Of a stretch of DNA of 64,000 nucleotides, positions 1-64,000 are shown one piece after another. Position 1 is the stretch's first letter; each line of letters starts with the position of its first letter. The position numbers and the translations under genes are program-made. The notes beneath the pieces are model-generated. The model searched no databases and was not told where the DNA came from. It worked only from the letters and a program-made list of their open reading frames with translations. Source of the DNA: Flavobacteriaceae bacterium (lineage in GTDB: Bacteria; Bacteroidota; Bacteroidia; Flavobacteriales; Flavobacteriaceae); the NCBI GenBank assembly GCA_009926065.1, contig RFPP01000003.1, positions 31,537-95,536 of the forward strand, written 5' to 3'.

Positions 1-21
1 AGCGAATTTTGTTTGCGAGGG

Positions 22-51
22 CAAAGATACAATCTATTTCGACTCTAACAA
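22..51 (-). promoter_or_regulatory. Bacteroidota-type promoter reading out of the window
   Basis: On the minus strand a TATCTTTG element (22-29), matching TANNTTTG, is preceded by TTG (49-51) with a 19-nt spacer. It lies between the end of the DUF58 gene and the left window edge, so it should drive a minus-strand gene beginning outside the window. The match to the family consensus is direct; activity is inferred. Confidence 0.5.
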
Positions 52-89
52 GTGTTTTTATGTAAAAATTTTAATATTCGAGGCCATTA

Positions 90-1016
90 TTACCCAAAGG
101 ATTGTTTTTCAACTAGGTATGTGGTGAGGATTTTCTCAAAATTGGCACCCACTGAAACGGGTACATACTTAATTTTGTTTTGGGCGCAGGTTATTGCTAG
201 CTTTTTGAAATAATTTGAAACTTGATTTTTATAGATATCCTTAATATTATCGGCAAAAATATTAATTTCTTCCCCTGTTTCAATATCTATAAATTTCCTT
301 GGCGCTTCATCAAAATCAAAATTTAATTCGGTTGTTTCATCAATAACATGAAATAAAACTATTTTGTGTTTGTTATGTTTCAAATGTTGTAGTGCTGTTA
401 TTAATGCTTTTTCATCTCCAGACTGAAACATATCTGTAAATAAAACAATCATCGAACGGCGGTGAATTTTTTCAGCTATTTGGTGTAAAAAGGAAATGGT
501 TTCTGTTTTTTTGGGTATTATACTATTTTCTAATAATGATTCTAATTTATTTAAAATCATTCGATGGTGTCTTTCGCTTCCTTTTTCAGGTGCGTAATAT
601 TCGTAACTATCCGAATAGACACTCATGCCAACAGCATCTCGTTGTTTTTTTAATAAATTCATTAAAACTGCGGATGCTAAAATTGAAAATCCAATTTTAT
701 TTTCATAAAATAACTGACTGTTTTTCAACTTTGGATAATGCATTGAGGAAGAATTGTCAATAATTAAATGACAACGTAAATTAGTTTCTTCTTCATATTG
801 TTTATTATAAAGTCGATCGGTTTTTGCAAAAAGTTTCCAGTCGATGTGTTTTGTACTTTCCCCTGGATTATAAACCTTGTGTTCTGCAAACTCGGCTGAA
901 AACCCATGAAACGGACTTTTATGCATTCCTGAAATAAACCCTTCAACAACCTGATTTGCTAATAACTCAAGGTGCTGAAAGCTAGAAATTTTCTCTATTT
1001 GCGATTCGATTTTCAT
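90..1016 (-). CDS. DUF58 domain-containing protein
   Basis: A 308-residue soluble protein of the DUF58 family. The N-terminal half carries the family signature with YNPGESTKHIDWKLFAKTD (about residues 49-67), followed by a von Willebrand A-like fold whose first strand ends in LIIDNSSSM, a DxSxS MIDAS-type metal site. There is no signal peptide or membrane segment. DUF58 proteins usually sit beside a MoxR AAA+ ATPase and BatA-type VWA proteins and are thought to work with them in envelope stress or protein maturation. No moxR gene is visible here; it may lie to the left of the window. It follows trxA on the same strand, but a strong terminator at 1101-1127 separates them, so it probably has its own promoter. 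Family assignment is firm; the cellular role is not established. Confidence 0.9.
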   Translation of the reverse strand: MKIESQIEKISSFQHLELLANQVVEGFISGMHKSPFHGFSAEFAEHKVYNPGESTKHIDWKLFAKTDRLYNKQYEEETNLRCHLIIDNSSSMHYPKLKNSQLFYENKIGFSILASAVLMNLLKKQRDAVGMSVYSDSYEYYAPEKGSERHHRMILNKLESLLENSIIPKKTETISFLHQIAEKIHRRSMIVLFTDMFQSGDEKALITALQHLKHNKHKIVLFHVIDETTELNFDFDEAPRKFIDIETGEEINIFADNIKDIYKNQVSNYFKKLAITCAQNKIKYVPVSVGANFEKILTTYLVEKQSFG

Positions 1017-1100
1017 TCTTCAAATGTATTAAAAGATTGGGGTAATTAAAAATTAAACAAATGAAAGAATGAAAATATAGAAACCGAATAAATTCAGTCT

Positions 1101-1127
1101 AAAAAAAAAGTTTGACTTTCGTCAAAC
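1101..1127 (-). terminator. Rho-independent terminator of trxA
   Basis: Perfect 7-bp stem GTTTGAC/GTCAAAC with a 4-nt loop (1110-1127). On the minus strand it is followed by nine T residues (the A run at 1101-1109). It lies 24 nt past the trxA stop and separates trxA from the DUF58 gene. Confidence 0.8.
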
Positions 1128-1150
1128 CTTTAAAGTTTTTAACCATCCCT

Positions 1151-1468
1151 TTATAATAAAGTATTCAGGCTGTCAGCATAAGTTTGTTTTGGTGCAACAC
1201 CCACTTGTCTTGCTACTACTTCCCCGTTTTTAAAAACTAATACCGTAGGAATATTTCGTACTCCGTATTTTGCAGCAAATTCTTGATTTGCATCTACGTC
1301 TACTTTTCCAACTATTGCTTTTCCTGCAAATTCTTCACTTATTTCGTCAATGATTGGTCCAACCATTCTACAAGGTCCACACCATGCTGCCCAAAAATCG
1401 ACCAATACTGGTTTGTCTGATTTCAAAACTACTTCGTCAAAAGTAGCGTCTGTTATTGCTAATGCCAT
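1151..1468 (-). CDS. trxA: Thioredoxin
   Basis: A 105-residue classical thioredoxin, the usual family length. The redox site WCGPC is at residues 29-33 inside a DFWAAWCGPCR context, and the conserved cis-proline segment RNIPT is near residue 72. It has no signal peptide, so it acts in the cytoplasm as a general disulfide reductase fed by thioredoxin reductase (not in this window). It is a single transcription unit: a full promoter lies at 1497-1529 and a strong terminator directly after the stop. The ATG start leaves a leader of about 20 nt. Confidence 0.97.
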   Translation of the reverse strand: MALAITDATFDEVVLKSDKPVLVDFWAAWCGPCRMVGPIIDEISEEFAGKAIVGKVDVDANQEFAAKYGVRNIPTVLVFKNGEVVARQVGVAPKQTYADSLNTLL

Positions 1469-1496
1469 ATTTTTATAGTTAATTTATTTTCTAATG

Positions 1497-1529
1497 CAAA
1501 TTTAATAATTAAATACCATTTGAACACAA
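1497..1529 (-). promoter_or_regulatory. Promoter of trxA
   Basis: TAAATTTG (minus strand, 1497-1504) with an upstream TTG (1527-1529) and a 22-nt spacer. It is about 29 nt ahead of the trxA ATG, a normal position for the TTG/TANNTTTG promoter type. Confidence 0.5.
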
Positions 1530-1586
1530 TTGCTAAATTACTTTTGATTATGAATGTATTGGTATTATTTATACTTTTTTATTTAT

Positions 1587-1668
1587 AGCTGATCCCGCTA
1601 TCATTCCTATCCGCGTTGTGGTTCGTGCCTCTCCACAACGCGGGATTTTCCCTTCTATCGGGGCTAGG
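1587..1668 (+). repeat. Structured intergenic repeat, copy A
   Basis: Lies 12 nt beyond the dnaE stop. It begins AGCTGATCCCGCTATC and ends ATCGGGGCTAGG, flanks shared with copies B-D. The centre is an 11-bp perfect stem, CCGCGTTGTGG (1611-1621) against CCACAACGCGG (1633-1643), with an 11-nt loop. The stem sequence differs completely from the other copies while pairing is kept. It could act as a terminator or mRNA-end element for dnaE, but there is no T run directly after the stem. Confidence 0.7.
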
Positions 1669-1680
1669 TTTTTTGTAGAA

Positions 1681-4600
1681 TCAATTTAATTTAAAGTTCA
1701 CTTGCATTTTCTCCAATTCCGAAAGCAACTCGTTGGATAACTTTATTTTCAATTTTCGGCTTGGCATTTCTAATTTGGTAATAACCCTAATTTCCTCAAT
1801 TTCAGTTAGTAGTTCCAATTGTGAATTCTGTTCATCATAAGCTACATCGCTATCTAACTCTTCGTCTGAAGCTACTACTGTGGGAGCAATTTCAGGTTGC
1901 TTCTTAATTTTCTCCAATTCCAATACTTCAAAAACAACCGATTTATCACCTTTATTCCGTTTAAAAACAGTACTTAATTGGTCAATAAAATCCGATTTTA
2001 AATCATTAATATTGATATGAATTACCAATTTTTTTGTGAATAATTCTAAAATATCTTGAAGTATTTTAAAATCTAAAAATTGTATAATCGGATCTCTTTT
2101 TTTCCCAGTTTCTTTATCAGGCCAACCTTCTTTTACAATTAATTTAATAAAAGTAAAACTGTTTGGTGTCAAATAATGGCGGTATTTCATGTATTCTTCT
2201 CCATATATCCTAAATTCATGACTTTCGTCATAACCTTCTAAAACAAAGGATCCAAATCCTTTTCCAGATTTATTTACAAGGTGCTTTACATTGGATATTA
2301 TCCCTCCAAAAGTTAAACTCTTATTGATTTGATTATTCAAATCTTTTAAAACTTCTAACTTAGAATTGCAAAAATATTTCATCTCATATTTAAAATCGTC
2401 CAACGGATGGCCTGAAAGATAGATACCAACTACTTCCTTTTCTTTAGCTAATTTTTCCATAGTGGACCAGTCTTCGCATGGAGGAATTATAGGTTCCGCG
2501 ATTTGAACTTCACTCGTATCGCCAAATAAACTCACTTGAGATGAGTTTTCATTTTCTTGAAATTTCAAGCCATAGCGAATCGCTTTTTCATAGAAAGTAA
2601 TCCCATCACCATCTTCATGAAAATACTGGGCTCTTGAAACCCCTTGAAAAGAATCAAAACCACCGGCTAAAATTAGGTTTTCGAGTGCCTTTTTATTTGC
2701 AGCGCGCAAGTCAATTCTCTTAGTTAAATCGAAAATAGACTTGTATTTACTTTCTTTTCTGTTTTCTACTATAGTTTGAACGGCACCCATTCCAACGCCT
2801 TTTACTGCGCCAATTCCAAAACGAATCGCATAATTTTCATTTACCGTGAATTTATAAAATGACTCGTTCACATCTGGGCCTAAAACTTGTAATCCCATTC
2901 GCTTACATTCTTCCATAAAAAAGGAAACTTGTTTAATGTCGTTCATGTTATTTGATAAAACGGCTGCCATATATTCTGCAGGATAATTTGCTTTTAAATA
3001 GGCCGTTTGATAGGCAATCCATGCATAACAAGTAGAGTGCGATTTATTAAATGCATATTCGGCAAATGCTTCCCAGTCCTTCCAAATTTTTTCTAATTTT
3101 CCTTCTTCATGACCTTTTGCAACAGCTTGACTTATGAATTTAGGTTTCATTTTATCTAAAACGTCTTTCTGTTTTTTTCCCATTGCTTTGCGCAAAACAT
3201 CGGCATCACCTTTAGAAAAATCGGCTAATTTTTGTGATAATAGCATTACTTGCTCTTGATAAACAGTAATTCCATAGGTGTCTTTTAGTAATTCTTCGCA
3301 AGCATCAAGATCATATTCTATAGTTTCTTCGCCGTTTTTTCTTCTTATAAAACTTGGGATATAAGCTATTGGTCCAGGTCGATATAGTGCATTCATCGCA
3401 ATCAAATCTCCGAAAACGGTAGGTTTTAATTCTTTCAAATACTTTTGCATTCCAGGAGACTCATACTGAAATATTCCAACCGTTTCACCTCGTTGAAAAA
3501 GCTCAAAAGTTTTTGTATCATCAATAGGAAAAGAATCAGGATTTAAATTAATTCCTGTTCTATATTTTACTAATTTAACGGTGTCTTTGATTAATGTCAA
3601 GGTTTTTAATCCAAGGAAATCCATTTTTAATAAACCTGCACTTTCAACAACAGAGTTATCAAATTGAGTAACAAATAATTCAGAATCTTTTGCTGTTGCA
3701 ATAGGAACAAAATTGGTAATATCACTTGGGGTAATTATAACTCCACAAGGGTGAATTCCGGTATTTCTAATATTTCCTTCTAATATTTGCGCCTGTTGAA
3801 TTGTTTCACCAGAAAGATTATTTTGTTTAGATGTAGAAATTAATTCTTTGATTTTTTCAAAATCTTCTGGCCGAAGTATTTTTTTTATCTCAGATTCTGT
3901 TTCATTCAGAAAGCGTGCTAAACTCCATTTTGGAGGTATTAAATTTGGAATTAATTTGGCAATTCTATCGGCTTCAAATAGGGGTAAATCTAATACACGT
4001 GCTGTATCTCTAATAGCCGATTTTGCTGCCATTGTTCCATAGGTGATAATCTGTGCCACCTGTTTTGAACCGTATTTTTTTATTACATATTCAATTACTT
4101 TACTTCGACCTTCATCATCAAAATCGATATCAATATCAGGTAATGACACTCGATCCGGATTTAGAAATCGCTCAAAAAGTAAATTGTATAATAATGGATC
4201 TATATTTGTGATTCCTAGGCAATAAGCAACAACAGAGCCCGCTGCAGAACCTCTTCCAGGCCCTACAGAAACATCCATTTTTCTTGCTTCGGCAATAAAA
4301 TCTTGTACAATTAAAAAATATCCTGGATATCCTGAATTTTGTATTGTAAGTAACTCAAAATCGATTCGTTCTTGAATTTCCTGAGTTATTTCTGCATATC
4401 TTTTTTTTGCACCTATATAGGTTAAATGTTTTAAATAGGAATTTTCTCCTCTTTTCCCCGCAGCAATCTCATCTTCATTAACTAAAAATTCATTTGGGAT
4501 TTCAAATTTTGGTAATAGGACCTCTCGAGATAAATCATAAATTTCTATTTTAGAAACTATTTCCGAAAGGTTAAAAATTGCTTCTGGTAGATCATTGAAC

Positions 4601-6201
4601 AGCATTTTCATCTCCTCACCAGATTTAAAATAATATTCCTTATTAGGCATTCCATATCTAAATCCTCGACCTCTTCCTATTGGTGTAGATTGTTTTTCAC
4701 CATCACGAACACAAAGCAAAATATCGTGCGCATTGGCATCGTTTTTTTCTAAATAAAAGGTATTGTTTGTGGCAACAATTTTAATATCATTCTTTTTTGC
4801 CAACGCTATTAAACTCGCATTTACGCGGTTTTCATCTTCTTGATTGTGACGCATCACTTCAATATAAAAGTCGGAACCAAATTGTTGTTTCCACCATATT
4901 AAAGCCTCTTCAGCTTGGTTTTCACCGAGATTAAGTATTTTATTTGGAATCTCACCAAATAAATTTCCGCTTAATACAATTAAATCTTCTTTGAAATTTT
5001 CAATTAGTTTTTTATCAATTCTGGGAACATAATAGAATCCATCTGTATTTGCAATTGAAGATAATTTTGTTAAATTTTGATATCCATTTTTGTTTTTAGC
5101 GAGAAATACAATTTGGTAACCATTATCTTTACGACTTTTATCAAGGTGATCTTCACAAACATAAAATTCACATCCCACAATAGGCTTGATTATCACTTCA
5201 CTTGGTGAATCGCCATTGGCAACAGCCTCATCGTTTTTAGCTTTTGCGACTTTATTATGGAATAAAATATCCCTAACAAAATGGAAGGCTCCCATTAAAT
5301 TAGCATGATCGGTAATGGCTACGGCAGGCATTTTATTTTCGGATGCCAACTTAACCAAATTGCTCACACTTATGGTCGATTGTAATACTGAAAACTGTGT
5401 ATGGTTATGCAAATGAACGTAATCTGTGTCAATTAGCACTTTTTTGTTTTCGGCAATTTCAAGCTTAGAAACTAAATTATTTTGTTGCTCATCAAATTGC
5501 TGTTTTATTTTTTGAGAGGCTTCTTTAAGATTTTTATGTTTTAAACCTATAGGCAAAATTGTGTTCGGATTTTGAATTTTGAAATTAACAAAATAATCCC
5601 CTTGAACTTGAAGTTCCTTTTCAGTGAAAATTCCCGTTCGAATCAATTCAAAAAAACAACGGGTGGTAGCCTCTACATCGGCAGTAGCATTATGCGCTTC
5701 TGCAAATGGAATATTGAATAAATAATTGTGCAATTCAGTTAGCGTAGGCAATTTAAATTTGCCCCCACGACCTCCTGGCAATTGTAACAAAGAGGCGGTC
5801 ACTTCAGTACAAGTATCTAAAACTGGTATTGAACTCATTGGGCTTTCCATTCCAAAACGATGGAATTCGCAACCCATAATATTGATGTCAAATTTTAAAT
5901 TTTGACCAACGATGAATTTGGATTTGCTTAAAGCAATATTGAATTTTTCAAGTACTTCAGCCATTGGCAATCCTTCGGCTTCAGCTAATTCGGTAGAAAT
6001 TCCATGAACCCCTTCTGCTTCATAAGGTATATTATATCCTTCAGGTTTAATCAAATAATCCTGATTTTCAATAAGTTTGCCCATTTCATCATGTAATTGC
6101 CATGCAATTTGAACACAACGCGGCCAATTTCCTGTGTCGGTAATTGGGGCGTCCCATCGCTTTGGTAATCCAGTAGTTTCGGTATCGAAAATTAGGTACA
6201 T
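1681..6201 (-). CDS. dnaE: DNA polymerase III alpha subunit with fused DnaQ-like exonuclease
   Basis: Replicative polymerase, 1506 residues, about 350 longer than E. coli DnaE because of an N-terminal DEDDh proofreading exonuclease. That domain shows FDTETTGLP near residue 5, NLKFDIN near 105 and HNATADVEAT near 168, all expected acidic and His residues present. A PHP domain follows from about residue 258 (HLHNHTQFS). The polymerase palm has PDIDIDFDD near 690. The C-terminal part contains a beta-clamp binding motif QVSLF near 1222 and an OB-fold region. The PHP metal site looks degraded: the usual ATNDxHY reads ATNNTFY. So proofreading is probably done by the fused domain rather than by PHP or a separate DnaQ. 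The ATG start is certain because the exonuclease motif begins at residue 5. Confidence 0.96.
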   Translation of the reverse strand: MYLIFDTETTGLPKRWDAPITDTGNWPRCVQIAWQLHDEMGKLIENQDYLIKPEGYNIPYEAEGVHGISTELAEAEGLPMAEVLEKFNIALSKSKFIVGQNLKFDINIMGCEFHRFGMESPMSSIPVLDTCTEVTASLLQLPGGRGGKFKLPTLTELHNYLFNIPFAEAHNATADVEATTRCFFELIRTGIFTEKELQVQGDYFVNFKIQNPNTILPIGLKHKNLKEASQKIKQQFDEQQNNLVSKLEIAENKKVLIDTDYVHLHNHTQFSVLQSTISVSNLVKLASENKMPAVAITDHANLMGAFHFVRDILFHNKVAKAKNDEAVANGDSPSEVIIKPIVGCEFYVCEDHLDKSRKDNGYQIVFLAKNKNGYQNLTKLSSIANTDGFYYVPRIDKKLIENFKEDLIVLSGNLFGEIPNKILNLGENQAEEALIWWKQQFGSDFYIEVMRHNQEDENRVNASLIALAKKNDIKIVATNNTFYLEKNDANAHDILLCVRDGEKQSTPIGRGRGFRYGMPNKEYYFKSGEEMKMLFNDLPEAIFNLSEIVSKIEIYDLSREVLLPKFEIPNEFLVNEDEIAAGKRGENSYLKHLTYIGAKKRYAEITQEIQERIDFELLTIQNSGYPGYFLIVQDFIAEARKMDVSVGPGRGSAAGSVVAYCLGITNIDPLLYNLLFERFLNPDRVSLPDIDIDFDDEGRSKVIEYVIKKYGSKQVAQIITYGTMAAKSAIRDTARVLDLPLFEADRIAKLIPNLIPPKWSLARFLNETESEIKKILRPEDFEKIKELISTSKQNNLSGETIQQAQILEGNIRNTGIHPCGVIITPSDITNFVPIATAKDSELFVTQFDNSVVESAGLLKMDFLGLKTLTLIKDTVKLVKYRTGINLNPDSFPIDDTKTFELFQRGETVGIFQYESPGMQKYLKELKPTVFGDLIAMNALYRPGPIAYIPSFIRRKNGEETIEYDLDACEELLKDTYGITVYQEQVMLLSQKLADFSKGDADVLRKAMGKKQKDVLDKMKPKFISQAVAKGHEEGKLEKIWKDWEAFAEYAFNKSHSTCYAWIAYQTAYLKANYPAEYMAAVLSNNMNDIKQVSFFMEECKRMGLQVLGPDVNESFYKFTVNENYAIRFGIGAVKGVGMGAVQTIVENRKESKYKSIFDLTKRIDLRAANKKALENLILAGGFDSFQGVSRAQYFHEDGDGITFYEKAIRYGLKFQENENSSQVSLFGDTSEVQIAEPIIPPCEDWSTMEKLAKEKEVVGIYLSGHPLDDFKYEMKYFCNSKLEVLKDLNNQINKSLTFGGIISNVKHLVNKSGKGFGSFVLEGYDESHEFRIYGEEYMKYRHYLTPNSFTFIKLIVKEGWPDKETGKKRDPIIQFLDFKILQDILELFTKKLVIHININDLKSDFIDQLSTVFKRNKGDKSVVFEVLELEKIKKQPEIAPTVVASDEELDSDVAYDEQNSQLELLTEIEEIRVITKLEMPSRKLKIKLSNELLSELEKMQVNFKLN

Positions 6202-6381
6202 AAATCTAAAAAGGTCGAATAATTAAATACAAAATCAGTTAAATATTCTCTGAAGTGGTATTATTATTACTTAAAGTTGGAAATTCTATGAAATTCAAAT
6301 TTAAGTTTTTTTGAACAAAGAATTTTGATAAGTTATCAACAAAAAGAATAAAAAAGTGATTGAAAATTTTATTTTTTCTGT

Positions 6382-6412
6382 AAAAAAAAATGCCTCGCAT
6401 TTGCGAGGCATT
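6382..6412 (-). terminator. Rho-independent terminator of hppA
   Basis: Ten-bp perfect stem AATGCCTCGC/GCGAGGCATT with a 4-nt loop (6389-6412). On the minus strand it runs into nine T residues. It starts about 20 nt past the hppA stop and overrides the small ORF listed at 6239-6421. Confidence 0.88.
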
Positions 6413-6430
6413 AATCAGCATTTGATGCTA

Positions 6431-8989
6431 TTATTTCATTTTTTCAACTTTTGCTTTTACTTCTTCCAAAGAACCTTCAAAAATTTGAATATTATTGTTT
6501 CCTTTTTCATTAGTAATTACAGTCGCCTTTGCTTTTCCATTTTCATCACTTATTTGGATGTTCACCGTTTTACTTTCTGATTTTTTAACACAACATTCCA
6601 TTTCTTTATCGGAAGCTATGAATTTACCTTGAGCATCATAATGAGAAAGACACATTTCTTTTTCTTCAGGTGAACATTTAAGGCTATCGCACATTGCAGC
6701 ACATTCGTCTTTAGTCATGGTTGCACATTTGCTCATGTCGCATTTGCCCATCATTTTTCCTTCTGAACATTCCATTTTCATGATAACAACTTTTTGTGCT
6801 TCACTAGAAGATCCATTTCCTAAAATAGGGGCAATTACTAAACCAATTAAACAAGTTAATTTAATTAAAATGTTCATTGAAGGTCCAGAAGTATCTTTAA
6901 ATGGATCACCAACAGTATCTCCGGTAACAGCTGCTTTGTGAGCTTCAGAACCTTTGTAAGTCATTTCACCATTAATTTCAACACCCGCTTCGAAAGATTT
7001 TTTTGCATTGTCCCAAGCACCACCAGCATTGTTTTGGAAAACTGCCCAAAGTACACCAGACACGGTAACTCCAGCCATATATCCCCCTAACATTTCAGCG
7101 ATTAATTGATTGTTATCTGAATAAACTAATTTTCCTAATATAACAATTGCAATTGGAAAACCTATAGTTAAGATTCCAGGTAACATCATTTCGCGTAAAG
7201 CGGCTTTCGTAGAAATTTCAACACATTTTCCATATTCAGGTTTACCAGTTCCTTCCATTATACCAGGAATTTCTTTAAACTGACGACGAACTTCATATAC
7301 CATATCCATTGCAGCTTTACCAACTGAGTTCATTGCTAATGCAGAGAAAACTACAGGAATCATACCTCCTACGAATAACATTGCTAATACCGGCGCTTTG
7401 AAAATATTGATTCCGTCAATTCCTGTAAAAGTTACATAGGCGGCAAATAAAGCTAAAGAAGTTAATGCTGCTGAAGCGATTGCGAAACCTTTTCCAGTAG
7501 CAGCAGTTGTATTTCCAACAGAATCTAAAATATCTGTTCTTGTACGAACTTCTTTTGGTAATTCACTCATTTCAGCAATACCACCAGCGTTATCAGATAT
7601 TGGTCCGAAGGCGTCAATTGCTAATTGCATTGCTGTTGTAGCCATCATTGCAGAAGCTGCCAAGGCTACACCGTAAAAACCTGCAAAAGCATATGATGCC
7701 CATATTGCTCCTGCAAATAATAAAACAGTAGGAAAGGTAGAAATCATACCTGTTGCTAAACCTGCAATTACGTTGGTACCTGCTCCAGTTGATGATTTTT
7801 GTACTATTGCCATAACTGGTTTTGTTCCTAATCCTGTGTAATATTCCGTAACTGATGAGATAGCACCACCCACAAATAACCCGACAATAGTTGCATAGAA
7901 AACTCGAATGGAAGAGATTTCTTTTAAACCTTCACCGTAAAATTCCATTTTCATTGTAGAAGGTAACATATATTGTACTAAGAAATAACAAGCGACTAAT
8001 GTCAATAAAATTGAAACCCAGTTTCCAATATTCAGTGCTTTTTGTACTTGAGCTTCTTTAGCTTCATCACTTGATATTTTTACTAACATTGTTCCAATGA
8101 TAGAAAATAATATTCCAAAACCAGCTATTGCCATTGGTAATAAAATTGGACCAATACCACCGAAAGCGTCTTCGATTTTTCCGCCCATATCTTTAATAAC
8201 ATAGTTTCCAAGAACCATAGCTGCAAGAACTGTAGCTACATAGGAACCAAATAAATCGGCACCCATTCCAGCAACGTCACCTACGTTATCACCCACGTTA
8301 TCAGCAATTGTTGCAGGATTACGAGGATCGTCTTCTGGAATTCCAGCTTCAACTTTACCTACTAAGTCAGCTCCTACATCGGCAGCTTTAGTATAGATAC
8401 CTCCACCAACACGAGCAAACAAAGCGATAGATTCGGCTCCAAGAGAGAAACCAGCAAGAGTTTCAAGAACAACAGTCATGTCTTCTGTATTTGTCCAAAC
8501 ACCTCCAGGCATAAAATATCTAAATAATAAAATGAAGAATCCTGTTAATCCTAAAACTGCTAAACCAGCAACTCCAAGTCCCATAACTGTTCCACCACCA
8601 AAAGAAACTTTTAGTGCTTGTGGCAAACTTGTACGAGCAGCTTGAGTTGTTCTTACGTTTGTTTTTGTTGCTATTTTCATTCCCATGTTTCCTGCCAAAG
8701 CTGAGAAGAAAGCTCCGAAAATAAAAGCTATAACTATTAATAAGTGAGTTTTAACACCAGGTAAATAAGTGATACCAGCTAAAACCAAACTTGCAATTAG
8801 TACGAAAACTGCTAACAATCGGTATTCAGCTTTTAGGAAAGCCAAGGCTCCTTCATAGATGTAATCTGAAATTTCTTTCATTTTACCGTCTCCAGCATCT
8901 TGTTTCAATACCCAAGATCTTTTGATTGCCATAAAAGCTAATCCTACTAAGGCCATAACTATTGGCACATAAATCATTAATGATTCCAT
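6431..8989 (-). CDS. hppA: Membrane-bound ion-translocating pyrophosphatase with Cys-rich C-terminal tail
   Basis: M-PPase, 852 residues, hydrolyses PPi to pump H+ (or Na+). Catalytic signatures are intact: DVGADLVGKVE near 207 and DDPRNPATIADNVGDNVGDVAG near 218-240. GNTTAATGKG near 490 has Ala and Gly at the two positions that mark the K+-dependent subfamily (K+-independent enzymes carry Lys there). About 16 hydrophobic segments end near residue 725. After the last one comes an extra tail of about 125 residues with nine cysteines (CDMSKC, ECAAMC, CSPEEKEMC, ECC) and then a small beta-rich segment. Typical members stop soon after the last helix. M-PPase C termini face outward, so the tail is probably periplasmic. 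The pumped ion cannot be decided by eye. Own promoter element (9022-9029) and terminator. Confidence 0.95.
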   Translation of the reverse strand: MESLMIYVPIVMALVGLAFMAIKRSWVLKQDAGDGKMKEISDYIYEGALAFLKAEYRLLAVFVLIASLVLAGITYLPGVKTHLLIVIAFIFGAFFSALAGNMGMKIATKTNVRTTQAARTSLPQALKVSFGGGTVMGLGVAGLAVLGLTGFFILLFRYFMPGGVWTNTEDMTVVLETLAGFSLGAESIALFARVGGGIYTKAADVGADLVGKVEAGIPEDDPRNPATIADNVGDNVGDVAGMGADLFGSYVATVLAAMVLGNYVIKDMGGKIEDAFGGIGPILLPMAIAGFGILFSIIGTMLVKISSDEAKEAQVQKALNIGNWVSILLTLVACYFLVQYMLPSTMKMEFYGEGLKEISSIRVFYATIVGLFVGGAISSVTEYYTGLGTKPVMAIVQKSSTGAGTNVIAGLATGMISTFPTVLLFAGAIWASYAFAGFYGVALAASAMMATTAMQLAIDAFGPISDNAGGIAEMSELPKEVRTRTDILDSVGNTTAATGKGFAIASAALTSLALFAAYVTFTGIDGINIFKAPVLAMLFVGGMIPVVFSALAMNSVGKAAMDMVYEVRRQFKEIPGIMEGTGKPEYGKCVEISTKAALREMMLPGILTIGFPIAIVILGKLVYSDNNQLIAEMLGGYMAGVTVSGVLWAVFQNNAGGAWDNAKKSFEAGVEINGEMTYKGSEAHKAAVTGDTVGDPFKDTSGPSMNILIKLTCLIGLVIAPILGNGSSSEAQKVVIMKMECSEGKMMGKCDMSKCATMTKDECAAMCDSLKCSPEEKEMCLSHYDAQGKFIASDKEMECCVKKSESKTVNIQISDENGKAKATVITNEKGNNNIQIFEGSLEEVKAKVEKMK

Positions 8990-9021
8990 ATTCTATATAT
9001 TCGTTATTAAATAATCGGATG

Positions 9022-9029
9022 CAAATGTA
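9022..9029 (-). promoter_or_regulatory. Candidate -7 element of hppA
   Basis: TACATTTG on the minus strand, 32 nt before the hppA ATG. A TTG occurs upstream (9056-9058) but with a 26-nt spacer, longer than the usual range, so only the -7 element is well supported. Confidence 0.35.
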
Positions 9030-9188
9030 GGAAAACGTTAACAAATAAAAAAACACAATTCACTTTTGAAATATGCTTTTTTGAATATTTATTATATATT
9101 TCAATTATTTTGGTTGTAATTTTAATCAAATAGGGTTTTTAGAGTATTAAAAAGTTGAAATAAATTATAGGTTATAAAGTAAATTAAC

Positions 9189-11681
9189 TTAAAAAAAGAT
9201 ACCAAACGAACCTTTAACACCAAAATTATTGGTTTGAGGGGTAATGTAAGACCCTCTCCAACTAAATTCTATTCTAAAAACTTTGTAAATATTTCCAATT
9301 CCAGCATTGTATTCCCAATAAATATTCTCGGGAGCTTTGTAGTTTATTCCCGAAGCGTTTAGAGCTCGACTTTCATTGGAAATTGTTCCATAGGCTCCTC
9401 TAATTCCTATGGTTTCTCTCAAATTGAATTTTCTAAAATAGGGTATTCTAGCGAAAATTCGTCCACCAAAATTGTGTTCCAACTGAAGTGTTGCGTATTG
9501 ATCAGATTCAAACTCATAGAAATTTAAAAGGTTGAAAGTATTTCTAATAGTAAAATAAGTTTGGTTTCCAGGAATTATACTCATCAATCCTAAAGGAACG
9601 CCGCCAAAGGTTTTTCCTAACTCCATTGTAGAATTTAGTACTCCAATCGGTCCTATAATAATTGGTTGTTTATAATAAATTTGTATTTTTTTGTAATCAA
9701 AATCACTATCTAAAAATCCTTTAATTCCTATACTATAGTTAATAAAAAATCGGGGAAATGGACTACTCACAATTTGACGTTCTACAGCATATCCAACAGT
9801 TTTTCTGCCTGGAGTATAATCAATTTGGAAATTAACTTCCGATTGATTTAAATCTGCTCTAATTATACCGCCGTTACCTAAGGCGTCTGGCTTTGTAATA
9901 TAATAGTCTAATTTAAATTCTGGCGAAGCAGATATAAGGGTTCTATAGTTAAACCCTATTTGAAAATTTACATTTTTAAGAGGTTCCATTTCCACTGCAA
10001 AAGATGTAAAATTTACATTAGTTAATTTTCCATTATTACCTCCAGCAAATAAAGATGAAGATGCAAAACTCCTTCCTAAAACATCATTAGAAGTTGTTAA
10101 ACTTGCCCCTATTTGCTCTACATCTCTTCGAGTTCCTCCTTCAATAATTAATCGATTATTTCTGTTTAATAGCCATTTTCCTGAAACACCATATTTAAAT
10201 TTGTTATCCTTAAAACCATAGGCCGTGTAGGCCTGAATTCTCCATAAATCATTGGGGCCAAAATAAGTTCTTCCACCTACTCTGAGTCGAAATCCCTCTA
10301 CATTGTTAAAACCAACCGTTGATAATACGGGTCCATAATCGATAATTCCATTATTATAATAACCGCTGCCTAAAATGGTAACAATATCATATATTTGTTT
10401 AAATTTTCTATTTGTTTGTAGGGTGTCGAGCATTTTATAAATACCTTTTTCGTCTTTATTCAAATTCTCAAATCTATTTTCTTCCCAAAATTCGTCAGAT
10501 TTAGTGAAAATAGATTCTTCTTTATCAAAAGTTTGTTCTTTGTAAAAATCATAGGGTTTCTTTATATTAAACTCATGATTTCGATAAAGGGTAGTTCTTT
10601 TTCCGTACATCCCTCTTGAAGTTTCTTTTTTGCTCAAAGCAAAATCGGTCATCATGTAATCTCGGGTCAACAAGAAAATAGAATCATTCATAACCTCAAA
10701 TTCTTGTTCAATATAAATATCCTTTACCCAGTTAATATTAGCACTTTTGGTTGAGGCCATATTGATATTTTTGATGGCATAGGTTGTATCGGCAACCCAA
10801 AAATCACCTTTAAAAGTCAATTCACTTTTTCGTCTAGGATAAAATACGATATTATAACACCACTTTTTTCCTATGTATGAACTGTCTCTTAACACATAAT
10901 TATAAACATCTATTCCTGTTCTAGATAATGGGCTTGTAAAACTCTTATCAAAGAAATTTAGGTAGTTATTATAGATGTCGTTTTCATTGTAAAGGTCTTT
11001 TACAAACTCTATAATTTGCTGATTGGTATTAAACCCAGAATTTTTATTAGCTTTCAAAATTTCTTTGACTTTGCCTCTTACATTATCACCATAAACATTC
11101 GAAAGGGCTTCGTTAATAAAAATGGGTAAGTAGGTTTTTCCAGTTACTTTTGAAGTATCAACCTGTTTAAATATAAACTCCATTCCTTTGAAAATCTTAC
11201 TTTTCATAAAAGCACTATCAATGGTGTTCATATCAAATTCAAGTTTTTCATACTTTTCCATTTGATATTGATTGAACTGTCGCAATCCGTTTTTACGTCT
11301 ATGTTCCCAGATTTTTCTTAGTATATCAAGGGCTGGATTATTTTTTTTGGAAGTTTTTCCTGAATAAATTACCACCTCGTTCAATTTTACGCCATCGGAA
11401 ATTTTGACCTTAAGATCATAATTTACCGCTTTTGGTAGGATAAATTCTTTGGTTTGAAATCCGGAAAAGGAAACTACAATTACTTTATAGTTGAGTTTAG
11501 ATTCCAAATAAAATCGCCCATCTTCATTAGATACAACACCTTCATTGGTGCCTTTAAACATAATATTTGCATAAGGTACGGGGTTATTTTTATCATCTAC
11601 GACCATTCCACTTACCTTAGTTTGAGCATAGGAATAAAAACAAAAAAACAGTAGTAGGATAATAATTAATTTGAATTTCAT
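9189..11681 (-). CDS. DUF5686 outer-membrane protein with carboxypeptidase regulatory-like domain
   Basis: An 830-residue envelope protein. A signal peptide (about residues 1-19, ending in YSYAQ) is followed by a carboxypeptidase-D regulatory-like beta domain (about 21-105; YANIMFKGTNEGVVSNEDGRF), the same N-terminal domain used by many Bacteroidota SusC-type and DUF5686 proteins. The rest is DUF5686, ending in alternating hydrophobic/aromatic strands with a terminal Phe (GSFGIFF), as expected of an outer-membrane beta-barrel. Substrate and function are unknown. It is separated from pdhB upstream by a terminator. A TATATTTG sequence at 11720-11727 (minus strand) overlaps that terminator and could be its -7 element, but I see no TTG at the right distance. 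Confidence 0.87.
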   Translation of the reverse strand: MKFKLIIILLLFFCFYSYAQTKVSGMVVDDKNNPVPYANIMFKGTNEGVVSNEDGRFYLESKLNYKVIVVSFSGFQTKEFILPKAVNYDLKVKISDGVKLNEVVIYSGKTSKKNNPALDILRKIWEHRRKNGLRQFNQYQMEKYEKLEFDMNTIDSAFMKSKIFKGMEFIFKQVDTSKVTGKTYLPIFINEALSNVYGDNVRGKVKEILKANKNSGFNTNQQIIEFVKDLYNENDIYNNYLNFFDKSFTSPLSRTGIDVYNYVLRDSSYIGKKWCYNIVFYPRRKSELTFKGDFWVADTTYAIKNINMASTKSANINWVKDIYIEQEFEVMNDSIFLLTRDYMMTDFALSKKETSRGMYGKRTTLYRNHEFNIKKPYDFYKEQTFDKEESIFTKSDEFWEENRFENLNKDEKGIYKMLDTLQTNRKFKQIYDIVTILGSGYYNNGIIDYGPVLSTVGFNNVEGFRLRVGGRTYFGPNDLWRIQAYTAYGFKDNKFKYGVSGKWLLNRNNRLIIEGGTRRDVEQIGASLTTSNDVLGRSFASSSLFAGGNNGKLTNVNFTSFAVEMEPLKNVNFQIGFNYRTLISASPEFKLDYYITKPDALGNGGIIRADLNQSEVNFQIDYTPGRKTVGYAVERQIVSSPFPRFFINYSIGIKGFLDSDFDYKKIQIYYKQPIIIGPIGVLNSTMELGKTFGGVPLGLMSIIPGNQTYFTIRNTFNLLNFYEFESDQYATLQLEHNFGGRIFARIPYFRKFNLRETIGIRGAYGTISNESRALNASGINYKAPENIYWEYNAGIGNIYKVFRIEFSWRGSYITPQTNNFGVKGSFGIFF

Positions 11682-11683
11682 AG

Positions 11684-11720
11684 GTAAAAAAAAACTTCAC
11701 CATTTTATGTGATGAAGTTC
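11684..11720 (-). terminator. Rho-independent terminator of pdhB
   Basis: Hairpin with arms AACTTCA/TGAAGTT extended inward with one mismatch (11692-11719). On the minus strand it is followed by a run of eight to nine T residues. It lies about 65 nt past the pdhB stop. Confidence 0.7.
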
Positions 11721-11785
11721 AAATATAGTAAATTTATTATTTGGATGCTGTTAAAATTAAAAACACCCTGAAAGGTAATTTTGAA

Positions 11786-12766
11786 TTATTTTTTGTACAA
11801 TACTTTTTTAACAGCCGCAATCACATCATTAGCGTTAGGCAACCATTCTTTCAAAAGCGTTGGAGAATAAGGCGCAGGAGTATCAGCAGTGGTGATTCTT
11901 TGAATTGGTGCGTCTAAAAAGTCGAATGCACGCTCCTGTACAATGTAAGTTATTTCAGAAGCAACACTTGCAAAAGGCCAAGCTTCTTCTAAAACTACCA
12001 ATCTATTTGTTTTTCTAACAGAATTTAAAATCGCATCATAATCCATTGGACGAACCGTTCTTAAATCGATAATTTCACAAGAAATTCCTTCTTTAGCTAA
12101 TTCATCAGCTGCAATGTGAGCCTCTTTAATAATTTTTCCAAAAGAAACAATCGTTACATCAGTACCTTCTCTTTTAATATCGGCAACACCAAGAGGAATA
12201 ATATAATCCCCATCCGGCACTTCTCCTTTATCACCATACATTTGTTCAGATTCCATGAAAATTACCGGGTCATTATCACGAATTGCCGCCTTCAATAATC
12301 CTTTAGCATCATAAACTGTAGAAGGAACTACCACTTTTAAACCAGGAGTATTAGCAAACCAATTTTCAAATGCCTGTGAGTGAGTTGCACCTAGTTGACC
12401 TGCAGAAGCTGTTGGACCTCTAAACACCATTGGCATTGGAAATTGCCCAGCAGACATTTGACGCATCTTAGCTGCATTATTAATAATTTGATCAATACCA
12501 ACCAAAGAGAAATTGAAAGTCATGTATTCCACAATAGGACGACATCCATTCATAGCAGATCCAACTGCAATTCCAGCAAATCCTAACTCGGCAATTGGCG
12601 TATCAATTACACGTTTTGGACCAAATTCGTCAAGCATTCCTTTGGAGGCTTTATAAGCTCCATTATATTCAGCAACCTCTTCTCCCATTAAATATACGGA
12701 TTCATCACGACGCATTTCTTCACTCATTGCTTCAGCAATCGCTTCTCTAAATTGTATAGTTCTCAT
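11786..12766 (-). CDS. pdhB: Pyruvate dehydrogenase E1 component, beta subunit
   Basis: Transketolase-type E1 beta, 326 residues, the usual length. It forms the alpha2beta2 E1 of the pyruvate dehydrogenase complex with an alpha subunit not encoded here, decarboxylating pyruvate with thiamine diphosphate and passing acetyl to E2 lipoate. Visible signatures: MGEEVAEYNGAYKASKG near 27, IDTPIAELGFAG near 54 and the transketolase C-terminal part from about residue 200 (DLRTVRPMD). The N-terminal pyrimidine-binding region contains the conserved GEEV glutamate that activates ThDP. Branched-chain 2-oxoacid dehydrogenase beta subunits look similar, so pyruvate specificity rests on overall resemblance to flavobacterial PdhB. 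It is a single-gene unit with its own promoter (12798-12831) and terminator. Confidence 0.92.
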   Translation of the reverse strand: MRTIQFREAIAEAMSEEMRRDESVYLMGEEVAEYNGAYKASKGMLDEFGPKRVIDTPIAELGFAGIAVGSAMNGCRPIVEYMTFNFSLVGIDQIINNAAKMRQMSAGQFPMPMVFRGPTASAGQLGATHSQAFENWFANTPGLKVVVPSTVYDAKGLLKAAIRDNDPVIFMESEQMYGDKGEVPDGDYIIPLGVADIKREGTDVTIVSFGKIIKEAHIAADELAKEGISCEIIDLRTVRPMDYDAILNSVRKTNRLVVLEEAWPFASVASEITYIVQERAFDFLDAPIQRITTADTPAPYSPTLLKEWLPNANDVIAAVKKVLYKK

Positions 12767-12797
12767 ATTTATGAAAATGTGTTTCTTAAATTTTGAG

Positions 12798-12831
12798 CAA
12801 AAATAAATATTTTATACCATTTTAAGCACAA
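12798..12831 (-). promoter_or_regulatory. Promoter of pdhB
   Basis: TATTTTTG (minus strand, 12798-12805) and TTG (12829-12831) with a 23-nt spacer, 31 nt ahead of the pdhB ATG. The spacer is at the upper limit for this promoter class. Confidence 0.45.
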
Positions 12832-12849
12832 AAATCTTTAAAATTATTT

Positions 12850-12916
12850 GGAGCTTTTTCCTGCTTTCCTCTTTATCCTCGCCCAAAAGCGAGGGATACC
12901 GTTTCAATCAGGGCTA
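12850..12916 (+). repeat. Structured intergenic repeat, copy B
   Basis: Lies between the divergent pdhB and etfB genes. It begins GGAGCTTTTTCCTGCTTTCC and ends ATCAGGGCTA, with a central CCTCGC/GCGAGG stem (12877-12882 with 12889-12894) around the loop CCAAAA. The loop is identical to copy C although the stem differs. It sits just upstream of the pdhB promoter. Confidence 0.7.
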
Positions 12917-13028
12917 CGAAAACGATTTAGTATTGATATTTTGTTTAAAAATAATATGCACGCATAGTAAATTGAAACAAATTAATTACTAATTTAGTGG
13001 CCGAATTATTTTTCTAAATTTTATATAA

Positions 13029-13775
13029 ATGAATATATTAGTTTGCATCAGTCACGTTCCTGATACTACTTCAAAAATTAACTTTACTAATAACGATACT
13101 CTTTTTGATACCAATGGAGTTCAGTTTGTAATCAACCCAAATGATGAGTTTGGATTAACACGTGCCATTTGGTTTCAAGAACAACAAGGGGCAAATGTAA
13201 CTGTTGTAAATGTTGGAGGACCAGAAACGGAACCAACATTAAGAAAAGCACTAGCCATAGGTGCTAACGAAGCCATTAGAGTAAATGCTGAACCAACAGA
13301 CGGTTTTTTTGTTGCAAAACAATTAGCCGAAGTAATAAAAAATGGAAATTACGACTTGGTAATTGCAGGAAAAGAATCATTAGATTATAATGGTGGAATG
13401 GTCCCTGGAATGATTGCAGGATTGTTAGGTTTCAATTTTATTAATTCTTGTGTTGCATTAACAGTTGATGGAAATTCAGTTACAGCATCTAGAGAAATTG
13501 ACGGTGGAAAAGAAATTGTAAATTCTCAATTACCATTAATTATTGGTGGTCAAAAAGGCTTGGTTGAAGAAAAAGATCTTCGCATTCCAAACATGAGGGG
13601 AATTATGACTGCAAGAACTAAGGTATTAACTATTTTAGAACCTGTGGCAAGTGATTCAAAAACAGCTTCAGTAAAATTTGAAAAACCAGCTCCAAAATCA
13701 GCTGTGAAATTAGTAAGCGCAGATAATTTGGATGAATTAATCAATTTATTACATAACGAGGCAAAAGTGATTTAA
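13029..13775 (+). CDS. etfB: Electron transfer flavoprotein, beta subunit
   Basis: EtfB, 248 residues. With EtfA it forms the FAD/AMP-binding heterodimer that accepts electrons from acyl-CoA and related dehydrogenases and delivers them to the respiratory quinone pool. The fold signature is visible in NPNDEFGLTRAIWF near 37, the nucleotide-binding VVNVGGPETEPTLRKALAIGANEA near 60-83 and LVIAGKESLDYNGGMVPGMIA near 108. It is co-directional with etfA 101 nt downstream, so the two are presumably one operon, with a large inverted repeat in the gap. I found no clear TANNTTTG promoter in the AT-rich leader. Confidence 0.95.
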   Translation: MNILVCISHVPDTTSKINFTNNDTLFDTNGVQFVINPNDEFGLTRAIWFQEQQGANVTVVNVGGPETEPTLRKALAIGANEAIRVNAEPTDGFFVAKQLAEVIKNGNYDLVIAGKESLDYNGGMVPGMIAGLLGFNFINSCVALTVDGNSVTASREIDGGKEIVNSQLPLIIGGQKGLVEEKDLRIPNMRGIMTARTKVLTILEPVASDSKTASVKFEKPAPKSAVKLVSADNLDELINLLHNEAKVI

Positions 13776-13796
13776 GGAGCAAAAAAAATAATTTTA

Positions 13797-13853
13797 AATT
13801 ATAAATTATAAATGTTAAATCGGAATTCTTAATAACATTTAAAATTCATAATT
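13797..13853. repeat. Imperfect 19-bp inverted repeat between etfB and etfA
   Basis: Left arm 13797-13815 (AATTATAAATTATAAATGT) pairs with right arm 13835-13853 at 17 of 19 positions across a 19-nt loop. It is very AT-rich. Such AATTATAAATT-type intergenic repeats are common in flavobacteria. In an operon gap it could stabilise or process the transcript. No T run follows. Confidence 0.6.
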
Positions 13854-13876
13854 CAACATTTAAAATAAAAATAAAA

Positions 13877-14842
13877 ATGTCAATATTAATATACGCAGAA
13901 TCTGCAGAAGGAAAATTTAAAAAAGTAGCATTTGAATTGGCTTCCTATGCTAAAAAAGTAGCAGAATCATTAGGAACATCTGTAACAGCAATTACTATAA
14001 ATACGAATGATGTATCTGAATTATCTAATTATGGTGTGAATAAAGTTTTAAAAGTAAACAACCCAAAATTAGCTGGATTTACAGCTAAAGCCTATGCTGA
14101 TGCAATTAGACAAGCAGCACAAAAGGAAAATTCACAAATAATTATATTATCATCAACTACAGATAGTTTATATTTAGCTCCTCTAGTTTCTATTTCGTTA
14201 GAAGCAGGATTTGCATCTAATGTGGTTGGTCTTCCAAATAGTTTATCACCATTTCAAGTAAAAAGAAATGGATTTTCAAATAAAGCATTTTTAACCACAG
14301 AAATTTCAACTCCTATAAAAGTGCTAAGTATTTCTAAAAATTCTTTTGGTACAACTGAAAATAAAATAAGTTTAACCCAAGAAGATTTTAACCCTTCAAT
14401 TGATGATTCCGACTTCGGTGTAAAAGTAGTTTCCGTTGAAAAAGCTTCCGGTAAAGTAACTATTGCCGATGCCGATGTTGTAGTTTCTGCAGGTCGTGGA
14501 TTAAAAGGGCCTGAAAATTGGGGAATGATAGAAGAATTAGCAACTGTTTTGGGGGCTGCTACCGCATGTTCAAAACCAGTTTCCGATTTAGGCTGGCGTC
14601 CTCATGGTGAACACGTAGGTCAAACAGGAAAACCTGTGGCAGCTAATTTATACATAGCGGTGGGAATTTCAGGAGCTATTCAACACATTGCGGGAATCAA
14701 TTCATCAAAAGTTAAAGTGGTAATCAATACGGATGCTGAAGCTCCATTTTTTAAAGTTGCAGATTACGGTATAGTAGGTGATGCCTTTGAAATAGTTCCT
14801 AAATTAATTGATAAATTAAAAGCTTTTAAAGCAAATAATTAA
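13877..14842 (+). CDS. etfA: Electron transfer flavoprotein, alpha subunit
   Basis: EtfA, 321 residues, partner of EtfB encoded just upstream. The N-terminal half is the divergent ETF domain. The C-terminal half is the FAD-binding domain with the classical signature from about residue 207: GRGLKGPENWGMIEELA, then KPVSDLGWRPHGEHVGQTGK and LYIAVGISGAIQHIAG, ending with VINTDAEAPFFKVADYGIVGD. All expected FAD-contact motifs are present. It probably acts in fatty acid and amino acid oxidation, but neither an ETF:quinone oxidoreductase nor an acyl-CoA dehydrogenase gene is nearby. Confidence 0.96.
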   Translation: MSILIYAESAEGKFKKVAFELASYAKKVAESLGTSVTAITINTNDVSELSNYGVNKVLKVNNPKLAGFTAKAYADAIRQAAQKENSQIIILSSTTDSLYLAPLVSISLEAGFASNVVGLPNSLSPFQVKRNGFSNKAFLTTEISTPIKVLSISKNSFGTTENKISLTQEDFNPSIDDSDFGVKVVSVEKASGKVTIADADVVVSAGRGLKGPENWGMIEELATVLGAATACSKPVSDLGWRPHGEHVGQTGKPVAANLYIAVGISGAIQHIAGINSSKVKVVINTDAEAPFFKVADYGIVGDAFEIVPKLIDKLKAFKANN

Positions 14843-14919
14843 ATGTCATCTCAAATTAATTTATTAAGCTTTATATAATTTTTATATTTTTTAAACAATC
14901 TTTTTTATTTAAAATTTCT

Positions 14920-14950
14920 TTGTAACTTTATTCAATTCATTGTACTTTTG
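14920..14950 (+). promoter_or_regulatory. Promoter of the bifunctional nuclease gene (apparently leaderless)
   Basis: TTG (14920-14922), a 20-nt spacer and TACTTTTG (14943-14950): a full match to the TTG/TANNTTTG promoter. Only five bases separate it from the ATG at 14956, so transcription would start at or within a couple of bases of the start codon. Confidence 0.65.
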
Positions 14951-14955
14951 CAACT

Positions 14956-15576
14956 ATGAGCTTAGTAAAACTTACAATACAAGGAATTTCTTATAGCCAA
15001 ACTCAAAATGGAGCTTATGCTTTGATTTTGAATGAAGTTGACGGTGATCGAAAACTACCAATTGTCATTGGAGCATTCGAGGCTCAATCTATTGCAATTG
15101 CTTTAGAAAAAGAAATTAAACCTCCTCGTCCACTGACTCACGATTTATTCAAAAATTTTGCCGAACGCTTCGATATTGTTGTAAAACAAGTAATTATTCA
15201 TAAATTAGTTGACGGAGTTTTTTATTCAAGTATTATTTGTGAAAGAGATAAAATCGAAGAGATTATAGATGCTCGTACTTCTGATGCAATTGCGTTAGCA
15301 TTGAGATTTAATTCTCCTATTTTTACTTATAAAAATATACTTGATAAAGCAGGTATATATTTGAAAACTAATTTAAAAGAGGATGAAGAAAGTCCTAAAG
15401 AATTAAATGAAAGCTTATCTAATTCAAATACATTTGGTGTTGAGGACAATGCCATTACCGGAAATACCTATTCAAAAAACAGTTTAGCTGAATTGGCTCA
15501 ATTATTAGAAATTGCAGTAGAAAGAGAGGATTACCGCGAAGCAGCTAAAATTCGAGATGAAATATCAAAAAGATAA
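14956..15576 (+). CDS. Bifunctional nuclease (DUF151) family protein with UVR motif
   Basis: A 206-residue cytoplasmic protein. Residues 1-135 form the BFN/DUF151 domain (LPIVIGAFEAQSIAIALE near 31, RPLTHDLFKNF near 57, DARTSDAIALALR near 106). The C-terminus (about 167-206; EREDYREAAKIRDEI) is a UVR motif of the kind found in UvrB/UvrC and some kinases. The DUF151 fold occurs widely in bacteria and plants, and nuclease activity has been reported for some members, but the bacterial role is not settled. It has its own strong promoter with almost no leader. The amidohydrolase gene follows 37 nt later and may be co-transcribed. Confidence 0.88.
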   Translation: MSLVKLTIQGISYSQTQNGAYALILNEVDGDRKLPIVIGAFEAQSIAIALEKEIKPPRPLTHDLFKNFAERFDIVVKQVIIHKLVDGVFYSSIICERDKIEEIIDARTSDAIALALRFNSPIFTYKNILDKAGIYLKTNLKEDEESPKELNESLSNSNTFGVEDNAITGNTYSKNSLAELAQLLEIAVEREDYREAAKIRDEISKR

Positions 15577-15613
15577 ATAATAACTTTTTTTACTAATTAA
15601 AATAAAAAAAAAT

Positions 15614-16897
15614 ATGAAAATAAAATTCATACTCAATCTTCTTGTTTTTTTAGCAGGGCAAATTTTATTTTCACAAGATTATTATTTGCATTGTGGTTCC
15701 ATAATTGATACTAAAAGCGGGAAAGAACTTAAAAATAAAACTATCGTAATTTCTAAAAATAAAATCGCAAAAATTGTAGACGGTTTTATTACTAAAAGTA
15801 GAGAAGCAGATATTGAAGTTGATCTAAAAAACAAATTTATTCTACCGGGACTTATAGATTTACATGTTCACATTGAAGGCGATTATGACAGTCATAGTTA
15901 CATTTCAAAATATGTAGACAATGATTCGGATGTTGCTTTTCGATCTGTACGTTCAGCAGAAATAACATTACTTTCAGGTTTTACAACCGTTCGAGATCTA
16001 GGTGGTACTGGAGTCAATATTTCATTACGAAATGCCATAAATAAAGGTGTTGTGAAAGGTCCTAGAATTTACACTGCAGGTAAATCAATTGCCACTACGG
16101 GTGGTCACGCCGACCCTACTAATGGAAGTAATAGAAAATTTGTTGGCGATCCTGGTCCCCATGAAGGTGTGATAAATTCTCCCGAAGATGCCGTTAAAGC
16201 TGTAAGAGAAAGATACAAAGAAGGAGCAGATGTAATCAAAATAACAGCAACCGGAGGAGTACTTAGTGTTGCAAAAAATAGCAAAAATCCGCAGTTTACA
16301 ATTGAGGAAATTAAGGCAATAACATCAACAGCAAAAGATTATAATATGCTCACTGCTGCTCATGCGCATGGAGATGAGGGTATTCAAAGAGCCATATTAG
16401 GCGGTGTTAAAACTATTGAGCACGGAACCTATATGAGTGAAGAATCTATGGATTTAATGAAAAAATACGATGCCTATTTAGTTCCAACATTAACTGCAGG
16501 AAAAGAGGTAGAAAAAAATGCTGAAATTAATGGTTTTTACCCTGAAATAGTAGTTCCTAAAGCAAGAGAAATTGGCCCTAAAATTCAAGCTACATTTTCA
16601 AAAGCTTATAAAAAAGGAGTGAAAATTGCCTTTGGAACTGATGCAAGTGTTTTTCCTCACGGAATCAATGCAAAAGAATTTAGCTATATGGTTTTGGGAG
16701 GCATGTCGCCAATTGAAGCCATACAAGCTGCAACAACAACTAATGCCTTTTTATTAGGAATTGATGATGAAGTTGGGCAAATAAAAGAAAGTTTTTTAGC
16801 AGATATAATTGCGGTTAATGAAAATCCTTTAGTTAAAATAAATACTCTAGAGAATGTTATTTTTGTAATGAAAGATGGGGTGATTTACAAAAACTAA
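15614..16897 (+). CDS. Secreted metal-dependent amidohydrolase
   Basis: Amidohydrolase-superfamily enzyme of 427 residues with an N-terminal signal peptide (about 1-20, ending LFSQ), so periplasmic or exported. Metal-site motifs are in order: LPGLIDLHVH near 76-85 (HxH), the Lys of VIKITATGG near 198-206 (likely the bridging ligand), AAHAHGDEG near 237, IEHGTYM near 256 and FGTDASVFPHG near 330. It belongs to the group annotated as imidazolonepropionase-like or Xaa-Pro dipeptidase-like hydrolases, which cleave cyclic amides or prolyl dipeptides. The exact substrate cannot be told from sequence. The ATG at 15614 is needed to keep the signal peptide. Confidence 0.88.
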   Translation: MKIKFILNLLVFLAGQILFSQDYYLHCGSIIDTKSGKELKNKTIVISKNKIAKIVDGFITKSREADIEVDLKNKFILPGLIDLHVHIEGDYDSHSYISKYVDNDSDVAFRSVRSAEITLLSGFTTVRDLGGTGVNISLRNAINKGVVKGPRIYTAGKSIATTGGHADPTNGSNRKFVGDPGPHEGVINSPEDAVKAVRERYKEGADVIKITATGGVLSVAKNSKNPQFTIEEIKAITSTAKDYNMLTAAHAHGDEGIQRAILGGVKTIEHGTYMSEESMDLMKKYDAYLVPTLTAGKEVEKNAEINGFYPEIVVPKAREIGPKIQATFSKAYKKGVKIAFGTDASVFPHGINAKEFSYMVLGGMSPIEAIQAATTTNAFLLGIDDEVGQIKESFLADIIAVNENPLVKINTLENVIFVMKDGVIYKN

Positions 16898-16929
16898 CCA
16901 TTACACTTTTTAAAACATAATAAAAGCTG

Positions 16930-17754
16930 ATGAAGCAATATTTAGACTTAGTAAAACACGTATTAGAAAACGGAACTCAAAAAGGAGATCGAACAGGAAC
17001 AGGAACAAAGAGTGTTTTTGGATATCAAATGCGTTTTGATTTAAGTGAAGGTTTTCCTATGGTTACTACCAAAAAATTGCATCTTAAATCAATAATTTAT
17101 GAATTGCTTTGGTTTTTAAAAGGAGAAACAAATATTGCTTATTTGAAAGAAAATGGCGTTAAAATTTGGGATGAATGGGCTAATGAAAATGGCGATTTAG
17201 GACCTGTTTATGGTCACCAATGGCGCAATTGGAACAGTGAAGAAATAGATCAAATTTCGGAAATTATTGAGGCTTTAAAAACCAATCCTAACAGCCGTAG
17301 AATGCTAGTTTCAGCTTGGAATCCTAGTGTTTTACCAGATACCAAAAAAACATTTGCTGAAAATGTAGCTAATGGAAAAGTCGCTTTGCCTCCATGCCAT
17401 GCCTTTTTCCAATTTTATGTTGCTAACGGAAAATTATCTTGTCAATTATATCAAAGAAGTGCCGATATCTTCTTAGGCGTGCCTTTTAATATCGCTTCCT
17501 ACGCCCTATTGACAATGATGATAGCTCAAGTTTGCGATTTAAAAGTTGGAGAATTTATTCATACTTTTGGAGATGCTCACATTTACAATAATCATTTTGA
17601 ACAAGTTAAACTACAACTTTCAAGAGACACTCGTCCACTACCAAAAATGATTATCAATCCTGAAATAAAAAATATTTTCGACTTCAAATTTGAGGATTTC
17701 ACATTAGTAGGCTATGACCCGCATCCTGCAATTCGAGGAGAAGTTGCGGTTTAA
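16930..17754 (+). CDS. thyA: Thymidylate synthase
   Basis: ThyA, 274 residues, converts dUMP and methylene-tetrahydrofolate to dTMP and dihydrofolate. It shows [19 protein letters not shown] near 21, YGHQWRNW near 94, the catalytic nucleophile Cys156 in [25 protein letters not shown] near 178 and the dUMP-binding HIYNNH. It is followed 58 nt later by folA, whose product regenerates tetrahydrofolate from the dihydrofolate made here, a classical pairing. Confidence 0.98.
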
Positions 17755-17812
17755 ATTACACCTATCATTTTAAAATTATAAATTGAAATTTGTTTTCAAT
17801 AAAACCAAGAGA

Positions 17813-18295
17813 ATGAAAATATTAATTGCAGCGACTTCTTTAAATAATGCTCTTGGAAAAGACAATAAAATTATATGGCATTTGCCAGATGACTTTAAGC
17901 GTTTCAAGGAACTCACTTCGGGCCACTATATTATTATGGGGAGAAAAACTTTTGAGAGCTTTCCAAAACCATTACCAAATAGAACTCACGTAGTAATTAC
18001 GAGACAAAAAAATTACAAACCCGATGGTTGTATTGTAGTTAATAGTATCGAAGAGGCCTTTGCAATTTGCCCAAAAAATGAAGATTCCTTCTTAATTGGT
18101 GGCGCAGAAATCTACGAGTTAGGGCTTCCTTATGTCGATAAAATTGAACTTACACTAATTAACGATAACTTTGAAGCAGATGCGTTTTTACCTAAAATTG
18201 ATTTTTCAAAATGGAAATTAATTCAGGAAGAATTTCATGCTAAAGATGAAAAACACGCATACGAATTTAGCTTTCAAACCTACCTCAAAAGATAA
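17813..18295 (+). CDS. folA: Dihydrofolate reductase
   Basis: DHFR, 160 residues from the ATG at 17813. The ORF-track start at 17783 is a TTG ten codons upstream that adds residues not seen in the family, so the ATG beginning MKILIAATSLNNALG is preferred. Family motifs: LPDDFKRFKELT (catalytic acidic residue on the first helix), IIMGRKTFESFPKPLPNR and FLIGGAEIYELGL (NADPH binding). It reduces dihydrofolate produced by the thyA gene directly upstream, probably in one operon. Confidence 0.96.
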   Translation: MKILIAATSLNNALGKDNKIIWHLPDDFKRFKELTSGHYIIMGRKTFESFPKPLPNRTHVVITRQKNYKPDGCIVVNSIEEAFAICPKNEDSFLIGGAEIYELGLPYVDKIELTLINDNFEADAFLPKIDFSKWKLIQEEFHAKDEKHAYEFSFQTYLKR

Positions 18296-18304
18296 TTAAA
18301 TACT

Positions 18305-18312
18305 TACCTTTG
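18305..18312 (+). promoter_or_regulatory. Candidate -7 element of ubiE-porT
   Basis: TACCTTTG, 17 nt before the ubiE ATG in the short gap after folA. No TTG at the expected distance, so support is limited to the -7 match. Confidence 0.35.
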
Positions 18313-18329
18313 CTCCAAAATAATTACTA

Positions 18330-19073
18330 ATGTCTAATAATATTACCCCTTATAAAGATTCAGAATTAGGTAAAAAAGAGCAAGTTGCAAAAATGTTTGA
18401 TACCATTTCCGGAAATTATGATGGATTGAATCGTGTTATTTCTTTTGGGATTGACATCAAATGGCGTAAAAAAGTATTGAAATTGGTTTCTGATAAAAAT
18501 CCGAAAACTGTTTTAGATATTGCAACTGGTACTGGAGATTTGGCAATTTTGATGACCAATACAAGTGCTGAAAAAATTATAGGTTTGGATATTTCTGCAG
18601 GAATGTTGGAAGTAGGACGAAATAAAATTAAAGCAAAAAATCTATCTGATAAAATAGAAATGATTTTAGCCGATTCCGAAAATATGCCTTTTGAAGACAA
18701 TACTTTCGATGCAATTACAGTAGCATTTGGCGTTAGAAATTTCGAAAATCTTGAAAAAGGATTAGCAGAAATCCTTCGTGTTTTAAAGCCTAACGGAATA
18801 TTTGTAATTTTAGAAACATCTGTTCCAGATAAAACTCCGTACAAACAAGGTTATACTTTTTATTCAAAAAATATTCTTCCTTTAATTGGAAAACTATTCT
18901 CAAAAGACAATTCTGCGTATCAATATTTATCAGAATCCGCCTCCGTTTTCCCTTATGGTGAAGCTTTAAACAATATTTTGAGAAAAATTGGGTTTATAGA
19001 AGTGAAATCTATGCCGCAAACATTTGGTGTTTCAACCATTTATTCTGCTTCAAAAAAAATAATTCGGAATTAA
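18330..19073 (+). CDS. ubiE: Demethylmenaquinone methyltransferase
   Basis: UbiE/MenG family, 247 residues, SAM-dependent C-methylation of demethylmenaquinone, the last step of menaquinone synthesis. Motifs: [24 protein letters not shown] near 19, the SAM-binding [12 protein letters not shown] near 61, [27 protein letters not shown] near 112-138 and [11 protein letters not shown]. Bacteroidota use menaquinone, so MenG is the functional reading. porT begins two bases after its stop, so the two are co-transcribed, an arrangement seen in other flavobacteria. Confidence 0.95.
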
Positions 19074-19075
19074 TA

Positions 19076-19780
19076 ATGAAAAAAATAATACCAATTTTAT
19101 TAGTCCTATTATCAAATTTTGGATTTTCCCAAACCAAGGGAATGTTCAGCTATGATCCGCTTGTAAACCTTGAAAATTTTGATAAAGCAAATGTATATTG
19201 GGGTTACTTTTTAGGTTTTAATTCTTATGGTTTCAAAATCGATTATAAAAGTTACCAAATGGTTGATGTTCAAGTGGAAAGTACCTCCGGATTTAATGTT
19301 GGTCTTGTGGGCGATCTTAGGCTTCATGAATATATAAATTTACGCTTTGAACCTGGTTTATATTACACTCAAAGGAATTTAATGTTTCCTAATTTTACTA
19401 GAGAATTAGATGCCTATAGAGAAGTAAAGTCAACTTATATTCATTTGCCTTTATTACTTAAAATCTCGGCATTAAGAACTGGAAATGTACGTCCTTATTT
19501 AACAGCTGGGTTATCTAGAACTTTAAATTTAGGTAGTAATTCCAATTCTACAGATGACAATTTACAACAGCGATTTAGAGTGAAATCTTGGACATCAAAT
19601 TATGAATTAGGATTTGGTATAGATTTATACTTTGAATATTTCAAGTTTTCTCCCTCAATAAGAGGTGTTTTCGGATTGGACGATGAGTTAATTCGAGACA
19701 ACGATCCAAACAGCCCTTGGACATCTAATATTGAATCGATGAAAACTAGGGCAATTATTATTAATTTTACTTTTCACTAA
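19076..19780 (+). CDS. porT: Type IX secretion system outer-membrane protein PorT (SprT)
   Basis: PorT-family beta-barrel protein of 234 residues with a signal peptide ending NFGFSQ near residue 19. Bulk features are alternating short beta strands with aromatic girdle residues, a central RFEPGLYYTQRN and a C-terminal strand ending INFTFH, typical of small outer-membrane barrels. PorT (SprT in Flavobacterium) is required for the T9SS, which exports gliding adhesins and hydrolases with C-terminal sorting domains. Position directly behind ubiE supports the call, since the same pair occurs in gliding flavobacteria. It ends 7 nt from the convergent methyltransferase gene, leaving no room for a terminator. 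Confidence 0.85.
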   Translation: MKKIIPILLVLLSNFGFSQTKGMFSYDPLVNLENFDKANVYWGYFLGFNSYGFKIDYKSYQMVDVQVESTSGFNVGLVGDLRLHEYINLRFEPGLYYTQRNLMFPNFTRELDAYREVKSTYIHLPLLLKISALRTGNVRPYLTAGLSRTLNLGSNSNSTDDNLQQRFRVKSWTSNYELGFGIDLYFEYFKFSPSIRGVFGLDDELIRDNDPNSPWTSNIESMKTRAIIINFTFH

Positions 19781-19787
19781 AATAAAA

Positions 19788-20510
19788 TTACCTTCTAAAT
19801 TCACTTAAAATAATTGCGGTTGCCGAAGCTACATTCAAGCTTTCGGTGAGTTGCAAATTTCCAAATCGAGGAATTGTCAATCTATTTTTAATGCTATTTT
19901 CAATTTCTGGAGAAATTCCATTGGCTTCATTTCCCATAACTACAATCGCCTCATTCGGAAGATTCTTCTTATAAACATTGGATCCATCCATAAAAGTACC
20001 AAAAATAGGTAAGGAAGAATTTTGTAGAAATAATTTCAAATTCACATAACTCACATTAACTCTTGAAATGGAACCCATAGTCGCTTGAACTACTTTTGGA
20101 TTGTACAAATCTACGGTTTGCTCCGAGCAAATTACTTGAGAAATACCAAACCAATCACATAATCTTAATATGGTTCCTAGATTTCCAGGGTCGCGAATAT
20201 CGTCTAAAGCTAAAATTATTCCTTTTTCAATTATTGGAGTTGCGACTGGTATTTTAAAAACTGCCAAACAGTTATTTGGAGTTGATAATGCACTCATTTT
20301 CTTTAAATCGGATTCAGTTACAATTGATTTTAATGTTGGATTAACCTCATCAAATAAAGGTTCAGTGCAATACAAATGTTCTAATATAAAGTTGGATTTC
20401 AACAATTCCTGAATTACTTTTACACCTTCAGCAATGAATAATTGATTTGCAATTCTATTTTTTTTTAAATGCAAACTCGATATAAACTTTATTTGGTTTT
20501 TACTAACCAT
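19788..20510 (-). CDS. TrmH-family RNA 2'-O-methyltransferase (SpoU)
   Basis: A 240-residue SPOUT methyltransferase starting at the ATG at 20510. The ORF-track start 65 codons upstream runs into the leader of the divergent gene and is rejected. An N-terminal SpoU substrate-binding part (KNRIANQLFIAEGVKVIQELL) is followed by the knotted SAM domain: LALDDIRDPGNLGTILRLCDWFG, the VVMGNEANGIS motif and the C-terminal IPRFGNLQLTESLNVASATAIILSEF. These are the three conserved SpoU motifs, with the Asn and Arg in DPGNLGTILR. Likely target is 23S rRNA or tRNA ribose; which one cannot be read from sequence. Confidence 0.92.
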   Translation of the reverse strand: MVSKNQIKFISSLHLKKNRIANQLFIAEGVKVIQELLKSNFILEHLYCTEPLFDEVNPTLKSIVTESDLKKMSALSTPNNCLAVFKIPVATPIIEKGIILALDDIRDPGNLGTILRLCDWFGISQVICSEQTVDLYNPKVVQATMGSISRVNVSYVNLKLFLQNSSLPIFGTFMDGSNVYKKNLPNEAIVVMGNEANGISPEIENSIKNRLTIPRFGNLQLTESLNVASATAIILSEFRR

Positions 20511-20520
20511 AGAAATAATG

Positions 20521-20528
20521 TACTTTTG
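20521..20528 (+). promoter_or_regulatory. Candidate -7 element of the BamA/TamA-like gene
   Basis: TACTTTTG on the plus strand, 19 nt before the TTG start at 20548 and just outside the start of the divergent methyltransferase gene. TTG occurs 25 nt further upstream, slightly too far. Confidence 0.4.
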
Positions 20529-20547
20529 AATTAAATATTTCACATTC

Positions 20548-23103
20548 TTGAGAAACCTGACTACAAAAATATCATTATTTATTCTAATTGCAGTAATTAT
20601 CTCTGCTTGTAATTCTTTGCGAAGAGTTCCTAACGGGAAAATGCTATTAACTAAAAATGAAATTTTAATTGATGGAAAAAAAGAAAGTAATGAGGAATTA
20701 ACCAATCAATTGTATCAAAAACCAAATAGCTCATTGCTAGGTTATCGCTTGAGGTTGAACATTTTTAACTTGGCATCACCAAATCCAGATTCTATTTATA
20801 AGTCAAAATTTATTAAAAATCCTGAAAAATACAATGCGATGGCTAAATGGTTATCGAAAAAACAAGTAGATCGTTTGGGTAAATCCTTTTATTATTCTGG
20901 AATACATAATTTTTTAAAAAAAACCGGAGAAGCGCCTGTAATTTTAGATCCCAAAAGTACCGATCGTTCCCTTTCAAGATTAGAGTCCTACTATTTTGAC
21001 AAAGGATATTTCAATTTAAAAGGAAAGTATAACATTGATAGTATTAGTAGTAAAAAAGTTATTGTAAAATACAATATTACCAAGGGGAAACCATTTATAT
21101 TAGACACTATAAATATCAATATTAAAACTCCTATTTTGGATTCGTTGTACAAAACAAATAAAGAGTTTGCATTTTTAAAATCGGGAAAACAATACAATAA
21201 ATTAGATTTTGATGCAGAAAGAAATAGAATAACAACCCATTTTAGAAATAATGGTGCATACTATTTTCAACAAAATTATATTAATTATTCTATAGATACA
21301 TTAAATTCAAAAAGTAAAGCTAATATCGATTTGAATATTGAAAATCAATCAATTAGAGTTGGTGATTCTACCAAAATAATTCCTTTCAAATTGTATAAAA
21401 TCAGTGATGTAAACATTTACACTGACAACCTGACCTCTAAAACGAATACAAAAATTTTAGACAGTATTTCATATAATAATTTTAATTTACTGAGTGTAAA
21501 TAAATTAAAATACAAACCAAAAGCAATCACAGATGCTGTTTTTATATCCAAAGGAAGTACTTTTTCAGATATTAATACAACATTAACTTCGAGGTCTTTA
21601 GGTGGGTTAAGGGTTTTTAATTATCCATTAATTCAATATGTAGTTAATCCAAAAGATGAAAATTCATTAATTACAAATATTTATTTATCACCTAGACCCA
21701 AATTAAGTTTCGGTTACAACTTTGACTTAACCCATTCAACAATTCAAGATATTGGAATAACTGCAAGCACGGCAGTTTCAATTAGAAATATTTTTCGAGG
21801 TGCCGAAACACTAGAGCTATCTGCTAGAGGAAATATAGGTTCTTCAAAAGAAGTAGCAAAAATAAATAATAGTTTTTTCAATGTTTCAGAATATGGTTTT
21901 GATATCAAACTGCATTTACCTAGAGTATTTTTTCCTATTAAAACAGATAAAATAATTCCAAAAACAATGTTGCCCTCTACCAGTATAGCCGTAGGTTATA
22001 TTAAACAAGAGAATATCGGTTTAGATAAACAAAATTTCACTAGCTCTATAAATTATAATTGGAATCCCAGAGAAAGTGTAAAAGCTAGGTTAGAGTTATT
22101 GAACATTCAATTTGTTAAAAATGTAAATACAAGTAATTACTTTAATATTTACAAATCTTCTTATTACGTTTTAAATTCGATAGCTCAAAATCCAAACTAT
22201 AGTGTCAATCCAAATTATTTTAATAGTAATCAAGAATTGATAATTGAATCAGGAACAAACGGATTTACAAATGATGTATTAGGATCAAATCCAACCGTTA
22301 TTCCTTCTGCAGAAGATTACAAGACTATTCGTAGTATTGAAGAAAGGAGAAGAAGATTAACAGAAAATGATTTAATAGTATCTACAAGTTATAATTACTC
22401 AGAAAATACTAAAAAAGATCAAAATGATAACGATTTTATGATTTTTAGAGGAAAAATTGAATCGGCAGGGAACTTATTATCATTACTTACTAGAGCATCA
22501 AAACAAATAAATAATCAAGAAAGTACAACAAAGTTTTTTGAAGTTGAGTACTCTCAATATTTTAAAGTAGAAGGTGAATTTATAAAATTGTGGGATTTAC
22601 ATAGAAAGAGAATATTAGCCATTCGATCATTTGCTGGTGTTGCTATTCCTTATGGTAATTCGAACAATATACCTTTTTCAAGAAGTTATTTTGCAGGAGG
22701 AACCAATGATAACAGAGCCTGGCAATCATATGGTTTAGGTCCCGGTGCAAGTGGCGGAATAAATGATTTTAATGAGGCAAACTTAAAATTAGCCATTAGT
22801 GCTGAACTTCGATTTAATATATTTGGTCAATTAAACGGAGCCCTATTTGTGGATGCGGGTAATATTTGGAATGTACTTGATAATGTTGAAGATGAAAAAT
22901 TTGTATTTAAAAACTTAAACTCATTAAAAAACAGTGCCATTGGTTCTGGAATCGGGTTTAGATATGATTTTAATTTTTTTATTGTTCGAATGGATTTAGG
23001 ATTTAAAACCTATAATCCTTCAGAAGTTGAAGGTAGAAAATGGTTTAAAGATTATAATTTAGAAAAATCTGTAATAAATATTGGAATTAATTATCCATTC
23101 TAA
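20548..23103 (+). CDS. Lipidated BamA/TamA-like outer-membrane protein (TamL type)
   Basis: Omp85-superfamily protein of 851 residues. It starts with TTG: a stop codon lies seven codons upstream in frame and no ATG occurs until well past the signal sequence. The N-terminus is a lipoprotein signal with ISAC and Cys21 as the lipidation site, unlike E. coli BamA or TamA. POTRA-like repeats cover about residues 90-350. The C-terminal barrel contains YFAGGTNDNRAWQ, the counterpart of the Omp85 loop-6 motif, and ends in the aromatic residue Phe. Lipidated BamA-like proteins are a Bacteroidota feature and have been called TamL; a TamB-type partner would be expected but is not in this window. It differs from the true BamA at 39771, which has a cleavable signal and the bamA neighbourhood. 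Confidence 0.85.
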   Translation: MRNLTTKISLFILIAVIISACNSLRRVPNGKMLLTKNEILIDGKKESNEELTNQLYQKPNSSLLGYRLRLNIFNLASPNPDSIYKSKFIKNPEKYNAMAKWLSKKQVDRLGKSFYYSGIHNFLKKTGEAPVILDPKSTDRSLSRLESYYFDKGYFNLKGKYNIDSISSKKVIVKYNITKGKPFILDTININIKTPILDSLYKTNKEFAFLKSGKQYNKLDFDAERNRITTHFRNNGAYYFQQNYINYSIDTLNSKSKANIDLNIENQSIRVGDSTKIIPFKLYKISDVNIYTDNLTSKTNTKILDSISYNNFNLLSVNKLKYKPKAITDAVFISKGSTFSDINTTLTSRSLGGLRVFNYPLIQYVVNPKDENSLITNIYLSPRPKLSFGYNFDLTHSTIQDIGITASTAVSIRNIFRGAETLELSARGNIGSSKEVAKINNSFFNVSEYGFDIKLHLPRVFFPIKTDKIIPKTMLPSTSIAVGYIKQENIGLDKQNFTSSINYNWNPRESVKARLELLNIQFVKNVNTSNYFNIYKSSYYVLNSIAQNPNYSVNPNYFNSNQELIIESGTNGFTNDVLGSNPTVIPSAEDYKTIRSIEERRRRLTENDLIVSTSYNYSENTKKDQNDNDFMIFRGKIESAGNLLSLLTRASKQINNQESTTKFFEVEYSQYFKVEGEFIKLWDLHRKRILAIRSFAGVAIPYGNSNNIPFSRSYFAGGTNDNRAWQSYGLGPGASGGINDFNEANLKLAISAELRFNIFGQLNGALFVDAGNIWNVLDNVEDEKFVFKNLNSLKNSAIGSGIGFRYDFNFFIVRMDLGFKTYNPSEVEGRKWFKDYNLEKSVINIGINYPF

Positions 23104-23155
23104 TTTTATAAATTATTAATTTTGCTAGCTAATAAATATTAAAAACAACACATAA

Positions 23156-24223
23156 ATGTCACACAACATCAAAGCTGGAGTTGCAACTGGCGATTCAGTC
23201 CAAGCGATTTTTAGCTATGCAAAAGAAAAAGGATTTGCACTTCCTGCAATAAATGTAACTAGTTCAAGTACGATTAATGGAGTTTTAGAAACAGCATCCA
23301 AATTAAACGCCCCTGTAATTATTCAATTTTCAAATGGAGGTTGTATTTTTAATGCCGGTAAAGGATTATCAAACAATAATGAAAAAGCAGCAATTTTAGG
23401 AGGAATCGCTGGTGCAAAACATGTACATACATTAGCAGAAGCATACGGAGCAACTGTAATTCTCCATACTGATCATTGTGCAAAAAAATTATTACCCTGG
23501 ATTGATGGATTATTAGATGCAAGTGAAGCTCATTTTGCTGCGACTGGAAAACCACTTTATAGTTCTCATATGATTGATTTATCAGAAGAACCAATTGAGG
23601 AAAATATTGAAATTTGCAAAACTTATTTAGCTAGAATGAGCAAAATGGGTATGACATTAGAAATAGAACTTGGAATTACCGGTGGTGAAGAAGATGGAGT
23701 CGATAATTCTGATGTTGATAGTTCAAAATTATACACTCAGCCTTCAGAAGTTGCATATGCTTATGAGGAACTATTGAAAGTTAGTCCGAGATTTACTATA
23801 GCAGCTTCTTTCGGTAATGTTCATGGAGTATACAAACCAGGAAATGTAAAATTAACTCCTAAGATTTTGAAAAATTCTCAAGATTTTGTCCAGCAAAAAT
23901 TCAATACCGGAAATAATCCAGTCGATTTTGTATTTCATGGAGGCTCAGGATCAAGTATTGAAGAAATTCGCGAAGCAATTGAATATGGAGTTGTGAAAAT
24001 GAATTTAGATACCGATTTACAATTTGCTTATACAGAGGGGATTCGAAATTATATGATTAATAATATTGACTATTTGAAAACTCAAATTGGAAACCCAGAG
24101 GGACCTGATCAACCAAATAAAAAATATTATGATCCCAGAAAATGGGTTCGTGAGGGTGAAATTACATTCAACTCGAGATTAGAACAAGCATTTAAAGATT
24201 TAAATAACGTGAACACTTTATAG
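23156..24223 (+). CDS. fbaA: Class II fructose-1,6-bisphosphate aldolase
   Basis: Class IIA aldolase, 355 residues, zinc-dependent cleavage of fructose-1,6-bisphosphate in glycolysis and the reverse reaction in gluconeogenesis. Motifs: ALPAINVTSSSTINGVLE near 24, TDHCAKKLLPWIDGLL near 108 (catalytic Asp and zinc His), LEIELGITGGEEDGVDN near 174, NVHGVYKPG (zinc His) and FHGGSGSSIEEI near 260. The last is the phosphate-binding glycine-rich loop. A TAATTTTG sequence 31 nt before the ATG may be its -7 element. The 84-nt gap to accD holds short AC-rich repeats. Confidence 0.97.
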   Translation: MSHNIKAGVATGDSVQAIFSYAKEKGFALPAINVTSSSTINGVLETASKLNAPVIIQFSNGGCIFNAGKGLSNNNEKAAILGGIAGAKHVHTLAEAYGATVILHTDHCAKKLLPWIDGLLDASEAHFAATGKPLYSSHMIDLSEEPIEENIEICKTYLARMSKMGMTLEIELGITGGEEDGVDNSDVDSSKLYTQPSEVAYAYEELLKVSPRFTIAASFGNVHGVYKPGNVKLTPKILKNSQDFVQQKFNTGNNPVDFVFHGGSGSSIEEIREAIEYGVVKMNLDTDLQFAYTEGIRNYMINNIDYLKTQIGNPEGPDQPNKKYYDPRKWVREGEITFNSRLEQAFKDLNNVNTL

Positions 24224-24226
24224 TTG

Positions 24227-24293
24227 ATATTTGATGGATGTTAGTTGTCGGTTCAATCCGAATACCAACAACCATCAACCATTAACCATTAAC
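24227..24293. repeat. Intergenic repeat with heptamer units between fbaA and accD
   Basis: The right part consists of 7-base units CAACCAT, CAACCAT, TAACCAT and partial TAAC (24269-24293). The left part GATGGATGTTAGTTGTCGG is an imperfect reverse complement of the following stretch (about 15 of 19 positions), so the transcript could fold back. AACCATCAACCATTAACC-type sequence is common between flavobacterial genes. No coding potential: the ORF listed at 24231 is an artefact. Confidence 0.5.
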
Positions 24294-24307
24294 AAAAAAC
24301 ATAAATT

Positions 24308-25162
24308 ATGTCTTGGTTTAAAAGAACAGAAAAAGGAATTACTACACCCACTGAGAACAAGAAAGATGTTCCAAAAGGACTGTGGTATAAAACTCCCACA
24401 GGAAAAATTATTGATGCCGAAGAATTAGCAAGAAATCTATGGGTAAGCCCTGAAGATGGATTTCATGTAAGAATTGGTAGTAAGGAATATTTTGAAATAT
24501 TATTTGATAATAATGAATTCAAAGAATTAGATTCAAAAATGACATCGAAAGATCCTTTGAATTTCGTGGATACTAAGAAATATTCTGAGCGACTAAAAGA
24601 CGCTATGGAAAAAACCAAATTGAAAGATGCCGTTCGAACAGGTGTTGGAAAATCTAAAGGAAATGATTTGGTGGTTTGTTGTATGGATTTTGCCTTTATT
24701 GGTGGATCTATGGGAGCCGTTGTAGGTGAAAAAATAGCCCGTGGAATTGATTATTCAATCAAAAATAAAATTCCATTTGTAATGATTTCAAAATCTGGAG
24801 GGGCAAGAATGATGGAAGCTGCCTATTCTTTAATGCAATTGGCAAAAACATCGGCAAAATTAGCCCAATTGGCCGAAGCTGGAATACCTTATATTTCATT
24901 GTGCACCGATCCTACTACGGGAGGAACAACCGCTTCTTACGCTATGTTGGGTGATATTAATATTTCTGAGCCAGGTGCTTTAATCGGATTTGCGGGACCA
25001 AGAGTAGTGAGAGATACAACCGGTAAAGATTTGCCTGAAGGATTTCAAACTGCAGAATTCTTATTAGAACATGGTTTCTTAGATTTTATTGTTCCAAGAA
25101 AAGAATTAAAAGACAAAATTAATTTATATATAGATTTGATTTTAAATCAAGAAATAAGATAA
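24308..25162 (+). CDS. accD: Acetyl-CoA carboxylase carboxyltransferase beta subunit
   Basis: AccD, 284 residues, transfers the carboxyl group from carboxybiotin to acetyl-CoA together with AccA (not in this window). The carboxyltransferase core is clear: [23 protein letters not shown] near 128, [22 protein letters not shown] near 159 and [17 protein letters not shown] near 198. The N-terminal zinc ribbon that precedes the core in E. coli is recognisable by sequence ([13 protein letters not shown]...[14 protein letters not shown]), but the four zinc cysteines are replaced by Thr29, Thr31 or Gly32, Ser47 and Asp50. The domain is thus kept in length but cannot bind zinc in the usual way. A bidirectional terminator follows. 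Confidence 0.95.
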
Positions 25163-25171
25163 TAAATAGGT

Positions 25172-25207
25172 AAAAAAAACTCAAAGCTAAGCTTTGAGTT
25201 TTTTTTT
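25172..25207. terminator. Bidirectional terminator between accD and the MacB-type permease gene
   Basis: Nine-bp perfect stem ACTCAAAGC/GCTTTGAGT with a 3-nt loop, flanked by eight A on one side and eight T on the other. It can terminate accD (plus) and the convergent permease gene (minus, stop at 25219). Confidence 0.88.
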
Positions 25208-25218
25208 ATTTACACTAT

Positions 25219-26469
25219 TTACATTCCCGTTCTAATCGCTTCTACAGGATCTAATTTTGAGGCAGAAATGGCGGGTAATATTCCAGACATCAGTCCGATT
25301 ACCGCTGCCAAACCTGTTCCTAAAAGTATATTTCCAATCCCTAATACAAAATCAAAATCTAGGACATTGGTTAGAATTATAGAAATAATCCAAACTAATA
25401 TCAGTCCGATTAAACCTCCAATTACTGAGAGAATTACTGCTTCAAATAAAAATTGGAATAAAATAAAACGATTTTTTGCTCCCAATGATTTCTGAATACC
25501 TATTAGATTAGTTCGTTCTTTTACAGAAACAAACATAATATTGGCAATACCAAATCCTCCAACAAGCAATGAAAAACCACTTATTATCCAACCAACCACG
25601 TTCATTTTCGAAATAATGCCATCTAATAAATCGGTGAATCCTGACAATACATTGATAAAAAAATTGTCTATTTCACCCGTCTTCATTCCACGATAATTTC
25701 TTAATTTTTGAGTTAATTCGGCTTTATAAGCTTCCATATCAATCCCTTTTTCCGGTTTAATTACGATTACTGGAGTCATTGAATCGTTGTTATCCCCGTA
25801 TAATCTTCTTAGAAAATTAACCGGAATATAAACTGAAGTATCGTCACTTTCGCCAAAAATCCCTTCACCTTGTTTTTTCAAAACACCTATAACAGTGAAT
25901 TTTTGTCCGTACATTCTAATATTTTTCCCAATTGGATCAGTGCCTTCAAAAAGACCTTGAGCAACTTCATTTCCCAATACAATTAACGCAGCTCCAGAAT
26001 TCGCCTCCGCTTCATTGTAAAATCGACCTTCTTGAAATTCTAAACCTTGAATATCTATTATTTCATGAGAAACTGGAAAAACGTTTACATCACTAACAAT
26101 GTTGGCTTCATATTTTATCGATTGTCTAGAGGTAAACATTTGATAACACATTTCCTTAGTATTGTTCATCGAAGCTTTTAAATACTCATATTCGTCGTAT
26201 TTTACATTTGGAAACTGTTCCCGTTTCCATTGAGGTATTTCTGAAGGTCCAAAAGAAAACCGCATCAAATAAACAGTATTTTTATCTAAAGTGCTTAAAT
26301 CTTTTTTAATTTTTCTGTCCAATGAATCTACAGCTGCTAAAACTGCAATTATGGAAAAAATACCAATAGTTACCCCTAATAATGATAGTAAAGTTCGCAA
26401 TTTATTGTTTCTCAATGCATTGATTGCAAAACTGAAACTCTCTTTTAATAATCTAAAATAGACAATCAT
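25219..26469 (-). CDS. MacB/FtsX-type ABC transporter permease
   Basis: A 416-residue permease. The N-terminal cytoplasmic segment and first TM (NNKLRTLLSLLGVTIGIFSIIAVLAAVDS) are typical of MacB-family permeases. A periplasmic MacB core domain of about 230 residues follows (FGPSEIPQW, VLGNEVAQGLFEG, RMYGQKFTVIGVLKK), then three TM segments of the FtsX domain with GFGIANIMFVSVKERTNLIGIQKSLGAK near 299 and a C-terminus ILPAISASKLDPVEAIRTGM. No ATP-binding gene is adjacent. The adaptor/TolC pair at 50.6-53.3 kb lacks a permease, so this could be a partner, but distance makes that a guess. It has a terminator after it and diverges from purH. Confidence 0.88.
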   Translation of the reverse strand: MIVYFRLLKESFSFAINALRNNKLRTLLSLLGVTIGIFSIIAVLAAVDSLDRKIKKDLSTLDKNTVYLMRFSFGPSEIPQWKREQFPNVKYDEYEYLKASMNNTKEMCYQMFTSRQSIKYEANIVSDVNVFPVSHEIIDIQGLEFQEGRFYNEAEANSGAALIVLGNEVAQGLFEGTDPIGKNIRMYGQKFTVIGVLKKQGEGIFGESDDTSVYIPVNFLRRLYGDNNDSMTPVIVIKPEKGIDMEAYKAELTQKLRNYRGMKTGEIDNFFINVLSGFTDLLDGIISKMNVVGWIISGFSLLVGGFGIANIMFVSVKERTNLIGIQKSLGAKNRFILFQFLFEAVILSVIGGLIGLILVWIISIILTNVLDFDFVLGIGNILLGTGLAAVIGLMSGILPAISASKLDPVEAIRTGM

Positions 26470-26513
26470 GGCTTTAATTTAGTAGTGTAAAATTCAATAT
26501 TATTTTGTGAATA

Positions 26514-26530
26514 ACCTAATGAAATTAGGT
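26514..26530. repeat. Short perfect palindrome in the permease/purH gap
   Basis: ACCTAAT-GAA-ATTAGGT, a 7-bp perfect inverted repeat with a 3-nt centre, about 45 nt upstream of the permease ATG and 145 nt before the purH ATG. It could be an operator or a small hairpin; nothing else supports either reading. Confidence 0.3.
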
Positions 26531-26643
26531 ATAAAAATAAAATAAATAAATGAAGAAAAACAAGTACAACTATTTATTTAAAAAAAATGAAATAAGTTGT
26601 TGTTTTCTAGTCACCAAATTATAATTAAATCTAATAAAATAAC

Positions 26644-26651
26644 TATTTTTG
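26644..26651 (+). promoter_or_regulatory. Candidate -7 element of purH
   Basis: TATTTTTG, 23 nt before the purH ATG at 26675. It lies inside the track's extended ORF, which supports the shorter start. No TTG at the right distance. Confidence 0.4.
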
Positions 26652-26674
26652 GACTTTTAAATCTAACTACAACA

Positions 26675-28201
26675 ATGAACACTACAAAAAAAATCCAATC
26701 AGCTTTAATTTCAGTTTTTTCAAAAGACGGATTAGAACCAATTGTGAGAAAATTACACGAACAAAAAGTTACATTTTACTCTACTGGAGGGACAGAAGAT
26801 TTTATTAAAAACCTCGGAATTCCTGTTGTTCCAGTTGAGGACATTACTTCTTATCCTTCCATTTTAGGGGGACGCGTAAAAACACTACACCCCAAAATTT
26901 TTGGTGGAATTTTAAACCGTCAAGACAATGAAATAGATGTTCAACAAATGATTGAATATCAAATTCCTCAAATTGATTTAGTGATTGTAGACTTGTATCC
27001 GTTTGAAAAAACAGTAGCTTCGGGGGCTTCAGAGGCTGAGAGTATTGAGAAAATAGACATTGGTGGAATTTCATTAATTCGAGCTGCAGCAAAGAATTTT
27101 AAAGATACTGTAATAGTAGCTTCAGTAAATGAATACAGTTCACTTTTAGATATAATTAAAGCAAATAATGGTGAAACAACATTAGAAGATAGAAAATTAT
27201 TTGCCACCAAGGCATTTCATATTTCTTCAAATTATGATACCGCAATATTTAATTATTTCAATACCGATGAAACCTATTATAAACAGAGTATTGCCAACGG
27301 ACAAATTTTAAGATACGGCGAAAACCCACATCAAAAGGGATATTTCTTTGGTGATTTTGATGCTATGTTTACCAAATTACACGGTAAAGAATTATCTTAC
27401 AATAATTTATTAGATGTTGATGCTGCTGTAAATTTGATATTAGAATTTAAAGATGAGGATCCGACATTTGCTATCCTAAAACACAATAATGCTTGTGGTT
27501 TAGCAACTAGAAAGTCGATGAAAGACGCTTATTTATCGGCATTAGCCTGTGATCCAACATCTGCTTTTGGAGGTGTATTAATTGCGAATGATAAAATTGA
27601 TGTTGCTACTGCAAAAGAAATAAATTCGTTGTTTTGTGAAGTAGTAATAGCGCCAAGTTATGACCAAGAAGCAATAACTATTTTAGAAGAAAAGAAAAAC
27701 AGAATAATTTTAGTTCAAAATCAAGCTGAATTGCCAAAAACACAAGTAAGAACTTGTTTAAACGGACTTTTAGTTCAAGATAGAAATAATATAACCGATT
27801 CAAAGTCAGATTTAAAAACGGTGACTATAGTAGAACCAACTTTACAAGAAATTGAAGATTTAATTTTTGCTTCAAAAATTTGTAAAAACACAAAATCAAA
27901 TACTATTGTTTTTGCAAAAAACAAAACTTTAATTTCTTCGGGCACAGGTCAAACTTCCAGAGTAGACGCTTTAAAACAAGCCATTGATAAGGCCATTGCA
28001 TTTGAATTTGATTTGAAGGGAGCAGTAATGGCTAGTGATGCTTTTTTTCCTTTTCCAGATTGTGTAGAAATAGCAAATCATGCCGGAATAACAGCGGTAA
28101 TTCAACCAGGTGGTTCAATAAAGGATGAATTAAGTGTCAATTATTGCAATGAAAATAAAATTGCAATGGTATTTACAGGAACACGTCATTTTAAACATTA
28201 A
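26675..28201 (+). CDS. purH: Bifunctional AICAR formyltransferase / IMP cyclohydrolase
   Basis: PurH, 508 residues from the ATG at 26675. The track's TTG at 26597 lies upstream of the likely promoter and is rejected. The N-terminal IMP cyclohydrolase (MGS-like) domain covers about 1-200 with SVFSKDGLEPIVRKL, FYSTGGTEDFIKN and SILGGRVKTLHPKIFGGIL. The C-terminal AICAR transformylase follows with RYGENPHQKG near 207, LKHNNACGLA near 268 (catalytic Lys-His) and a C-terminal AVMASDAFFPFPDCVE and IQPGGSIKDE. It catalyses the last two steps of IMP synthesis. mreB follows 56 nt later with its own -7 element. Confidence 0.96.
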   Translation: MNTTKKIQSALISVFSKDGLEPIVRKLHEQKVTFYSTGGTEDFIKNLGIPVVPVEDITSYPSILGGRVKTLHPKIFGGILNRQDNEIDVQQMIEYQIPQIDLVIVDLYPFEKTVASGASEAESIEKIDIGGISLIRAAAKNFKDTVIVASVNEYSSLLDIIKANNGETTLEDRKLFATKAFHISSNYDTAIFNYFNTDETYYKQSIANGQILRYGENPHQKGYFFGDFDAMFTKLHGKELSYNNLLDVDAAVNLILEFKDEDPTFAILKHNNACGLATRKSMKDAYLSALACDPTSAFGGVLIANDKIDVATAKEINSLFCEVVIAPSYDQEAITILEEKKNRIILVQNQAELPKTQVRTCLNGLLVQDRNNITDSKSDLKTVTIVEPTLQEIEDLIFASKICKNTKSNTIVFAKNKTLISSGTGQTSRVDALKQAIDKAIAFEFDLKGAVMASDAFFPFPDCVEIANHAGITAVIQPGGSIKDELSVNYCNENKIAMVFTGTRHFKH

Positions 28202-28207
28202 TTTGTT

Positions 28208-28215
28208 TAACTTTG
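28208..28215 (+). promoter_or_regulatory. Candidate -7 element of the mre operon
   Basis: TAACTTTG, 42 nt before the mreB ATG and directly after the purH stop. No matching TTG, so confidence is limited. Confidence 0.35.
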
Positions 28216-28257
28216 TAAATAATTTTATTTTAATTTAACTAAACCCTTAACTGTCAT

Positions 28258-29286
28258 ATGGGATTTTTTGATTTCATGACCGAGGATATCGCTATCGACC
28301 TTGGTACCGCAAACACTTTAATCATTCATAATGGGAAAGTTGTAATTGATTCGCCATCTATTGTTGCTCGTGATAGAATTACGGGGAAAATTATTGCTGT
28401 TGGTAAAGAGGCAAATTTGATGCAAGGTAAAACCCATGAAAACATCAAAACAATTCGACCTTTAAAGGATGGTGTTATTGCAGATTTTGACGCATCTGAA
28501 AAAATGATCAGTATGTTTATCAAAAGTATTCCTGCTTTGAAAAAAAGAATGTTTACACCCGCTCTTCGGATGGTTGTATGTATACCTTCTGGTATTACTG
28601 AGGTTGAAATGCGTGCCGTTAAAGAATCATGTGAAAGAGTGAATGGAAAAGAGGTGTATTTAATTCATGAACCAATGGCTGCGGCAATTGGAATTGGAAT
28701 TGATATTATGCAACCTAAAGGTAACATGATTGTTGATATCGGAGGTGGAACAACAGAAATTGCAGTTATTGCACTTGGAGGAATTGTTTGCGATAAATCA
28801 GTAAAAATTGCCGGTGATGTTTTTACTAATGACATCATCTATTATATGCGTACACAACACAACTTATTTGTTGGAGAAAGTACAGCTGAAAAAATTAAAA
28901 TCGAAATTGGGGCAGCTATTGAGGACTTAGAAACTCCACCAGATGAATATTCTGTTCAAGGACGAGATTTATTGACTGGAAAACCAAAACAGATAATTGT
29001 TTCTTATAGAGAAATTGCAAAAGCATTAGATAAATCTATTCAGAGAATTGAAGATGCTGTAATGGAGACTCTTTCTCAAACACCACCTGAATTAGCAGCT
29101 GACATTTACAACACTGGTATCTATTTAGCCGGTGGTGGGTCAATGTTAAGAGGTTTAGATAAAAGAATTTCTCAAAAAACAGATTTACCAGTTTACATAG
29201 CCGAAGATCCTTTAAGAGCAGTAGTTCGAGGCACCGGTATGGCATTAAAAGAAATTCCAAGATTTAGAAGTATTTTAATAAAATAA
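28258..29286 (+). CDS. mreB: Rod shape-determining actin homologue MreB
   Basis: MreB, 342 residues. It shows the actin-fold phosphate loops IDLGTANTLIIHNGK near 13 and MIVDIGGGTTEIAVIALGG near 157, the adenosine motif GIYLAGGGSMLRGLD near 286 and the MreB-specific HEPMAAAIGIGIDI. It polymerises under the inner membrane and positions the elongasome made by the downstream genes. It is the first gene of mreB-mreC-mreD-mrdA-rodA, all on the same strand within 5.5 kb and packed with gaps of 12 nt or less. Confidence 0.98.
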   Translation: MGFFDFMTEDIAIDLGTANTLIIHNGKVVIDSPSIVARDRITGKIIAVGKEANLMQGKTHENIKTIRPLKDGVIADFDASEKMISMFIKSIPALKKRMFTPALRMVVCIPSGITEVEMRAVKESCERVNGKEVYLIHEPMAAAIGIGIDIMQPKGNMIVDIGGGTTEIAVIALGGIVCDKSVKIAGDVFTNDIIYYMRTQHNLFVGESTAEKIKIEIGAAIEDLETPPDEYSVQGRDLLTGKPKQIIVSYREIAKALDKSIQRIEDAVMETLSQTPPELAADIYNTGIYLAGGGSMLRGLDKRISQKTDLPVYIAEDPLRAVVRGTGMALKEIPRFRSILIK

Positions 29287-29298
29287 TTGGCATAATAG

Positions 29299-30123
29299 AT
29301 GCAGCAAATATTCAATTTTATTTTTAAAAACAGCCATCGATTGCTGTTTTTGCTGCTTTTACTGATCTCATTAGTTTTAACTATTCAATCTCATTCTTTT
29401 CATAGAAGTAGGGTTATTACATCTGCTAATTTTTTAAGTGGTGGAGTTTACGAGAGAATTAATGGGTTGAGTGAATATTTAACTCTAAAAAAACAAAACG
29501 AAATACTCGCTAATGAAAATGCCCGTTTAAAAAGTCAATTATTTAATATTAAAGATACCACTTTAATTCCAAGTATAGATAGCATTAATGGGGTTGATAA
29601 AGTAAATTTGATTGTTTCAAAAGTGATTCACAATTCATATAATGTATACGAAAATTATATTACATTAAAAGGAGGAGCCAAAGATGGGATTAAAACTGAT
29701 ATGGGAGTGATAAACAGTTTAGGAATAATCGGAATTGTGGATAATACTTCGGAGAATTATGCAACTGTGGTGAGTATATTGAATAGAAAATCACAAATCA
29801 ATGCTAAAATTAAAAAAACAAATCACTTTGGGTCCTTAATTTGGGATGGGAAAAACACTGGTTTTGTTCAATTAATTGATGTGCCAAGACTGGCAGCAAT
29901 AAGAAAAGGTGATACCATTGTTACTGGTGGTCAATCCGTTATTTTTCCTGAAAATATAAATATTGGAACAATCGATAAAATATATATTGATGATCAAACT
30001 AATTATTACACTTTAAATATTAAATTATTTAACGACATGACTAATTTAGGACATGTATATATAATAAAGAGTAAAGATCGAGAGGAAATTATCAACCTTG
30101 AAAAAAAGAATAAAAATGAATAG
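29299..30123 (+). CDS. mreC: Rod shape-determining protein MreC
   Basis: MreC, 274 residues. One N-terminal TM segment (about 12-30, LLFLLLLLISLVLTI) is followed by a coiled-coil stretch (about 57-80, LTLKKQNEILANENARLKSQL) and the periplasmic MreC beta domain (NLIVSKVIHNSYNVYENYITLKGGAKDGI and later GDTIVTGGQSVIFPENINIG). It links MreB to periplasmic PBP2 in the elongasome. Its last eight bases overlap the start of mreD (ATGAATAG), which suggests translational coupling. Confidence 0.95.
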   Translation: MQQIFNFIFKNSHRLLFLLLLLISLVLTIQSHSFHRSRVITSANFLSGGVYERINGLSEYLTLKKQNEILANENARLKSQLFNIKDTTLIPSIDSINGVDKVNLIVSKVIHNSYNVYENYITLKGGAKDGIKTDMGVINSLGIIGIVDNTSENYATVVSILNRKSQINAKIKKTNHFGSLIWDGKNTGFVQLIDVPRLAAIRKGDTIVTGGQSVIFPENINIGTIDKIYIDDQTNYYTLNIKLFNDMTNLGHVYIIKSKDREEIINLEKKNKNE

Positions 30124-30622
30124 TGCAGTATTGATGAGCTTAGTTCGGTTTTTCATTTTGCTTACTGCGCAAATAATCATATTCAATAATATTGATTTAT
30201 TCGGTTATATAAATCCATTTCCTTACATTCTTTTCATATTATTATTTCCAGTAAACGGGAATAAACAATTGTTAATCATAACAAGTTTTTTATTAGGAAT
30301 AATAATGGATATTTTTAGCAATTCAGGTGGCGTACATTCGGCATCTTGTTTAATTTTAGCATATTCAAGGCCCTATATATTTAAATTTTCATTTGGATTA
30401 AGTTACGAATACCAAACAATAAAAATTAATGATTCTTTAACCCCAGAGCGGTTTTCATTTTTACTTCTTTCAGTTGTAATTCACCATTTAACCCTTTTTA
30501 TTTTAGAAGTGTTTCAGTTAAGTTCACTTTGGGATATCCTTCTGAGAACTATAATTGCATCGCTTTTTACCTTGCTAATATGCATAATATTAATATATAT
30601 ATTTAAGCCAAGCAAACGATGA
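30116..30622 (+). CDS. mreD: Rod shape-determining protein MreD
   Basis: MreD, 168 residues from the ATG at 30116. The track's TTG six codons upstream is less likely because the ATG overlaps the mreC stop in the usual coupled way. It is highly hydrophobic with about five TM segments and the family-like PFPYILFILLFPV and GIIMDIFSNSGGVHSASCL. Sequence conservation in MreD is low, so position between mreC and mrdA is the main support. Its stop overlaps the mrdA start as ATGA. Confidence 0.9.
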   Translation: MNSAVLMSLVRFFILLTAQIIIFNNIDLFGYINPFPYILFILLFPVNGNKQLLIITSFLLGIIMDIFSNSGGVHSASCLILAYSRPYIFKFSFGLSYEYQTIKINDSLTPERFSFLLLSVVIHHLTLFILEVFQLSSLWDILLRTIIASLFTLLICIILIYIFKPSKR

Positions 30623-32502
30623 GAAAAGCATTACTTCCTTTAATTATTATTATAACAACTACTTTACTATTAATTAGAATTTTTTACCTTCAAGTAGTCA
30701 ATGACACTTTTAAATTACAATCTGAAAATAACGCAATTAAAATTAAATACGACTATCCAGAAAGAGGATATATTTATGATAGATTTGGAAAATTATTAGT
30801 AGCCAATCAGCCCTCCTACGATATCATGGTAATTCCTCGAGAACTAAAAAAAATTGATACCTCGGAATTTTGCTCCTTATTAAATATTACTAAAGAATTC
30901 TTTAATGAGCGAATGAATAAAGCGAAAATTTATAGCCCTCGACTACCTTCCGTTTTTTTACCTCAATTAAACAAATTAGAATATGCCGCATTTCAAGAAA
31001 AGATCAGAAAATTTGAAGGTTTCTACATTCAAAAACGTTCATTAAGAGATTATCAAGTTACTAGTGGAGCTAATGTATTTGGATTTATTAGACAAGTAAG
31101 CGAAAAAGAGATTGCAAAAAATCCATATTATAATAGTGGAGATCTAATTGGAAAACAAGGAGTTGAAGAAAGTTATGAAAAAGTTCTTCGAGGTATTAAG
31201 GGAGTAAAATATATTCAAAAAGATAAATATAATAGAGAAATTGGTTCTTACAAGGAAGGAAAATATGATACTATTGCCGTTCAAGGTGAAGATATCTATT
31301 TATCAATTTCAGCAGATTTACAAAAATATGGGGAAGAATTAATGATTAATAAACGGGGAGGTATTGTAGCTTTAGAACCTGCAACAGGAGAAATATTAGC
31401 CTTGGTAACTGCACCTTCGTATGATCCTTCCATTCTTGTAGGAAGACAGCGTTCAAAAAATTATACCCGATTATATAACGACTCAATTGCTAAACCTCTA
31501 TTTGACAGAGGATTATTAGCAGAATATCCTCCTGGTTCTCCATTTAAAATATTGACAGGATTGATTGGTCTTCAAGAAAAAGTTATCGACGAAAAAACCA
31601 CTTTTATGTGTAACCATGGTTTTAGTTATGCTCGTGGACGATTTATGAAATGTCATGGATCAGGACCTCATCAATTGCACAACGGAATTTATAATTCATG
31701 TAATGCCTATTTTGGAAATGTTTACATGCGAATTATAAATAAATATTTAAGACCCGCATCAGCTGTTAATATTTGGAGCAACCATGTTAAAAGTTTTGGA
31801 TTAGGACAATTTATGGGATATGATTTACCAACAGGAAAAAAAGGTAAAGTTCCTACAGGAAAAACATATAATAGTATGTACCCTGGCTGGCATTGGGATA
31901 GTAAAACTATCGTATCCAACGCCATAGGGCAGGGAGAAGTTTTGATGACTCCTATTCAACTTGCTAATATGATGGCTACTGTTGCCAATAGAGGTTTTTA
32001 TTATACCCCTCACATTATTAAAAAAATAAAAGGCGAACAAATAGATCCAAAATTTAGAGTTAAACATCAAACAACAATTGATAGAAAACACTTTGAACCA
32101 ATAATTAGCGGATTATTTGACGTTTATAACTTTGGAACTGCAAGCGCACTTCGAGTTGAAGGAATTGATATTTGTGGAAAAACAGGAACAGCAGAGAATT
32201 TTGCAAAAATTAATGGTAAGCGAGTAAAGCTTCAAGATCACTCAATATTTGTTGCATTCGCACCAAAAGATCGACCTAAAATTGCAATTGCAGTTTTGGT
32301 AGAGAATGGACATTATGGTGCACAAAATGCAGGTCCAATTGCGAGTTTAATGATAGAGAAATATTTACGGAAAAAAATCACAAGAACTGATTTAGAAACC
32401 AGAATGCTAAATAAGAGTTTACAGGGTGAATATGACAAATATTATAAAACAAAAATTGATACCGTATTGACTCCAAAAGCTGAAGAAAGTAACGAGAATT
32501 AA
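30619..32502 (+). CDS. mrdA: Penicillin-binding protein 2, elongasome transpeptidase
   Basis: Class B PBP of 627 residues. An N-terminal TM anchor (about 5-22) precedes the PBP dimerisation/pedestal region with PERGYIYDRFGKLLVANQP near 51 and the transpeptidase domain. Active-site motifs are complete: nucleophile Ser307 in SPFK, SCN near 357 and KTG at about 521-523. It cross-links lateral-wall peptidoglycan together with RodA, whose gene starts 5 nt after this stop. Confidence 0.97.
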   Translation: MRKALLPLIIIITTTLLLIRIFYLQVVNDTFKLQSENNAIKIKYDYPERGYIYDRFGKLLVANQPSYDIMVIPRELKKIDTSEFCSLLNITKEFFNERMNKAKIYSPRLPSVFLPQLNKLEYAAFQEKIRKFEGFYIQKRSLRDYQVTSGANVFGFIRQVSEKEIAKNPYYNSGDLIGKQGVEESYEKVLRGIKGVKYIQKDKYNREIGSYKEGKYDTIAVQGEDIYLSISADLQKYGEELMINKRGGIVALEPATGEILALVTAPSYDPSILVGRQRSKNYTRLYNDSIAKPLFDRGLLAEYPPGSPFKILTGLIGLQEKVIDEKTTFMCNHGFSYARGRFMKCHGSGPHQLHNGIYNSCNAYFGNVYMRIINKYLRPASAVNIWSNHVKSFGLGQFMGYDLPTGKKGKVPTGKTYNSMYPGWHWDSKTIVSNAIGQGEVLMTPIQLANMMATVANRGFYYTPHIIKKIKGEQIDPKFRVKHQTTIDRKHFEPIISGLFDVYNFGTASALRVEGIDICGKTGTAENFAKINGKRVKLQDHSIFVAFAPKDRPKIAIAVLVENGHYGAQNAGPIASLMIEKYLRKKITRTDLETRMLNKSLQGEYDKYYKTKIDTVLTPKAEESNEN

Positions 32503-32507
32503 TTGAA

Positions 32508-33770
32508 ATGAAAAACCAAAGTGTAACAAGTAACTTAGATTGGGTCAGCGTAGCTATCTATATTATTTTAGTAATATTGGGTTGGTTAAATATATATTCT
32601 TCTTCATTATCTTCATCCGTAGAGGATGCTTCCATAATCGATTTTTCTCAAATATATGGGAAGCAGTTACTTTTCATTTTCTTTACTATACCAATGATTT
32701 TTATAATATTATCTGTTGATGGAAAATTCTATGAAAAATATTCAAGTGTTATTTTTGGGATTTCATTAGTATTATTGGCAGGTTTATTCATAGCTGGAAA
32801 AACAATTGCAGGACAACGATGTTGGTATGCAATAGGTAGTTTCACTTTGCAACCTTCAGAATTTGCTAAAGCAGCAACCTCATTAGCTTTGGCTAAATTT
32901 TTAAGTGATGTACAGGTAAATTTAAAAGATATTGGAAGACAAATACAAACCTTATTTATTATTTTTCTTCCTGTAATGTTGATTTTACCTCAACCCGATC
33001 CTGGTAGTGCATTAATTTATTGTGTATTTTTTTTAGTACTATATAGAGAAGGATTGCCATCATGGTATTTATGGACTGGCTTTGTAGCAATAATATTATT
33101 TGTATTTTCATTACTTTTTGAAACATGGGCTGTGTTAATTTTAGCATTAATAGTTATAGTATTTAATTATTTAAAAAGTAGAATTGGTAAAAGAAATATT
33201 ATTGTTAGTTCAATATTATTTGTATTGATATCTGGATATGTATTTTCTGTGGATTATGTTTTTGATAATGTTTTTAAACAACACCATCGAGACCGGTTCA
33301 ATATTTTACTTGGTAAAGAGGTAGATATGAAAGGAATTGGTTACAATACAAATCAATCGGAAATTGCAATAGGATCTGGTGGTTGGTTTGGAAAAGGATT
33401 TCTTGAAGGAACTCAAACAAAAGGTGGATTTGTTCCTGAACAACACACCGATTACATCTTTACAACTGTTGGCGAAGAATGGGGATTCTTTGGTTCCTTA
33501 ATTGTAATAGGTTTATTTGCAGGTTTATTATTAAGAATAATTTATTTGGCCGAAAGACAAAAAACAAAATTTAGTAGAATTTACGGTCAATGTGTAGCAG
33601 GGATATTGTTTATTCATTTCTTTGTAAATATAGCAATGGTTGCTGGGATTTTTCCAACTATCGGGGTACCACTTCCTTTCTTTTCTTATGGAGGTTCTGG
33701 ACTTTGGGGCTTTACCATTTTGTTATTTATTTTCTTAAAAATGGATGCCAATAAAGTAAATGAATGGTAA
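32508..33770 (+). CDS. rodA: Rod shape-determining peptidoglycan glycosyltransferase RodA
   Basis: SEDS-family protein of 420 residues with about ten TM segments. Family motifs: GRQRCWYAIGSFTLQPSEFAK-like region near 104, LILPQPDPGSALIY near 158, the large loop with HHRDRFNILLG and the C-terminal GVPLPFFSYGGSGLW near 385. It polymerises glycan strands with PBP2. It is the last gene of the mre operon and ends one base before the convergent nuclease gene, so termination must occur inside that gene or be rho-dependent. Confidence 0.97.
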   Translation: MKNQSVTSNLDWVSVAIYIILVILGWLNIYSSSLSSSVEDASIIDFSQIYGKQLLFIFFTIPMIFIILSVDGKFYEKYSSVIFGISLVLLAGLFIAGKTIAGQRCWYAIGSFTLQPSEFAKAATSLALAKFLSDVQVNLKDIGRQIQTLFIIFLPVMLILPQPDPGSALIYCVFFLVLYREGLPSWYLWTGFVAIILFVFSLLFETWAVLILALIVIVFNYLKSRIGKRNIIVSSILFVLISGYVFSVDYVFDNVFKQHHRDRFNILLGKEVDMKGIGYNTNQSEIAIGSGGWFGKGFLEGTQTKGGFVPEQHTDYIFTTVGEEWGFFGSLIVIGLFAGLLLRIIYLAERQKTKFSRIYGQCVAGILFIHFFVNIAMVAGIFPTIGVPLPFFSYGGSGLWGFTILLFIFLKMDANKVNEW

Positions 33771-33771
33771 G

Positions 33772-34578
33772 TTAAAACGCCCAAGCTTTATAATCACTTT
33801 TGCTTTCAAGCTCTTTTTCAATACTATCATTTAATTGAGGAAAAAAGTCTATTCCTGTTATTTTTTCAATTGAATCTACTGTAACAACAAAATTGTACAA
33901 CGGTTCTTTGCTCTTAACACTTGGCATTAAAAACGCTATCATTCTATTTTTACCTTTATAATTACAATAGAGTATTTTATAAAAGTAGTTTGGAATAGCT
34001 ACTTTTTCTTCTCCTATTGTAGGTAATCCTTTTTGAAGTATTCCACCAGTAACCACATAAATTCCATTATATTTAGTTGCCCAATATCTAGATTTTTCTT
34101 CTAGTTTTTTCCAAATTCCGTCATTGAAATTATGTTTTTGAGGGGAAACATTTGAGGTAAAGAATGTTTCATCAAAGGCAATTTTTGAAAATCTCATATC
34201 GGCAGCTGCGCATAAATGTCCTCTATCAAAACCTGATTTTTTATAATTCTCGGAATTTGCTGATTTTGTGGTAACCATAGGATCATTTTTAAATCTTGGT
34301 CTTTTATAATGTCCAATACCTTCGTTTTGACTTCTCAAGAAATAGAAAACCCATTCTGCTTGCTCATATTTTTCATTATAAGAAAGCGCATAATAGGTGT
34401 GTTTTATAACTTGCTTAGTAGTTGAAGTTGGTAAATATGCAAATGGCTTATAGTCTTGAAAAGGTATCGATTTGGATGTAAAGCCAATAAATGACGAAAA
34501 TAAAAATACAGATAAAATTAAACCTAATTTCTGACGAAAAATGAATGACTTTATCATGTTGTTATTTTTTTTCTTCAT
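33772..34578 (-). CDS. Secreted DNA/RNA non-specific endonuclease
   Basis: NUC1/EndA-type nuclease of 268 residues. A signal peptide (hydrophobic stretch ILSVFLFSSFIGF) targets it outside the cytoplasm. The catalytic motif DRGHLCAAADM (His as general base, Asn-Asp environment) is near residue 120, followed by NVSPQKHNFNDGIWKKLEEKSR, where the metal-binding Asn sits, and WVVTGG-like YVVTGGIL. Two starts are possible: ATG at 34578, which overlaps the upstream gene by 17 nt, or the in-frame ATG at 34557; both keep the signal peptide. It likely degrades extracellular nucleic acids for nutrition or biofilm turnover. Confidence 0.9.
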   Translation of the reverse strand: MKKKNNNMIKSFIFRQKLGLILSVFLFSSFIGFTSKSIPFQDYKPFAYLPTSTTKQVIKHTYYALSYNEKYEQAEWVFYFLRSQNEGIGHYKRPRFKNDPMVTTKSANSENYKKSGFDRGHLCAAADMRFSKIAFDETFFTSNVSPQKHNFNDGIWKKLEEKSRYWATKYNGIYVVTGGILQKGLPTIGEEKVAIPNYFYKILYCNYKGKNRMIAFLMPSVKSKEPLYNFVVTVDSIEKITGIDFFPQLNDSIEKELESKSDYKAWAF

Positions 34579-34909
34579 TAATTAATCTGTACATAATTGA
34601 TTGTAAAAAGGATAATACCGTACTGAAAATTAATGCATCAAAGAAAGAATCAACTGTAAAACCTCCAACTATTTTAGTACATAAAAGTATTAATAGTGCA
34701 TTAATAAAAAGTAAAAATAACCCCAAAGTAAATACCGTTACTGGAAGAGTGAATAGAACAAGAATTGGTTTTACAAATATATTTAGCAAACCCAATACTA
34801 TTGCAACAATAATTGAAGTGGTAAAATTATCAACATGAACCCCATTCATTACATTTGAAAGGAACATTACCAATATTGAACTAAAAACAACTTTCATTAA
34901 TAATTTCAT
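34562..34909 (-). CDS. Four-TM phage-holin-family (PF04020-like) membrane protein
   Basis: A 115-residue inner-membrane protein with four hydrophobic segments (about 6-22, 32-48, 53-75 and 88-106) and the signature GLLNIFVKPILVLFTLPVTVFTLGLF, characteristic of the family annotated as phage holin, 4-TM. Despite the name these are chromosomal proteins of unknown function found across bacteria; there is no prophage here. Its stop lies inside the start of the secreted nuclease gene, so the two are likely translated from one mRNA. Confidence 0.88.
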   Translation of the reverse strand: MKLLMKVVFSSILVMFLSNVMNGVHVDNFTTSIIVAIVLGLLNIFVKPILVLFTLPVTVFTLGLFLLFINALLILLCTKIVGGFTVDSFFDALIFSTVLSFLQSIMYRLINEEKK

Positions 34910-34955
34910 AACATCATTTTTTTGTAAATAAATTTAAATAATAATATATCTCAAA

Positions 34956-35720
34956 TTACATTTTCAAGAAATTTTTAGTAAAATCGAAAAAAACTTCCGG
35001 TTTTTCTGCATGAAGCCAGTGTCCAACATTTGAAATGGTATTAACAACTGCCTTGGGAAAATGAAAATGAATTCCCTCAATATCGGAATCAAGAATATAA
35101 TTAGAATTTCCGCCACGAATGAATAAGGTAGGGTTTTCAAATAGGGCATTGTTAGGTAAAGCTTTACCAATTTGCTCAATTTGAATATTGAAAACAGCTA
35201 AATTAAATCGGAATGCCAATTGACCGGGTTCAACCCAATACAAACTTTTTAATAAAAATTGGCGTGTACCAAAATCTGGTATATGTTGTGAAAGAATTTC
35301 TTCCACTTCGCTCCTACTTGGTTTCAATGTAAAATCTACTGCATTTAGTCCTTCCAAGATGGTTTGATGGTGCTGGGGATAGAACTTTGGCCCGATGTCG
35401 GCAATAATAAGTTTGTCAACTAAATTTGGGAATTTCGTAGCTAAAAGCATGGCCACTTTTCCACCCATTGAATGTCCGATGCAATCAATATTAATTAAAT
35501 TATTTTCATAACAATACTCAACTACATCTTGAACCATTACTTCATAATTAAAAATATCTGAATGGAAACTTCTCCCATGATTGCGTAAATCAAGCAAATG
35601 AACTTGAAAACCTACTTGGGCATATTGAGAACCGAGTGTTTTCCAATTATCTGACATCCCCATAAATCCGTGGAGAATTAAAAGTGGTTTACCTTGTCCT
35701 TCTATTTTAGAATACAACAT
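34956..35720 (-). CDS. Alpha/beta hydrolase (YbfF-like esterase)
   Basis: A 254-residue soluble alpha/beta hydrolase. Oxyanion-hole segment LHGFMGMSDNWKTLG near 16, nucleophile elbow GHSMGG near 81-86 and C-terminal catalytic His in GHWLHAEKPEVF near 232. DLRNHGRS near 44 is characteristic of YbfF-type esterases active on short acyl esters. No signal peptide. The natural substrate is unknown. Repeat copy E separates it from pdxJ. Confidence 0.9.
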   Translation of the reverse strand: MLYSKIEGQGKPLLILHGFMGMSDNWKTLGSQYAQVGFQVHLLDLRNHGRSFHSDIFNYEVMVQDVVEYCYENNLINIDCIGHSMGGKVAMLLATKFPNLVDKLIIADIGPKFYPQHHQTILEGLNAVDFTLKPSRSEVEEILSQHIPDFGTRQFLLKSLYWVEPGQLAFRFNLAVFNIQIEQIGKALPNNALFENPTLFIRGGNSNYILDSDIEGIHFHFPKAVVNTISNVGHWLHAEKPEVFFDFTKNFLKM

Positions 35721-35741
35721 AATTATGATATAGGTTCGGTT

Positions 35742-35830
35742 TGCGTGAGGGATGGCAGTGGAAATACTTTGTTTAACTTAGTGAAACAAAGATTGCAACG
35801 GACAGCCCGACCCTTGTGGTCACGCCACAA
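35742..35830 (-). repeat. Structured intergenic repeat, copy E (diverged subtype)
   Basis: Read on the minus strand, it starts directly after the pdxJ stop with GGCGTGACC...GGTCGGGCTGTCCG and ends TTTCCACTGCCATCCCTC then ACGC. Its centre has an 8-bp stem AAACAAAG/CTTTGTTT (35784-35791 with 35767-35774) and a 9-nt loop. The TTTCCACTGCCATC part is identical to copy C. A second small hairpin, TTGTGG/CCACAA (35814-35830), is unique to this copy. Confidence 0.65.
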
Positions 35831-35833
35831 ATA

Positions 35834-36547
35834 TTATTTTAATTTTTGCAAATACATATTAATCACATTGTCTAATCCAAGATATAAAGCTTCGCAAATT
35901 AAGGCATGACCAATGGAAACTTCTAGTAAATTAGGAATGTTTTGATTAAAATATAAAATATTATCTAAGCTTAAATCGTGTCCAGCATTGATTCCTAAAT
36001 TCAATTCGGTGGCAAAATTTGCCGCAGAAACATAAGGACTAATTCCAAATTTATTTCCCAATTTATATTGATGAGCATAACTTTCAGTGTACAATTCTAT
36101 TCTATCGGCGCCTATTTTTGCTGCTCCTTCAATCATTTCTAATGTAGGATCAACAAATATGGAAGTTCGAATACCGTTTCGTTTGAATTCTTGAACCATT
36201 TCAGTTAAAAAATCACAGTGTTTTACAGTATTCCAACCCGCATTTGAGGTAATTGCATCGATGGCATCAGGAACTAGAGTTACTTGTGTTGGTTTTACTT
36301 CAAGGACTAAATTGACAAATTTCGACTCCGGATTACCTTCAATATTGTATTCAGTGTGAACAATATTTTTCAGATCTCGCGCATCTTGATACCTAATATG
36401 GCGCTCATCTGGCCTTGGATGAATGGTGATCCCTTGCGCTCCAAAATTTTGAACATCTTTAGCAACCATAAGTAAATTAGGCATATTTCCTCCGCGGGCA
36501 TTTCTTAAAGTAGCAATTTTATTAATATTTACGCTTAATTTTGTCAT
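35834..36547 (-). CDS. pdxJ: Pyridoxine 5'-phosphate synthase
   Basis: PdxJ, 237 residues from the ATG at 36547 (MTKLSVNINKIATLRNARGGN). The track's start 12 codons upstream overlaps the probable promoter and is rejected. Family motifs: QGITIHPRPDERHIRYQDARDL near 43, FVNLVLEVKPT, RIELYTESYA near 151 and GINAGHDLSLDN near 186. It condenses 1-deoxyxylulose-5-phosphate with 3-amino-2-oxopropyl phosphate to give pyridoxine phosphate, the last step of the DXP-dependent vitamin B6 route. It is divergent from the CBS-nadK genes. Confidence 0.97.
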   Translation of the reverse strand: MTKLSVNINKIATLRNARGGNMPNLLMVAKDVQNFGAQGITIHPRPDERHIRYQDARDLKNIVHTEYNIEGNPESKFVNLVLEVKPTQVTLVPDAIDAITSNAGWNTVKHCDFLTEMVQEFKRNGIRTSIFVDPTLEMIEGAAKIGADRIELYTESYAHQYKLGNKFGISPYVSAANFATELNLGINAGHDLSLDNILYFNQNIPNLLEVSIGHALICEALYLGLDNVINMYLQKLK

Positions 36548-36572
36548 TGACTTTTTGCTAATTATTACATTG

Positions 36573-36580
36573 CAAAAATA
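36573..36580 (-). promoter_or_regulatory. Candidate -7 element of pdxJ
   Basis: TATTTTTG on the minus strand, 25 nt before the pdxJ ATG at 36547. No TTG at the expected spacing. Confidence 0.4.
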
Positions 36581-36647
36581 CAAAGTAAAACACGTTGATT
36601 TATGCTAAATTTTGATTATTTTGCAATCAATTAAACATTATCATTCT

Positions 36648-37307
36648 ATGATAGAAATAACTGAATATTTAAGAAACGATTTTAAGGCAATTCAAAGCTC
36701 TGATTCTATTGAATCGGTTATGGATTTCTTTGAAGAATCTCGCTATTCCCATTTTCCAGTAGTAGAAGATGGCGTTTATATTGGTTGTATTTCAGCTGAA
36801 GATATTATAAATTTTGAAACTAATAAAAAAATATCTGATTATAGATATGCTTTAAGGGGATTCTTTGCACGAAAAAATATGTTTTGGATAGAAGTTTTTG
36901 AGGTTTTTTCGAGAAATAATACATCTATAATTCCTTTAGTAGAAGAAGAAAACAAGTATATTGGATATTATGAAATTACAGAAGTTATTCGGAATTTTTA
37001 TGAAACTCCCTTTGTAAAAGATTATGGAGATGTGATTATTGTTGAAAAATCTAGTATTAATTTTTCAATAAGTCAAGTGGTTCAAATTGTAGAAAGTAAT
37101 GAAGGAAAGATTTTAGGTTTATATATTTCAAATACCTCTCCTGACAAAGTACAAGTTACAATTAAAATCGTTTTAGGAAGAGTTAATGAAATTCTTCAAT
37201 CCTTCAGAAGGTATGAGTATGATATTATTTCGAATCATAAAGAGGATATTTTTGTAAATAATTTAAAAGACCGTTCGGACTATTTAGATAAATATTTAAA
37301 TATTTAG
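36648..37307 (+). CDS. CBS-domain protein upstream of nadK
   Basis: A 219-residue cytoplasmic protein starting at the ATG at 36648 (MIEITEYLRND); the track's TTG 12 codons earlier is not convincing. Two CBS motifs make a Bateman module (about 13-60, SSDSIESVMDFFEESRYSHFPVV; 72-125, NNTSIIPLVEEENKYIGYYEI). A C-terminal ACT-like segment follows (about 140-200). CBS pairs usually bind adenine nucleotides. nadK starts 28 nt downstream on the same strand, so the protein may sense AMP/ATP or NAD(P) state and act on NAD kinase. That link is inference from gene order only. Confidence 0.85.
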   Translation: MIEITEYLRNDFKAIQSSDSIESVMDFFEESRYSHFPVVEDGVYIGCISAEDIINFETNKKISDYRYALRGFFARKNMFWIEVFEVFSRNNTSIIPLVEEENKYIGYYEITEVIRNFYETPFVKDYGDVIIVEKSSINFSISQVVQIVESNEGKILGLYISNTSPDKVQVTIKIVLGRVNEILQSFRRYEYDIISNHKEDIFVNNLKDRSDYLDKYLNI

Positions 37308-37335
37308 AAATTAGTTTCTGGCAAATTAACATAAA

Positions 37336-38220
37336 ATGAAAGTAGCAATTTACGGGCAATATTATCAAAACAGTACGGAACCAATTATCCGTGACATATT
37401 TGTTTTTTTTCATGAAAATCAAGTAGAAATGGTTATTGAAGAAGCATTTTTGAAACTTTTATATGAAAAGAATATTGTAAATAAAGAGTTTAAAACTTTT
37501 AAATCTCATAAAGAATTAAACTCAAGTTTTGATATTATGATAAGCATTGGTGGGGCTGGAACTATATTGAGGGCGGCAACTTTAGTACGTGATTCAGGAA
37601 TTCCTATTTTGGGAATCAACGCCGGAAGATTAGGATTTTTAGCGATGGTTCAAAAGGATGAAATTGCAGAATTTTTACAATTAATTATTGAAAAAAAATA
37701 TACTATTTCAGAAAGAAATCTAATTAGTTTATCAGGAACACCTGAAATTCCTGAAATTTCAGATATTAATTTTGCAATGAATGAAATATCAGTAAGTCGA
37801 AAAGATACAACTTCCATGATAACTATAGAAACCTATTTAAATGAAGAATTTTTAAATTCTTATTGGGCTGATGGACTAATAATTTCTACCCCCACAGGTT
37901 CAACTGGCTATTCATTAAGTTGTGGCGGACCAATATTAACTCCAAACGTTTCAAGTCTCGTAATTACTCCTATTGCTCCTCATAATTTGAACGCCCGACC
38001 TCTTGTAATTCCTGATGATACAGTAATTCGATTAAAAGTTACCGGTCGAGAAGAACATTACCTAGTATCCTTGGATTCAAGAATTGCAACTGTAAAAAAC
38101 AAATCGGAATTAACGATTAGAAAAAACCCATTTAAAATTAAAATGGTCGAAATCCAAGATGAAACCTTTTTAAAAACACTCCGTAACAAGCTTCTCTGGG
38201 GAGAAGATAAAAGAAATTGA
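37336..38220 (+). CDS. nadK: NAD kinase
   Basis: ATP-NAD kinase of 294 residues, the source of NADP. The family's second signature is intact: NEISVSRKDTTSM near 148 and DGLIISTPTGSTGYSLSCGGPILTP near 180-204, followed by PLVIPDD and the C-terminal beta sandwich. The first signature, normally GGDGT, reads GGAGT: residue 74 is Ala (GCT, 37555-37557) rather than the Asp believed to help activate the NAD hydroxyl. A single base change from GAT would explain it. Everything around it is conserved (ISIGGAGTILRAA), so the gene does not look decayed. It follows the CBS gene and precedes porG. Confidence 0.94.
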   Translation: MKVAIYGQYYQNSTEPIIRDIFVFFHENQVEMVIEEAFLKLLYEKNIVNKEFKTFKSHKELNSSFDIMISIGGAGTILRAATLVRDSGIPILGINAGRLGFLAMVQKDEIAEFLQLIIEKKYTISERNLISLSGTPEIPEISDINFAMNEISVSRKDTTSMITIETYLNEEFLNSYWADGLIISTPTGSTGYSLSCGGPILTPNVSSLVITPIAPHNLNARPLVIPDDTVIRLKVTGREEHYLVSLDSRIATVKNKSELTIRKNPFKIKMVEIQDETFLKTLRNKLLWGEDKRN

Positions 38221-38336
38221 CATCTAATTTTTAATTCGGTATACTACAACCGATCTATTTTCGTTTTTTAAATAATATTTAATTAAAAAATGCTCATTAT
38301 TTGAGAAGTAATAGGCAATTTTGAAGCTATTATTGT

Positions 38337-38344
38337 TATATTTG
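38337..38344 (+). promoter_or_regulatory. Candidate -7 element of the porG-uppS-bamA-ompH operon
   Basis: TATATTTG, 19 nt before the porG ATG at 38364, in the 143-nt gap after nadK. No TTG at a standard distance. Confidence 0.4.
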
Positions 38345-38363
38345 CAAGCTATTTTTGAAAAGG

Positions 38364-39050
38364 ATGAATAGAAATTATGTCTTAATGTTTTTACTAATTG
38401 GTTTTACAAATGTAAATGCTCAAATTCATGAAATAGGATTATTTCTTGGAGGTAGTAATTATATTGGAGATGTTGGTCCAACCACCTATATTAATCCCAA
38501 TGAATTTGCTTTTGGTCTACTTTACAAATGGAATAAAAGTCCACGACATTCTTGGCGATTATCTTATAATCAATCTCGAATTTCTGCTTCTGATTTCAAA
38601 TCCAATTCACCCGGAAGAACCGCCAGGGGATTATATTTTGAAAATAATATAAAAGAATTATCTTTAGGGCTTGAATTTAATTTTTTTGATTTTAATTTAC
38701 ATGACTTTATGCCAAAAATAACACCTTATGTTTACAGTGGAATAAGCTACTTTGGTTATGACGAGTTGTTTTATATAGCCGGAGAACAAAGAACAGATTA
38801 TAAGCATGGGGAATTAGCAATTCCTATGGTATTAGGTGTGAAGACAAATGTTTTTGAAAGTTTTATAGTAGGCTTAGAAGTAGGGGCAAGATATACTATG
38901 ACCGATAACTTGGATGGTAGTAATCCGAAAAATAAAATTTTAGCACCATTGAAATTTGCAGATTTAAATAGTAATGATTGGTATGTGTTTTCAGGTATTA
39001 CATTAACCTATACATTTGGAAATAAACCTTGTTATTGTATATATAAATGA
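38364..39050 (+). CDS. porG: Type IX secretion system protein PorG (DUF6089)
   Basis: DUF6089 outer-membrane protein of 228 residues from the ATG at 38364; the track's TTG three codons upstream is less likely. Signal peptide ends NVNAQ near residue 19. Signature region HEIGLFLGGSNYIGDVG near 22, then alternating beta strands, and a C-terminal CYCIYK. In Porphyromonas gingivalis the homologue PorG (PG0189) ties the periplasmic PorK-PorN ring to the outer membrane, and it sits directly before uppS, bamA and two ompH genes. The same order is seen here. It overlaps uppS by 4 nt (ATGA). Confidence 0.87.
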   Translation: MNRNYVLMFLLIGFTNVNAQIHEIGLFLGGSNYIGDVGPTTYINPNEFAFGLLYKWNKSPRHSWRLSYNQSRISASDFKSNSPGRTARGLYFENNIKELSLGLEFNFFDFNLHDFMPKITPYVYSGISYFGYDELFYIAGEQRTDYKHGELAIPMVLGVKTNVFESFIVGLEVGARYTMTDNLDGSNPKNKILAPLKFADLNSNDWYVFSGITLTYTFGNKPCYCIYK

Positions 39051-39787
39051 GTTTAGCCGATTCAATAAATAAAGATAATTTACCTAAACATCTAGCTATA
39101 ATAATGGATGGAAATGGTCGTTGGGCTAAACAAAAAGGATTATTACGAGCAATTGGTCATGAAAATGGAACAAAATCTGTTAGAACTGTTGTTGAAGCTT
39201 CAGCTAAATTAGGGATAGAAAATCTTACACTTTATGCTTTTTCAACAGAAAATTGGAATAGACCTAAATTAGAGGTAGATATTTTAATGGAACTATTGAT
39301 TAATTCATTAAAAAATGAATTAAATACACTTCAGGAAAATAATATTAGGCTAAATTCAATTGGAAATATAGGTTTATTACCAAAATCAGCTCAAAAAAAA
39401 TTAGAAGAAGTGATTGAAACCACCAAAGTTAATTCGAGAATGGTTTTAACATTAGCTTTAAGCTACGGATCAAGGGAAGAACTCATAAATGCTGTTAAAA
39501 ATATTAGTGATAAAGTTAAAAATAATATAATTTCAATAGACAAGATAGATGAATCAATAATAAATCAGCATCTTTACACACGTGATTTACCAGAGGTAGA
39601 TTTATTAATTAGAACAAGTGGCGAACATCGAATTAGTAATTTTTTGCTTTGGCAAATAGCTTATTCAGAATTATATTTTACTGACGTATTGTGGCCAGAC
39701 TTTAAAGAAGATGATTTATATAAAGCAATTATTAGCTATCAAAAAAGAGAACGTAGGTTTGGGAAAACAAGTGAACAAATTAAATAA
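39047..39787 (+). CDS. uppS: Isoprenyl transferase (undecaprenyl diphosphate synthase)
   Basis: Cis-prenyltransferase of 246 residues that makes the C55 lipid carrier for peptidoglycan and surface polysaccharides. Motifs: IIMDGNGRWAKQKGLLRAIGHENG near 18-41 (catalytic Asp and diphosphate-binding loop), TLYAFSTENWNRPKLEVDILMELL near 64, LALSYGSREELI and DLLIRTSGEHRISNFLLWQIAYSELYF near 185-211. The canonical RTSGE..R(I/L)SNF is complete. It overlaps porG by 4 nt and probably bamA by 17 nt. Confidence 0.97.
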   Translation: MSLADSINKDNLPKHLAIIMDGNGRWAKQKGLLRAIGHENGTKSVRTVVEASAKLGIENLTLYAFSTENWNRPKLEVDILMELLINSLKNELNTLQENNIRLNSIGNIGLLPKSAQKKLEEVIETTKVNSRMVLTLALSYGSREELINAVKNISDKVKNNIISIDKIDESIINQHLYTRDLPEVDLLIRTSGEHRISNFLLWQIAYSELYFTDVLWPDFKEDDLYKAIISYQKRERRFGKTSEQIK

Positions 39788-42470
39788 ATTATTAGTGTTA
39801 AATAAAAGCATACAATTATTGCTTACGATTATATATTTCGGAAGTATAACTCAAATAGCAGCTCAAGATAGAGTCCCTTTTGACCAAGGAAAAAAATACA
39901 TTCTAGCCGACGTTGAAGTTACAGGAAAAATTAGTTTCAATAAACAAACAGTGGTAACATTTGCTGGACTTGAAAAAGGACAAAATATTACAGTTCCAGG
40001 TGAAGAAATTAGTAATGCAATAAAAAAATTAGGTAAACTTGGTTTATTTAGTGAAATTGACTTTTTTGTTACGCAAATTAAAGCTGATAGTATATTTCTA
40101 GAATTAAATATCAATGAACTTCCAAAATTGTCAAAGGTTAAATTTAATGGTGTTAAAAAAAATAAAATTGAAGATTTAATTAAAGAAAATAGCTTAAACC
40201 CTGGAAAAGTTGTCAATGAAAACCTAATAACTACCACTAAAAATTACATTGAAAATAAATACAAAAAAGACGGATATTACAATGCCAAAGTAAATATAAA
40301 TGTGGTTAACGATACTACTGAAAATAATCGTGTGAAACTCGTTATAGGAATTGATAGAGGTGAAAAAATTAAAATTGAATCCATTACTTTCAATGGAAAC
40401 TCAAAGTTTTCAGACAAAAAACTTCGTAGTGCAATGTCTGATACAAAAGTAAAAAATCCAATTAGAATTTTTAAAGCTTCAAAATTTATTAAAGATAAAT
40501 ATAAATCCGATCTTACAAAAATTATAGATAAATACAAGGAGAAAGGATTTCGAGATGCCAGAATAGTTTCAGATAGTGTTTATCTTAATAAAGAAAATAA
40601 TAAACTCTCCATAAATATAAATGTTGAAGAAGGAAATAAATACTACTTTGGAAATATAAAGTTTTTAGGTAACACTGTATATTCTGATCAAGGATTGAGA
40701 AGTATTCTTGGGATAAAAAAAGGGGATGTATATAATGGAGTGCTTCTTGAAAAAAGAATTTCAGATAAATCAAAACCTGATGGTGAAGATATCACAAACT
40801 TATACCAAAATAATGGTTACCTATTTTCAAATATCAATGCAGTAGAAGTTAAAACAGCAAATGATACCATCGATTTTGAGGTTAGAGTTGTTGAAGGTCC
40901 TGTAGCCTACTTTAATAAAATAACCGTGGTAGGTAATGACAAAACTCATGATGAAGTAATTTATCGTGAACTCAGAACTAAACCTGGGGAAAAATATAGT
41001 AAAGACGACCTTGTTAGAACCATTCGAGAAATCGGTCAATTAGGGTTTTTTGATCCAGAAGCCATTGATCCAAAATTTAAAAATGTTGACTCTTCAGCTG
41101 GAACAGTTGATATAGAATATAATTTAGTTGAAAAAGGTTCTAGTCAAATTGAACTACAAGGTGGTTATGGCGGAGGGGGGTTTATTGGTACCTTAGGATT
41201 ATCATTTAATAATTTTTCTTTAAGAAATGTATTCAATAAAGATGCATATAGACCTTTGCCTATGGGAGATGGTCAAAAAGTATCATTAAGGTTACAAGGA
41301 AGTACTTTCTTTCAAACCTATAGCTTGTCTTTTTCTGAGCCTTGGTTAGGTGGCAAAAAACCAGTTCAATTTAATACCTCATTATCATATAGTAAGCAAT
41401 TTTTAAATGACTTTGCAACTGGAATGGTCGATAGAAATAAAAGCTTCAATATTTTAACAGCATCAATCGGATTAGCAAAAAGATTAACAGTGCCAGACGA
41501 CTCTTTCGTGCTTTCAAACTCAATAAGTTTTCAATATTATGATTTAAATAATTATAATACAGGATTATTTACATTTGGAAATGGTGCTTCAAGAAACTTC
41601 GCTTACACAATTGGTTTGAGTAGAAACAATAAAGGGGTAAATCCAATATTCCCAACTTATGGATCTGAATTTAGTGTGTCGGCAAAATTTACTCCTCCTT
41701 TTTCTTTATTTAATAAAATTGATTATGCTAATCTAGGGAATTTAGCTGAATATAAATTAACCAATTCAGGTGATGGCTATTTTGATGTAAATAATACATG
41801 GGTTGCACCTGGCGATTATATTGCTACACAAGTAATAAATGGAAATAGCTATCAAGTAAGAGTAAACAGTTTTGTTGATGCAGACACCGATCGAGGCAAA
41901 GTAGACCAGAAAAAATTTGAATGGTTAGAATATTACAAGATAAAATTTAAAGCCGATTGGTTTACAAAAATCTATGATAAATTAGTACTTCGATCTTTAG
42001 GTGAATTCGGTTTCTTAGGTTCATATAATCAAGATCGTGGTATGATTCCATTTGAAAGATTTTTTGTTGGAGGTGATGGATTGGCAAACTTTGCATTAGA
42101 TGGTCGAGAAATTATTGGTTTAAGAGGATACCCAAACCAATCATTAACTCCATCCGATAGCCGTGGTGCGCAAAATGGAGCAACGGTTTATAACAAATTT
42201 TCATTGGAATTAAGATATCCGTTAACCTTAAAATCATCAGCCTCAATTTATGCATTAACATTTGCTGAGGGTGGAGCCGCTTATGATTCCTTTAGAAATT
42301 ATAATCCATTTATACTTCAGCGATCTGCCGGATTTGGATTAAGAGTATTTATGCCAGCATTTGGTTTATTGGGAATTGATTTTGGATATGGTTTTGATGC
42401 ACTTCCAATACAAGGTTTAACTCAACCTAATGGCTGGGAAACTCACTTTATTATTGGTCAACAATTTTAA
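39771..42470 (+). CDS. bamA: Outer-membrane protein assembly factor BamA
   Basis: BamA, about 899 residues. No ATG precedes the signal peptide except the one at 39711, which would add about 20 unlikely residues inside uppS, so I chose GTG at 39771; GTG at 39795 is an alternative. The signal peptide ends SITQIAAQ. Five POTRA domains cover about 30-430 (YILADVEVTGKISFN, KYYFGNIKFLGNTVYSDQGL, VAYFNKITVVGNDKTHDEVIYRELRTKPG). The barrel carries GGDGLANFALDGREIIGLRGYPNQSL, holding the Omp85 loop-6 RGY motif, and ends in Phe. It inserts beta-barrel proteins into the outer membrane and is encoded with two Skp-like chaperones downstream. Confidence 0.95.
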   Translation: MNKLNKLLVLNKSIQLLLTIIYFGSITQIAAQDRVPFDQGKKYILADVEVTGKISFNKQTVVTFAGLEKGQNITVPGEEISNAIKKLGKLGLFSEIDFFVTQIKADSIFLELNINELPKLSKVKFNGVKKNKIEDLIKENSLNPGKVVNENLITTTKNYIENKYKKDGYYNAKVNINVVNDTTENNRVKLVIGIDRGEKIKIESITFNGNSKFSDKKLRSAMSDTKVKNPIRIFKASKFIKDKYKSDLTKIIDKYKEKGFRDARIVSDSVYLNKENNKLSININVEEGNKYYFGNIKFLGNTVYSDQGLRSILGIKKGDVYNGVLLEKRISDKSKPDGEDITNLYQNNGYLFSNINAVEVKTANDTIDFEVRVVEGPVAYFNKITVVGNDKTHDEVIYRELRTKPGEKYSKDDLVRTIREIGQLGFFDPEAIDPKFKNVDSSAGTVDIEYNLVEKGSSQIELQGGYGGGGFIGTLGLSFNNFSLRNVFNKDAYRPLPMGDGQKVSLRLQGSTFFQTYSLSFSEPWLGGKKPVQFNTSLSYSKQFLNDFATGMVDRNKSFNILTASIGLAKRLTVPDDSFVLSNSISFQYYDLNNYNTGLFTFGNGASRNFAYTIGLSRNNKGVNPIFPTYGSEFSVSAKFTPPFSLFNKIDYANLGNLAEYKLTNSGDGYFDVNNTWVAPGDYIATQVINGNSYQVRVNSFVDADTDRGKVDQKKFEWLEYYKIKFKADWFTKIYDKLVLRSLGEFGFLGSYNQDRGMIPFERFFVGGDGLANFALDGREIIGLRGYPNQSLTPSDSRGAQNGATVYNKFSLELRYPLTLKSSASIYALTFAEGGAAYDSFRNYNPFILQRSAGFGLRVFMPAFGLLGIDFGYGFDALPIQGLTQPNGWETHFIIGQQF

Positions 42471-42502
42471 TGAAAGTATTAATTTTCTAATAAAATTAAG
42501 TT

Positions 42503-43645
42503 ATGAAAAAACATTTTTTACTATTTTTGACAATTCTATTTTCAAGTTTTTCTTTTGGGCAAACCAAAAGTGTAAAAATTGGATATATAGATATGGAATA
42601 CATTTTACAGAATGTTCCTAGCTATACTGAAGCCAAAAACCAATTAGAGTTAAAAGCACAACAATGGAAACAAGAAATTGAAGTTAGAAATAATGAAATA
42701 ACAAGACTTAAAGATGCCCTAAAAACTGAACAAGTTTTGTTAACTAAAGAACTAATTGCAGAAAAACAAGAAGAAATAACTTTTCAAGAAAAAGAATTGT
42801 TAGATTATAATCAAAAAAGATTTGGCCCAAACGGAGATTTATTAAATCAAAAATCAAATTTAGTAAAACCTATTCAAGATCAAATTTTTACAATAGTTCA
42901 AGATATTGCTGATTCAAAAAAATATGATTTTATTTTTGATAAAGCTTCCGATTTAACAATGTTATTTGCCGCTAAAAGATATGATATTAGTGATCAAGTA
43001 TTAAGAACTTTAAAAAGAGCCGAACAAAAAGAACAATTAACAAAAAAGCAACTTAAGCTTCAAGAAGAAAAAGACGCAAGAGAGGATTTCAATAAAGAAA
43101 ATCCTGAAATGCTAGAAAGACAAAAAATACTTGAAGATAAAAAATTAGCGAGAGAAAAAGCAATTGCAGATAAAAAAGCAGAGGCTGCTGAAAAGAAAAA
43201 ATTGGCTGAAGAAGCTAAAAAGAAGGAGCTAGAAGAAAAAGCAGCAAAAACAAAAATAGCTAATGAAGCTGCCGCACAAGCAAGAGCTAAAGCAATTGAG
43301 GATAGAAAGAAAGAACAAGAAGAAAAAGCTGCAACGCTTAAAGCACAAAATGAAGCTGCAGCTGCAGCTAAAAAGAAAGAACTTGAAGAGAAAGCTGCAA
43401 AAATTAAATTAGCAAATGAAGCTGCCGCTCAAGCAAGAGCTAAAGCAATTGAAGATAAGAAGAAAGAACAAGAAGAAAAAGCAGCTGCACTCAAGGCTCA
43501 AAATGAAGCGGCCATTCAAGCTAGAGCTAAGGCAATTGAAGACAGAAAAAAAGAACAAGAAGAAAGAAATAAGAAACTTCTAGAAGAGAAAGAAGCTGCT
43601 AAAAAAGCAAGAGAAGAAAAATTAAAAATAAAACCAATAAATTAA
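42503..43645 (+). CDS. OmpH/Skp-family periplasmic chaperone with repetitive C-terminal extension
   Basis: Skp/OmpH-like protein of 380 residues, more than twice the usual length of about 160-170. A signal peptide ends SFGQ (residue 20). The Skp-like part covers about 22-185 (VKIGYIDMEYILQNVP, long coiled-coil arms, RFGPNGDLLNQKSNLVKPIQDQI, KYDFIFDKASDLTMLFA). The remaining half is a very charged Ala/Lys/Glu helix with a 51-residue repeat (KKKELEEKAAK...NEAAAQARAKAIED...) present twice and part of a third time. It is directly downstream of bamA and probably escorts unfolded outer-membrane proteins to it. The tail could form a long periplasm-spanning helix; its role is unknown. Confidence 0.9.
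   Translation: MKKHFLLFLTILFSSFSFGQTKSVKIGYIDMEYILQNVPSYTEAKNQLELKAQQWKQEIEVRNNEITRLKDALKTEQVLLTKELIAEKQEEITFQEKELLDYNQKRFGPNGDLLNQKSNLVKPIQDQIFTIVQDIADSKKYDFIFDKASDLTMLFAAKRYDISDQVLRTLKRAEQKEQLTKKQLKLQEEKDAREDFNKENPEMLERQKILEDKKLAREKAIADKKAEAAEKKKLAEEAKKKELEEKAAKTKIANEAAAQARAKAIEDRKKEQEEKAATLKAQNEAAAAAKKKELEEKAAKIKLANEAAAQARAKAIEDKKKEQEEKAAALKAQNEAAIQARAKAIEDRKKEQEERNKKLLEEKEAAKKAREEKLKIKPIN
43217..43570 (+). repeat. In-gene tandem repeat, 153-bp period
   Basis: Within ompH, a unit starting at 43217 recurs at 43370 (period 153 nt, 51 codons) with high nucleotide similarity, and the AQARAKAIED portion returns a third time near 43516. It encodes a charged helical tail and is a likely site of length variation by recombination or slippage. 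Confidence 0.75.
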
Positions 43646-43660
43646 TAATTAATACTTAAA

Positions 43661-44161
43661 ATGATGAAACAATTAAAATGCTTACTAATAGCTACAATCT
43701 TTTTCCTTGGTGCTAACCAAATTTTTGCACAATCGAAAACTGCACACGTAGAAGTAAATGAAATTATGTCTAAAATGCCAGCGATTTTAGAAGCTCAAAA
43801 ACAGCTAGAAAAATTAGGTGTTGAATACCAAGCAGTATACAAAACAATGGGGGAAGAATACCAAGCAAAAATAAAAAAATATGAAGCAGAAGTCACAACT
43901 GTTTCAGAAAAAATGAACATCGAGCGTCAGAAAGAAGTTCAAGATATGGAAAAAAGAATCCAAGAATACGGTCAAACTGCTCAAAAAGAACTTCAATCTA
44001 AAGAAGCTGAATTAATGAAACCTATTCAAGAAAAAATTAAAGCTGCAATTCAAAAAGTAGGAAAAGCAAAAGGTTTTCAATACATTTTAAACTCTGAGAG
44101 TTTATTATTGGCTGACGGTCCAAACTTAACTGCTGATGTTAAGAAAGAACTGGGTTTTTAA
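43661..44161 (+). CDS. OmpH/Skp-family periplasmic chaperone
   Basis: Standard-length Skp homologue, 166 residues, with a signal peptide ending NQIFAQ near 24. HVEVNEIMSKMPAILEAQKQLEKLG starts the beta body, a long helical hairpin covers about 45-125, and KGFQYILNSESLLLADGPNLTADVKKELG closes the body. It forms a jellyfish-like trimer in E. coli that holds unfolded outer-membrane proteins. Start could be ATG 43661 or the next codon. It is the last gene of the porG-uppS-bamA-ompH-ompH run, followed by a terminator. Confidence 0.93.
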   Translation: MMKQLKCLLIATIFFLGANQIFAQSKTAHVEVNEIMSKMPAILEAQKQLEKLGVEYQAVYKTMGEEYQAKIKKYEAEVTTVSEKMNIERQKEVQDMEKRIQEYGQTAQKELQSKEAELMKPIQEKIKAAIQKVGKAKGFQYILNSESLLLADGPNLTADVKKELGF

Positions 44162-44186
44162 TATTACAGTCAAAATAAAAATTTTA

Positions 44187-44217
44187 AAACTGCTCCTAAT
44201 ATGAGCAGTTTTTTTTT
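44187..44217 (+). terminator. Rho-independent terminator of the bamA-ompH operon
   Basis: Stem AAAACTGCTC/GAGCAGTTTT with loop CTAATAT and a T run of about nine. The end of the T run is shared with the -7 element of murI. Confidence 0.85.
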
Positions 44218-44224
44218 ACATTTG
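44217..44224 (+). promoter_or_regulatory. -7 element of murI, almost abutting the start codon
   Basis: TACATTTG, five bases before the murI ATG, starting at the last base of the preceding terminator's T run. As for the nuclease-family gene at 14956, this would give an mRNA with little or no leader. No TTG at the usual upstream position; that region is the terminator stem. Confidence 0.5.
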
Positions 44225-44229
44225 TTTCT

Positions 44230-45006
44230 ATGATTAATAATAATCCCATAGGTTTATTCGACTCAGGAATTGGAGGTACTTCCATATGGAAAGCCATACA
44301 TCAATTAATGCCAAACGAAAATACCATTTACCTAGCCGATAGCAAAAATGCACCCTATGGAGTGAAATCCAAAGAAGAGATTATTGCACTTAGTAAAAAA
44401 AATACCGAAATATTATTAGAAAATAATTGCAAAATAATAGTTGTAGCTTGTAATACAGCAACTACTAATGCAATAAAAGAACTGAGGGCAACCTACGATG
44501 TTCCCTTTATAGGAATTGAACCAGCTATTAAGCCGGCTGCAACCCATTCTAAAACTCAAACTATTGGCATTTTAGCCACAAAAGGAACCTTAAGCAGCGA
44601 ACTATTTAATAAAGCCGTTTCGCTTTACCAGGATATTAATATTGTAGAGCAAATAGGTTTTGGATTAGTAGAATTAATCGAAAATGGGGAAATAAATTCT
44701 CCTAAAATGAATGAATTATTAATATCCTATTTAAATCCTATGATCGAAAAAAACATTGATTATCTAGTATTAGGGTGCAGCCACTACCCCTATTTAATTC
44801 CAAAAATTAAAGAAATTTTACCAAAGTCAATTCAAATAATAGATTCAGGGCAAGCAGTAGCAAGACAAACTCTAGCCGTTCTTCAAAACCAAACCGGAAT
44901 AAGTAATTTAGATAAAGGAGAATGTGAATTTTATTCAAATATCGACCCGAAAGTACTTGTCGATATTCTGGAAAATAAATATTCTGTTTCAAAAAGAGAC
45001 TTTTAA
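44230..45006 (+). CDS. murI: Glutamate racemase
   Basis: MurI, 258 residues, makes D-glutamate for peptidoglycan. Both catalytic cysteines are present: VACNTATTNAIKELR near 74 and VLGCSHYPYLIPKI near 182. The N-terminal GLFDSGIGGTSIWKAI and LADSKNAPYGVKSKEEI are typical. Its stop codon shares bases with the convergent carbonic anhydrase gene (TTAA at 45003-45006), so neither gene has an intergenic terminator. Confidence 0.97.
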   Translation: MINNNPIGLFDSGIGGTSIWKAIHQLMPNENTIYLADSKNAPYGVKSKEEIIALSKKNTEILLENNCKIIVVACNTATTNAIKELRATYDVPFIGIEPAIKPAATHSKTQTIGILATKGTLSSELFNKAVSLYQDINIVEQIGFGLVELIENGEINSPKMNELLISYLNPMIEKNIDYLVLGCSHYPYLIPKIKEILPKSIQIIDSGQAVARQTLAVLQNQTGISNLDKGECEFYSNIDPKVLVDILENKYSVSKRDF

Positions 45007-45521
45007 AGGTCTTCTTTAAACCAACTAGAATACATAATATAATTATTGGATATTCTTTCAATTTCTCCGGCAAAATCCGATTGATCAATATCTTTAACCT
45101 TCTTAGCAGGAACCCCTGCCCAGATAGTTCCCGAGGGAACTACCGTGTTTTGAGTAATTACAGCACCTGCCGCAACAATTGAATTACTTTCAATAATACA
45201 ATTATCCATCACAATGGCACCCATCCCAATTAGCACATTATCTTGTATTGTGCAACCATGAACAATGGCATTATGACCTATTGATACATTGTTTCCAATA
45301 ATTGTTGGGTGCTTCTGATAAGTACAATGAACAACTGCACCATCTTGAATATTAACTTTATTTCCAATTTTAATGGAATTGACATCACCACGAATAATAG
45401 CATTAAACCAAACACTGCAAAATTTTCCAAAAGTAACATCGCCAACAATTGTAGCATTTTCAGCAACATAACAGTCTTCAGGGATAATAGGTGATTTTCC
45501 GTTAACAGCTTTTATCAACAT
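45003..45521 (-). CDS. Gamma-type carbonic anhydrase-like protein
   Basis: Left-handed beta-helix protein of 172 residues in the gamma-carbonic anhydrase/PaaY/YrdA family. Hexapeptide repeats run from about 15 to 140. The zinc His residues are seen in VVHCTYQKH near 64 and IGHNAIVHGC near 81-90, and the RGD of IIRGDVNSIKIG is the family's trimer contact. Many bacterial members show low or no measured anhydrase activity, so the name is structural rather than proven. It is transcribed alone after the terminator of the PorP-type gene, with no clear promoter element. Confidence 0.9.
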   Translation of the reverse strand: MLIKAVNGKSPIIPEDCYVAENATIVGDVTFGKFCSVWFNAIIRGDVNSIKIGNKVNIQDGAVVHCTYQKHPTIIGNNVSIGHNAIVHGCTIQDNVLIGMGAIVMDNCIIESNSIVAAGAVITQNTVVPSGTIWAGVPAKKVKDIDQSDFAGEIERISNNYIMYSSWFKEDL

Positions 45522-45526
45522 AGCTT

Positions 45527-45554
45527 AAAAAAATAGTCCCGAGGAATCGGGACT
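45527..45554 (-). terminator. Rho-independent terminator of the PorP/SprF-type gene
   Basis: Eight-bp perfect stem AGTCCCGA/TCGGGACT with a GGAA loop on the plus strand. On the minus strand it is followed by a seven-T run. It begins about 19 nt past the stop at 45573. Confidence 0.88.
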
Positions 45555-45572
45555 GTATATTAAAAAATTATT

Positions 45573-46571
45573 TTAATTATTTGCAGGACAATTACAGTGG
45601 TATCTTTCTGGCTCACAGAATAAATTTAAACCAATTGTAATTTGATGATATCCTGGATTCTCAAATCTAATGTCACCAAAAACTTGAGAATAGGTATAAG
45701 CAAACATAAAATTCTTATAGTTAACACCTAAAATTGGTGAAAAGAATTGTAATTTTTGTTCGGCCAACCCATTTCCACGAACATATTGAGCACCATCAAA
45801 ACTTCTTCTGTAAGAGAGTGCTCCCCATATTTTTCCACCCTCGAAATTTTTATACGCTTTTAGGTTAAAATCAATTGAACTTTCTTTAGTTTTTTCAACT
45901 CTTTGATACATAATTGAAGGTTCCCAAAGTACCACATCAGCATCCCCAAAGGTATATCCAGCACTTAAAATTACTTTTCTAAGGTTATCACTTTCGAATT
46001 CAGTATAAATATTTCTTCTTGTTTCTACTGCATTTTTAATTGTTAAATGTGAGAAAAATTCTAAATAATTATAGGATGCCCCAATATCAAAATTCATATA
46101 TGACTCTTTTTGAACTATTGTACCATCAACTATAGGATCGTAATTCCCAGAATTTCTAAATTGAGTTTCATCCAATTGACTCTGAATAAGAACACCACTA
46201 ATACCAAAAGACAATTGATTTAAATCAGAATCATCTCTTGAAAACATTAAGTGATGTGCATATGTAAATTTTAATCCTTTTTGAGAGTGGTATCCATTTA
46301 CATCATTAAAAATGATCATCCCAACTCCTGATTTCTCATTTAAGCGTCCATTAATACTTAAAGTTTGTAATTGAGGTGCGTCTTGTTGTTCAAACCATTG
46401 TTTACGAGCAGTTAATCTAATTTTAGTACAACTTGAAGCTCCAGCCATCGAAGGGTGAATCAAATAATAATTATCGGATAAATAATCTGAATATACCGCA
46501 ACTCCTTCTTGAGAAAAAGTCAGTTGAGTAATAAAAATCAAACTTAAAATGTATAATTTTTTAATATTCAT
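45573..46571 (-). CDS. PorP/SprF-family type IX secretion membrane protein
   Basis: PorP/SprF-family outer-membrane protein, 332 residues, with signal peptide ending LTFSQ near 21. Family start motif VYSDYLSDNYYLIHPSMAGASSCTKIRLTARKQWFEQ near 26-62, then repeated beta strands such as GVGMIIFNDVNGYHSQKG near 82. The C-terminus is a Cys-containing CEPERYHCNC. In other flavobacteria these genes often follow a giant adhesin that the PorP-type protein helps secrete or anchor; no adhesin gene is adjacent here, so this one is orphaned or serves a substrate encoded elsewhere. Single-gene unit with a terminator. Confidence 0.88.
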   Translation of the reverse strand: MNIKKLYILSLIFITQLTFSQEGVAVYSDYLSDNYYLIHPSMAGASSCTKIRLTARKQWFEQQDAPQLQTLSINGRLNEKSGVGMIIFNDVNGYHSQKGLKFTYAHHLMFSRDDSDLNQLSFGISGVLIQSQLDETQFRNSGNYDPIVDGTIVQKESYMNFDIGASYNYLEFFSHLTIKNAVETRRNIYTEFESDNLRKVILSAGYTFGDADVVLWEPSIMYQRVEKTKESSIDFNLKAYKNFEGGKIWGALSYRRSFDGAQYVRGNGLAEQKLQFFSPILGVNYKNFMFAYTYSQVFGDIRFENPGYHQITIGLNLFCEPERYHCNCPANN

Positions 46572-46920
46572 TTTTTTTAATTCTTTTATGAATTGGAATA
46601 TATGATTCTAAAAACAAAATAAATTCTTCAATATTTATAATTCATAAAGAAGTATTAAAATCGAAAAATGAACCTTAAATAAATTAATAACTAAGGTGCT
46701 TTTTTTTGTATCGTCCAAATATATAAATTTTTAGGTTACATATCAAATACAACCTAATATATTTGTGGAATTTAAATTATTATAACGATTAAGTAACTGA
46801 ATTATTGTTTGAAATAATATCTAAAACCATCATAATCATTTACTAAATTTCATTTTATATTTGACTAAATTATATACCTTTACATCATTAATTTAAAGGA
46901 AATAAATAGTATAAATTAAG
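46572..46920. other. 349-nt divergent intergenic region
   Basis: Very AT-rich spacer between the PorP/SprF gene and the Nfu gene, the only gene-free stretch over 300 nt in the window. I see no ORF, RNA gene or repeat copy. A TATATTTG element (46856-46863), 57 nt before the Nfu ATG, is the best promoter candidate; none is obvious for the PorP gene. Confidence 0.5.
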
Positions 46921-47817
46921 ATGAAAATAACAATAAAAAGCACTCAAAATCCAACAATATTAAAATTTGAATTTCCCGATTTTATTACTCAAAACGAGAA
47001 CTTTGAGTTTAAAAATATCGATGAAGCAAAAGCTTCTCCTTTAGCGCAACAATTGTTTTATTTGCCATTTGTGAAAACAGTTTACATTTCAGGAAATTTC
47101 ATTGCTATTGAAAGATATTCTATAGTAGAATGGGAAGATGTTCAAGATGCAGTTGCCGAACAAATCGAAGAATTTGTAAATAATGGAGGTGTAATTATTA
47201 AAGCTGAAGAAAACAAACCTAAAAAACAACCCATAACCGTTTATGGTGAAACAACTCCAAATCCTGCAACTCTTAAATTCGTTGTAAGTAGAATGTTGAC
47301 AAAAACAGGTGTGGAATTTAAAAATATTGACGAAACTAAACCGTCTCCTTTAGCAAAGGAACTTTTCAATTTCCCTTACGTCAAAGAAGTATTTATCGAT
47401 GAGAATTATATTTCGGTAACCAAATATGAAGTTAATGATTGGAACCAAATTACGCTAGAATTACGTTCTTTTATTAAACTTTTCATTGAAAATGGCGGTA
47501 CTGTTTTAGATGAATCTTTAATCGAAAATACCGAAAAATTAGAGAAGCAACAAATTAGCAATTTTGATAATTTAGACACGACATCCCAACAAATTATTAA
47601 TATTTTAGAGGAATATGTGAAGCCTGCTGTAGCCGCAGATGGTGGAAATATCCTTTTTGATTCCTATGATGAAACCGAAAAAAGAGTAAAAGTGGTTCTT
47701 CAAGGCGCTTGCAACGGCTGCCCATCGTCAACATTTACTCTAAAAAGCGGAATTGAAAACATGTTGAAAGACATGCTAAATGATGAAAATATTAAAGTGG
47801 AAGCTATCAACGGATAA
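46921..47817 (+). CDS. Fe-S cluster scaffold of the Nfu type with two N-terminal Nfu domains
   Basis: A 298-residue protein. The C-terminal NifU-like domain (about 220-298) has AADGGNILFDSYDE and the cluster-binding GACNGCPSSTFTL with its CxxC. Ahead of it are two copies of the Nfu N-terminal domain: residues 1-95 (TQNPTILKFEF, FKNIDEAKASPLAQQLFYLPFVKTVYI) and 104-200 (TPNPATLKFVV, FKNIDETKPSPLAKELFNFPYVKEVFI). The copies are clearly related. Most Nfu proteins carry one such domain. It delivers Fe-S clusters to target proteins. Repeat copy C and the DUF255 gene follow. Confidence 0.92.
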   Translation: MKITIKSTQNPTILKFEFPDFITQNENFEFKNIDEAKASPLAQQLFYLPFVKTVYISGNFIAIERYSIVEWEDVQDAVAEQIEEFVNNGGVIIKAEENKPKKQPITVYGETTPNPATLKFVVSRMLTKTGVEFKNIDETKPSPLAKELFNFPYVKEVFIDENYISVTKYEVNDWNQITLELRSFIKLFIENGGTVLDESLIENTEKLEKQQISNFDNLDTTSQQIINILEEYVKPAVAADGGNILFDSYDETEKRVKVVLQGACNGCPSSTFTLKSGIENMLKDMLNDENIKVEAING

Positions 47818-47848
47818 TTCTTAAATTAAAAAACATTATTTTTTTTTA

Positions 47849-47917
47849 GGAGCTATTTCCAGCTGTACGCTACAATCCACGCCCAAAAGCGTGGGATTTC
47901 CACTGCCATCTGGGCTA
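47849..47917 (+). repeat. Structured intergenic repeat, copy C
   Basis: Begins GGAGCTATTTCCAGCTGTAC and ends TTTCCACTGCCATCTGGG then CTA. Central stem CCACGC/GCGTGG (47877-47882 with 47889-47894), loop CCAAAA. It lies 31 nt after the Nfu stop and 12 nt before the DUF255 start. The ORF track wrongly starts the DUF255 gene at a GTG inside this copy. Confidence 0.75.
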
Positions 47918-47929
47918 AAAAAAGTTACC

Positions 47930-49942
47930 ATGAACCAATTAATTTCAGAGACCAGTCCCTACCTTTTGCAACATGCAAACAACCCTGTGCATTGGAAAGC
48001 ATGGAACAAAGATTCTTTAGCACAAGCTCAAAAAAGCAACAAACTAATCGTTATAAGTATTGGCTACTCTGCTTGCCATTGGTGCCATGTAATGGAACAT
48101 GAAAGCTTTGAAGATAATGACGTGGCGAAAACGATGAATCGGCATTTCATCAATATCAAAGTAGATCGAGAAGAACGCCCTGATGTAGATGCTATTTACA
48201 TGAAAGCAATTCAAATAATGACCGGTCGAGGCGGTTGGCCCTTAAATGTGGTTACACTTCCCGATGGAAGACCAATATGGGGAGGAACCTATTTCCGAAA
48301 AGAAGAATGGATTTCAACACTCGAAAAATTGCAATACATTTACGAGTCAAGCCCTGAAAAAATGATTGAATATGCCGAAAAATTACAATTAGGTATAAAT
48401 AGTTTGAATTTTTCATACACCGAAACAGCTTCAGATGAATTGAACCAAAATTGTATTGAACCTCTAATTGAAAAATGGCAAAAAAGTTTCGATTTAGATT
48501 TTGGGGGAATGGCTCGAGCACCCAAATTTATGATGCCAAACAATTACAAATTTCTAATGCGTTATGGGTATCAAAAAAACAATCATGATATACTAGATTT
48601 TGTGAATTTAACATTGACCAAAATGGCATTTGGCGGATTATTTGACACTGTTGACGGAGGTTTTTCTCGCTATTCAGTAGATTTAAAATGGCATGTTCCC
48701 CATTTTGAAAAAATGCTATATGACAATGGTCAACTCGTTTCTTTATATTCAGATGCCTATAAATTAACCAAAAATCCGTTGTACAAAGAAGTCATTGAAA
48801 AAACACTTCGGTTCGTTTCTAGAGAATTAGTAAATACTGAAAATGGATTCTATTGCGCACTCGACGCTGATAGTTTGGACAGCGATGGGCATTTAGAGGA
48901 AGGCGCATTTTATGTATGGAATAAATCCGATTTAGAAAAAATTATAAATGTAGATTTCCCTTTATTTAGTGAGGTTTTTAATATCAATGAATTTGGTTAT
49001 TGGGAAAATAACAATTACGTTTTAATTCAAAATCAAGAATTAGAAACAATTGCAAAAACAAATAATTTAGAACTTTCTGATTTAAAAAATAAGAAAGAAA
49101 ATTGGGAAAAATTGCTTTTTATTGAAAGAGAAAAAAGGAGTAAACCAAGATTAGACGACAAGTCATTGACTTCCTGGAATGCTTTAATGTTAAAGGGATT
49201 TGTTGATGCCTATAAAGCATTGGGCAACGAAAATTATTTGGAAATCGCATTAAAAAACGCCAATTTTATTATTGATAAATTATGGACTCCTGAAGGGAAC
49301 TTATTGCACAATTACAAAAATGGAACGGCAACAATAAATGGCTATTTAGAAGATTACAGTTTTGTAATTGAAGCCTTTATTTCACTTTATGAAGTTACCA
49401 TGGATGAAAAATGGCTACACCAATCCAAGCAATTAACCGATTATTGCTTCGATAATTTTTATGATGAAGCGACACATTTTTTCTCCTTTACATCAAAAAA
49501 AGATGACCCATTAATTGCAACTCATTTTGAAACGGAAGACAATGTAATTCCTGCTTCAAATTCGGTCATGGCTAATAATTTGTTTCTACTTAGCCTCTAT
49601 TTTAATAATCCGTATTACGAGTCTATTTGCATGAAAATGCTCAAAAAAATAATTCCAAATATTGATTATCCGTCGGCCTATTCCAACTGGCTTAATCTTC
49701 TATTGAACTATTCTGAGCAACAAAGAGAATTGGGTATTTGTGGTGAGAATGCAATGGAATATCTATTGAAAATAAATCGGGAATACCATCCTAATTTAAT
49801 GCTTGCTGCTGCAAATAAAAATTCGGAATTGCCATTTTTAAAAAATCGATTTATTGAAAATGAAATGCTGTTTTATGTTTGCCAAAACCAAACTTGTCAG
49901 CTTCCAACCTCAAATTTTGATGAAGTTAAAAAAATGATTTAA
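47930..49942 (+). CDS. Thioredoxin-domain DUF255 protein (YyaL/Spata20 family)
   Basis: A 670-residue protein from the ATG at 47930 (MNQLISETSPYLLQHANNPV), the standard family N-terminus. The track start at 47891 is a GTG inside repeat copy C. The N-terminal thioredoxin-like domain (about 1-165) has NPVHWKAW, SACHWCHVMEHESFED with CxxC-type cysteines near 44-47 and VDREERPDVDAIYM. A large alpha/alpha-barrel part follows with GGFSRYSVDLKWHVPHFEKMLYDN near 242 and ALDADS, similar to six-hairpin glycosidases and N-acyl epimerases. Biochemical function is unproven. It ends directly against the convergent tsaB gene. Confidence 0.92.
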   Translation: MNQLISETSPYLLQHANNPVHWKAWNKDSLAQAQKSNKLIVISIGYSACHWCHVMEHESFEDNDVAKTMNRHFINIKVDREERPDVDAIYMKAIQIMTGRGGWPLNVVTLPDGRPIWGGTYFRKEEWISTLEKLQYIYESSPEKMIEYAEKLQLGINSLNFSYTETASDELNQNCIEPLIEKWQKSFDLDFGGMARAPKFMMPNNYKFLMRYGYQKNNHDILDFVNLTLTKMAFGGLFDTVDGGFSRYSVDLKWHVPHFEKMLYDNGQLVSLYSDAYKLTKNPLYKEVIEKTLRFVSRELVNTENGFYCALDADSLDSDGHLEEGAFYVWNKSDLEKIINVDFPLFSEVFNINEFGYWENNNYVLIQNQELETIAKTNNLELSDLKNKKENWEKLLFIEREKRSKPRLDDKSLTSWNALMLKGFVDAYKALGNENYLEIALKNANFIIDKLWTPEGNLLHNYKNGTATINGYLEDYSFVIEAFISLYEVTMDEKWLHQSKQLTDYCFDNFYDEATHFFSFTSKKDDPLIATHFETEDNVIPASNSVMANNLFLLSLYFNNPYYESICMKMLKKIIPNIDYPSAYSNWLNLLLNYSEQQRELGICGENAMEYLLKINREYHPNLMLAAANKNSELPFLKNRFIENEMLFYVCQNQTCQLPTSNFDEVKKMI

Positions 49943-50611
49943 TTATTTTTTTGAAACCGTAGCCATAAAATCCTTTAAGTAATAAGGCTCAAAATAAGCT
50001 ACATCTTCCAACTTTTTTTCTTGGAATTTTATATAACTCAATTCACTCATTTCATTTGCAGAAGGATAAATAATCTCCTCGTGAAAAATAAAATTAGATT
50101 TGGATAAAACAGTTTTGGCTTTTCCAGTACAATCTCCAACAAAATGAATTGTTTCAGAAAATTCTTCAAATGAACTTTCAGTAAGTATTTCAGCTTGAAC
50201 TTCTCTTATTTTTTCCAATTTAGAATTGAAAATCGCAGAATAAACCTCCATTCTTCTCGCATCAATCATTGGAATAATTACTCCATCGGAAATTGATAAT
50301 TTAGACGCTAAAACCTGCAAAGTATCTAACGCAATTAAAGGTAAATCCAAGGCAAAACAAAGCCCTTTGGCAGCAGAAACGCCTATTCTTAAACCAGTGT
50401 AGGATCCTGGGCCTTGACTAACTGCAATTGCAGCTAAATCTATAAATGTGATATTTGATTCTTTAATGCATTCCTCAATAAAAACATGCAATTTTTCAGC
50501 GTGAGAATATCCTGCTTCTGCCATTTCCTTACAAAAAATTGTTTGTCCATTTTGCGAAATTGATACAGAACAGTTTTTGGTTGCCGTTTCTAAATTTAGA
50601 ATGTAAGTCAC
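49943..50611 (-). CDS. tsaB: tRNA threonylcarbamoyladenosine synthesis protein TsaB
   Basis: TsaB (YeaZ), 222 residues, starting with GTG; no ATG is available in frame nearby. ASKHA-fold protein with ILNLETATKNCSVSI near 4 and AVSQGPGSYTGLRIGVSAAKGLCFALDLPLIALDTLQVLA near 62. It is the non-catalytic partner of TsaD in the N6-threonylcarbamoyl modification of tRNA position 37, which is required for accurate decoding of ANN codons. It follows the adaptor gene on the same strand with a 16-nt gap and is probably co-transcribed with tolC and the adaptor. Confidence 0.95.
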   Translation of the reverse strand: MTYILNLETATKNCSVSISQNGQTIFCKEMAEAGYSHAEKLHVFIEECIKESNITFIDLAAIAVSQGPGSYTGLRIGVSAAKGLCFALDLPLIALDTLQVLASKLSISDGVIIPMIDARRMEVYSAIFNSKLEKIREVQAEILTESSFEEFSETIHFVGDCTGKAKTVLSKSNFIFHEEIIYPSANEMSELSYIKFQEKKLEDVAYFEPYYLKDFMATVSKK

Positions 50612-50627
50612 TCGATGCTATTGAAAG

Positions 50628-51929
50628 TTATTTCTTTTCTGGTTTATCAATTCCAGAACTCACTACCACTTTATCTCCTGAATTCAGCTCTTTTGTAACA
50701 GTAGTATAAGGGCCTACAATAACCACGTCGCCTTTTTTAAGTCCAGAAAGAACTTCAATATTGGTGTCGTCTTGGATTCCAGTTTTGATGATTCTGATTT
50801 TAGCTTTATCACCTACTTTTAAGAACACGCATTCAAATTTCTTATCACTTTTTGGAGCAATTTTATTGTCTTTATCCTTGGTGTCTTCAACAACAATTTT
50901 TGAAGTTGCTGTAGTATCCGACTTAACCACAATTGAACTGATTGGCACACCAATAACATTAACTTTTCTAGTTGTAATAATATCAACAGTAGCTGTCATT
51001 CCTGGTCTAAATGGAGAATAAGACAATGGTTTTCCCTCTAATAAATCTAAATAAGATTCTTTTAAAATTCTAACTTTAACTTTGAAATTAGTTACTTGAT
51101 CGGCAGTTAAAGCAGTACTCGCAGAATTAGAAATACTGGTTACTATACCTTTGAATTCTTTTTTCAAATAGGCATCCACTTCTACTTTAGCCGTATCGCC
51201 AACATTAATTTTAACAATGTCATTCTCATTTACATCAACTTCAACTTCCATATTGTTCAAATTGGCAACGCGAAGAATTTCAGTTCCAGTCATTTGTTGG
51301 GTTCCTAAAACGCGTTCGCCTAATTCAACATTTAACATTGAAATAGTTCCGTCTGCAGGAGCATAAATTGTAGTTCTTCCTAAGTTATCTTTGGCTTCAC
51401 TTACTGTTGCCGAAGCGCTTTGTACATTATAATAAGCTGATTCCTTAGAAGCCTTTGCTACTTCAAAAGAGGCAATAGCTTTGTCCCATTCCGATTTTGA
51501 AATTATTCCTTTATCATATAGAATTTTGCTTCTATCATAGTTGGATTTAGCTTCTTTAAAAGAAGCATCCGCTTGACTCAATCCAGCTTTTGTTCCAGAT
51601 AAATTAGAAATCGTACGTTGGTAACCAGAAGTATATAAATCAGGGTTTATTTTTACTAATAAATCTCCTTTTTTAACGACTTGCCCTTCTTTAACAGGTA
51701 AAGCAATAATTTCACCTGATACTTCTGACGATATTTTTACTTCAATTTCCGGCTGAATTTTACCAGTCGCTGAGACCGTTTCTACTACTGTAATTTCATT
51801 TACCGTGGCTATTTCTACTTCGGTTCCTTTATCTTTTTTTCCAATAATTCCTGTTTTAGAAAGTAGTAATAAAACGGCAATTAGTGCAACTGCTGAACCT
51901 AATAAAATATAAATTGTTTTCTTTGACAT
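50628..51929 (-). CDS. HlyD/MacA-type efflux periplasmic adaptor subunit
   Basis: Membrane-fusion protein of 433 residues with an N-terminal TM anchor (about 6-24). The lipoyl halves are visible as SGEIIALPVKEGQVVKKGDLLVKINPD near 71-97 and IYAPADGTISMLNVELGERVLG near 194. A coiled-coil hairpin lies between them (about 105-190), then beta-barrel and membrane-proximal domains (GDTAKVEVDAYL, FRPGMTATVDI). It bridges an inner-membrane transporter and TolC, whose gene lies 7 nt upstream in the same orientation. The MacA-like layout suggests an ABC permease partner; none is adjacent. Confidence 0.92.
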   Translation of the reverse strand: MSKKTIYILLGSAVALIAVLLLLSKTGIIGKKDKGTEVEIATVNEITVVETVSATGKIQPEIEVKISSEVSGEIIALPVKEGQVVKKGDLLVKINPDLYTSGYQRTISNLSGTKAGLSQADASFKEAKSNYDRSKILYDKGIISKSEWDKAIASFEVAKASKESAYYNVQSASATVSEAKDNLGRTTIYAPADGTISMLNVELGERVLGTQQMTGTEILRVANLNNMEVEVDVNENDIVKINVGDTAKVEVDAYLKKEFKGIVTSISNSASTALTADQVTNFKVKVRILKESYLDLLEGKPLSYSPFRPGMTATVDIITTRKVNVIGVPISSIVVKSDTTATSKIVVEDTKDKDNKIAPKSDKKFECVFLKVGDKAKIRIIKTGIQDDTNIEVLSGLKKGDVVIVGPYTTVTKELNSGDKVVVSSGIDKPEKK

Positions 51930-51936
51930 GATGGTA

Positions 51937-53310
51937 TTATTTTTTAATTATCGGAATTCCAAAATAGAATTCAATTACTTTAACTCTGAAAATATAATCG
52001 TATTTTGTACGAACTACTTCTGATTGAGCATTAACCAAAAGCGATTGAGATTGATTTAAATCGAATGCATTTAACATTCCTACAGCAAATTTTTCTTTTG
52101 CATAATTATAAGCTTCTTGTCTTGCTTCTAAAGTTATAATTGCTGATTCATAGGCTTTCATCGCACCTTTAGCATCTGTAAAAGCAGTGTAAATATTTCT
52201 CTCTAAATCTAATTCTTGTTGGCTAAACGCTATTTTAGAACGGTCCAAAGCTACTTTAGATCTCTCTACATTGTTCTTAGTTGCAAAACCATTAAGCACT
52301 GGAATATTCATTTGAAATCCAAAAGAGTGCCCTTTGTTTAAATCAAATTGTCTTAAAACCGTAAAAGGAGGTTGAAAACTTGGATTTCCAGCGGGATCAA
52401 AAACAAGTCTATCAGAATAGGCTGCCCTTGTACTCAAACTATAAAACCCTTGAATGGAGGGTTGATAAGCCCCTTTTGCAATTTTTACATCGCGCTCAGC
52501 AATTTCTAAATTGGTTTTTGCGATTTTCAATTCTACGCGTTCTTCCTTTGCTTTTGCATAAATTGCAGCTGGAGTTTGAAGTAAGGTAGCGCTTTCTGAA
52601 ACTGGATAATCAGCATCAACAATATCAAAATCTTTAAAATTCTCCAATTGTAATAATTGAGCCAGACTTAATTTAGAAATTAGAAGTGCATTTTGAGCGT
52701 TTACAATCGCTTGGTTATTTGAGGCAACTGTCGCTTTAATATCCAATAAATCTCCTCGTGGCACTACTCCGGCGTTCACTAACTCCTGCGAACGTTGCAA
52801 TTGTTTTTCATTATTGGCTAATTGTTCATTTTGAACTTTAAGATTTTCCTTATTAAATAATATTTGCAAAAAAGCGTTGGCGATATTTAAAGAAATATCA
52901 TCTTTCATTTTTGAAAGCTGGTATTTAGCTGCTATGATTGATAGGTTTGCTCTTCGTAAACGGTTTTGATTTTGCAGTCCGTTATAAACATCAATATTAG
53001 AATTTAATCCAGCAGCGGTAAATTGTGTGGTTTGGTTTTCTAATAAACCAGTAGTTATGTTTTGGTTCAAACCAATATTCCAAGAATGCGAACCATTGAT
53101 ATTAAGCGAAGGTAAGAAGCCGCCAATAGCAGAAGATTTGTCTATTGCAGCCGACTTTGCATCTAATTCCGATTGTTTAATTGAAATGTTATTTTTGATG
53201 GCGTAGTCAACACATTCTTCCAAAGTCCATTTTTTAGTTTGTGCTTGAGAAAGTACACTTAAAAAAAGTAAGGTAAAAAATGTGATTTTACTAATAATTA
53301 TTTGTTTCAT
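51937..53310 (-). CDS. TolC-family outer-membrane efflux protein
   Basis: A 457-residue protein from the ATG at 53310 (the track's TTG three codons upstream is less likely). Signal peptide ends SQAQ near 23. Two related outer membrane efflux domains: WTLEECVDYAIKNNISIKQSELDAKSA near 27 with long helices and a GLNQNITTG strand, and the second half with QPSIQGFYSLS, GFQMNIPVLNGFATKNNVERSKVALDRSK and FAVGMLNAFDLNQSQSLL near 410. It forms the trimeric outer-membrane exit duct for the adaptor encoded next. A TAATTTTG sequence (53345-53352, minus) may be the operon's -7 element. Confidence 0.93.
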   Translation of the reverse strand: MKQIIISKITFFTLLFLSVLSQAQTKKWTLEECVDYAIKNNISIKQSELDAKSAAIDKSSAIGGFLPSLNINGSHSWNIGLNQNITTGLLENQTTQFTAAGLNSNIDVYNGLQNQNRLRRANLSIIAAKYQLSKMKDDISLNIANAFLQILFNKENLKVQNEQLANNEKQLQRSQELVNAGVVPRGDLLDIKATVASNNQAIVNAQNALLISKLSLAQLLQLENFKDFDIVDADYPVSESATLLQTPAAIYAKAKEERVELKIAKTNLEIAERDVKIAKGAYQPSIQGFYSLSTRAAYSDRLVFDPAGNPSFQPPFTVLRQFDLNKGHSFGFQMNIPVLNGFATKNNVERSKVALDRSKIAFSQQELDLERNIYTAFTDAKGAMKAYESAIITLEARQEAYNYAKEKFAVGMLNAFDLNQSQSLLVNAQSEVVRTKYDYIFRVKVIEFYFGIPIIKK

Positions 53311-53450
53311 ATGATACAAAGTTCTTAATCTATTGTTACAACTGCAAAATTAACTTTTTTTGGCAATTTATACTAAATTTAACTTAATCTTATTAGACGA
53401 CTTATATGAATTTATGTTACGGGGATTTAGTATTTAAGAAAAATTAAAAT

Positions 53451-53458
53451 TATTTTTG
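53451..53458 (+). promoter_or_regulatory. Candidate -7 element of the DUF4403 gene
   Basis: TATTTTTG followed by CA, 17 nt before the ATG at 53476. No TTG at a suitable distance. Confidence 0.4.
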
Positions 53459-53475
53459 CACTTTAATTATATACT

Positions 53476-54879
53476 ATGATCCTTTTGAGAACAATTTCTA
53501 AAATCAGTCTTCTTTTTGTGCTAACTCTTTTTTACAGTTGCGCTACTACTTCAAAAATTACTGCGTTAAAACCTGAACCGGACGATGCTTTGCCATTAGC
53601 TTACGACAATACACCTTCATTTATTAGTATTCCAATAGATATTAAACTGAAAGATATTGAGAATCAGACGAATAAATTTTTGAATGGTTTGATTTATGAA
53701 GACACCAAAATTGAAGATGACGATATTCAAATATCAATTTGGAAGTTGGCTCCCATTTCTATTACCAATTTAGACGGAAAGATTAAAACTGTTTTACCTT
53801 TAAAAGCGGCTATTAAATATAGAATTGGTACTGACAAATTAGGAATTGCATTGTACAGCACTCAAGAATTTAATTTAAACGGAAATATCACTTTATTGAG
53901 TGACGTGAAATTATTGAATTGGAAGTTGAGTACCAAAACGGAGTTTAAATCTTTGGATTGGAATGAAAGCCCAACGACTGTAGTTATGGGAAAATCAATA
54001 CCAATTACTTATGTTATTAATCCCACAATAAAATTATTTAAATCGAAAATTGAGAGAACTATCGACGAAGCTATTGAAAGTTCCATGGATTTTAAACCAA
54101 ATGTGCTTGATGCCTTACAGAAAATATGTACTCCAATACAAATGAATGAAGCGTTTGACACTTGGTTACGAATTGTTCCAATAGAATTGTACGCCACAGA
54201 CGCTCGATTTGTAAAGGACAATATTTCGTTGGCAATGGGATTGAAATGCAATATGGAAACGTTAATTGGGCAAAAGCCATTGACTAAATATGACAAAAAC
54301 AAAATAGTATTAAAATCGGTAACTCAAATGCCAGATAATATTTCGGCAAATATTGTTGCCGTTTCTAGTTATCATGATGCCTCAAAAATTATCACTAAGA
54401 ATTTTGCCGGACAAGAATACGGCTCAGGAAGTAAAAAAGTAACGGTTCAAAATGTAGCTGTTTGGCACAAAAACGGTAAAATGGTGATTGCTTTAGATAT
54501 GCTAGGTTCTATTAATGGAACGATTTATTTAGCCGGAGTTCCAAAATATAATGAAACCACAAAAGAAATCTATTTTGACGAATTGGATTATGTGTTGGAT
54601 ACTAAAAGCAAATTGATGAAGACTGCAAATTGGTTGGCACAAGGGTTGATATTGAAAAAAATTCAATCGAGTTGCCGTTACTCGATTCAATCCAATTTAG
54701 AGGAAGGGAAGAAAAGCATGATGACTTATTTGAAGAATTATTCTCCAATGCCAGGAATTGTTATTAATGGGAAAATTGATACCATTGAATTTCAAAAAAT
54801 ACAATTAACCAACAAAGCTATAGTTGCCTTTGTAAAAGTGAATGGTAATGTGAAAGTTGCTGTTGATGGTTTGAAATAG
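53476..54879 (+). CDS. DUF4403 family lipoprotein
   Basis: A 467-residue envelope protein of unknown function. The N-terminus is a lipoprotein signal with a hydrophobic core and YSC, the Cys near residue 22 being the likely lipidation site. The rest is mixed alpha/beta with several repeats of strand-helix-strand typical of DUF4403 (SFISIPIDIKLKDIENQTNKFLNG near 48, LPLKAAIKYRIG, and a second half with IYLAGVPKYNETTKEIYFDELDYVLDTKSKL). Such folds resemble lipid-binding tubular modules, but that is speculation here. Single transcription unit; repeat copy D lies downstream. Confidence 0.83.
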   Translation: MILLRTISKISLLFVLTLFYSCATTSKITALKPEPDDALPLAYDNTPSFISIPIDIKLKDIENQTNKFLNGLIYEDTKIEDDDIQISIWKLAPISITNLDGKIKTVLPLKAAIKYRIGTDKLGIALYSTQEFNLNGNITLLSDVKLLNWKLSTKTEFKSLDWNESPTTVVMGKSIPITYVINPTIKLFKSKIERTIDEAIESSMDFKPNVLDALQKICTPIQMNEAFDTWLRIVPIELYATDARFVKDNISLAMGLKCNMETLIGQKPLTKYDKNKIVLKSVTQMPDNISANIVAVSSYHDASKIITKNFAGQEYGSGSKKVTVQNVAVWHKNGKMVIALDMLGSINGTIYLAGVPKYNETTKEIYFDELDYVLDTKSKLMKTANWLAQGLILKKIQSSCRYSIQSNLEEGKKSMMTYLKNYSPMPGIVINGKIDTIEFQKIQLTNKAIVAFVKVNGNVKVAVDGLK

Positions 54880-54955
54880 GTTCTTAATTCTGACAGGTTT
54901 TTAATATGAGTTAGGTGTATTTAACAGTATATACAAATAATCAATTAGAATCATT

Positions 54956-55028
54956 CCTAGCCCCGATTACAATGGAAATCCCACGCTTTTTTGCGTGGAT
55001 TGAAATGGAAAGCGGGAATTGCAGTTCC
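54956..55028 (-). repeat. Structured intergenic repeat, copy D
   Basis: Read on the minus strand: GGAACTGCAATTCCCGCTTT at the left end and ATCGGGGCTAGG at the right, stem CCACGC/GCGTGG (54981-54986 with 54993-54998) around six A. It lies between two convergent genes (DUF4403 and the small CxxC protein). The six-U loop of the plus-strand RNA and lack of a trailing T run argue against a plain terminator. Confidence 0.75.
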
Positions 55029-55060
55029 TGAAACAGACGGACAATTCGCTTCTAAAAAAA

Positions 55061-55330
55061 CTACTTGATTTTCTTTTTATACATTTTATAGACTGCAAAA
55101 AAGGCCAATCCTATCAGGATATATGGGAAAATCATTAGGTAGACGATTCCATCGTTAATTCCTTTGGCTTTGGCGGTATTGCCTTCGCTTTCTAGAGCCG
55201 CTCTACACATGGCACATTGAGCATTTGTGGTGATGGAGTAGAAAAAAAACAATAGAAAAAGGAGAGCAGAAGTATTGAAATTTCTACGACTTTTAACATT
55301 CAACTTTTTACTTTCGCCTTTAATTAGCAT
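55061..55330 (-). CDS. Small exported CxxC membrane protein in the cytochrome oxidase cluster
   Basis: An 89-residue protein that I can place only by context. It has a signal-peptide-like hydrophobic segment (about 21-34) ending TTNAQ. The pair Cys39-Cys42 (CAMCRAALESEG) follows at the predicted mature start, and a second TM segment lies at about 63-82 before a basic tail. Topology would put the CxxC on the periplasmic side. It overlaps the DUF420 gene by 11 nt and is the last gene of the oxidase assembly run that includes SCO, so a role in copper or thiol chemistry for the oxidase is plausible but unproven. Not a c-type heme site, since no His follows CxxC. Confidence 0.75.
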   Translation of the reverse strand: MLIKGESKKLNVKSRRNFNTSALLFLLFFFYSITTNAQCAMCRAALESEGNTAKAKGINDGIVYLMIFPYILIGLAFFAVYKMYKKKIK

Positions 55331-55862
55331 AATAAGGGGAGATCATTAGGTAAACCAAAACACCTGTTACTGCAACGTATAGCCAGATTGGAAAGGTAAT
55401 TTTTGCAATTTTTTTATGCTTATCGAATTTTTCAGCTAAAGCACGAACATACGATATTAAAACTAGAGGAATTGTTGCGATAGAAAGCGTGATATGAGAA
55501 ATCAATATGAAAAAATAAACATATTTTAAAGCTCCTGTTCCGCCATAAGGAGTTGAATCGGTGGTCATATGATAAACGATATAAAGCACAAGGAACACCA
55601 GCGAGCAGCCGATTGAAATTTTCATAAGTAACTCATGAAGCTTGCGATTGCCATTTTTGATTGCCATTACTGCCGAAACTAACAAAACAGCAGTAATTCC
55701 GTTTATAGTTGCGTATATAGGAGGTAAAATTGGCATTGGAGAAACGTTAAAACCTAAATCTTTTAGTTTTACTTTGAATAATACTGCTACTGCAACAGGA
55801 ATTAATATTGATAAGGCGATGATCCAGTTATTGTATTTTTTTTCGATGTTATTTGTTTTCAT
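55320..55862 (-). CDS. DUF420 family membrane protein
   Basis: A 180-residue inner-membrane protein with five TM segments. Conserved histidines occur at the membrane edges (KLHELLMKISIG near 74, YIVYHMTTDSTPYGG near 98 and ISHITLSIATIPLV near 121). DUF420 proteins are usually encoded beside cytochrome c oxidase and SCO genes, as here (2-nt gap after SCO), and are assumed to help oxidase assembly. The residues PYGG and the His pattern resemble CtaG-like metal or heme handling, but I see no direct evidence for that. Confidence 0.88.
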   Translation of the reverse strand: MKTNNIEKKYNNWIIALSILIPVAVAVLFKVKLKDLGFNVSPMPILPPIYATINGITAVLLVSAVMAIKNGNRKLHELLMKISIGCSLVFLVLYIVYHMTTDSTPYGGTGALKYVYFFILISHITLSIATIPLVLISYVRALAEKFDKHKKIAKITFPIWLYVAVTGVLVYLMISPYYAN

Positions 55863-55864
55863 AA

Positions 55865-56554
55865 TTATTCATTTAATAAAATTGCTATGTCTTGTTGTAG
55901 TGTTCTAACACCTTCTTTTTCAATTCCATCATAATAAAGAATTGGGTTTCCGAAGTTATCTTTTCGACAACGAATGTCGCCATTTTTATCTATTAATGCA
56001 AATAATCCTGAATGTTCAAAACCGCCATTTACATTTGAATTTTGCCCTACATAAACATTGAACCCTTTATTTGCAAGGTCAAAAATTATAGTTTTATCGC
56101 CTGAAAGAAAATGCCAATTTGAAGATTTTACTCCTAATTTCTGTGCGTGTTCTTTCAAAACTTTTGGAGTATCATTTTCAGGATTTATGGTAATTGATAC
56201 TATTCCAAAATTAGGATTTCCAAAAAATGCTTTTTCAATAGTTAACATATTCTTGTTCATTTTAGGGCAAATAGTTGGGCAGGTGGTAAAGAAAAATTCT
56301 AATACATATACTTTCCCGGCATAATCTTTATTGGAAATTAGTTTGTTATTTTGATCAATAAGTTCAAATTTTGGAGCTGGACCAATAGTTACTAATTTTG
56401 AGGTTTCACCTGAGGAATGATTGGAAACGTTATCTAAACGATCTCCTTTTACTACTTCATCATGTTTTATTCTATCTACTATTTTGGGAATAACAATTAT
56501 TCCAAAAACCAGTATTATGAAGAATATTCCAATATAGGAGTAACTTTTTTTCAT
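55865..56554 (-). CDS. SCO1/SenC-family copper chaperone
   Basis: Membrane-anchored thioredoxin-fold protein of 229 residues that supplies copper to the CuA site of cytochrome oxidase or keeps it reduced. An N-terminal TM anchor (about 6-24) is followed by the SCO domain: KFELIDQNNKLISNKDYAGKVYVLEFFFTTCP near 62, copper ligands Cys92 and Cys96 in CPTICPKM, and His181 in FEHSG. All three ligands are present. It lies between a SCO-like Cys-poor gene and DUF420 in the oxidase cluster. Confidence 0.94.
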   Translation of the reverse strand: MKKSYSYIGIFFIILVFGIIVIPKIVDRIKHDEVVKGDRLDNVSNHSSGETSKLVTIGPAPKFELIDQNNKLISNKDYAGKVYVLEFFFTTCPTICPKMNKNMLTIEKAFFGNPNFGIVSITINPENDTPKVLKEHAQKLGVKSSNWHFLSGDKTIIFDLANKGFNVYVGQNSNVNGGFEHSGLFALIDKNGDIRCRKDNFGNPILYYDGIEKEGVRTLQQDIAILLNE

Positions 56555-56561
56555 TTTTAAA

Positions 56562-57203
56562 TTAGATTTTTCGTGTCGCGTTTTTATTTTTCTTCAATGC
56601 AGCTCTGTATTCGTACAAAATAATTTTGAAGTCGTCCAACATTATATTTCCTAATTCAGCTGGTGATGAAGTATCGTAACCTTCTTTGTATTCGCTTTTT
56701 TTCTTTCGTCCACGAAGGTTTCTATTTTTGTCGACTATAAAGACATTCGAAGTTCCAAAGTCGGTATTCAGTTTGTTTTTCAATTTCATTTGATTGTAAA
56801 ATTCTTGAATTTGATCAGTTGGAGCAAACACAAATTGCCATTCAGAAACATCGGTAAACTTTGAAAATTGCTCAACAATATACTTAGCATCTTTTTCAGT
56901 TCCTAGTGGGCATACTACCACAAATTGTAAGTCTTTGAATTCATGATACTGTTGGTAAATTTTTTGATTTAGATTGAAATAATTTCCTCTATTTTTTAAT
57001 AAATCAGTTCCTGAAAAACTAAGAATAGTTATTTTATTATTGAGGGTAATTTTCTTTCCATTCAATGAATTCCAATTCCCTAAATCAGAAATTTTCGGCG
57101 TTACTGTTGGAAGTGTTGTAAAACTATTTACCCCTGAAGCAAAAAACAAGTAAGCTACAATTGGTAGAATAAACAAGACAAATAGAACTATATTTTTTTT
57201 CAT
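56562..57203 (-). CDS. SCO/thioredoxin-like membrane protein lacking the CxxxC motif
   Basis: A 213-residue protein from the ATG at 57203 (the track's start 15 codons upstream overlaps the promoter/terminator region). One N-terminal TM (about 5-23) is followed by a domain with the order of a SCO fold: ITILSFSG, QFVVVCPLG, WQFVFAP and VFIVDKNRNLRGRKK. At the place of the SCO CxxxC the sequence is GTDLLKNRG, with no cysteine, and the late His is missing. It sits 7 nt upstream of the true SCO gene. It looks like a diverged SCO paralogue with a non-copper role, perhaps as a partner; the relationship is inferred from fold pattern and position. Confidence 0.7.
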   Translation of the reverse strand: MKKNIVLFVLFILPIVAYLFFASGVNSFTTLPTVTPKISDLGNWNSLNGKKITLNNKITILSFSGTDLLKNRGNYFNLNQKIYQQYHEFKDLQFVVVCPLGTEKDAKYIVEQFSKFTDVSEWQFVFAPTDQIQEFYNQMKLKNKLNTDFGTSNVFIVDKNRNLRGRKKKSEYKEGYDTSSPAELGNIMLDDFKIILYEYRAALKKNKNATRKI

Positions 57204-57225
57204 TCTTTTTTTGAGATAATTTATA

Positions 57226-57233
57226 CAAAAATA
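57226..57233 (-). promoter_or_regulatory. Candidate -7 element of the SCO-like/SCO/DUF420 genes
   Basis: TATTTTTG on the minus strand, 22 nt before the ATG at 57203. It lies at the end of the T run of the upstream terminator, the same layout as at murI. Confidence 0.4.
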
Positions 57234-57262
57234 AAAAAAGGTACGCAATGCGTACCCTTTTT
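57233..57262 (-). terminator. Rho-independent terminator after the oxidase subunit IV gene
   Basis: Seven-bp stem GGTACGC/GCGTACC with an AAT loop (57240-57256, plus strand), followed on the minus strand by seven T and more A/T. It splits the oxidase structural genes (upstream) from the assembly genes (downstream). Confidence 0.8.
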
Positions 57263-57278
57263 ATGAATTAATATCTTG

Positions 57279-57629
57279 TTAAAAATTCCATTTGATTGTA
57301 GAATTTTTAAAAATTTCAAAAATATAATCTGCTTCTGTCAATAAAATAAACAAAAGGTAGATTACTAAGAAAATAACTGGAACTACAACTACATTTCTAA
57401 GTATAGCTTTTTCGCCTTCCATGTGCATAAATGCCCAAACGATATAATAAGCTTTAAAAATAGTTAGGATATAGAAAATCCAATTTAGCAAATTCATTCC
57501 TAGAAAATGAGTCAAGTGTAATGATTCTGGTTTTATAATCCCTAAGAATACTTCTATAGTAGTTACCACTGATAACAAACCGAAAACAAACCAAATTCTT
57601 TTTGTGTTAGAAACGTGAACGTCTGACAT
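57279..57629 (-). CDS. Cytochrome c oxidase subunit IV family protein
   Basis: A 116-residue membrane protein with three TM segments (about 12-31, 46-66 and 77-97). The family features are KRIWFVFGLLSVVTTIEVFLGI near 10 and YYIVWAFMHMEGEKAILR near 62-79. It is a small accessory subunit of aa3-type heme-copper oxidases, encoded 18 nt after the subunit III gene. A strong terminator follows, so it ends the ctaB-coxIII-coxIII-coxIV transcription unit. Confidence 0.9.
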   Translation of the reverse strand: MSDVHVSNTKRIWFVFGLLSVVTTIEVFLGIIKPESLHLTHFLGMNLLNWIFYILTIFKAYYIVWAFMHMEGEKAILRNVVVVPVIFLVIYLLFILLTEADYIFEIFKNSTIKWNF

Positions 57630-57647
57630 AATATAAGTTTTGAAAAA

Positions 57648-58676
57648 TTAAACTAGATAGAAAACTGTAAATACGAATACCCAAACTAAATCGACAAAGT
57701 GCCAATATAATCCAACTTTTTCTACCATTTCATAGCTTCTTCTTTTCTCATAAGTTCCAAGGAGAACGTTAAAGAAAATGATGATATTAATTATAACTCC
57801 TGAAAATACGTGGAAACCGTGGAAACCGGTGATAAAGAAAAAGAAATCAGCAAATAATTTACTTCCGTATTCATTTCTTTTAAGGTTAGCTCCTTCAACA
57901 ACTAAAACAGCGCTTTCTAATCTGTGTTCAGATTCAGCTCTTGTAAGAATTGTTTTGTGTTTTATTTTATTTAAAGTAGGATTATTTTTTGGATCTGTTT
58001 TAGAAGCTTTATTGTCTTCATATATAACTTCGGTTCTAATTAATAATTCTGGATGGGCTTTGAAACCTGCTTGAACCTCGGCAACAGTATATGTTGGTAA
58101 TGCACTTTCTTCCATAAACCAATTACCTTTGTTTCTTGTTAATTGTTCTCTTTCTTTTGGTAGAGAAACAACAAAATCAGATAATTTTACTCTTTTCCCT
58201 GTATTGTCAACAAACTGTAGCAAGCTTCCTCCTTTTGTTTCGATAGCTCCGTATTCACCACGGATAAAGTTGGACCATTCCCAAGCTTGAGAGCCCACGA
58301 ATATTAAACCACCAATAATGGTTAAAAACATATAAAAAGTAACTTTTGCTTTATTCATTTGATGTCCTGCATCAACGGCTAAAACCATTGTTACAGAGGA
58401 AAAAATCAAAATAAAAGTCATTAATGCAACATAATACATTGGTGCAGAAACACCATGTAAAAAAGGAAAGTGTGTAAACACTTCGTCGGCTAATGGCCAA
58501 GTTTCAATAAATTTAAATCTAGAAAAACCATAAGCAGCTAAAAATCCAGAGAAGGTTAAGGCATCCGATACGATAAAAAACCACATCATTAATTTACCAT
58601 AACTAGCTCCCATTGGCTCATTTCCGCCACCCCAAGTATTTTCTTGACTATTTGCAGTAGTAACTGTCGATCCCAT
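57648..58676 (-). CDS. Cytochrome c oxidase subunit III with large periplasmic insertion
   Basis: Subunit III of 342 residues. Helices around MWFFIVSDALTFSGFLAAYGF (about 31-51), a long segment near 79-101 and AWEWSNFI (about 131-138) precede the family motif FFFFITGFHGFHVFSG (about 278-293) and a final YWHFVDLVWVFVFTVFYLV. Between AWEWSNFI and TGFHG, where ordinary subunits III have about 15-20 residues, there are about 130 charged, soluble residues. From known subunit III topology this loop faces the periplasm. A second, compact subunit III gene lies just upstream. Subunits I and II are not in this window. Confidence 0.92.
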   Translation of the reverse strand: MGSTVTTANSQENTWGGGNEPMGASYGKLMMWFFIVSDALTFSGFLAAYGFSRFKFIETWPLADEVFTHFPFLHGVSAPMYYVALMTFILIFSSVTMVLAVDAGHQMNKAKVTFYMFLTIIGGLIFVGSQAWEWSNFIRGEYGAIETKGGSLLQFVDNTGKRVKLSDFVVSLPKEREQLTRNKGNWFMEESALPTYTVAEVQAGFKAHPELLIRTEVIYEDNKASKTDPKNNPTLNKIKHKTILTRAESEHRLESAVLVVEGANLKRNEYGSKLFADFFFFITGFHGFHVFSGVIINIIIFFNVLLGTYEKRRSYEMVEKVGLYWHFVDLVWVFVFTVFYLV

Positions 58677-58718
58677 ATATGTTATTCATTAAAAAGTTCC
58701 CAAATTTAAGCATTTTTC

Positions 58719-59300
58719 TTATTTAAAGAAATATATAAACAAAAACAAATATACCCAAAGAAAATCCAGAAAGTGCCAATACATTGCACCTAGCTCAATA
58801 CCAAGGGTTTGTGTTGAATTATATTTTTGTTTAAAATGATTATAAATTATTATAAATAGTGAAATTAGTCCTCCTGCAAGGTGAGCTAGGTGAACTATTG
58901 TTACAATATATAAAAAAGTGGTTGTAATTGAACTAGCACTTCCTGTAAAAAAATAACCGCTATCTACAATTTGACGAAAACCTACAAATTGAAGAATTAC
59001 AAATACAATTCCGAGCACAAAAGTAGCTAAAAGAAATGTAGTTGTAGCACTTCTTTTATCTTTTTGTATTGCTTTTTTTGCTAAATGAAAAGTGATACTA
59101 CAACTAAGTATTACTGCTGTGCTGAAGTAAAATGCACTTGGTAAATGAAAGTCTTTCACCCAATCAGTTCTAGATTTACTAACAACAAATGCACTTGTTA
59201 ATCCGGCAAACATCATAAACATGCTAACCATAGCAAACAAAAGAATCAATTTATATGATCTTGCGTTTCTTTCTTTAATTTCATTACTTGAGTTATTCAT
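58719..59300 (-). CDS. Cytochrome c oxidase subunit III, compact five-TM form
   Basis: A 193-residue heme-copper oxidase subunit III with five TM segments. It has ILLFAMVSMFMMFAGLTSAFVVSK near 19, then AFYFSTAVILSCSITFHLAKKA, FVGFRQIVDSGYFFTGSASS, IVTIVHLAHLAGGLISL (with the conserved His of the HLAHxxGG form) and a C-terminal YWHFLDFLWVYLFLFIYF. It lacks the insertion of the neighbouring subunit III and starts 2 nt after ctaB. Two adjacent subunit III genes suggest one oxidase with split or duplicated subunit III, or service to two different oxidases. Confidence 0.92.
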   Translation of the reverse strand: MNNSSNEIKERNARSYKLILLFAMVSMFMMFAGLTSAFVVSKSRTDWVKDFHLPSAFYFSTAVILSCSITFHLAKKAIQKDKRSATTTFLLATFVLGIVFVILQFVGFRQIVDSGYFFTGSASSITTTFLYIVTIVHLAHLAGGLISLFIIIYNHFKQKYNSTQTLGIELGAMYWHFLDFLWVYLFLFIYFFK

Positions 59301-59302
59301 AA

Positions 59303-60205
59303 TTATCGTAAAAATTTATCTAAAATATAAACTAATTGTAATAATGTAATGTAAGAAACGCTAACAATCATTAGCGTTTTAGCTGATTTAGCAGTTCTTG
59401 TTTGGTATAATTTAATTGCATAATAAAGCATCCAAAGTCCTAATAAAAAAACCACCAAAGCAGAAATTTTTGTTATAAAAAATTGACCTGTAAAACCTAA
59501 TGCTGGTAATAATGAAGAAATTATTAACCAAAGTGTATATAAAATTATTTGAAGTGAAGTAGAGTTATCTTTTTTTCCTGAAGGTAACATATAAAATCCT
59601 GCTTTTTCATAATCTTCATATAAAAACCATCCTATTGCCCAAAAATGAGGAAACTGCCAAAAGAACTGAATTAAAAATAAAGTTCCAGCTTCTATACCAA
59701 AGTTACCAGTTGCTGCAACCCATCCTAACATGAAAGGTATTGCTCCTGGAAATGCTCCAACAAAAACTGCGAGTGGGGTAATGGTTTTTAAGGGGGTATA
59801 AATACAAGTATATATAAAAATAGAAATAGCACCGAACATTGCTGTTTTTTCATTAATGGTATATAAAAGTATAATTCCAATAATAGTTAACAAAAATGCT
59901 ATTGATAGTGCGGTATTTGGGGTCATCCTCTTGGAAGGAACTGGTCGATTTTTAGTTCGGTCCATTAATAAATCGAGTTCAGTTTCAATTACTTGGTTGA
60001 ATGCGTTCGATGCTCCTACCATACAATATCCGCCAAATGTAAGTTTGAACAAAACCATCCAATTTAAGGAATGAATAGTATCAATTCCCAACATAAATCC
60101 TGCAAAAGAAGAAAAAACAACACTAATTGCCAATCTTGCTTTAGTGATTTCTAGAAAATCAATGTAAATAGATTTAAAGGAAAGTTTATTAGTTGTAGCG
60201 TTCAA
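59303..60205 (-). CDS. ctaB: Protoheme IX farnesyltransferase (heme O synthase)
   Basis: CtaB/CyoE of 300 residues. I place the start at TTG 60205 (MNATTNKLSFKSIYIDFLEITKARLA): a full promoter (60234-60264) lies inside the track's longer ORF, and the extra N-terminal residues there do not resemble the family. Motifs: SNAFNQVIETELDLLMDRTKNRPVPSKRMTP near 80 (NxxxDxxxD farnesyl-PP site), YTPLKTITPLAVFVGAFPGAIPFMLGW and a second polar loop YEDYEKAGFYMLP. It makes heme O, the precursor of heme A, fitting its place ahead of the oxidase subunits. Confidence 0.93.
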   Translation of the reverse strand: MNATTNKLSFKSIYIDFLEITKARLAISVVFSSFAGFMLGIDTIHSLNWMVLFKLTFGGYCMVGASNAFNQVIETELDLLMDRTKNRPVPSKRMTPNTALSIAFLLTIIGIILLYTINEKTAMFGAISIFIYTCIYTPLKTITPLAVFVGAFPGAIPFMLGWVAATGNFGIEAGTLFLIQFFWQFPHFWAIGWFLYEDYEKAGFYMLPSGKKDNSTSLQIILYTLWLIISSLLPALGFTGQFFITKISALVVFLLGLWMLYYAIKLYQTRTAKSAKTLMIVSVSYITLLQLVYILDKFLR

Positions 60206-60233
60206 AGCTGAATTGTTTGTTTTAAAACTGGTG

Positions 60234-60264
60234 CAAAGATACTTTAAAAAATCGCATTTCACAA
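60234..60264 (-). promoter_or_regulatory. Promoter of ctaB and the oxidase subunit genes
   Basis: TATCTTTG (60234-60241) and TTG (60262-60264) on the minus strand with a 20-nt spacer, followed by CACC. It is 28 nt ahead of the proposed TTG start. One of the best promoter matches in the window. Confidence 0.65.
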
Positions 60265-60315
60265 AAGGAAAAGTATATAAAAAAATACTAAAAATATTAT
60301 TTTTTGGTAAAGAAA

Positions 60316-61059
60316 TCAATAAGAAACTATTTCAGATTCGCCTCTTGAAATTAGTTTTGCAGATGAAGTTCCTATTCTTTTTACACCTAAACGAATAAGG
60401 TACATTACTTCCTCTCGATTTCTAACTCCCCCAGACGCTTTAATCGGTAATGGCGATGCATTTTCTAGCATCATAATTATTGAAGGAACAGTAGCACCGT
60501 TTGGCAAATTGTCTTTAGTTTTATAAAACCCCGTTGATGATTTCACAAAAACATTAGGATATACATCCTCTTTGAAATTGGAAATAACAACATTTTTTAT
60601 TAGTGTAGAAAGCTGGATTATTTGTTGGTTGTTTAGTGCTGCAACCTCAATAATCCATTTTATAGTTTTATTATTTTGAATGACAAATTGCGTACATTTT
60701 AGAATTTCTTTCTTTATAAGTGGAATGTTACCCTTTTTAAAAGCTTCGTAATTACAAACAAAATCCAAATCGTCAGCTCCATCAAGGATGGCTTTTTTTG
60801 CTTGGTTAATTTTTTTGGTATAACTTGAATTACCTTTTGGAAAATCAATAACGGTTCCAATAGTTACCTTTGAATTTTGGTCAACTATCATTTTTTTGGC
60901 TAATGTAACCACTTCGGGTCGAACCATAACCAACTTAAATTTTTCATCTATTGCTTCTTGAATAAAATTTACAATCAATTTGTTATTTTCAAGCTCACTA
61001 ATTCCCGCTTGTTCTGCGGTTTTTAAGTAGGTCGAATCCAAAAATGATTTTATATCCAT
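60316..61059 (-). CDS. deoC: Deoxyribose-phosphate aldolase
   Basis: DERA of 247 residues, class I aldolase cleaving 2-deoxyribose-5-phosphate to glyceraldehyde-3-phosphate and acetaldehyde in deoxynucleoside breakdown. TIM-barrel motifs: the opening LDSTYLK, IGTVIDFPKG near 72, DDLDFVCNY near 96 (catalytic Asp), the Schiff-base Lys in VFVKSSTGF near 173 and the second Lys in IKASGGVRN near 207. The catalytic Lys-Asp-Lys set is complete. The ctaB promoter lies within 82 nt of its 3' end and I see no hairpin terminator. Confidence 0.94.
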   Translation of the reverse strand: MDIKSFLDSTYLKTAEQAGISELENNKLIVNFIQEAIDEKFKLVMVRPEVVTLAKKMIVDQNSKVTIGTVIDFPKGNSSYTKKINQAKKAILDGADDLDFVCNYEAFKKGNIPLIKKEILKCTQFVIQNNKTIKWIIEVAALNNQQIIQLSTLIKNVVISNFKEDVYPNVFVKSSTGFYKTKDNLPNGATVPSIIMMLENASPLPIKASGGVRNREEVMYLIRLGVKRIGTSSAKLISRGESEIVSY

Positions 61060-61082
61060 AGATTTGAAAATACAGTTTTATA

Positions 61083-61463
61083 TTAAATTCTTTTGATATT
61101 TCTGAAATATTGAAATAATATCAAGGTTAATATTGCCGTAATGGCTCCTGAAATATTTGAAACTATATCCAACAAATCTCCATTTCTGGAGGTGGTAAAA
61201 GTTTGTTGAAAGAACTCTATTAAAATACCAAATACCAAGGATACAAAAAACAAAATTATAGGAGTACTATAATTGGTTGATTTCCTTTTTGAAAATAAAT
61301 ACAAATACCAAAGAAAAATAAATACAAGGTGAAATACAAAATGTACTATTTTATCTAAGTTGTTGATTTCAATTTTTGGCAATTCACTTGCTGGCTCTAA
61401 ACATAGGAGCAAAATAGAACAAGTCCAAATTATCGCAAGAGATAAATAGATGTTTTTACGCAC
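61083..61463 (-). CDS. VanZ family membrane protein
   Basis: A 126-residue protein starting with GTG (overlapping the gcvH stop by 8 nt, GTGCGTAA). Four TM segments, with [23 protein letters not shown] near 35 (conserved DKxxHF motif of the VanZ family) and [30 protein letters not shown] near 79, the second family motif. VanZ proteins outside resistance clusters have no established role; this is not evidence for glycopeptide resistance. Confidence 0.9.
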
Positions 61464-61836
61464 CTATTAGTGCATTATATTCTTCACTTGATAATAAATT
61501 ATCCATTTCAGTGGCATCTGAATATCTAACTTTAACCATCCAACCTTTGCCGTAAGGGTCACTATTAACAGTGTCTGGACTAGACTCTAAATCTTCATTA
61601 AATTCGATAATTTCACCAGAAAGTGGTAAGAATAAATCAGAAACAGTTTTTACTGCTTCAACGGTACCAAAAACATCGTCTTTGGATAATGTTTGATCTA
61701 AAGTTTCTACTTCTACATAAACAATATCGCCTAATTCTTTTTGGGCAAAATCAGTGATACCTACGATTGCAATTTCACCATCAATGCTTACCCATTCGTG
61801 GTCTTTTGTGTACTTTAAATTTGAAGGAATATTCAT
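61456..61836 (-). CDS. gcvH: Glycine cleavage system H protein
   Basis: GcvH of 126 residues, the lipoyl carrier of the glycine cleavage system. [31 protein letters not shown] near 13-43 and the lipoylation site Lys63 in [18 protein letters not shown] are intact. In flavobacteria gcvH commonly follows sprA, as here. The other cleavage-system genes are not in this window. It has its own full promoter just after the sprA stop and is probably co-transcribed with the overlapping VanZ gene. Confidence 0.96.
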
Positions 61837-61869
61837 TTTATAAAATTATTATTTATTATTACTTTTCTA

Positions 61870-61899
61870 CAAAGGTATTATTTACTATTATATTATCAA
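61870..61899 (-). promoter_or_regulatory. Promoter of gcvH-vanZ
   Basis: TACCTTTG (61870-61877) and TTG (61897-61899) on the minus strand, 19-nt spacer, ending 33 nt before the gcvH ATG. The TTG abuts the sprA stop codon. Confidence 0.65.
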
Positions 61900-64000
61900 T
61901 TAATTTCCAAAATTATATCTAAGTGTAAATCCAGCCCTAATATTAGTCATAGGAAAAGAGGTTGAAACCACTGCTTTAGAGAAAGAATGGTCATAATAAA
62001 ATATTGTGGTTAAATTTTTACTTAAAGAATAATCGGCTGTTATTCTTGCTGACCAAAGATTCTGCCCTCCAGCTAATTGATTGTTGTTATAATCTAAATA
62101 ACGAACAATTGTTTGATTGTTTCTGTAGGAAAAGTCTCCTTTAATATTAATATCTCCTTTAAGTACCCCTTGTGCATTATCGGCAAATTTTGATGAAATT
62201 GCTACGTCTTTGAATCTGTAACCCATTCCAATTACATATTCTACACCGCTCACTTCAGTTAATAAATTATTGTCAAAACTCATTGACAAAGCTCGGTCTT
62301 TTTTCATTTCTGCTAAGAACTTCATTGAATTTTTTAGTTCAAAATCTATTCTAATCAAGGGATTAAATTGTTCAACAAGATTTGCATTTGCAATAATTGT
62401 CTTGGTTAAAAAATTTCCACCCTTATCAAATCCATTTGGATTTAGGTTGTAATCTAAATTTGATCTAAATGAATTTATTGTATAAGAAGCCCTGTAGCTA
62501 TGTTGAATTGAAAATCTTTTGAAGTTTTCTTTAAAAAATTCATACCTCATTAAACCATTATATTTTGCGGTCCAGTTTGGTATTGGAAAATCTCTAAATG
62601 CTGATAATGAAATTCCTTTTGCCGACTCGCCTATTTTATCACCTATTGCTCCAGTATAAGCCGCTAGAAAAGAGGGTAGCAAAACAGCTTGACTGTTTTT
62701 ACCAAACCCTACTGGATAACCTTCTGCATCCAACGGGAAAGTAGTAGAGTTATAATATTGCTCTGCTAATCTGTTAGCGATGATAATTCTATTTCCTCTA
62801 AAATCATCAAATGCCGATGACTGATTGATATCGCTGTTTCTAAATGCTGTTTTGATCATTATTGTTGAAATCGCAAAATTACCAGTATTATAGGGAGATC
62901 TTGAATTATATTGTCCTGAAGAAACATCAAATTGCTCTGAAAAATTATCAGCATAAGTTCTGTCAGCAATTAAATCAATTTTAAAATCTGGAAACAAATC
63001 AACATTTGCAGTTATGTTCAAGGTTTTATTAGTAACCTGTGTAAAATTCTGATTGAATTCAGGATAATTTGTTAACCAACCATTTTTGGCTGCCTCGTAT
63101 CTCACATCATCTTGAAAACCAAAAACGAATCCTAAGGTTGGTTTTGAAGTGCCTAAAAATCCCAAACCAGGAAGATATCCTGGTAATACTGTCCCTTTAT
63201 TTTCTGTGTAATTTACTTGAATATTTTTTACACTTGTTAATATTCCTTTAATTCCAGAAATGAAAACATTGTCATCGGAAACATTTTGTTGCCCTTGATT
63301 ATTGACTACTTTTTGCCCCGGAAGTGGAGCTTTATTTGGAATTTGTTGACTTGGTTTTTTAGTATTTTTTACTAATCCAATGTACCTGTAAAACGATTCC
63401 ATATTAAATGAAGTATTCAATTTCTGAGCTGCAGAATTTTGAATGGTGTTTCCTAAATTATAAATAGTACCATCATTGGCTTCAACGGAAGATAATGCTG
63501 CGGATGATTTTAACCAATTATAATTTCCTGTGTAGGAATAGGTAGATTTTACAAAACTGAATATTGGAATTTTATTGATTGGTAATTCATAATTCATAGT
63601 CAATTGTTGCGTATGTTGATTTGGGACACCAATATCAAAGTAATTATCCCAAATTGTGACGCTATTGTCTGGTATATTATTGTCATTTATATAATTTCTA
63701 ACAATATTATTTGACGATGCGGTGAAATTAAATTTTAGTGCTTTTGTCAAATTATAATTGAATCCATATTGGTAATTAAATAAATAATTTCTTCTGTATA
63801 AAGGGTCTAGTCCAATTCCTGCTACCTCAACTTGACGAAACTCCTGACGATTATATTGTCTTATAATATTCGTACTAAATGAAATATTAGTTGGTAAATA
63901 ATTAAAATTGAAATCACTTAATAACTTCCAATAATCACTTTTTTTGAAGATTCTTGTTTTTTTAAATGGTTCAAATGGTTTTGTTTGAAATGTATAAGCG
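61900..64000 (-). CDS. sprA: Type IX secretion translocon protein SprA, C-terminal part (truncated by window edge)
   Basis: The 3' end of sprA, about 699 codons. The track's start at 63750 is a TTG inside the gene: the frame has no stop from there to the window edge, and upstream residues continue in SprA style (FNYLPTNISFSTNIIRQYNR). Full SprA is about 2400 residues and forms the giant 36-strand outer-membrane pore of the type IX secretion system. Visible segments such as DNYFDIGVPNQHTQQLTMNYELPINKIP, YTGNYNWLKSSAALSS and PGYLPGLGFLGTSKPTLGFVFG, and the C-terminal RAGFTLRYNFGN, belong to its barrel. The stop is at 61900-61902. Confidence 0.93.
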   Translation of the reverse strand, partial: AYTFQTKPFEPFKKTRIFKKSDYWKLLSDFNFNYLPTNISFSTNIIRQYNRQEFRQVEVAGIGLDPLYRRNYLFNYQYGFNYNLTKALKFNFTASSNNIVRNYINDNNIPDNSVTIWDNYFDIGVPNQHTQQLTMNYELPINKIPIFSFVKSTYSYTGNYNWLKSSAALSSVEANDGTIYNLGNTIQNSAAQKLNTSFNMESFYRYIGLVKNTKKPSQQIPNKAPLPGQKVVNNQGQQNVSDDNVFISGIKGILTSVKNIQVNYTENKGTVLPGYLPGLGFLGTSKPTLGFVFGFQDDVRYEAAKNGWLTNYPEFNQNFTQVTNKTLNITANVDLFPDFKIDLIADRTYADNFSEQFDVSSGQYNSRSPYNTGNFAISTIMIKTAFRNSDINQSSAFDDFRGNRIIIANRLAEQYYNSTTFPLDAEGYPVGFGKNSQAVLLPSFLAAYTGAIGDKIGESAKGISLSAFRDFPIPNWTAKYNGLMRYEFFKENFKRFSIQHSYRASYTINSFRSNLDYNLNPNGFDKGGNFLTKTIIANANLVEQFNPLIRIDFELKNSMKFLAEMKKDRALSMSFDNNLLTEVSGVEYVIGMGYRFKDVAISSKFADNAQGVLKGDINIKGDFSYRNNQTIVRYLDYNNNQLAGGQNLWSARITADYSLSKNLTTIFYYDHSFSKAVVSTSFPMTNIRAGFTLRYNFGN

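Follow-up and report, generated by a model that had tools for sequence, protein, structure and literature searches.

The dispersed hairpin repeat in a Flavobacteriaceae genome is Flavo-1 (RF01705), a widespread family mostly inherited in place

Flavo-1 (RF01705) was catalogued in 2010 and has been listed in Rfam since then as an sRNA with no assigned function. Its Rfam model describes one hairpin only. Weinberg et al. (2010) judged Flavo-1 to be 'probably a biological RNA, probably not cis-regulatory' (PMC2864571). In RNA-seq of F. psychrophilum, Flavo-1 matches are found sense or antisense alike, many of them lie outside transcripts, and several 5' transcribed regions coincide with Flavo-1 matches (PMC9723704). 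Annotators of transcripts repeatedly meet the family without a reading of what it is. For RAYT transposases, subclass 2.6 in Bacteroidetes is described as having atypical secondary structures on its flanks, which recur in the genome (PMC6006769).

We analyzed a 64,000-nt stretch of a Flavobacteriaceae genome, referred to here as the window. It contains five copies of one structured repeat. This repeat is Flavo-1, and the Rfam model has the same consensus and structure as the window copies. Four of the five exceed the Rfam gathering threshold for RF01705 of 42 bits, with E-values of 5e-10 to 1e-8. The copy at 1588-1669 is under this cut-off in the genome search (36.4 bits, E 3e-6). With R1, our own model built on 25 Flavo-1 copies from the window's genome, it scores 40.8 bits (E 1.8e-11), and E-values over the window copies are 1e-26 to 2e-9. 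The copies belong to two structural types and are located as follows.

47849..47920, minus strand: Flavo-1 type 1, the copy from which the analysis started; tip CCACGC/GCGTGG; Rfam match 47852-47920 (minus), 58.0 bits, E 5e-10; R1 84.6 bits; 31 nt past the stop of nfuA (47817) and 12 nt ahead of the start of the yyaL/DUF255 thioredoxin-domain gene (47930), the neighbors having NifU/Nfu and Thioredox_DsbH matches.
12850..12922, minus strand: Flavo-1 type 1; tip CCTCGC/GCGAGG; Rfam match 12853-12919 (minus), 55.5 bits; R1 66.0 bits; between a divergent transketolase C-terminal-type gene and an electron transfer flavoprotein subunit gene.
54952..55026, plus strand: Flavo-1 type 1; tip CCACGC/GCGTGG; Rfam match 54955-55023 (plus), 53.7 bits; R1 76.6 bits; between convergent ORFs, a DUF4403 gene ending at 54879 and an ORF ending at 55061.
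1587..1669, minus strand: Flavo-1 type 1 with the long tip CCGCGTTGTGG; Rfam 36.4 bits; R1 40.8 bits; between a thioredoxin gene start (1468) and a DNA polymerase III alpha gene stop (1681).
35738..35831, plus strand: Flavo-1 type 2, with the type 1 hairpin, an outer stem GCGTGA/TCACGC and a short 3' side hairpin; Rfam match 35738-35816 (plus), 53.2 bits; R1 35.0 bits; between an alpha/beta hydrolase gene and pdxJ.

An earlier note on this DNA had described a family of structured repeats that is dispersed in both orientations and has covarying stems. Our analysis confirmed this description. The four copies it listed are all in place, their stems pair as claimed, and at least 59 copies are present in the same genome. 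The E-values with both models, together with the covariation described below, place the family far beyond chance hairpins. Five copies, A to E, had been claimed and four located; the fifth is most likely 35738-35816, which is found with both Rfam and R1 and belongs to the second structural class. Both orientations do occur, but the consensus structure scores on the strand opposite to the one that had been read, for example on the minus strand for 47849. Placement next to gene ends is only partly correct: the copy at 12850 is located between two gene starts and that at 54956 between two gene stops. The proposed left-end motif GGAGCT is exact in just two copies. The recurrence that it noted in Flavobacterium intergenic regions, with no function assigned, is borne out in 58 of 61 congeneric genomes. 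The catalogued status of the family as Flavo-1 (RF01705) had been missed.

In the window's genome (2.04 Mb, 72 contigs), the Rfam model gave 59 Flavo-1 matches at E <=0.001, 46 of which are above the Rfam cut-off. Among the sampled congeneric genomes, 58 of 61 contain Flavo-1, and the count per genome ranges from 0 to at least 64. Over the order, the distribution is patchy (10 of 62 genera). No matches were found in 14 control genomes, and none in a plasmid collection and a phage collection. Occurrence is therefore mainly in Flavobacteria, as it is for RF01705. The variable copy number and the patchy distribution are as expected for a proliferating repeat, not for one gene. A yyaL scan over named genomes gave, among the matches listed, mostly distant Bacteroidota, and one Flavo-1 copy in 1.45 Mb. 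A record titled as a Bifidobacterium breve MAG (CALPUN020000105.1, locus L087) contains a Flavobacterium-like yyaL (66% identical to the query) and a Flavo-1 copy; its title is probably wrong. Close relatives of the window's genome were located via nfuA, and comprise G158 (95% identical) and six others (85-88%).

The approximate type 1 consensus on the Rfam strand is TTTTAGCCCxGATyGCAGTGGAAATCC - tip - GGATTGCAACGGAy'AGCx'GGAAATAGCTCC. Among 81 copies, the outer pair x/x' is C-G in 30, T-A in 28, A-T in 14, G-C in 6 and T-G in 2, and the pair y/y' is A-T in 40, G-C in 21 and T-A in 19. Between the pairs are conserved purine mismatches (A.G in 80 of 81, G.A in 74, A.G in 65, G.A in 65 and A.G in 48). 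Inside the window's genome the outer pair is seen as C-G, T-A, A-T and G-C, amid conserved G.A mismatches. Covariation is 0.463, compared to 0.169 +/- 0.017 in shuffles, and none of 500 shuffles reached it. It falls to about 0.14 or lower if the partner is shifted by 1-3 columns. In the consensus secondary structure 91.2% of cells are paired, in agreement with the RF01705 structure. An AGC/GCT pairing at the foot of type 1 is putative and represents our reading of the sequence.

In type 2 copies, including that at 35738 in the window, the hairpin is kept and the ends are GCGTGAGGG ... CCCGACC ... GGTCACGC, which produce the outer stem together with a further short hairpin. This outer stem is seen in the DNA fold of 35738-35834 (z -3.79). 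Very similar type 2 copies are found near contig ends in G158, at L263 (G158:C6:1-700), L294 (C11:1-500) and L302 (C21:1-400), and one of them follows a 5S-like rRNA end that carries a terminator. This suggests a type 2 copy behind each rRNA operon in G158. We also observed a long-tip variant of about 143 nt, with a partly conserved apex and a tip ending in AGCGACCAAAGGAAGCT or similar, at L276:6783-6925, L286:10688-10831, L307:17482-17623, L340:2505-2648 and L333:12393-12538; G010 also holds matches of similar length. Compared to the single hairpin of the Rfam model, the family thus additionally includes the class with outer stem and side hairpin, the 143 nt variant and the tip replacement described below.

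Comparison with relatives indicated that the copies are old. The flanks of all 59 copies were compared with 2.27 Mb of G158, which is about 92% identical to the window's genome. Collinear mapping was obtained for 53 copies, and 51 of these 53 sites are occupied in G158, mostly with the same gap length within a few bases. The copy at 1587 (no. 50) is present at its orthologous site in G158. The comparison of the two genomes gave neither a clean empty site nor a target duplication; at both unshared sites a larger segment has been replaced. The nfuA-yyaL copy is present in the same orientation in all seven nearest relatives, which are 85-95% identical at nfuA. Its stem shows paired changes, from CCACGC to CCTCGC at L171 and to CCATGC at L172. 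In G264 (L183), a more distant genome, the tip is entirely different. On an nfuA tree of 25 genomes with nfuA and yyaL adjacent, presence of the copy needs three changes and is clustered (permutation P 0.001); presence of Flavo-1 at a given gene is lineage-restricted. The occupied sites and the conservation at nfuA-yyaL indicate that Flavo-1 copies are old, vertically inherited residents, not recent hops.

The arms of the hairpin are 95.3% identical per locus between the window's genome and G158, whereas intergenic DNA in their vicinity is 91.9% identical (Wilcoxon P 3e-4). This higher identity is either mild constraint or homogenization by exchange. Conservation of the arms over the flanks hints at a present function. 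In G175 (L175), the orthologous copy in the nfuA-yyaL gap is broken by the palindrome ACCTGCTTGCCGGCGGGCAGGT and a second insertion. Indels of a few hundred to 2100 bases adjoin copies nos. 0, 12, 25, 28, 31, 41, 53 and 57 in the comparison of the window's genome with G158. Disturbed intergenic gaps number 10 of 49 with a copy and 3 of 40 controls, a difference that is not significant (P 0.13). A hotspot of gene gain and loss beside Flavo-1 copies was accordingly rejected; there is a hint of rearrangement next to them.

At orthologous copies nos. 16, 26, 28 and 42, the tip is replaced or extended between the window's genome and G158, and the flanks and arms are the same. No. 26 is the window copy at 35738, in which the whole tip is unlike that of its G158 orthologue. 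When both tip arms are replaced together, pairing is kept without stepwise compensation. Part of the stem covariation may therefore stem from exchange of units. A similar swap at copy no. 48 was considered and rejected, as a repeated site elsewhere, near an rRNA operon, carries a better orthologue with the same tip. Among the other aligned copies, 16 double changes occurred at paired sites, compared to 6.5 expected (P 0.001), and nine of these went from pair to pair. There were 143 single-sided changes, and the folds include some chance pairs from the flanks. In-place compensation is thus real but modest. The claim that compensatory stem changes reflect selection 'rather than simple copying' holds only in part: whole tips are swapped at orthologous sites with both arms at once, and single-sided changes far outnumber double ones. 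A second dispersed hairpin repeat, GTCATTGCGAGGNACGAAGCAATCTC, is found free in G158, and in six Flavo-1 copies its hairpin makes up the tip, each time on the Rfam strand. The repeat is located on G158 contigs C1, C2, C4, C9 and C10 (loci L227-L342; for example C4:37992 and C9:91181), and several of its copies are less than 200 nt from a Flavo-1 copy. Covariation among dispersed repeats can partly reflect exchange of whole stem-loops, and RNA motif calls from covariation alone call for caution.

Placement relative to genes appears random. In G158, where gene calls are simple ORFs, 70 copies have both neighbors called; 38 are between tandem, 7 between convergent and 25 between divergent genes, compared to 39, 8 and 23 expected. 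None of the copies placed in G158 is inside an ORF. Between tandem genes the Rfam strand is antisense rather than sense in a ratio of 25:13 in G158 (P 0.07) and 22:9 in the window's genome, largely at the same sites. No replication-strand bias was found in two one-contig genomes, with 41 copies oriented with and 51 against the fork, assuming a terminus opposite dnaA. With DNA parameters, the mean probability of the arm pairs is 0.61 on the Rfam strand and 0.24 on the other strand, whereas with RNA parameters the arm pairs form on both strands (0.62 and 0.56). In paired columns of standing copies, G.T exceeds A.C on the Rfam strand (19:7 and 19:5); recent changes do not show this asymmetry (27 G.T and 37 A.C). 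The strand-specific DNA fold and the G.T excess point to the Rfam strand folding as a single strand. Together with random placement, single-strand folding points to DNA. Folding by itself is not decisive: neither z-scores nor pair probabilities on the Rfam strand tell DNA from RNA, and since both strands fold about equally with RNA parameters, the Rfam strand may also fold as RNA.

Flavo-1 is therefore widespread, mostly inherited in place and covarying, and its placement shows no clear relation to the direction of genes or of replication. We lean, with restrained confidence, towards the reading that it is an old, dispersed, strictly intergenic REP-like DNA repeat, and not a set of terminators or sRNA genes. 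A REP-like element is also the best supported of the three suggestions of the earlier note.

The strongest rival, which we consider rather doubtful, is a transcribed mRNA element. Here, the Rfam strand or its complement in 5' or 3' UTRs would set mRNA stability, processing or translation. The strong covariation (0.463 versus 0.169), the G.T excess on the Rfam strand and the arm conservation are all consistent with such an element, as are the 5' transcribed regions in F. psychrophilum that coincide with Flavo-1 (PMC9723704). However, the strand relative to genes is mixed, 25 of 70 G158 copies are between divergent genes, and presence at a given gene is lineage-restricted. The F. psychrophilum map also has no consistent strand and many untranscribed copies (PMC9723704). 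The narrower suggestion of an mRNA 3' stabilizer or terminator is unsupported, as T runs are few and copies are not more frequent than expected between convergent genes.

A true member of the REP-RAYT system, mobilized by a RAYT or Y1 (HUH) transposase, is unlikely. Flavo-1 is extragenic, palindromic and of high copy number (59 in the window's genome), its fold with DNA parameters is specific to a single strand, and the repeated structures beside subclass 2.6 (PMC6006769) would fit such a system. However, the window's genome contains no Y1_Tnp, and over 61 genomes the Y1 transposase count does not correlate with Flavo-1 copy number (rho 0.14, P 0.29), many copy-rich genomes having no Y1. Only 1 of 30 Y1 loci adjoins a clear Flavo-1 copy. 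Neither end of the alignment shows a GTAG or CGTC tag at the foot of the hairpin. A search for RAYT subclass motifs, with a crude pattern, recognized just 2 of the 30 Y1 proteins. There is no present RAYT link; a RAYT origin may lie in a remote ancestor.

We regard a family of small RNA genes as very unlikely. The Rfam type label (Gene; sRNA) and the 2010 judgement 'probably a biological RNA' (PMC2864571) speak for it. Against it are the dozens of copies per genome, many of them outside transcribed regions in F. psychrophilum (PMC9723704), and most copies have no terminator T run on either strand (4 of 59 and 6 of 59 on the two strands). The small RNA option raised earlier is weaker than the REP-like one. 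Intrinsic terminators at gene ends can be dismissed for most copies: although these are GC-rich hairpins and some lie shortly after stop codons, A runs are commoner than T runs after the hairpin, convergent gene pairs are not enriched (7 versus 8 expected), and the nfuA-yyaL site of G282 and G227 has its own T-run hairpin, distinct from Flavo-1 and upstream of it.

As a REP-like DNA repeat, Flavo-1 would have multiplied ancestrally in each lineage through an enzyme recognizing one strand folded as a hairpin. The recognized hairpin would carry the regularly spaced G.A mismatches. The copies would now be resident, and occasionally a whole tip would be swapped between copies, or with the second hairpin repeat. 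Several observations count against the REP-like reading. No mobilizing enzyme was found (rho 0.14 for Y1; 1 of 30 loci) and no clean empty site between the window's genome and G158. The nearly equal folding of both strands with RNA parameters, the arm conservation, the antisense excess in tandem pairs, the lack of wobble asymmetry among recent changes and the lack of fork bias also count against it. A more specific proposal, which we put forward tentatively as a possibility, is that Flavo-1 is not an RNA gene but the substrate of a so far unrecognized single-strand DNA processing system in Flavobacteriia, with a mismatch helix, a replaceable tip shared with GTCATTGCGAGGNACGAAGCAATCTC, and one- and two-hairpin forms. 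We did not find the two structural classes, the vertical persistence, the tip replacement at orthologous sites or the strand-specific fold described in the papers that we consulted. For a family that has been filed as an sRNA, the evidence provides a testable alternative, a DNA repeat that folds on one specific strand and whose tips can be exchanged.

Flavo-1 shares features with several known elements. Like MITEs, it is short, non-coding and dispersed. A clear terminal inverted repeat was not seen beyond AGC/GCT, nor was a target duplication between the window's genome and G158, and no plasmid or phage copies were found. Single-strand mobility of the IS200/IS605 type shows a fork-orientation bias, whereas Flavo-1 has no such bias (41:51). 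Integron attC sites resemble Flavo-1 in that they are imperfect hairpins with conserved unpaired bases and a tip that varies in sequence and length. Unlike attC sites, Flavo-1 copies are dispersed singly and do not form cassette arrays, and the attC end boxes (R boxes) are not apparent in the consensus. Compared to REP elements, Flavo-1 is 70-90 nt rather than 20-40 nt long, has no GTAG/CGTC tag or associated transposase, and contains a variable, exchanged tip and conserved G.A mismatches. With REP elements it shares an extragenic location, a palindromic sequence, many copies in both orientations, the status of an old resident, and a hairpin preferred on one strand.
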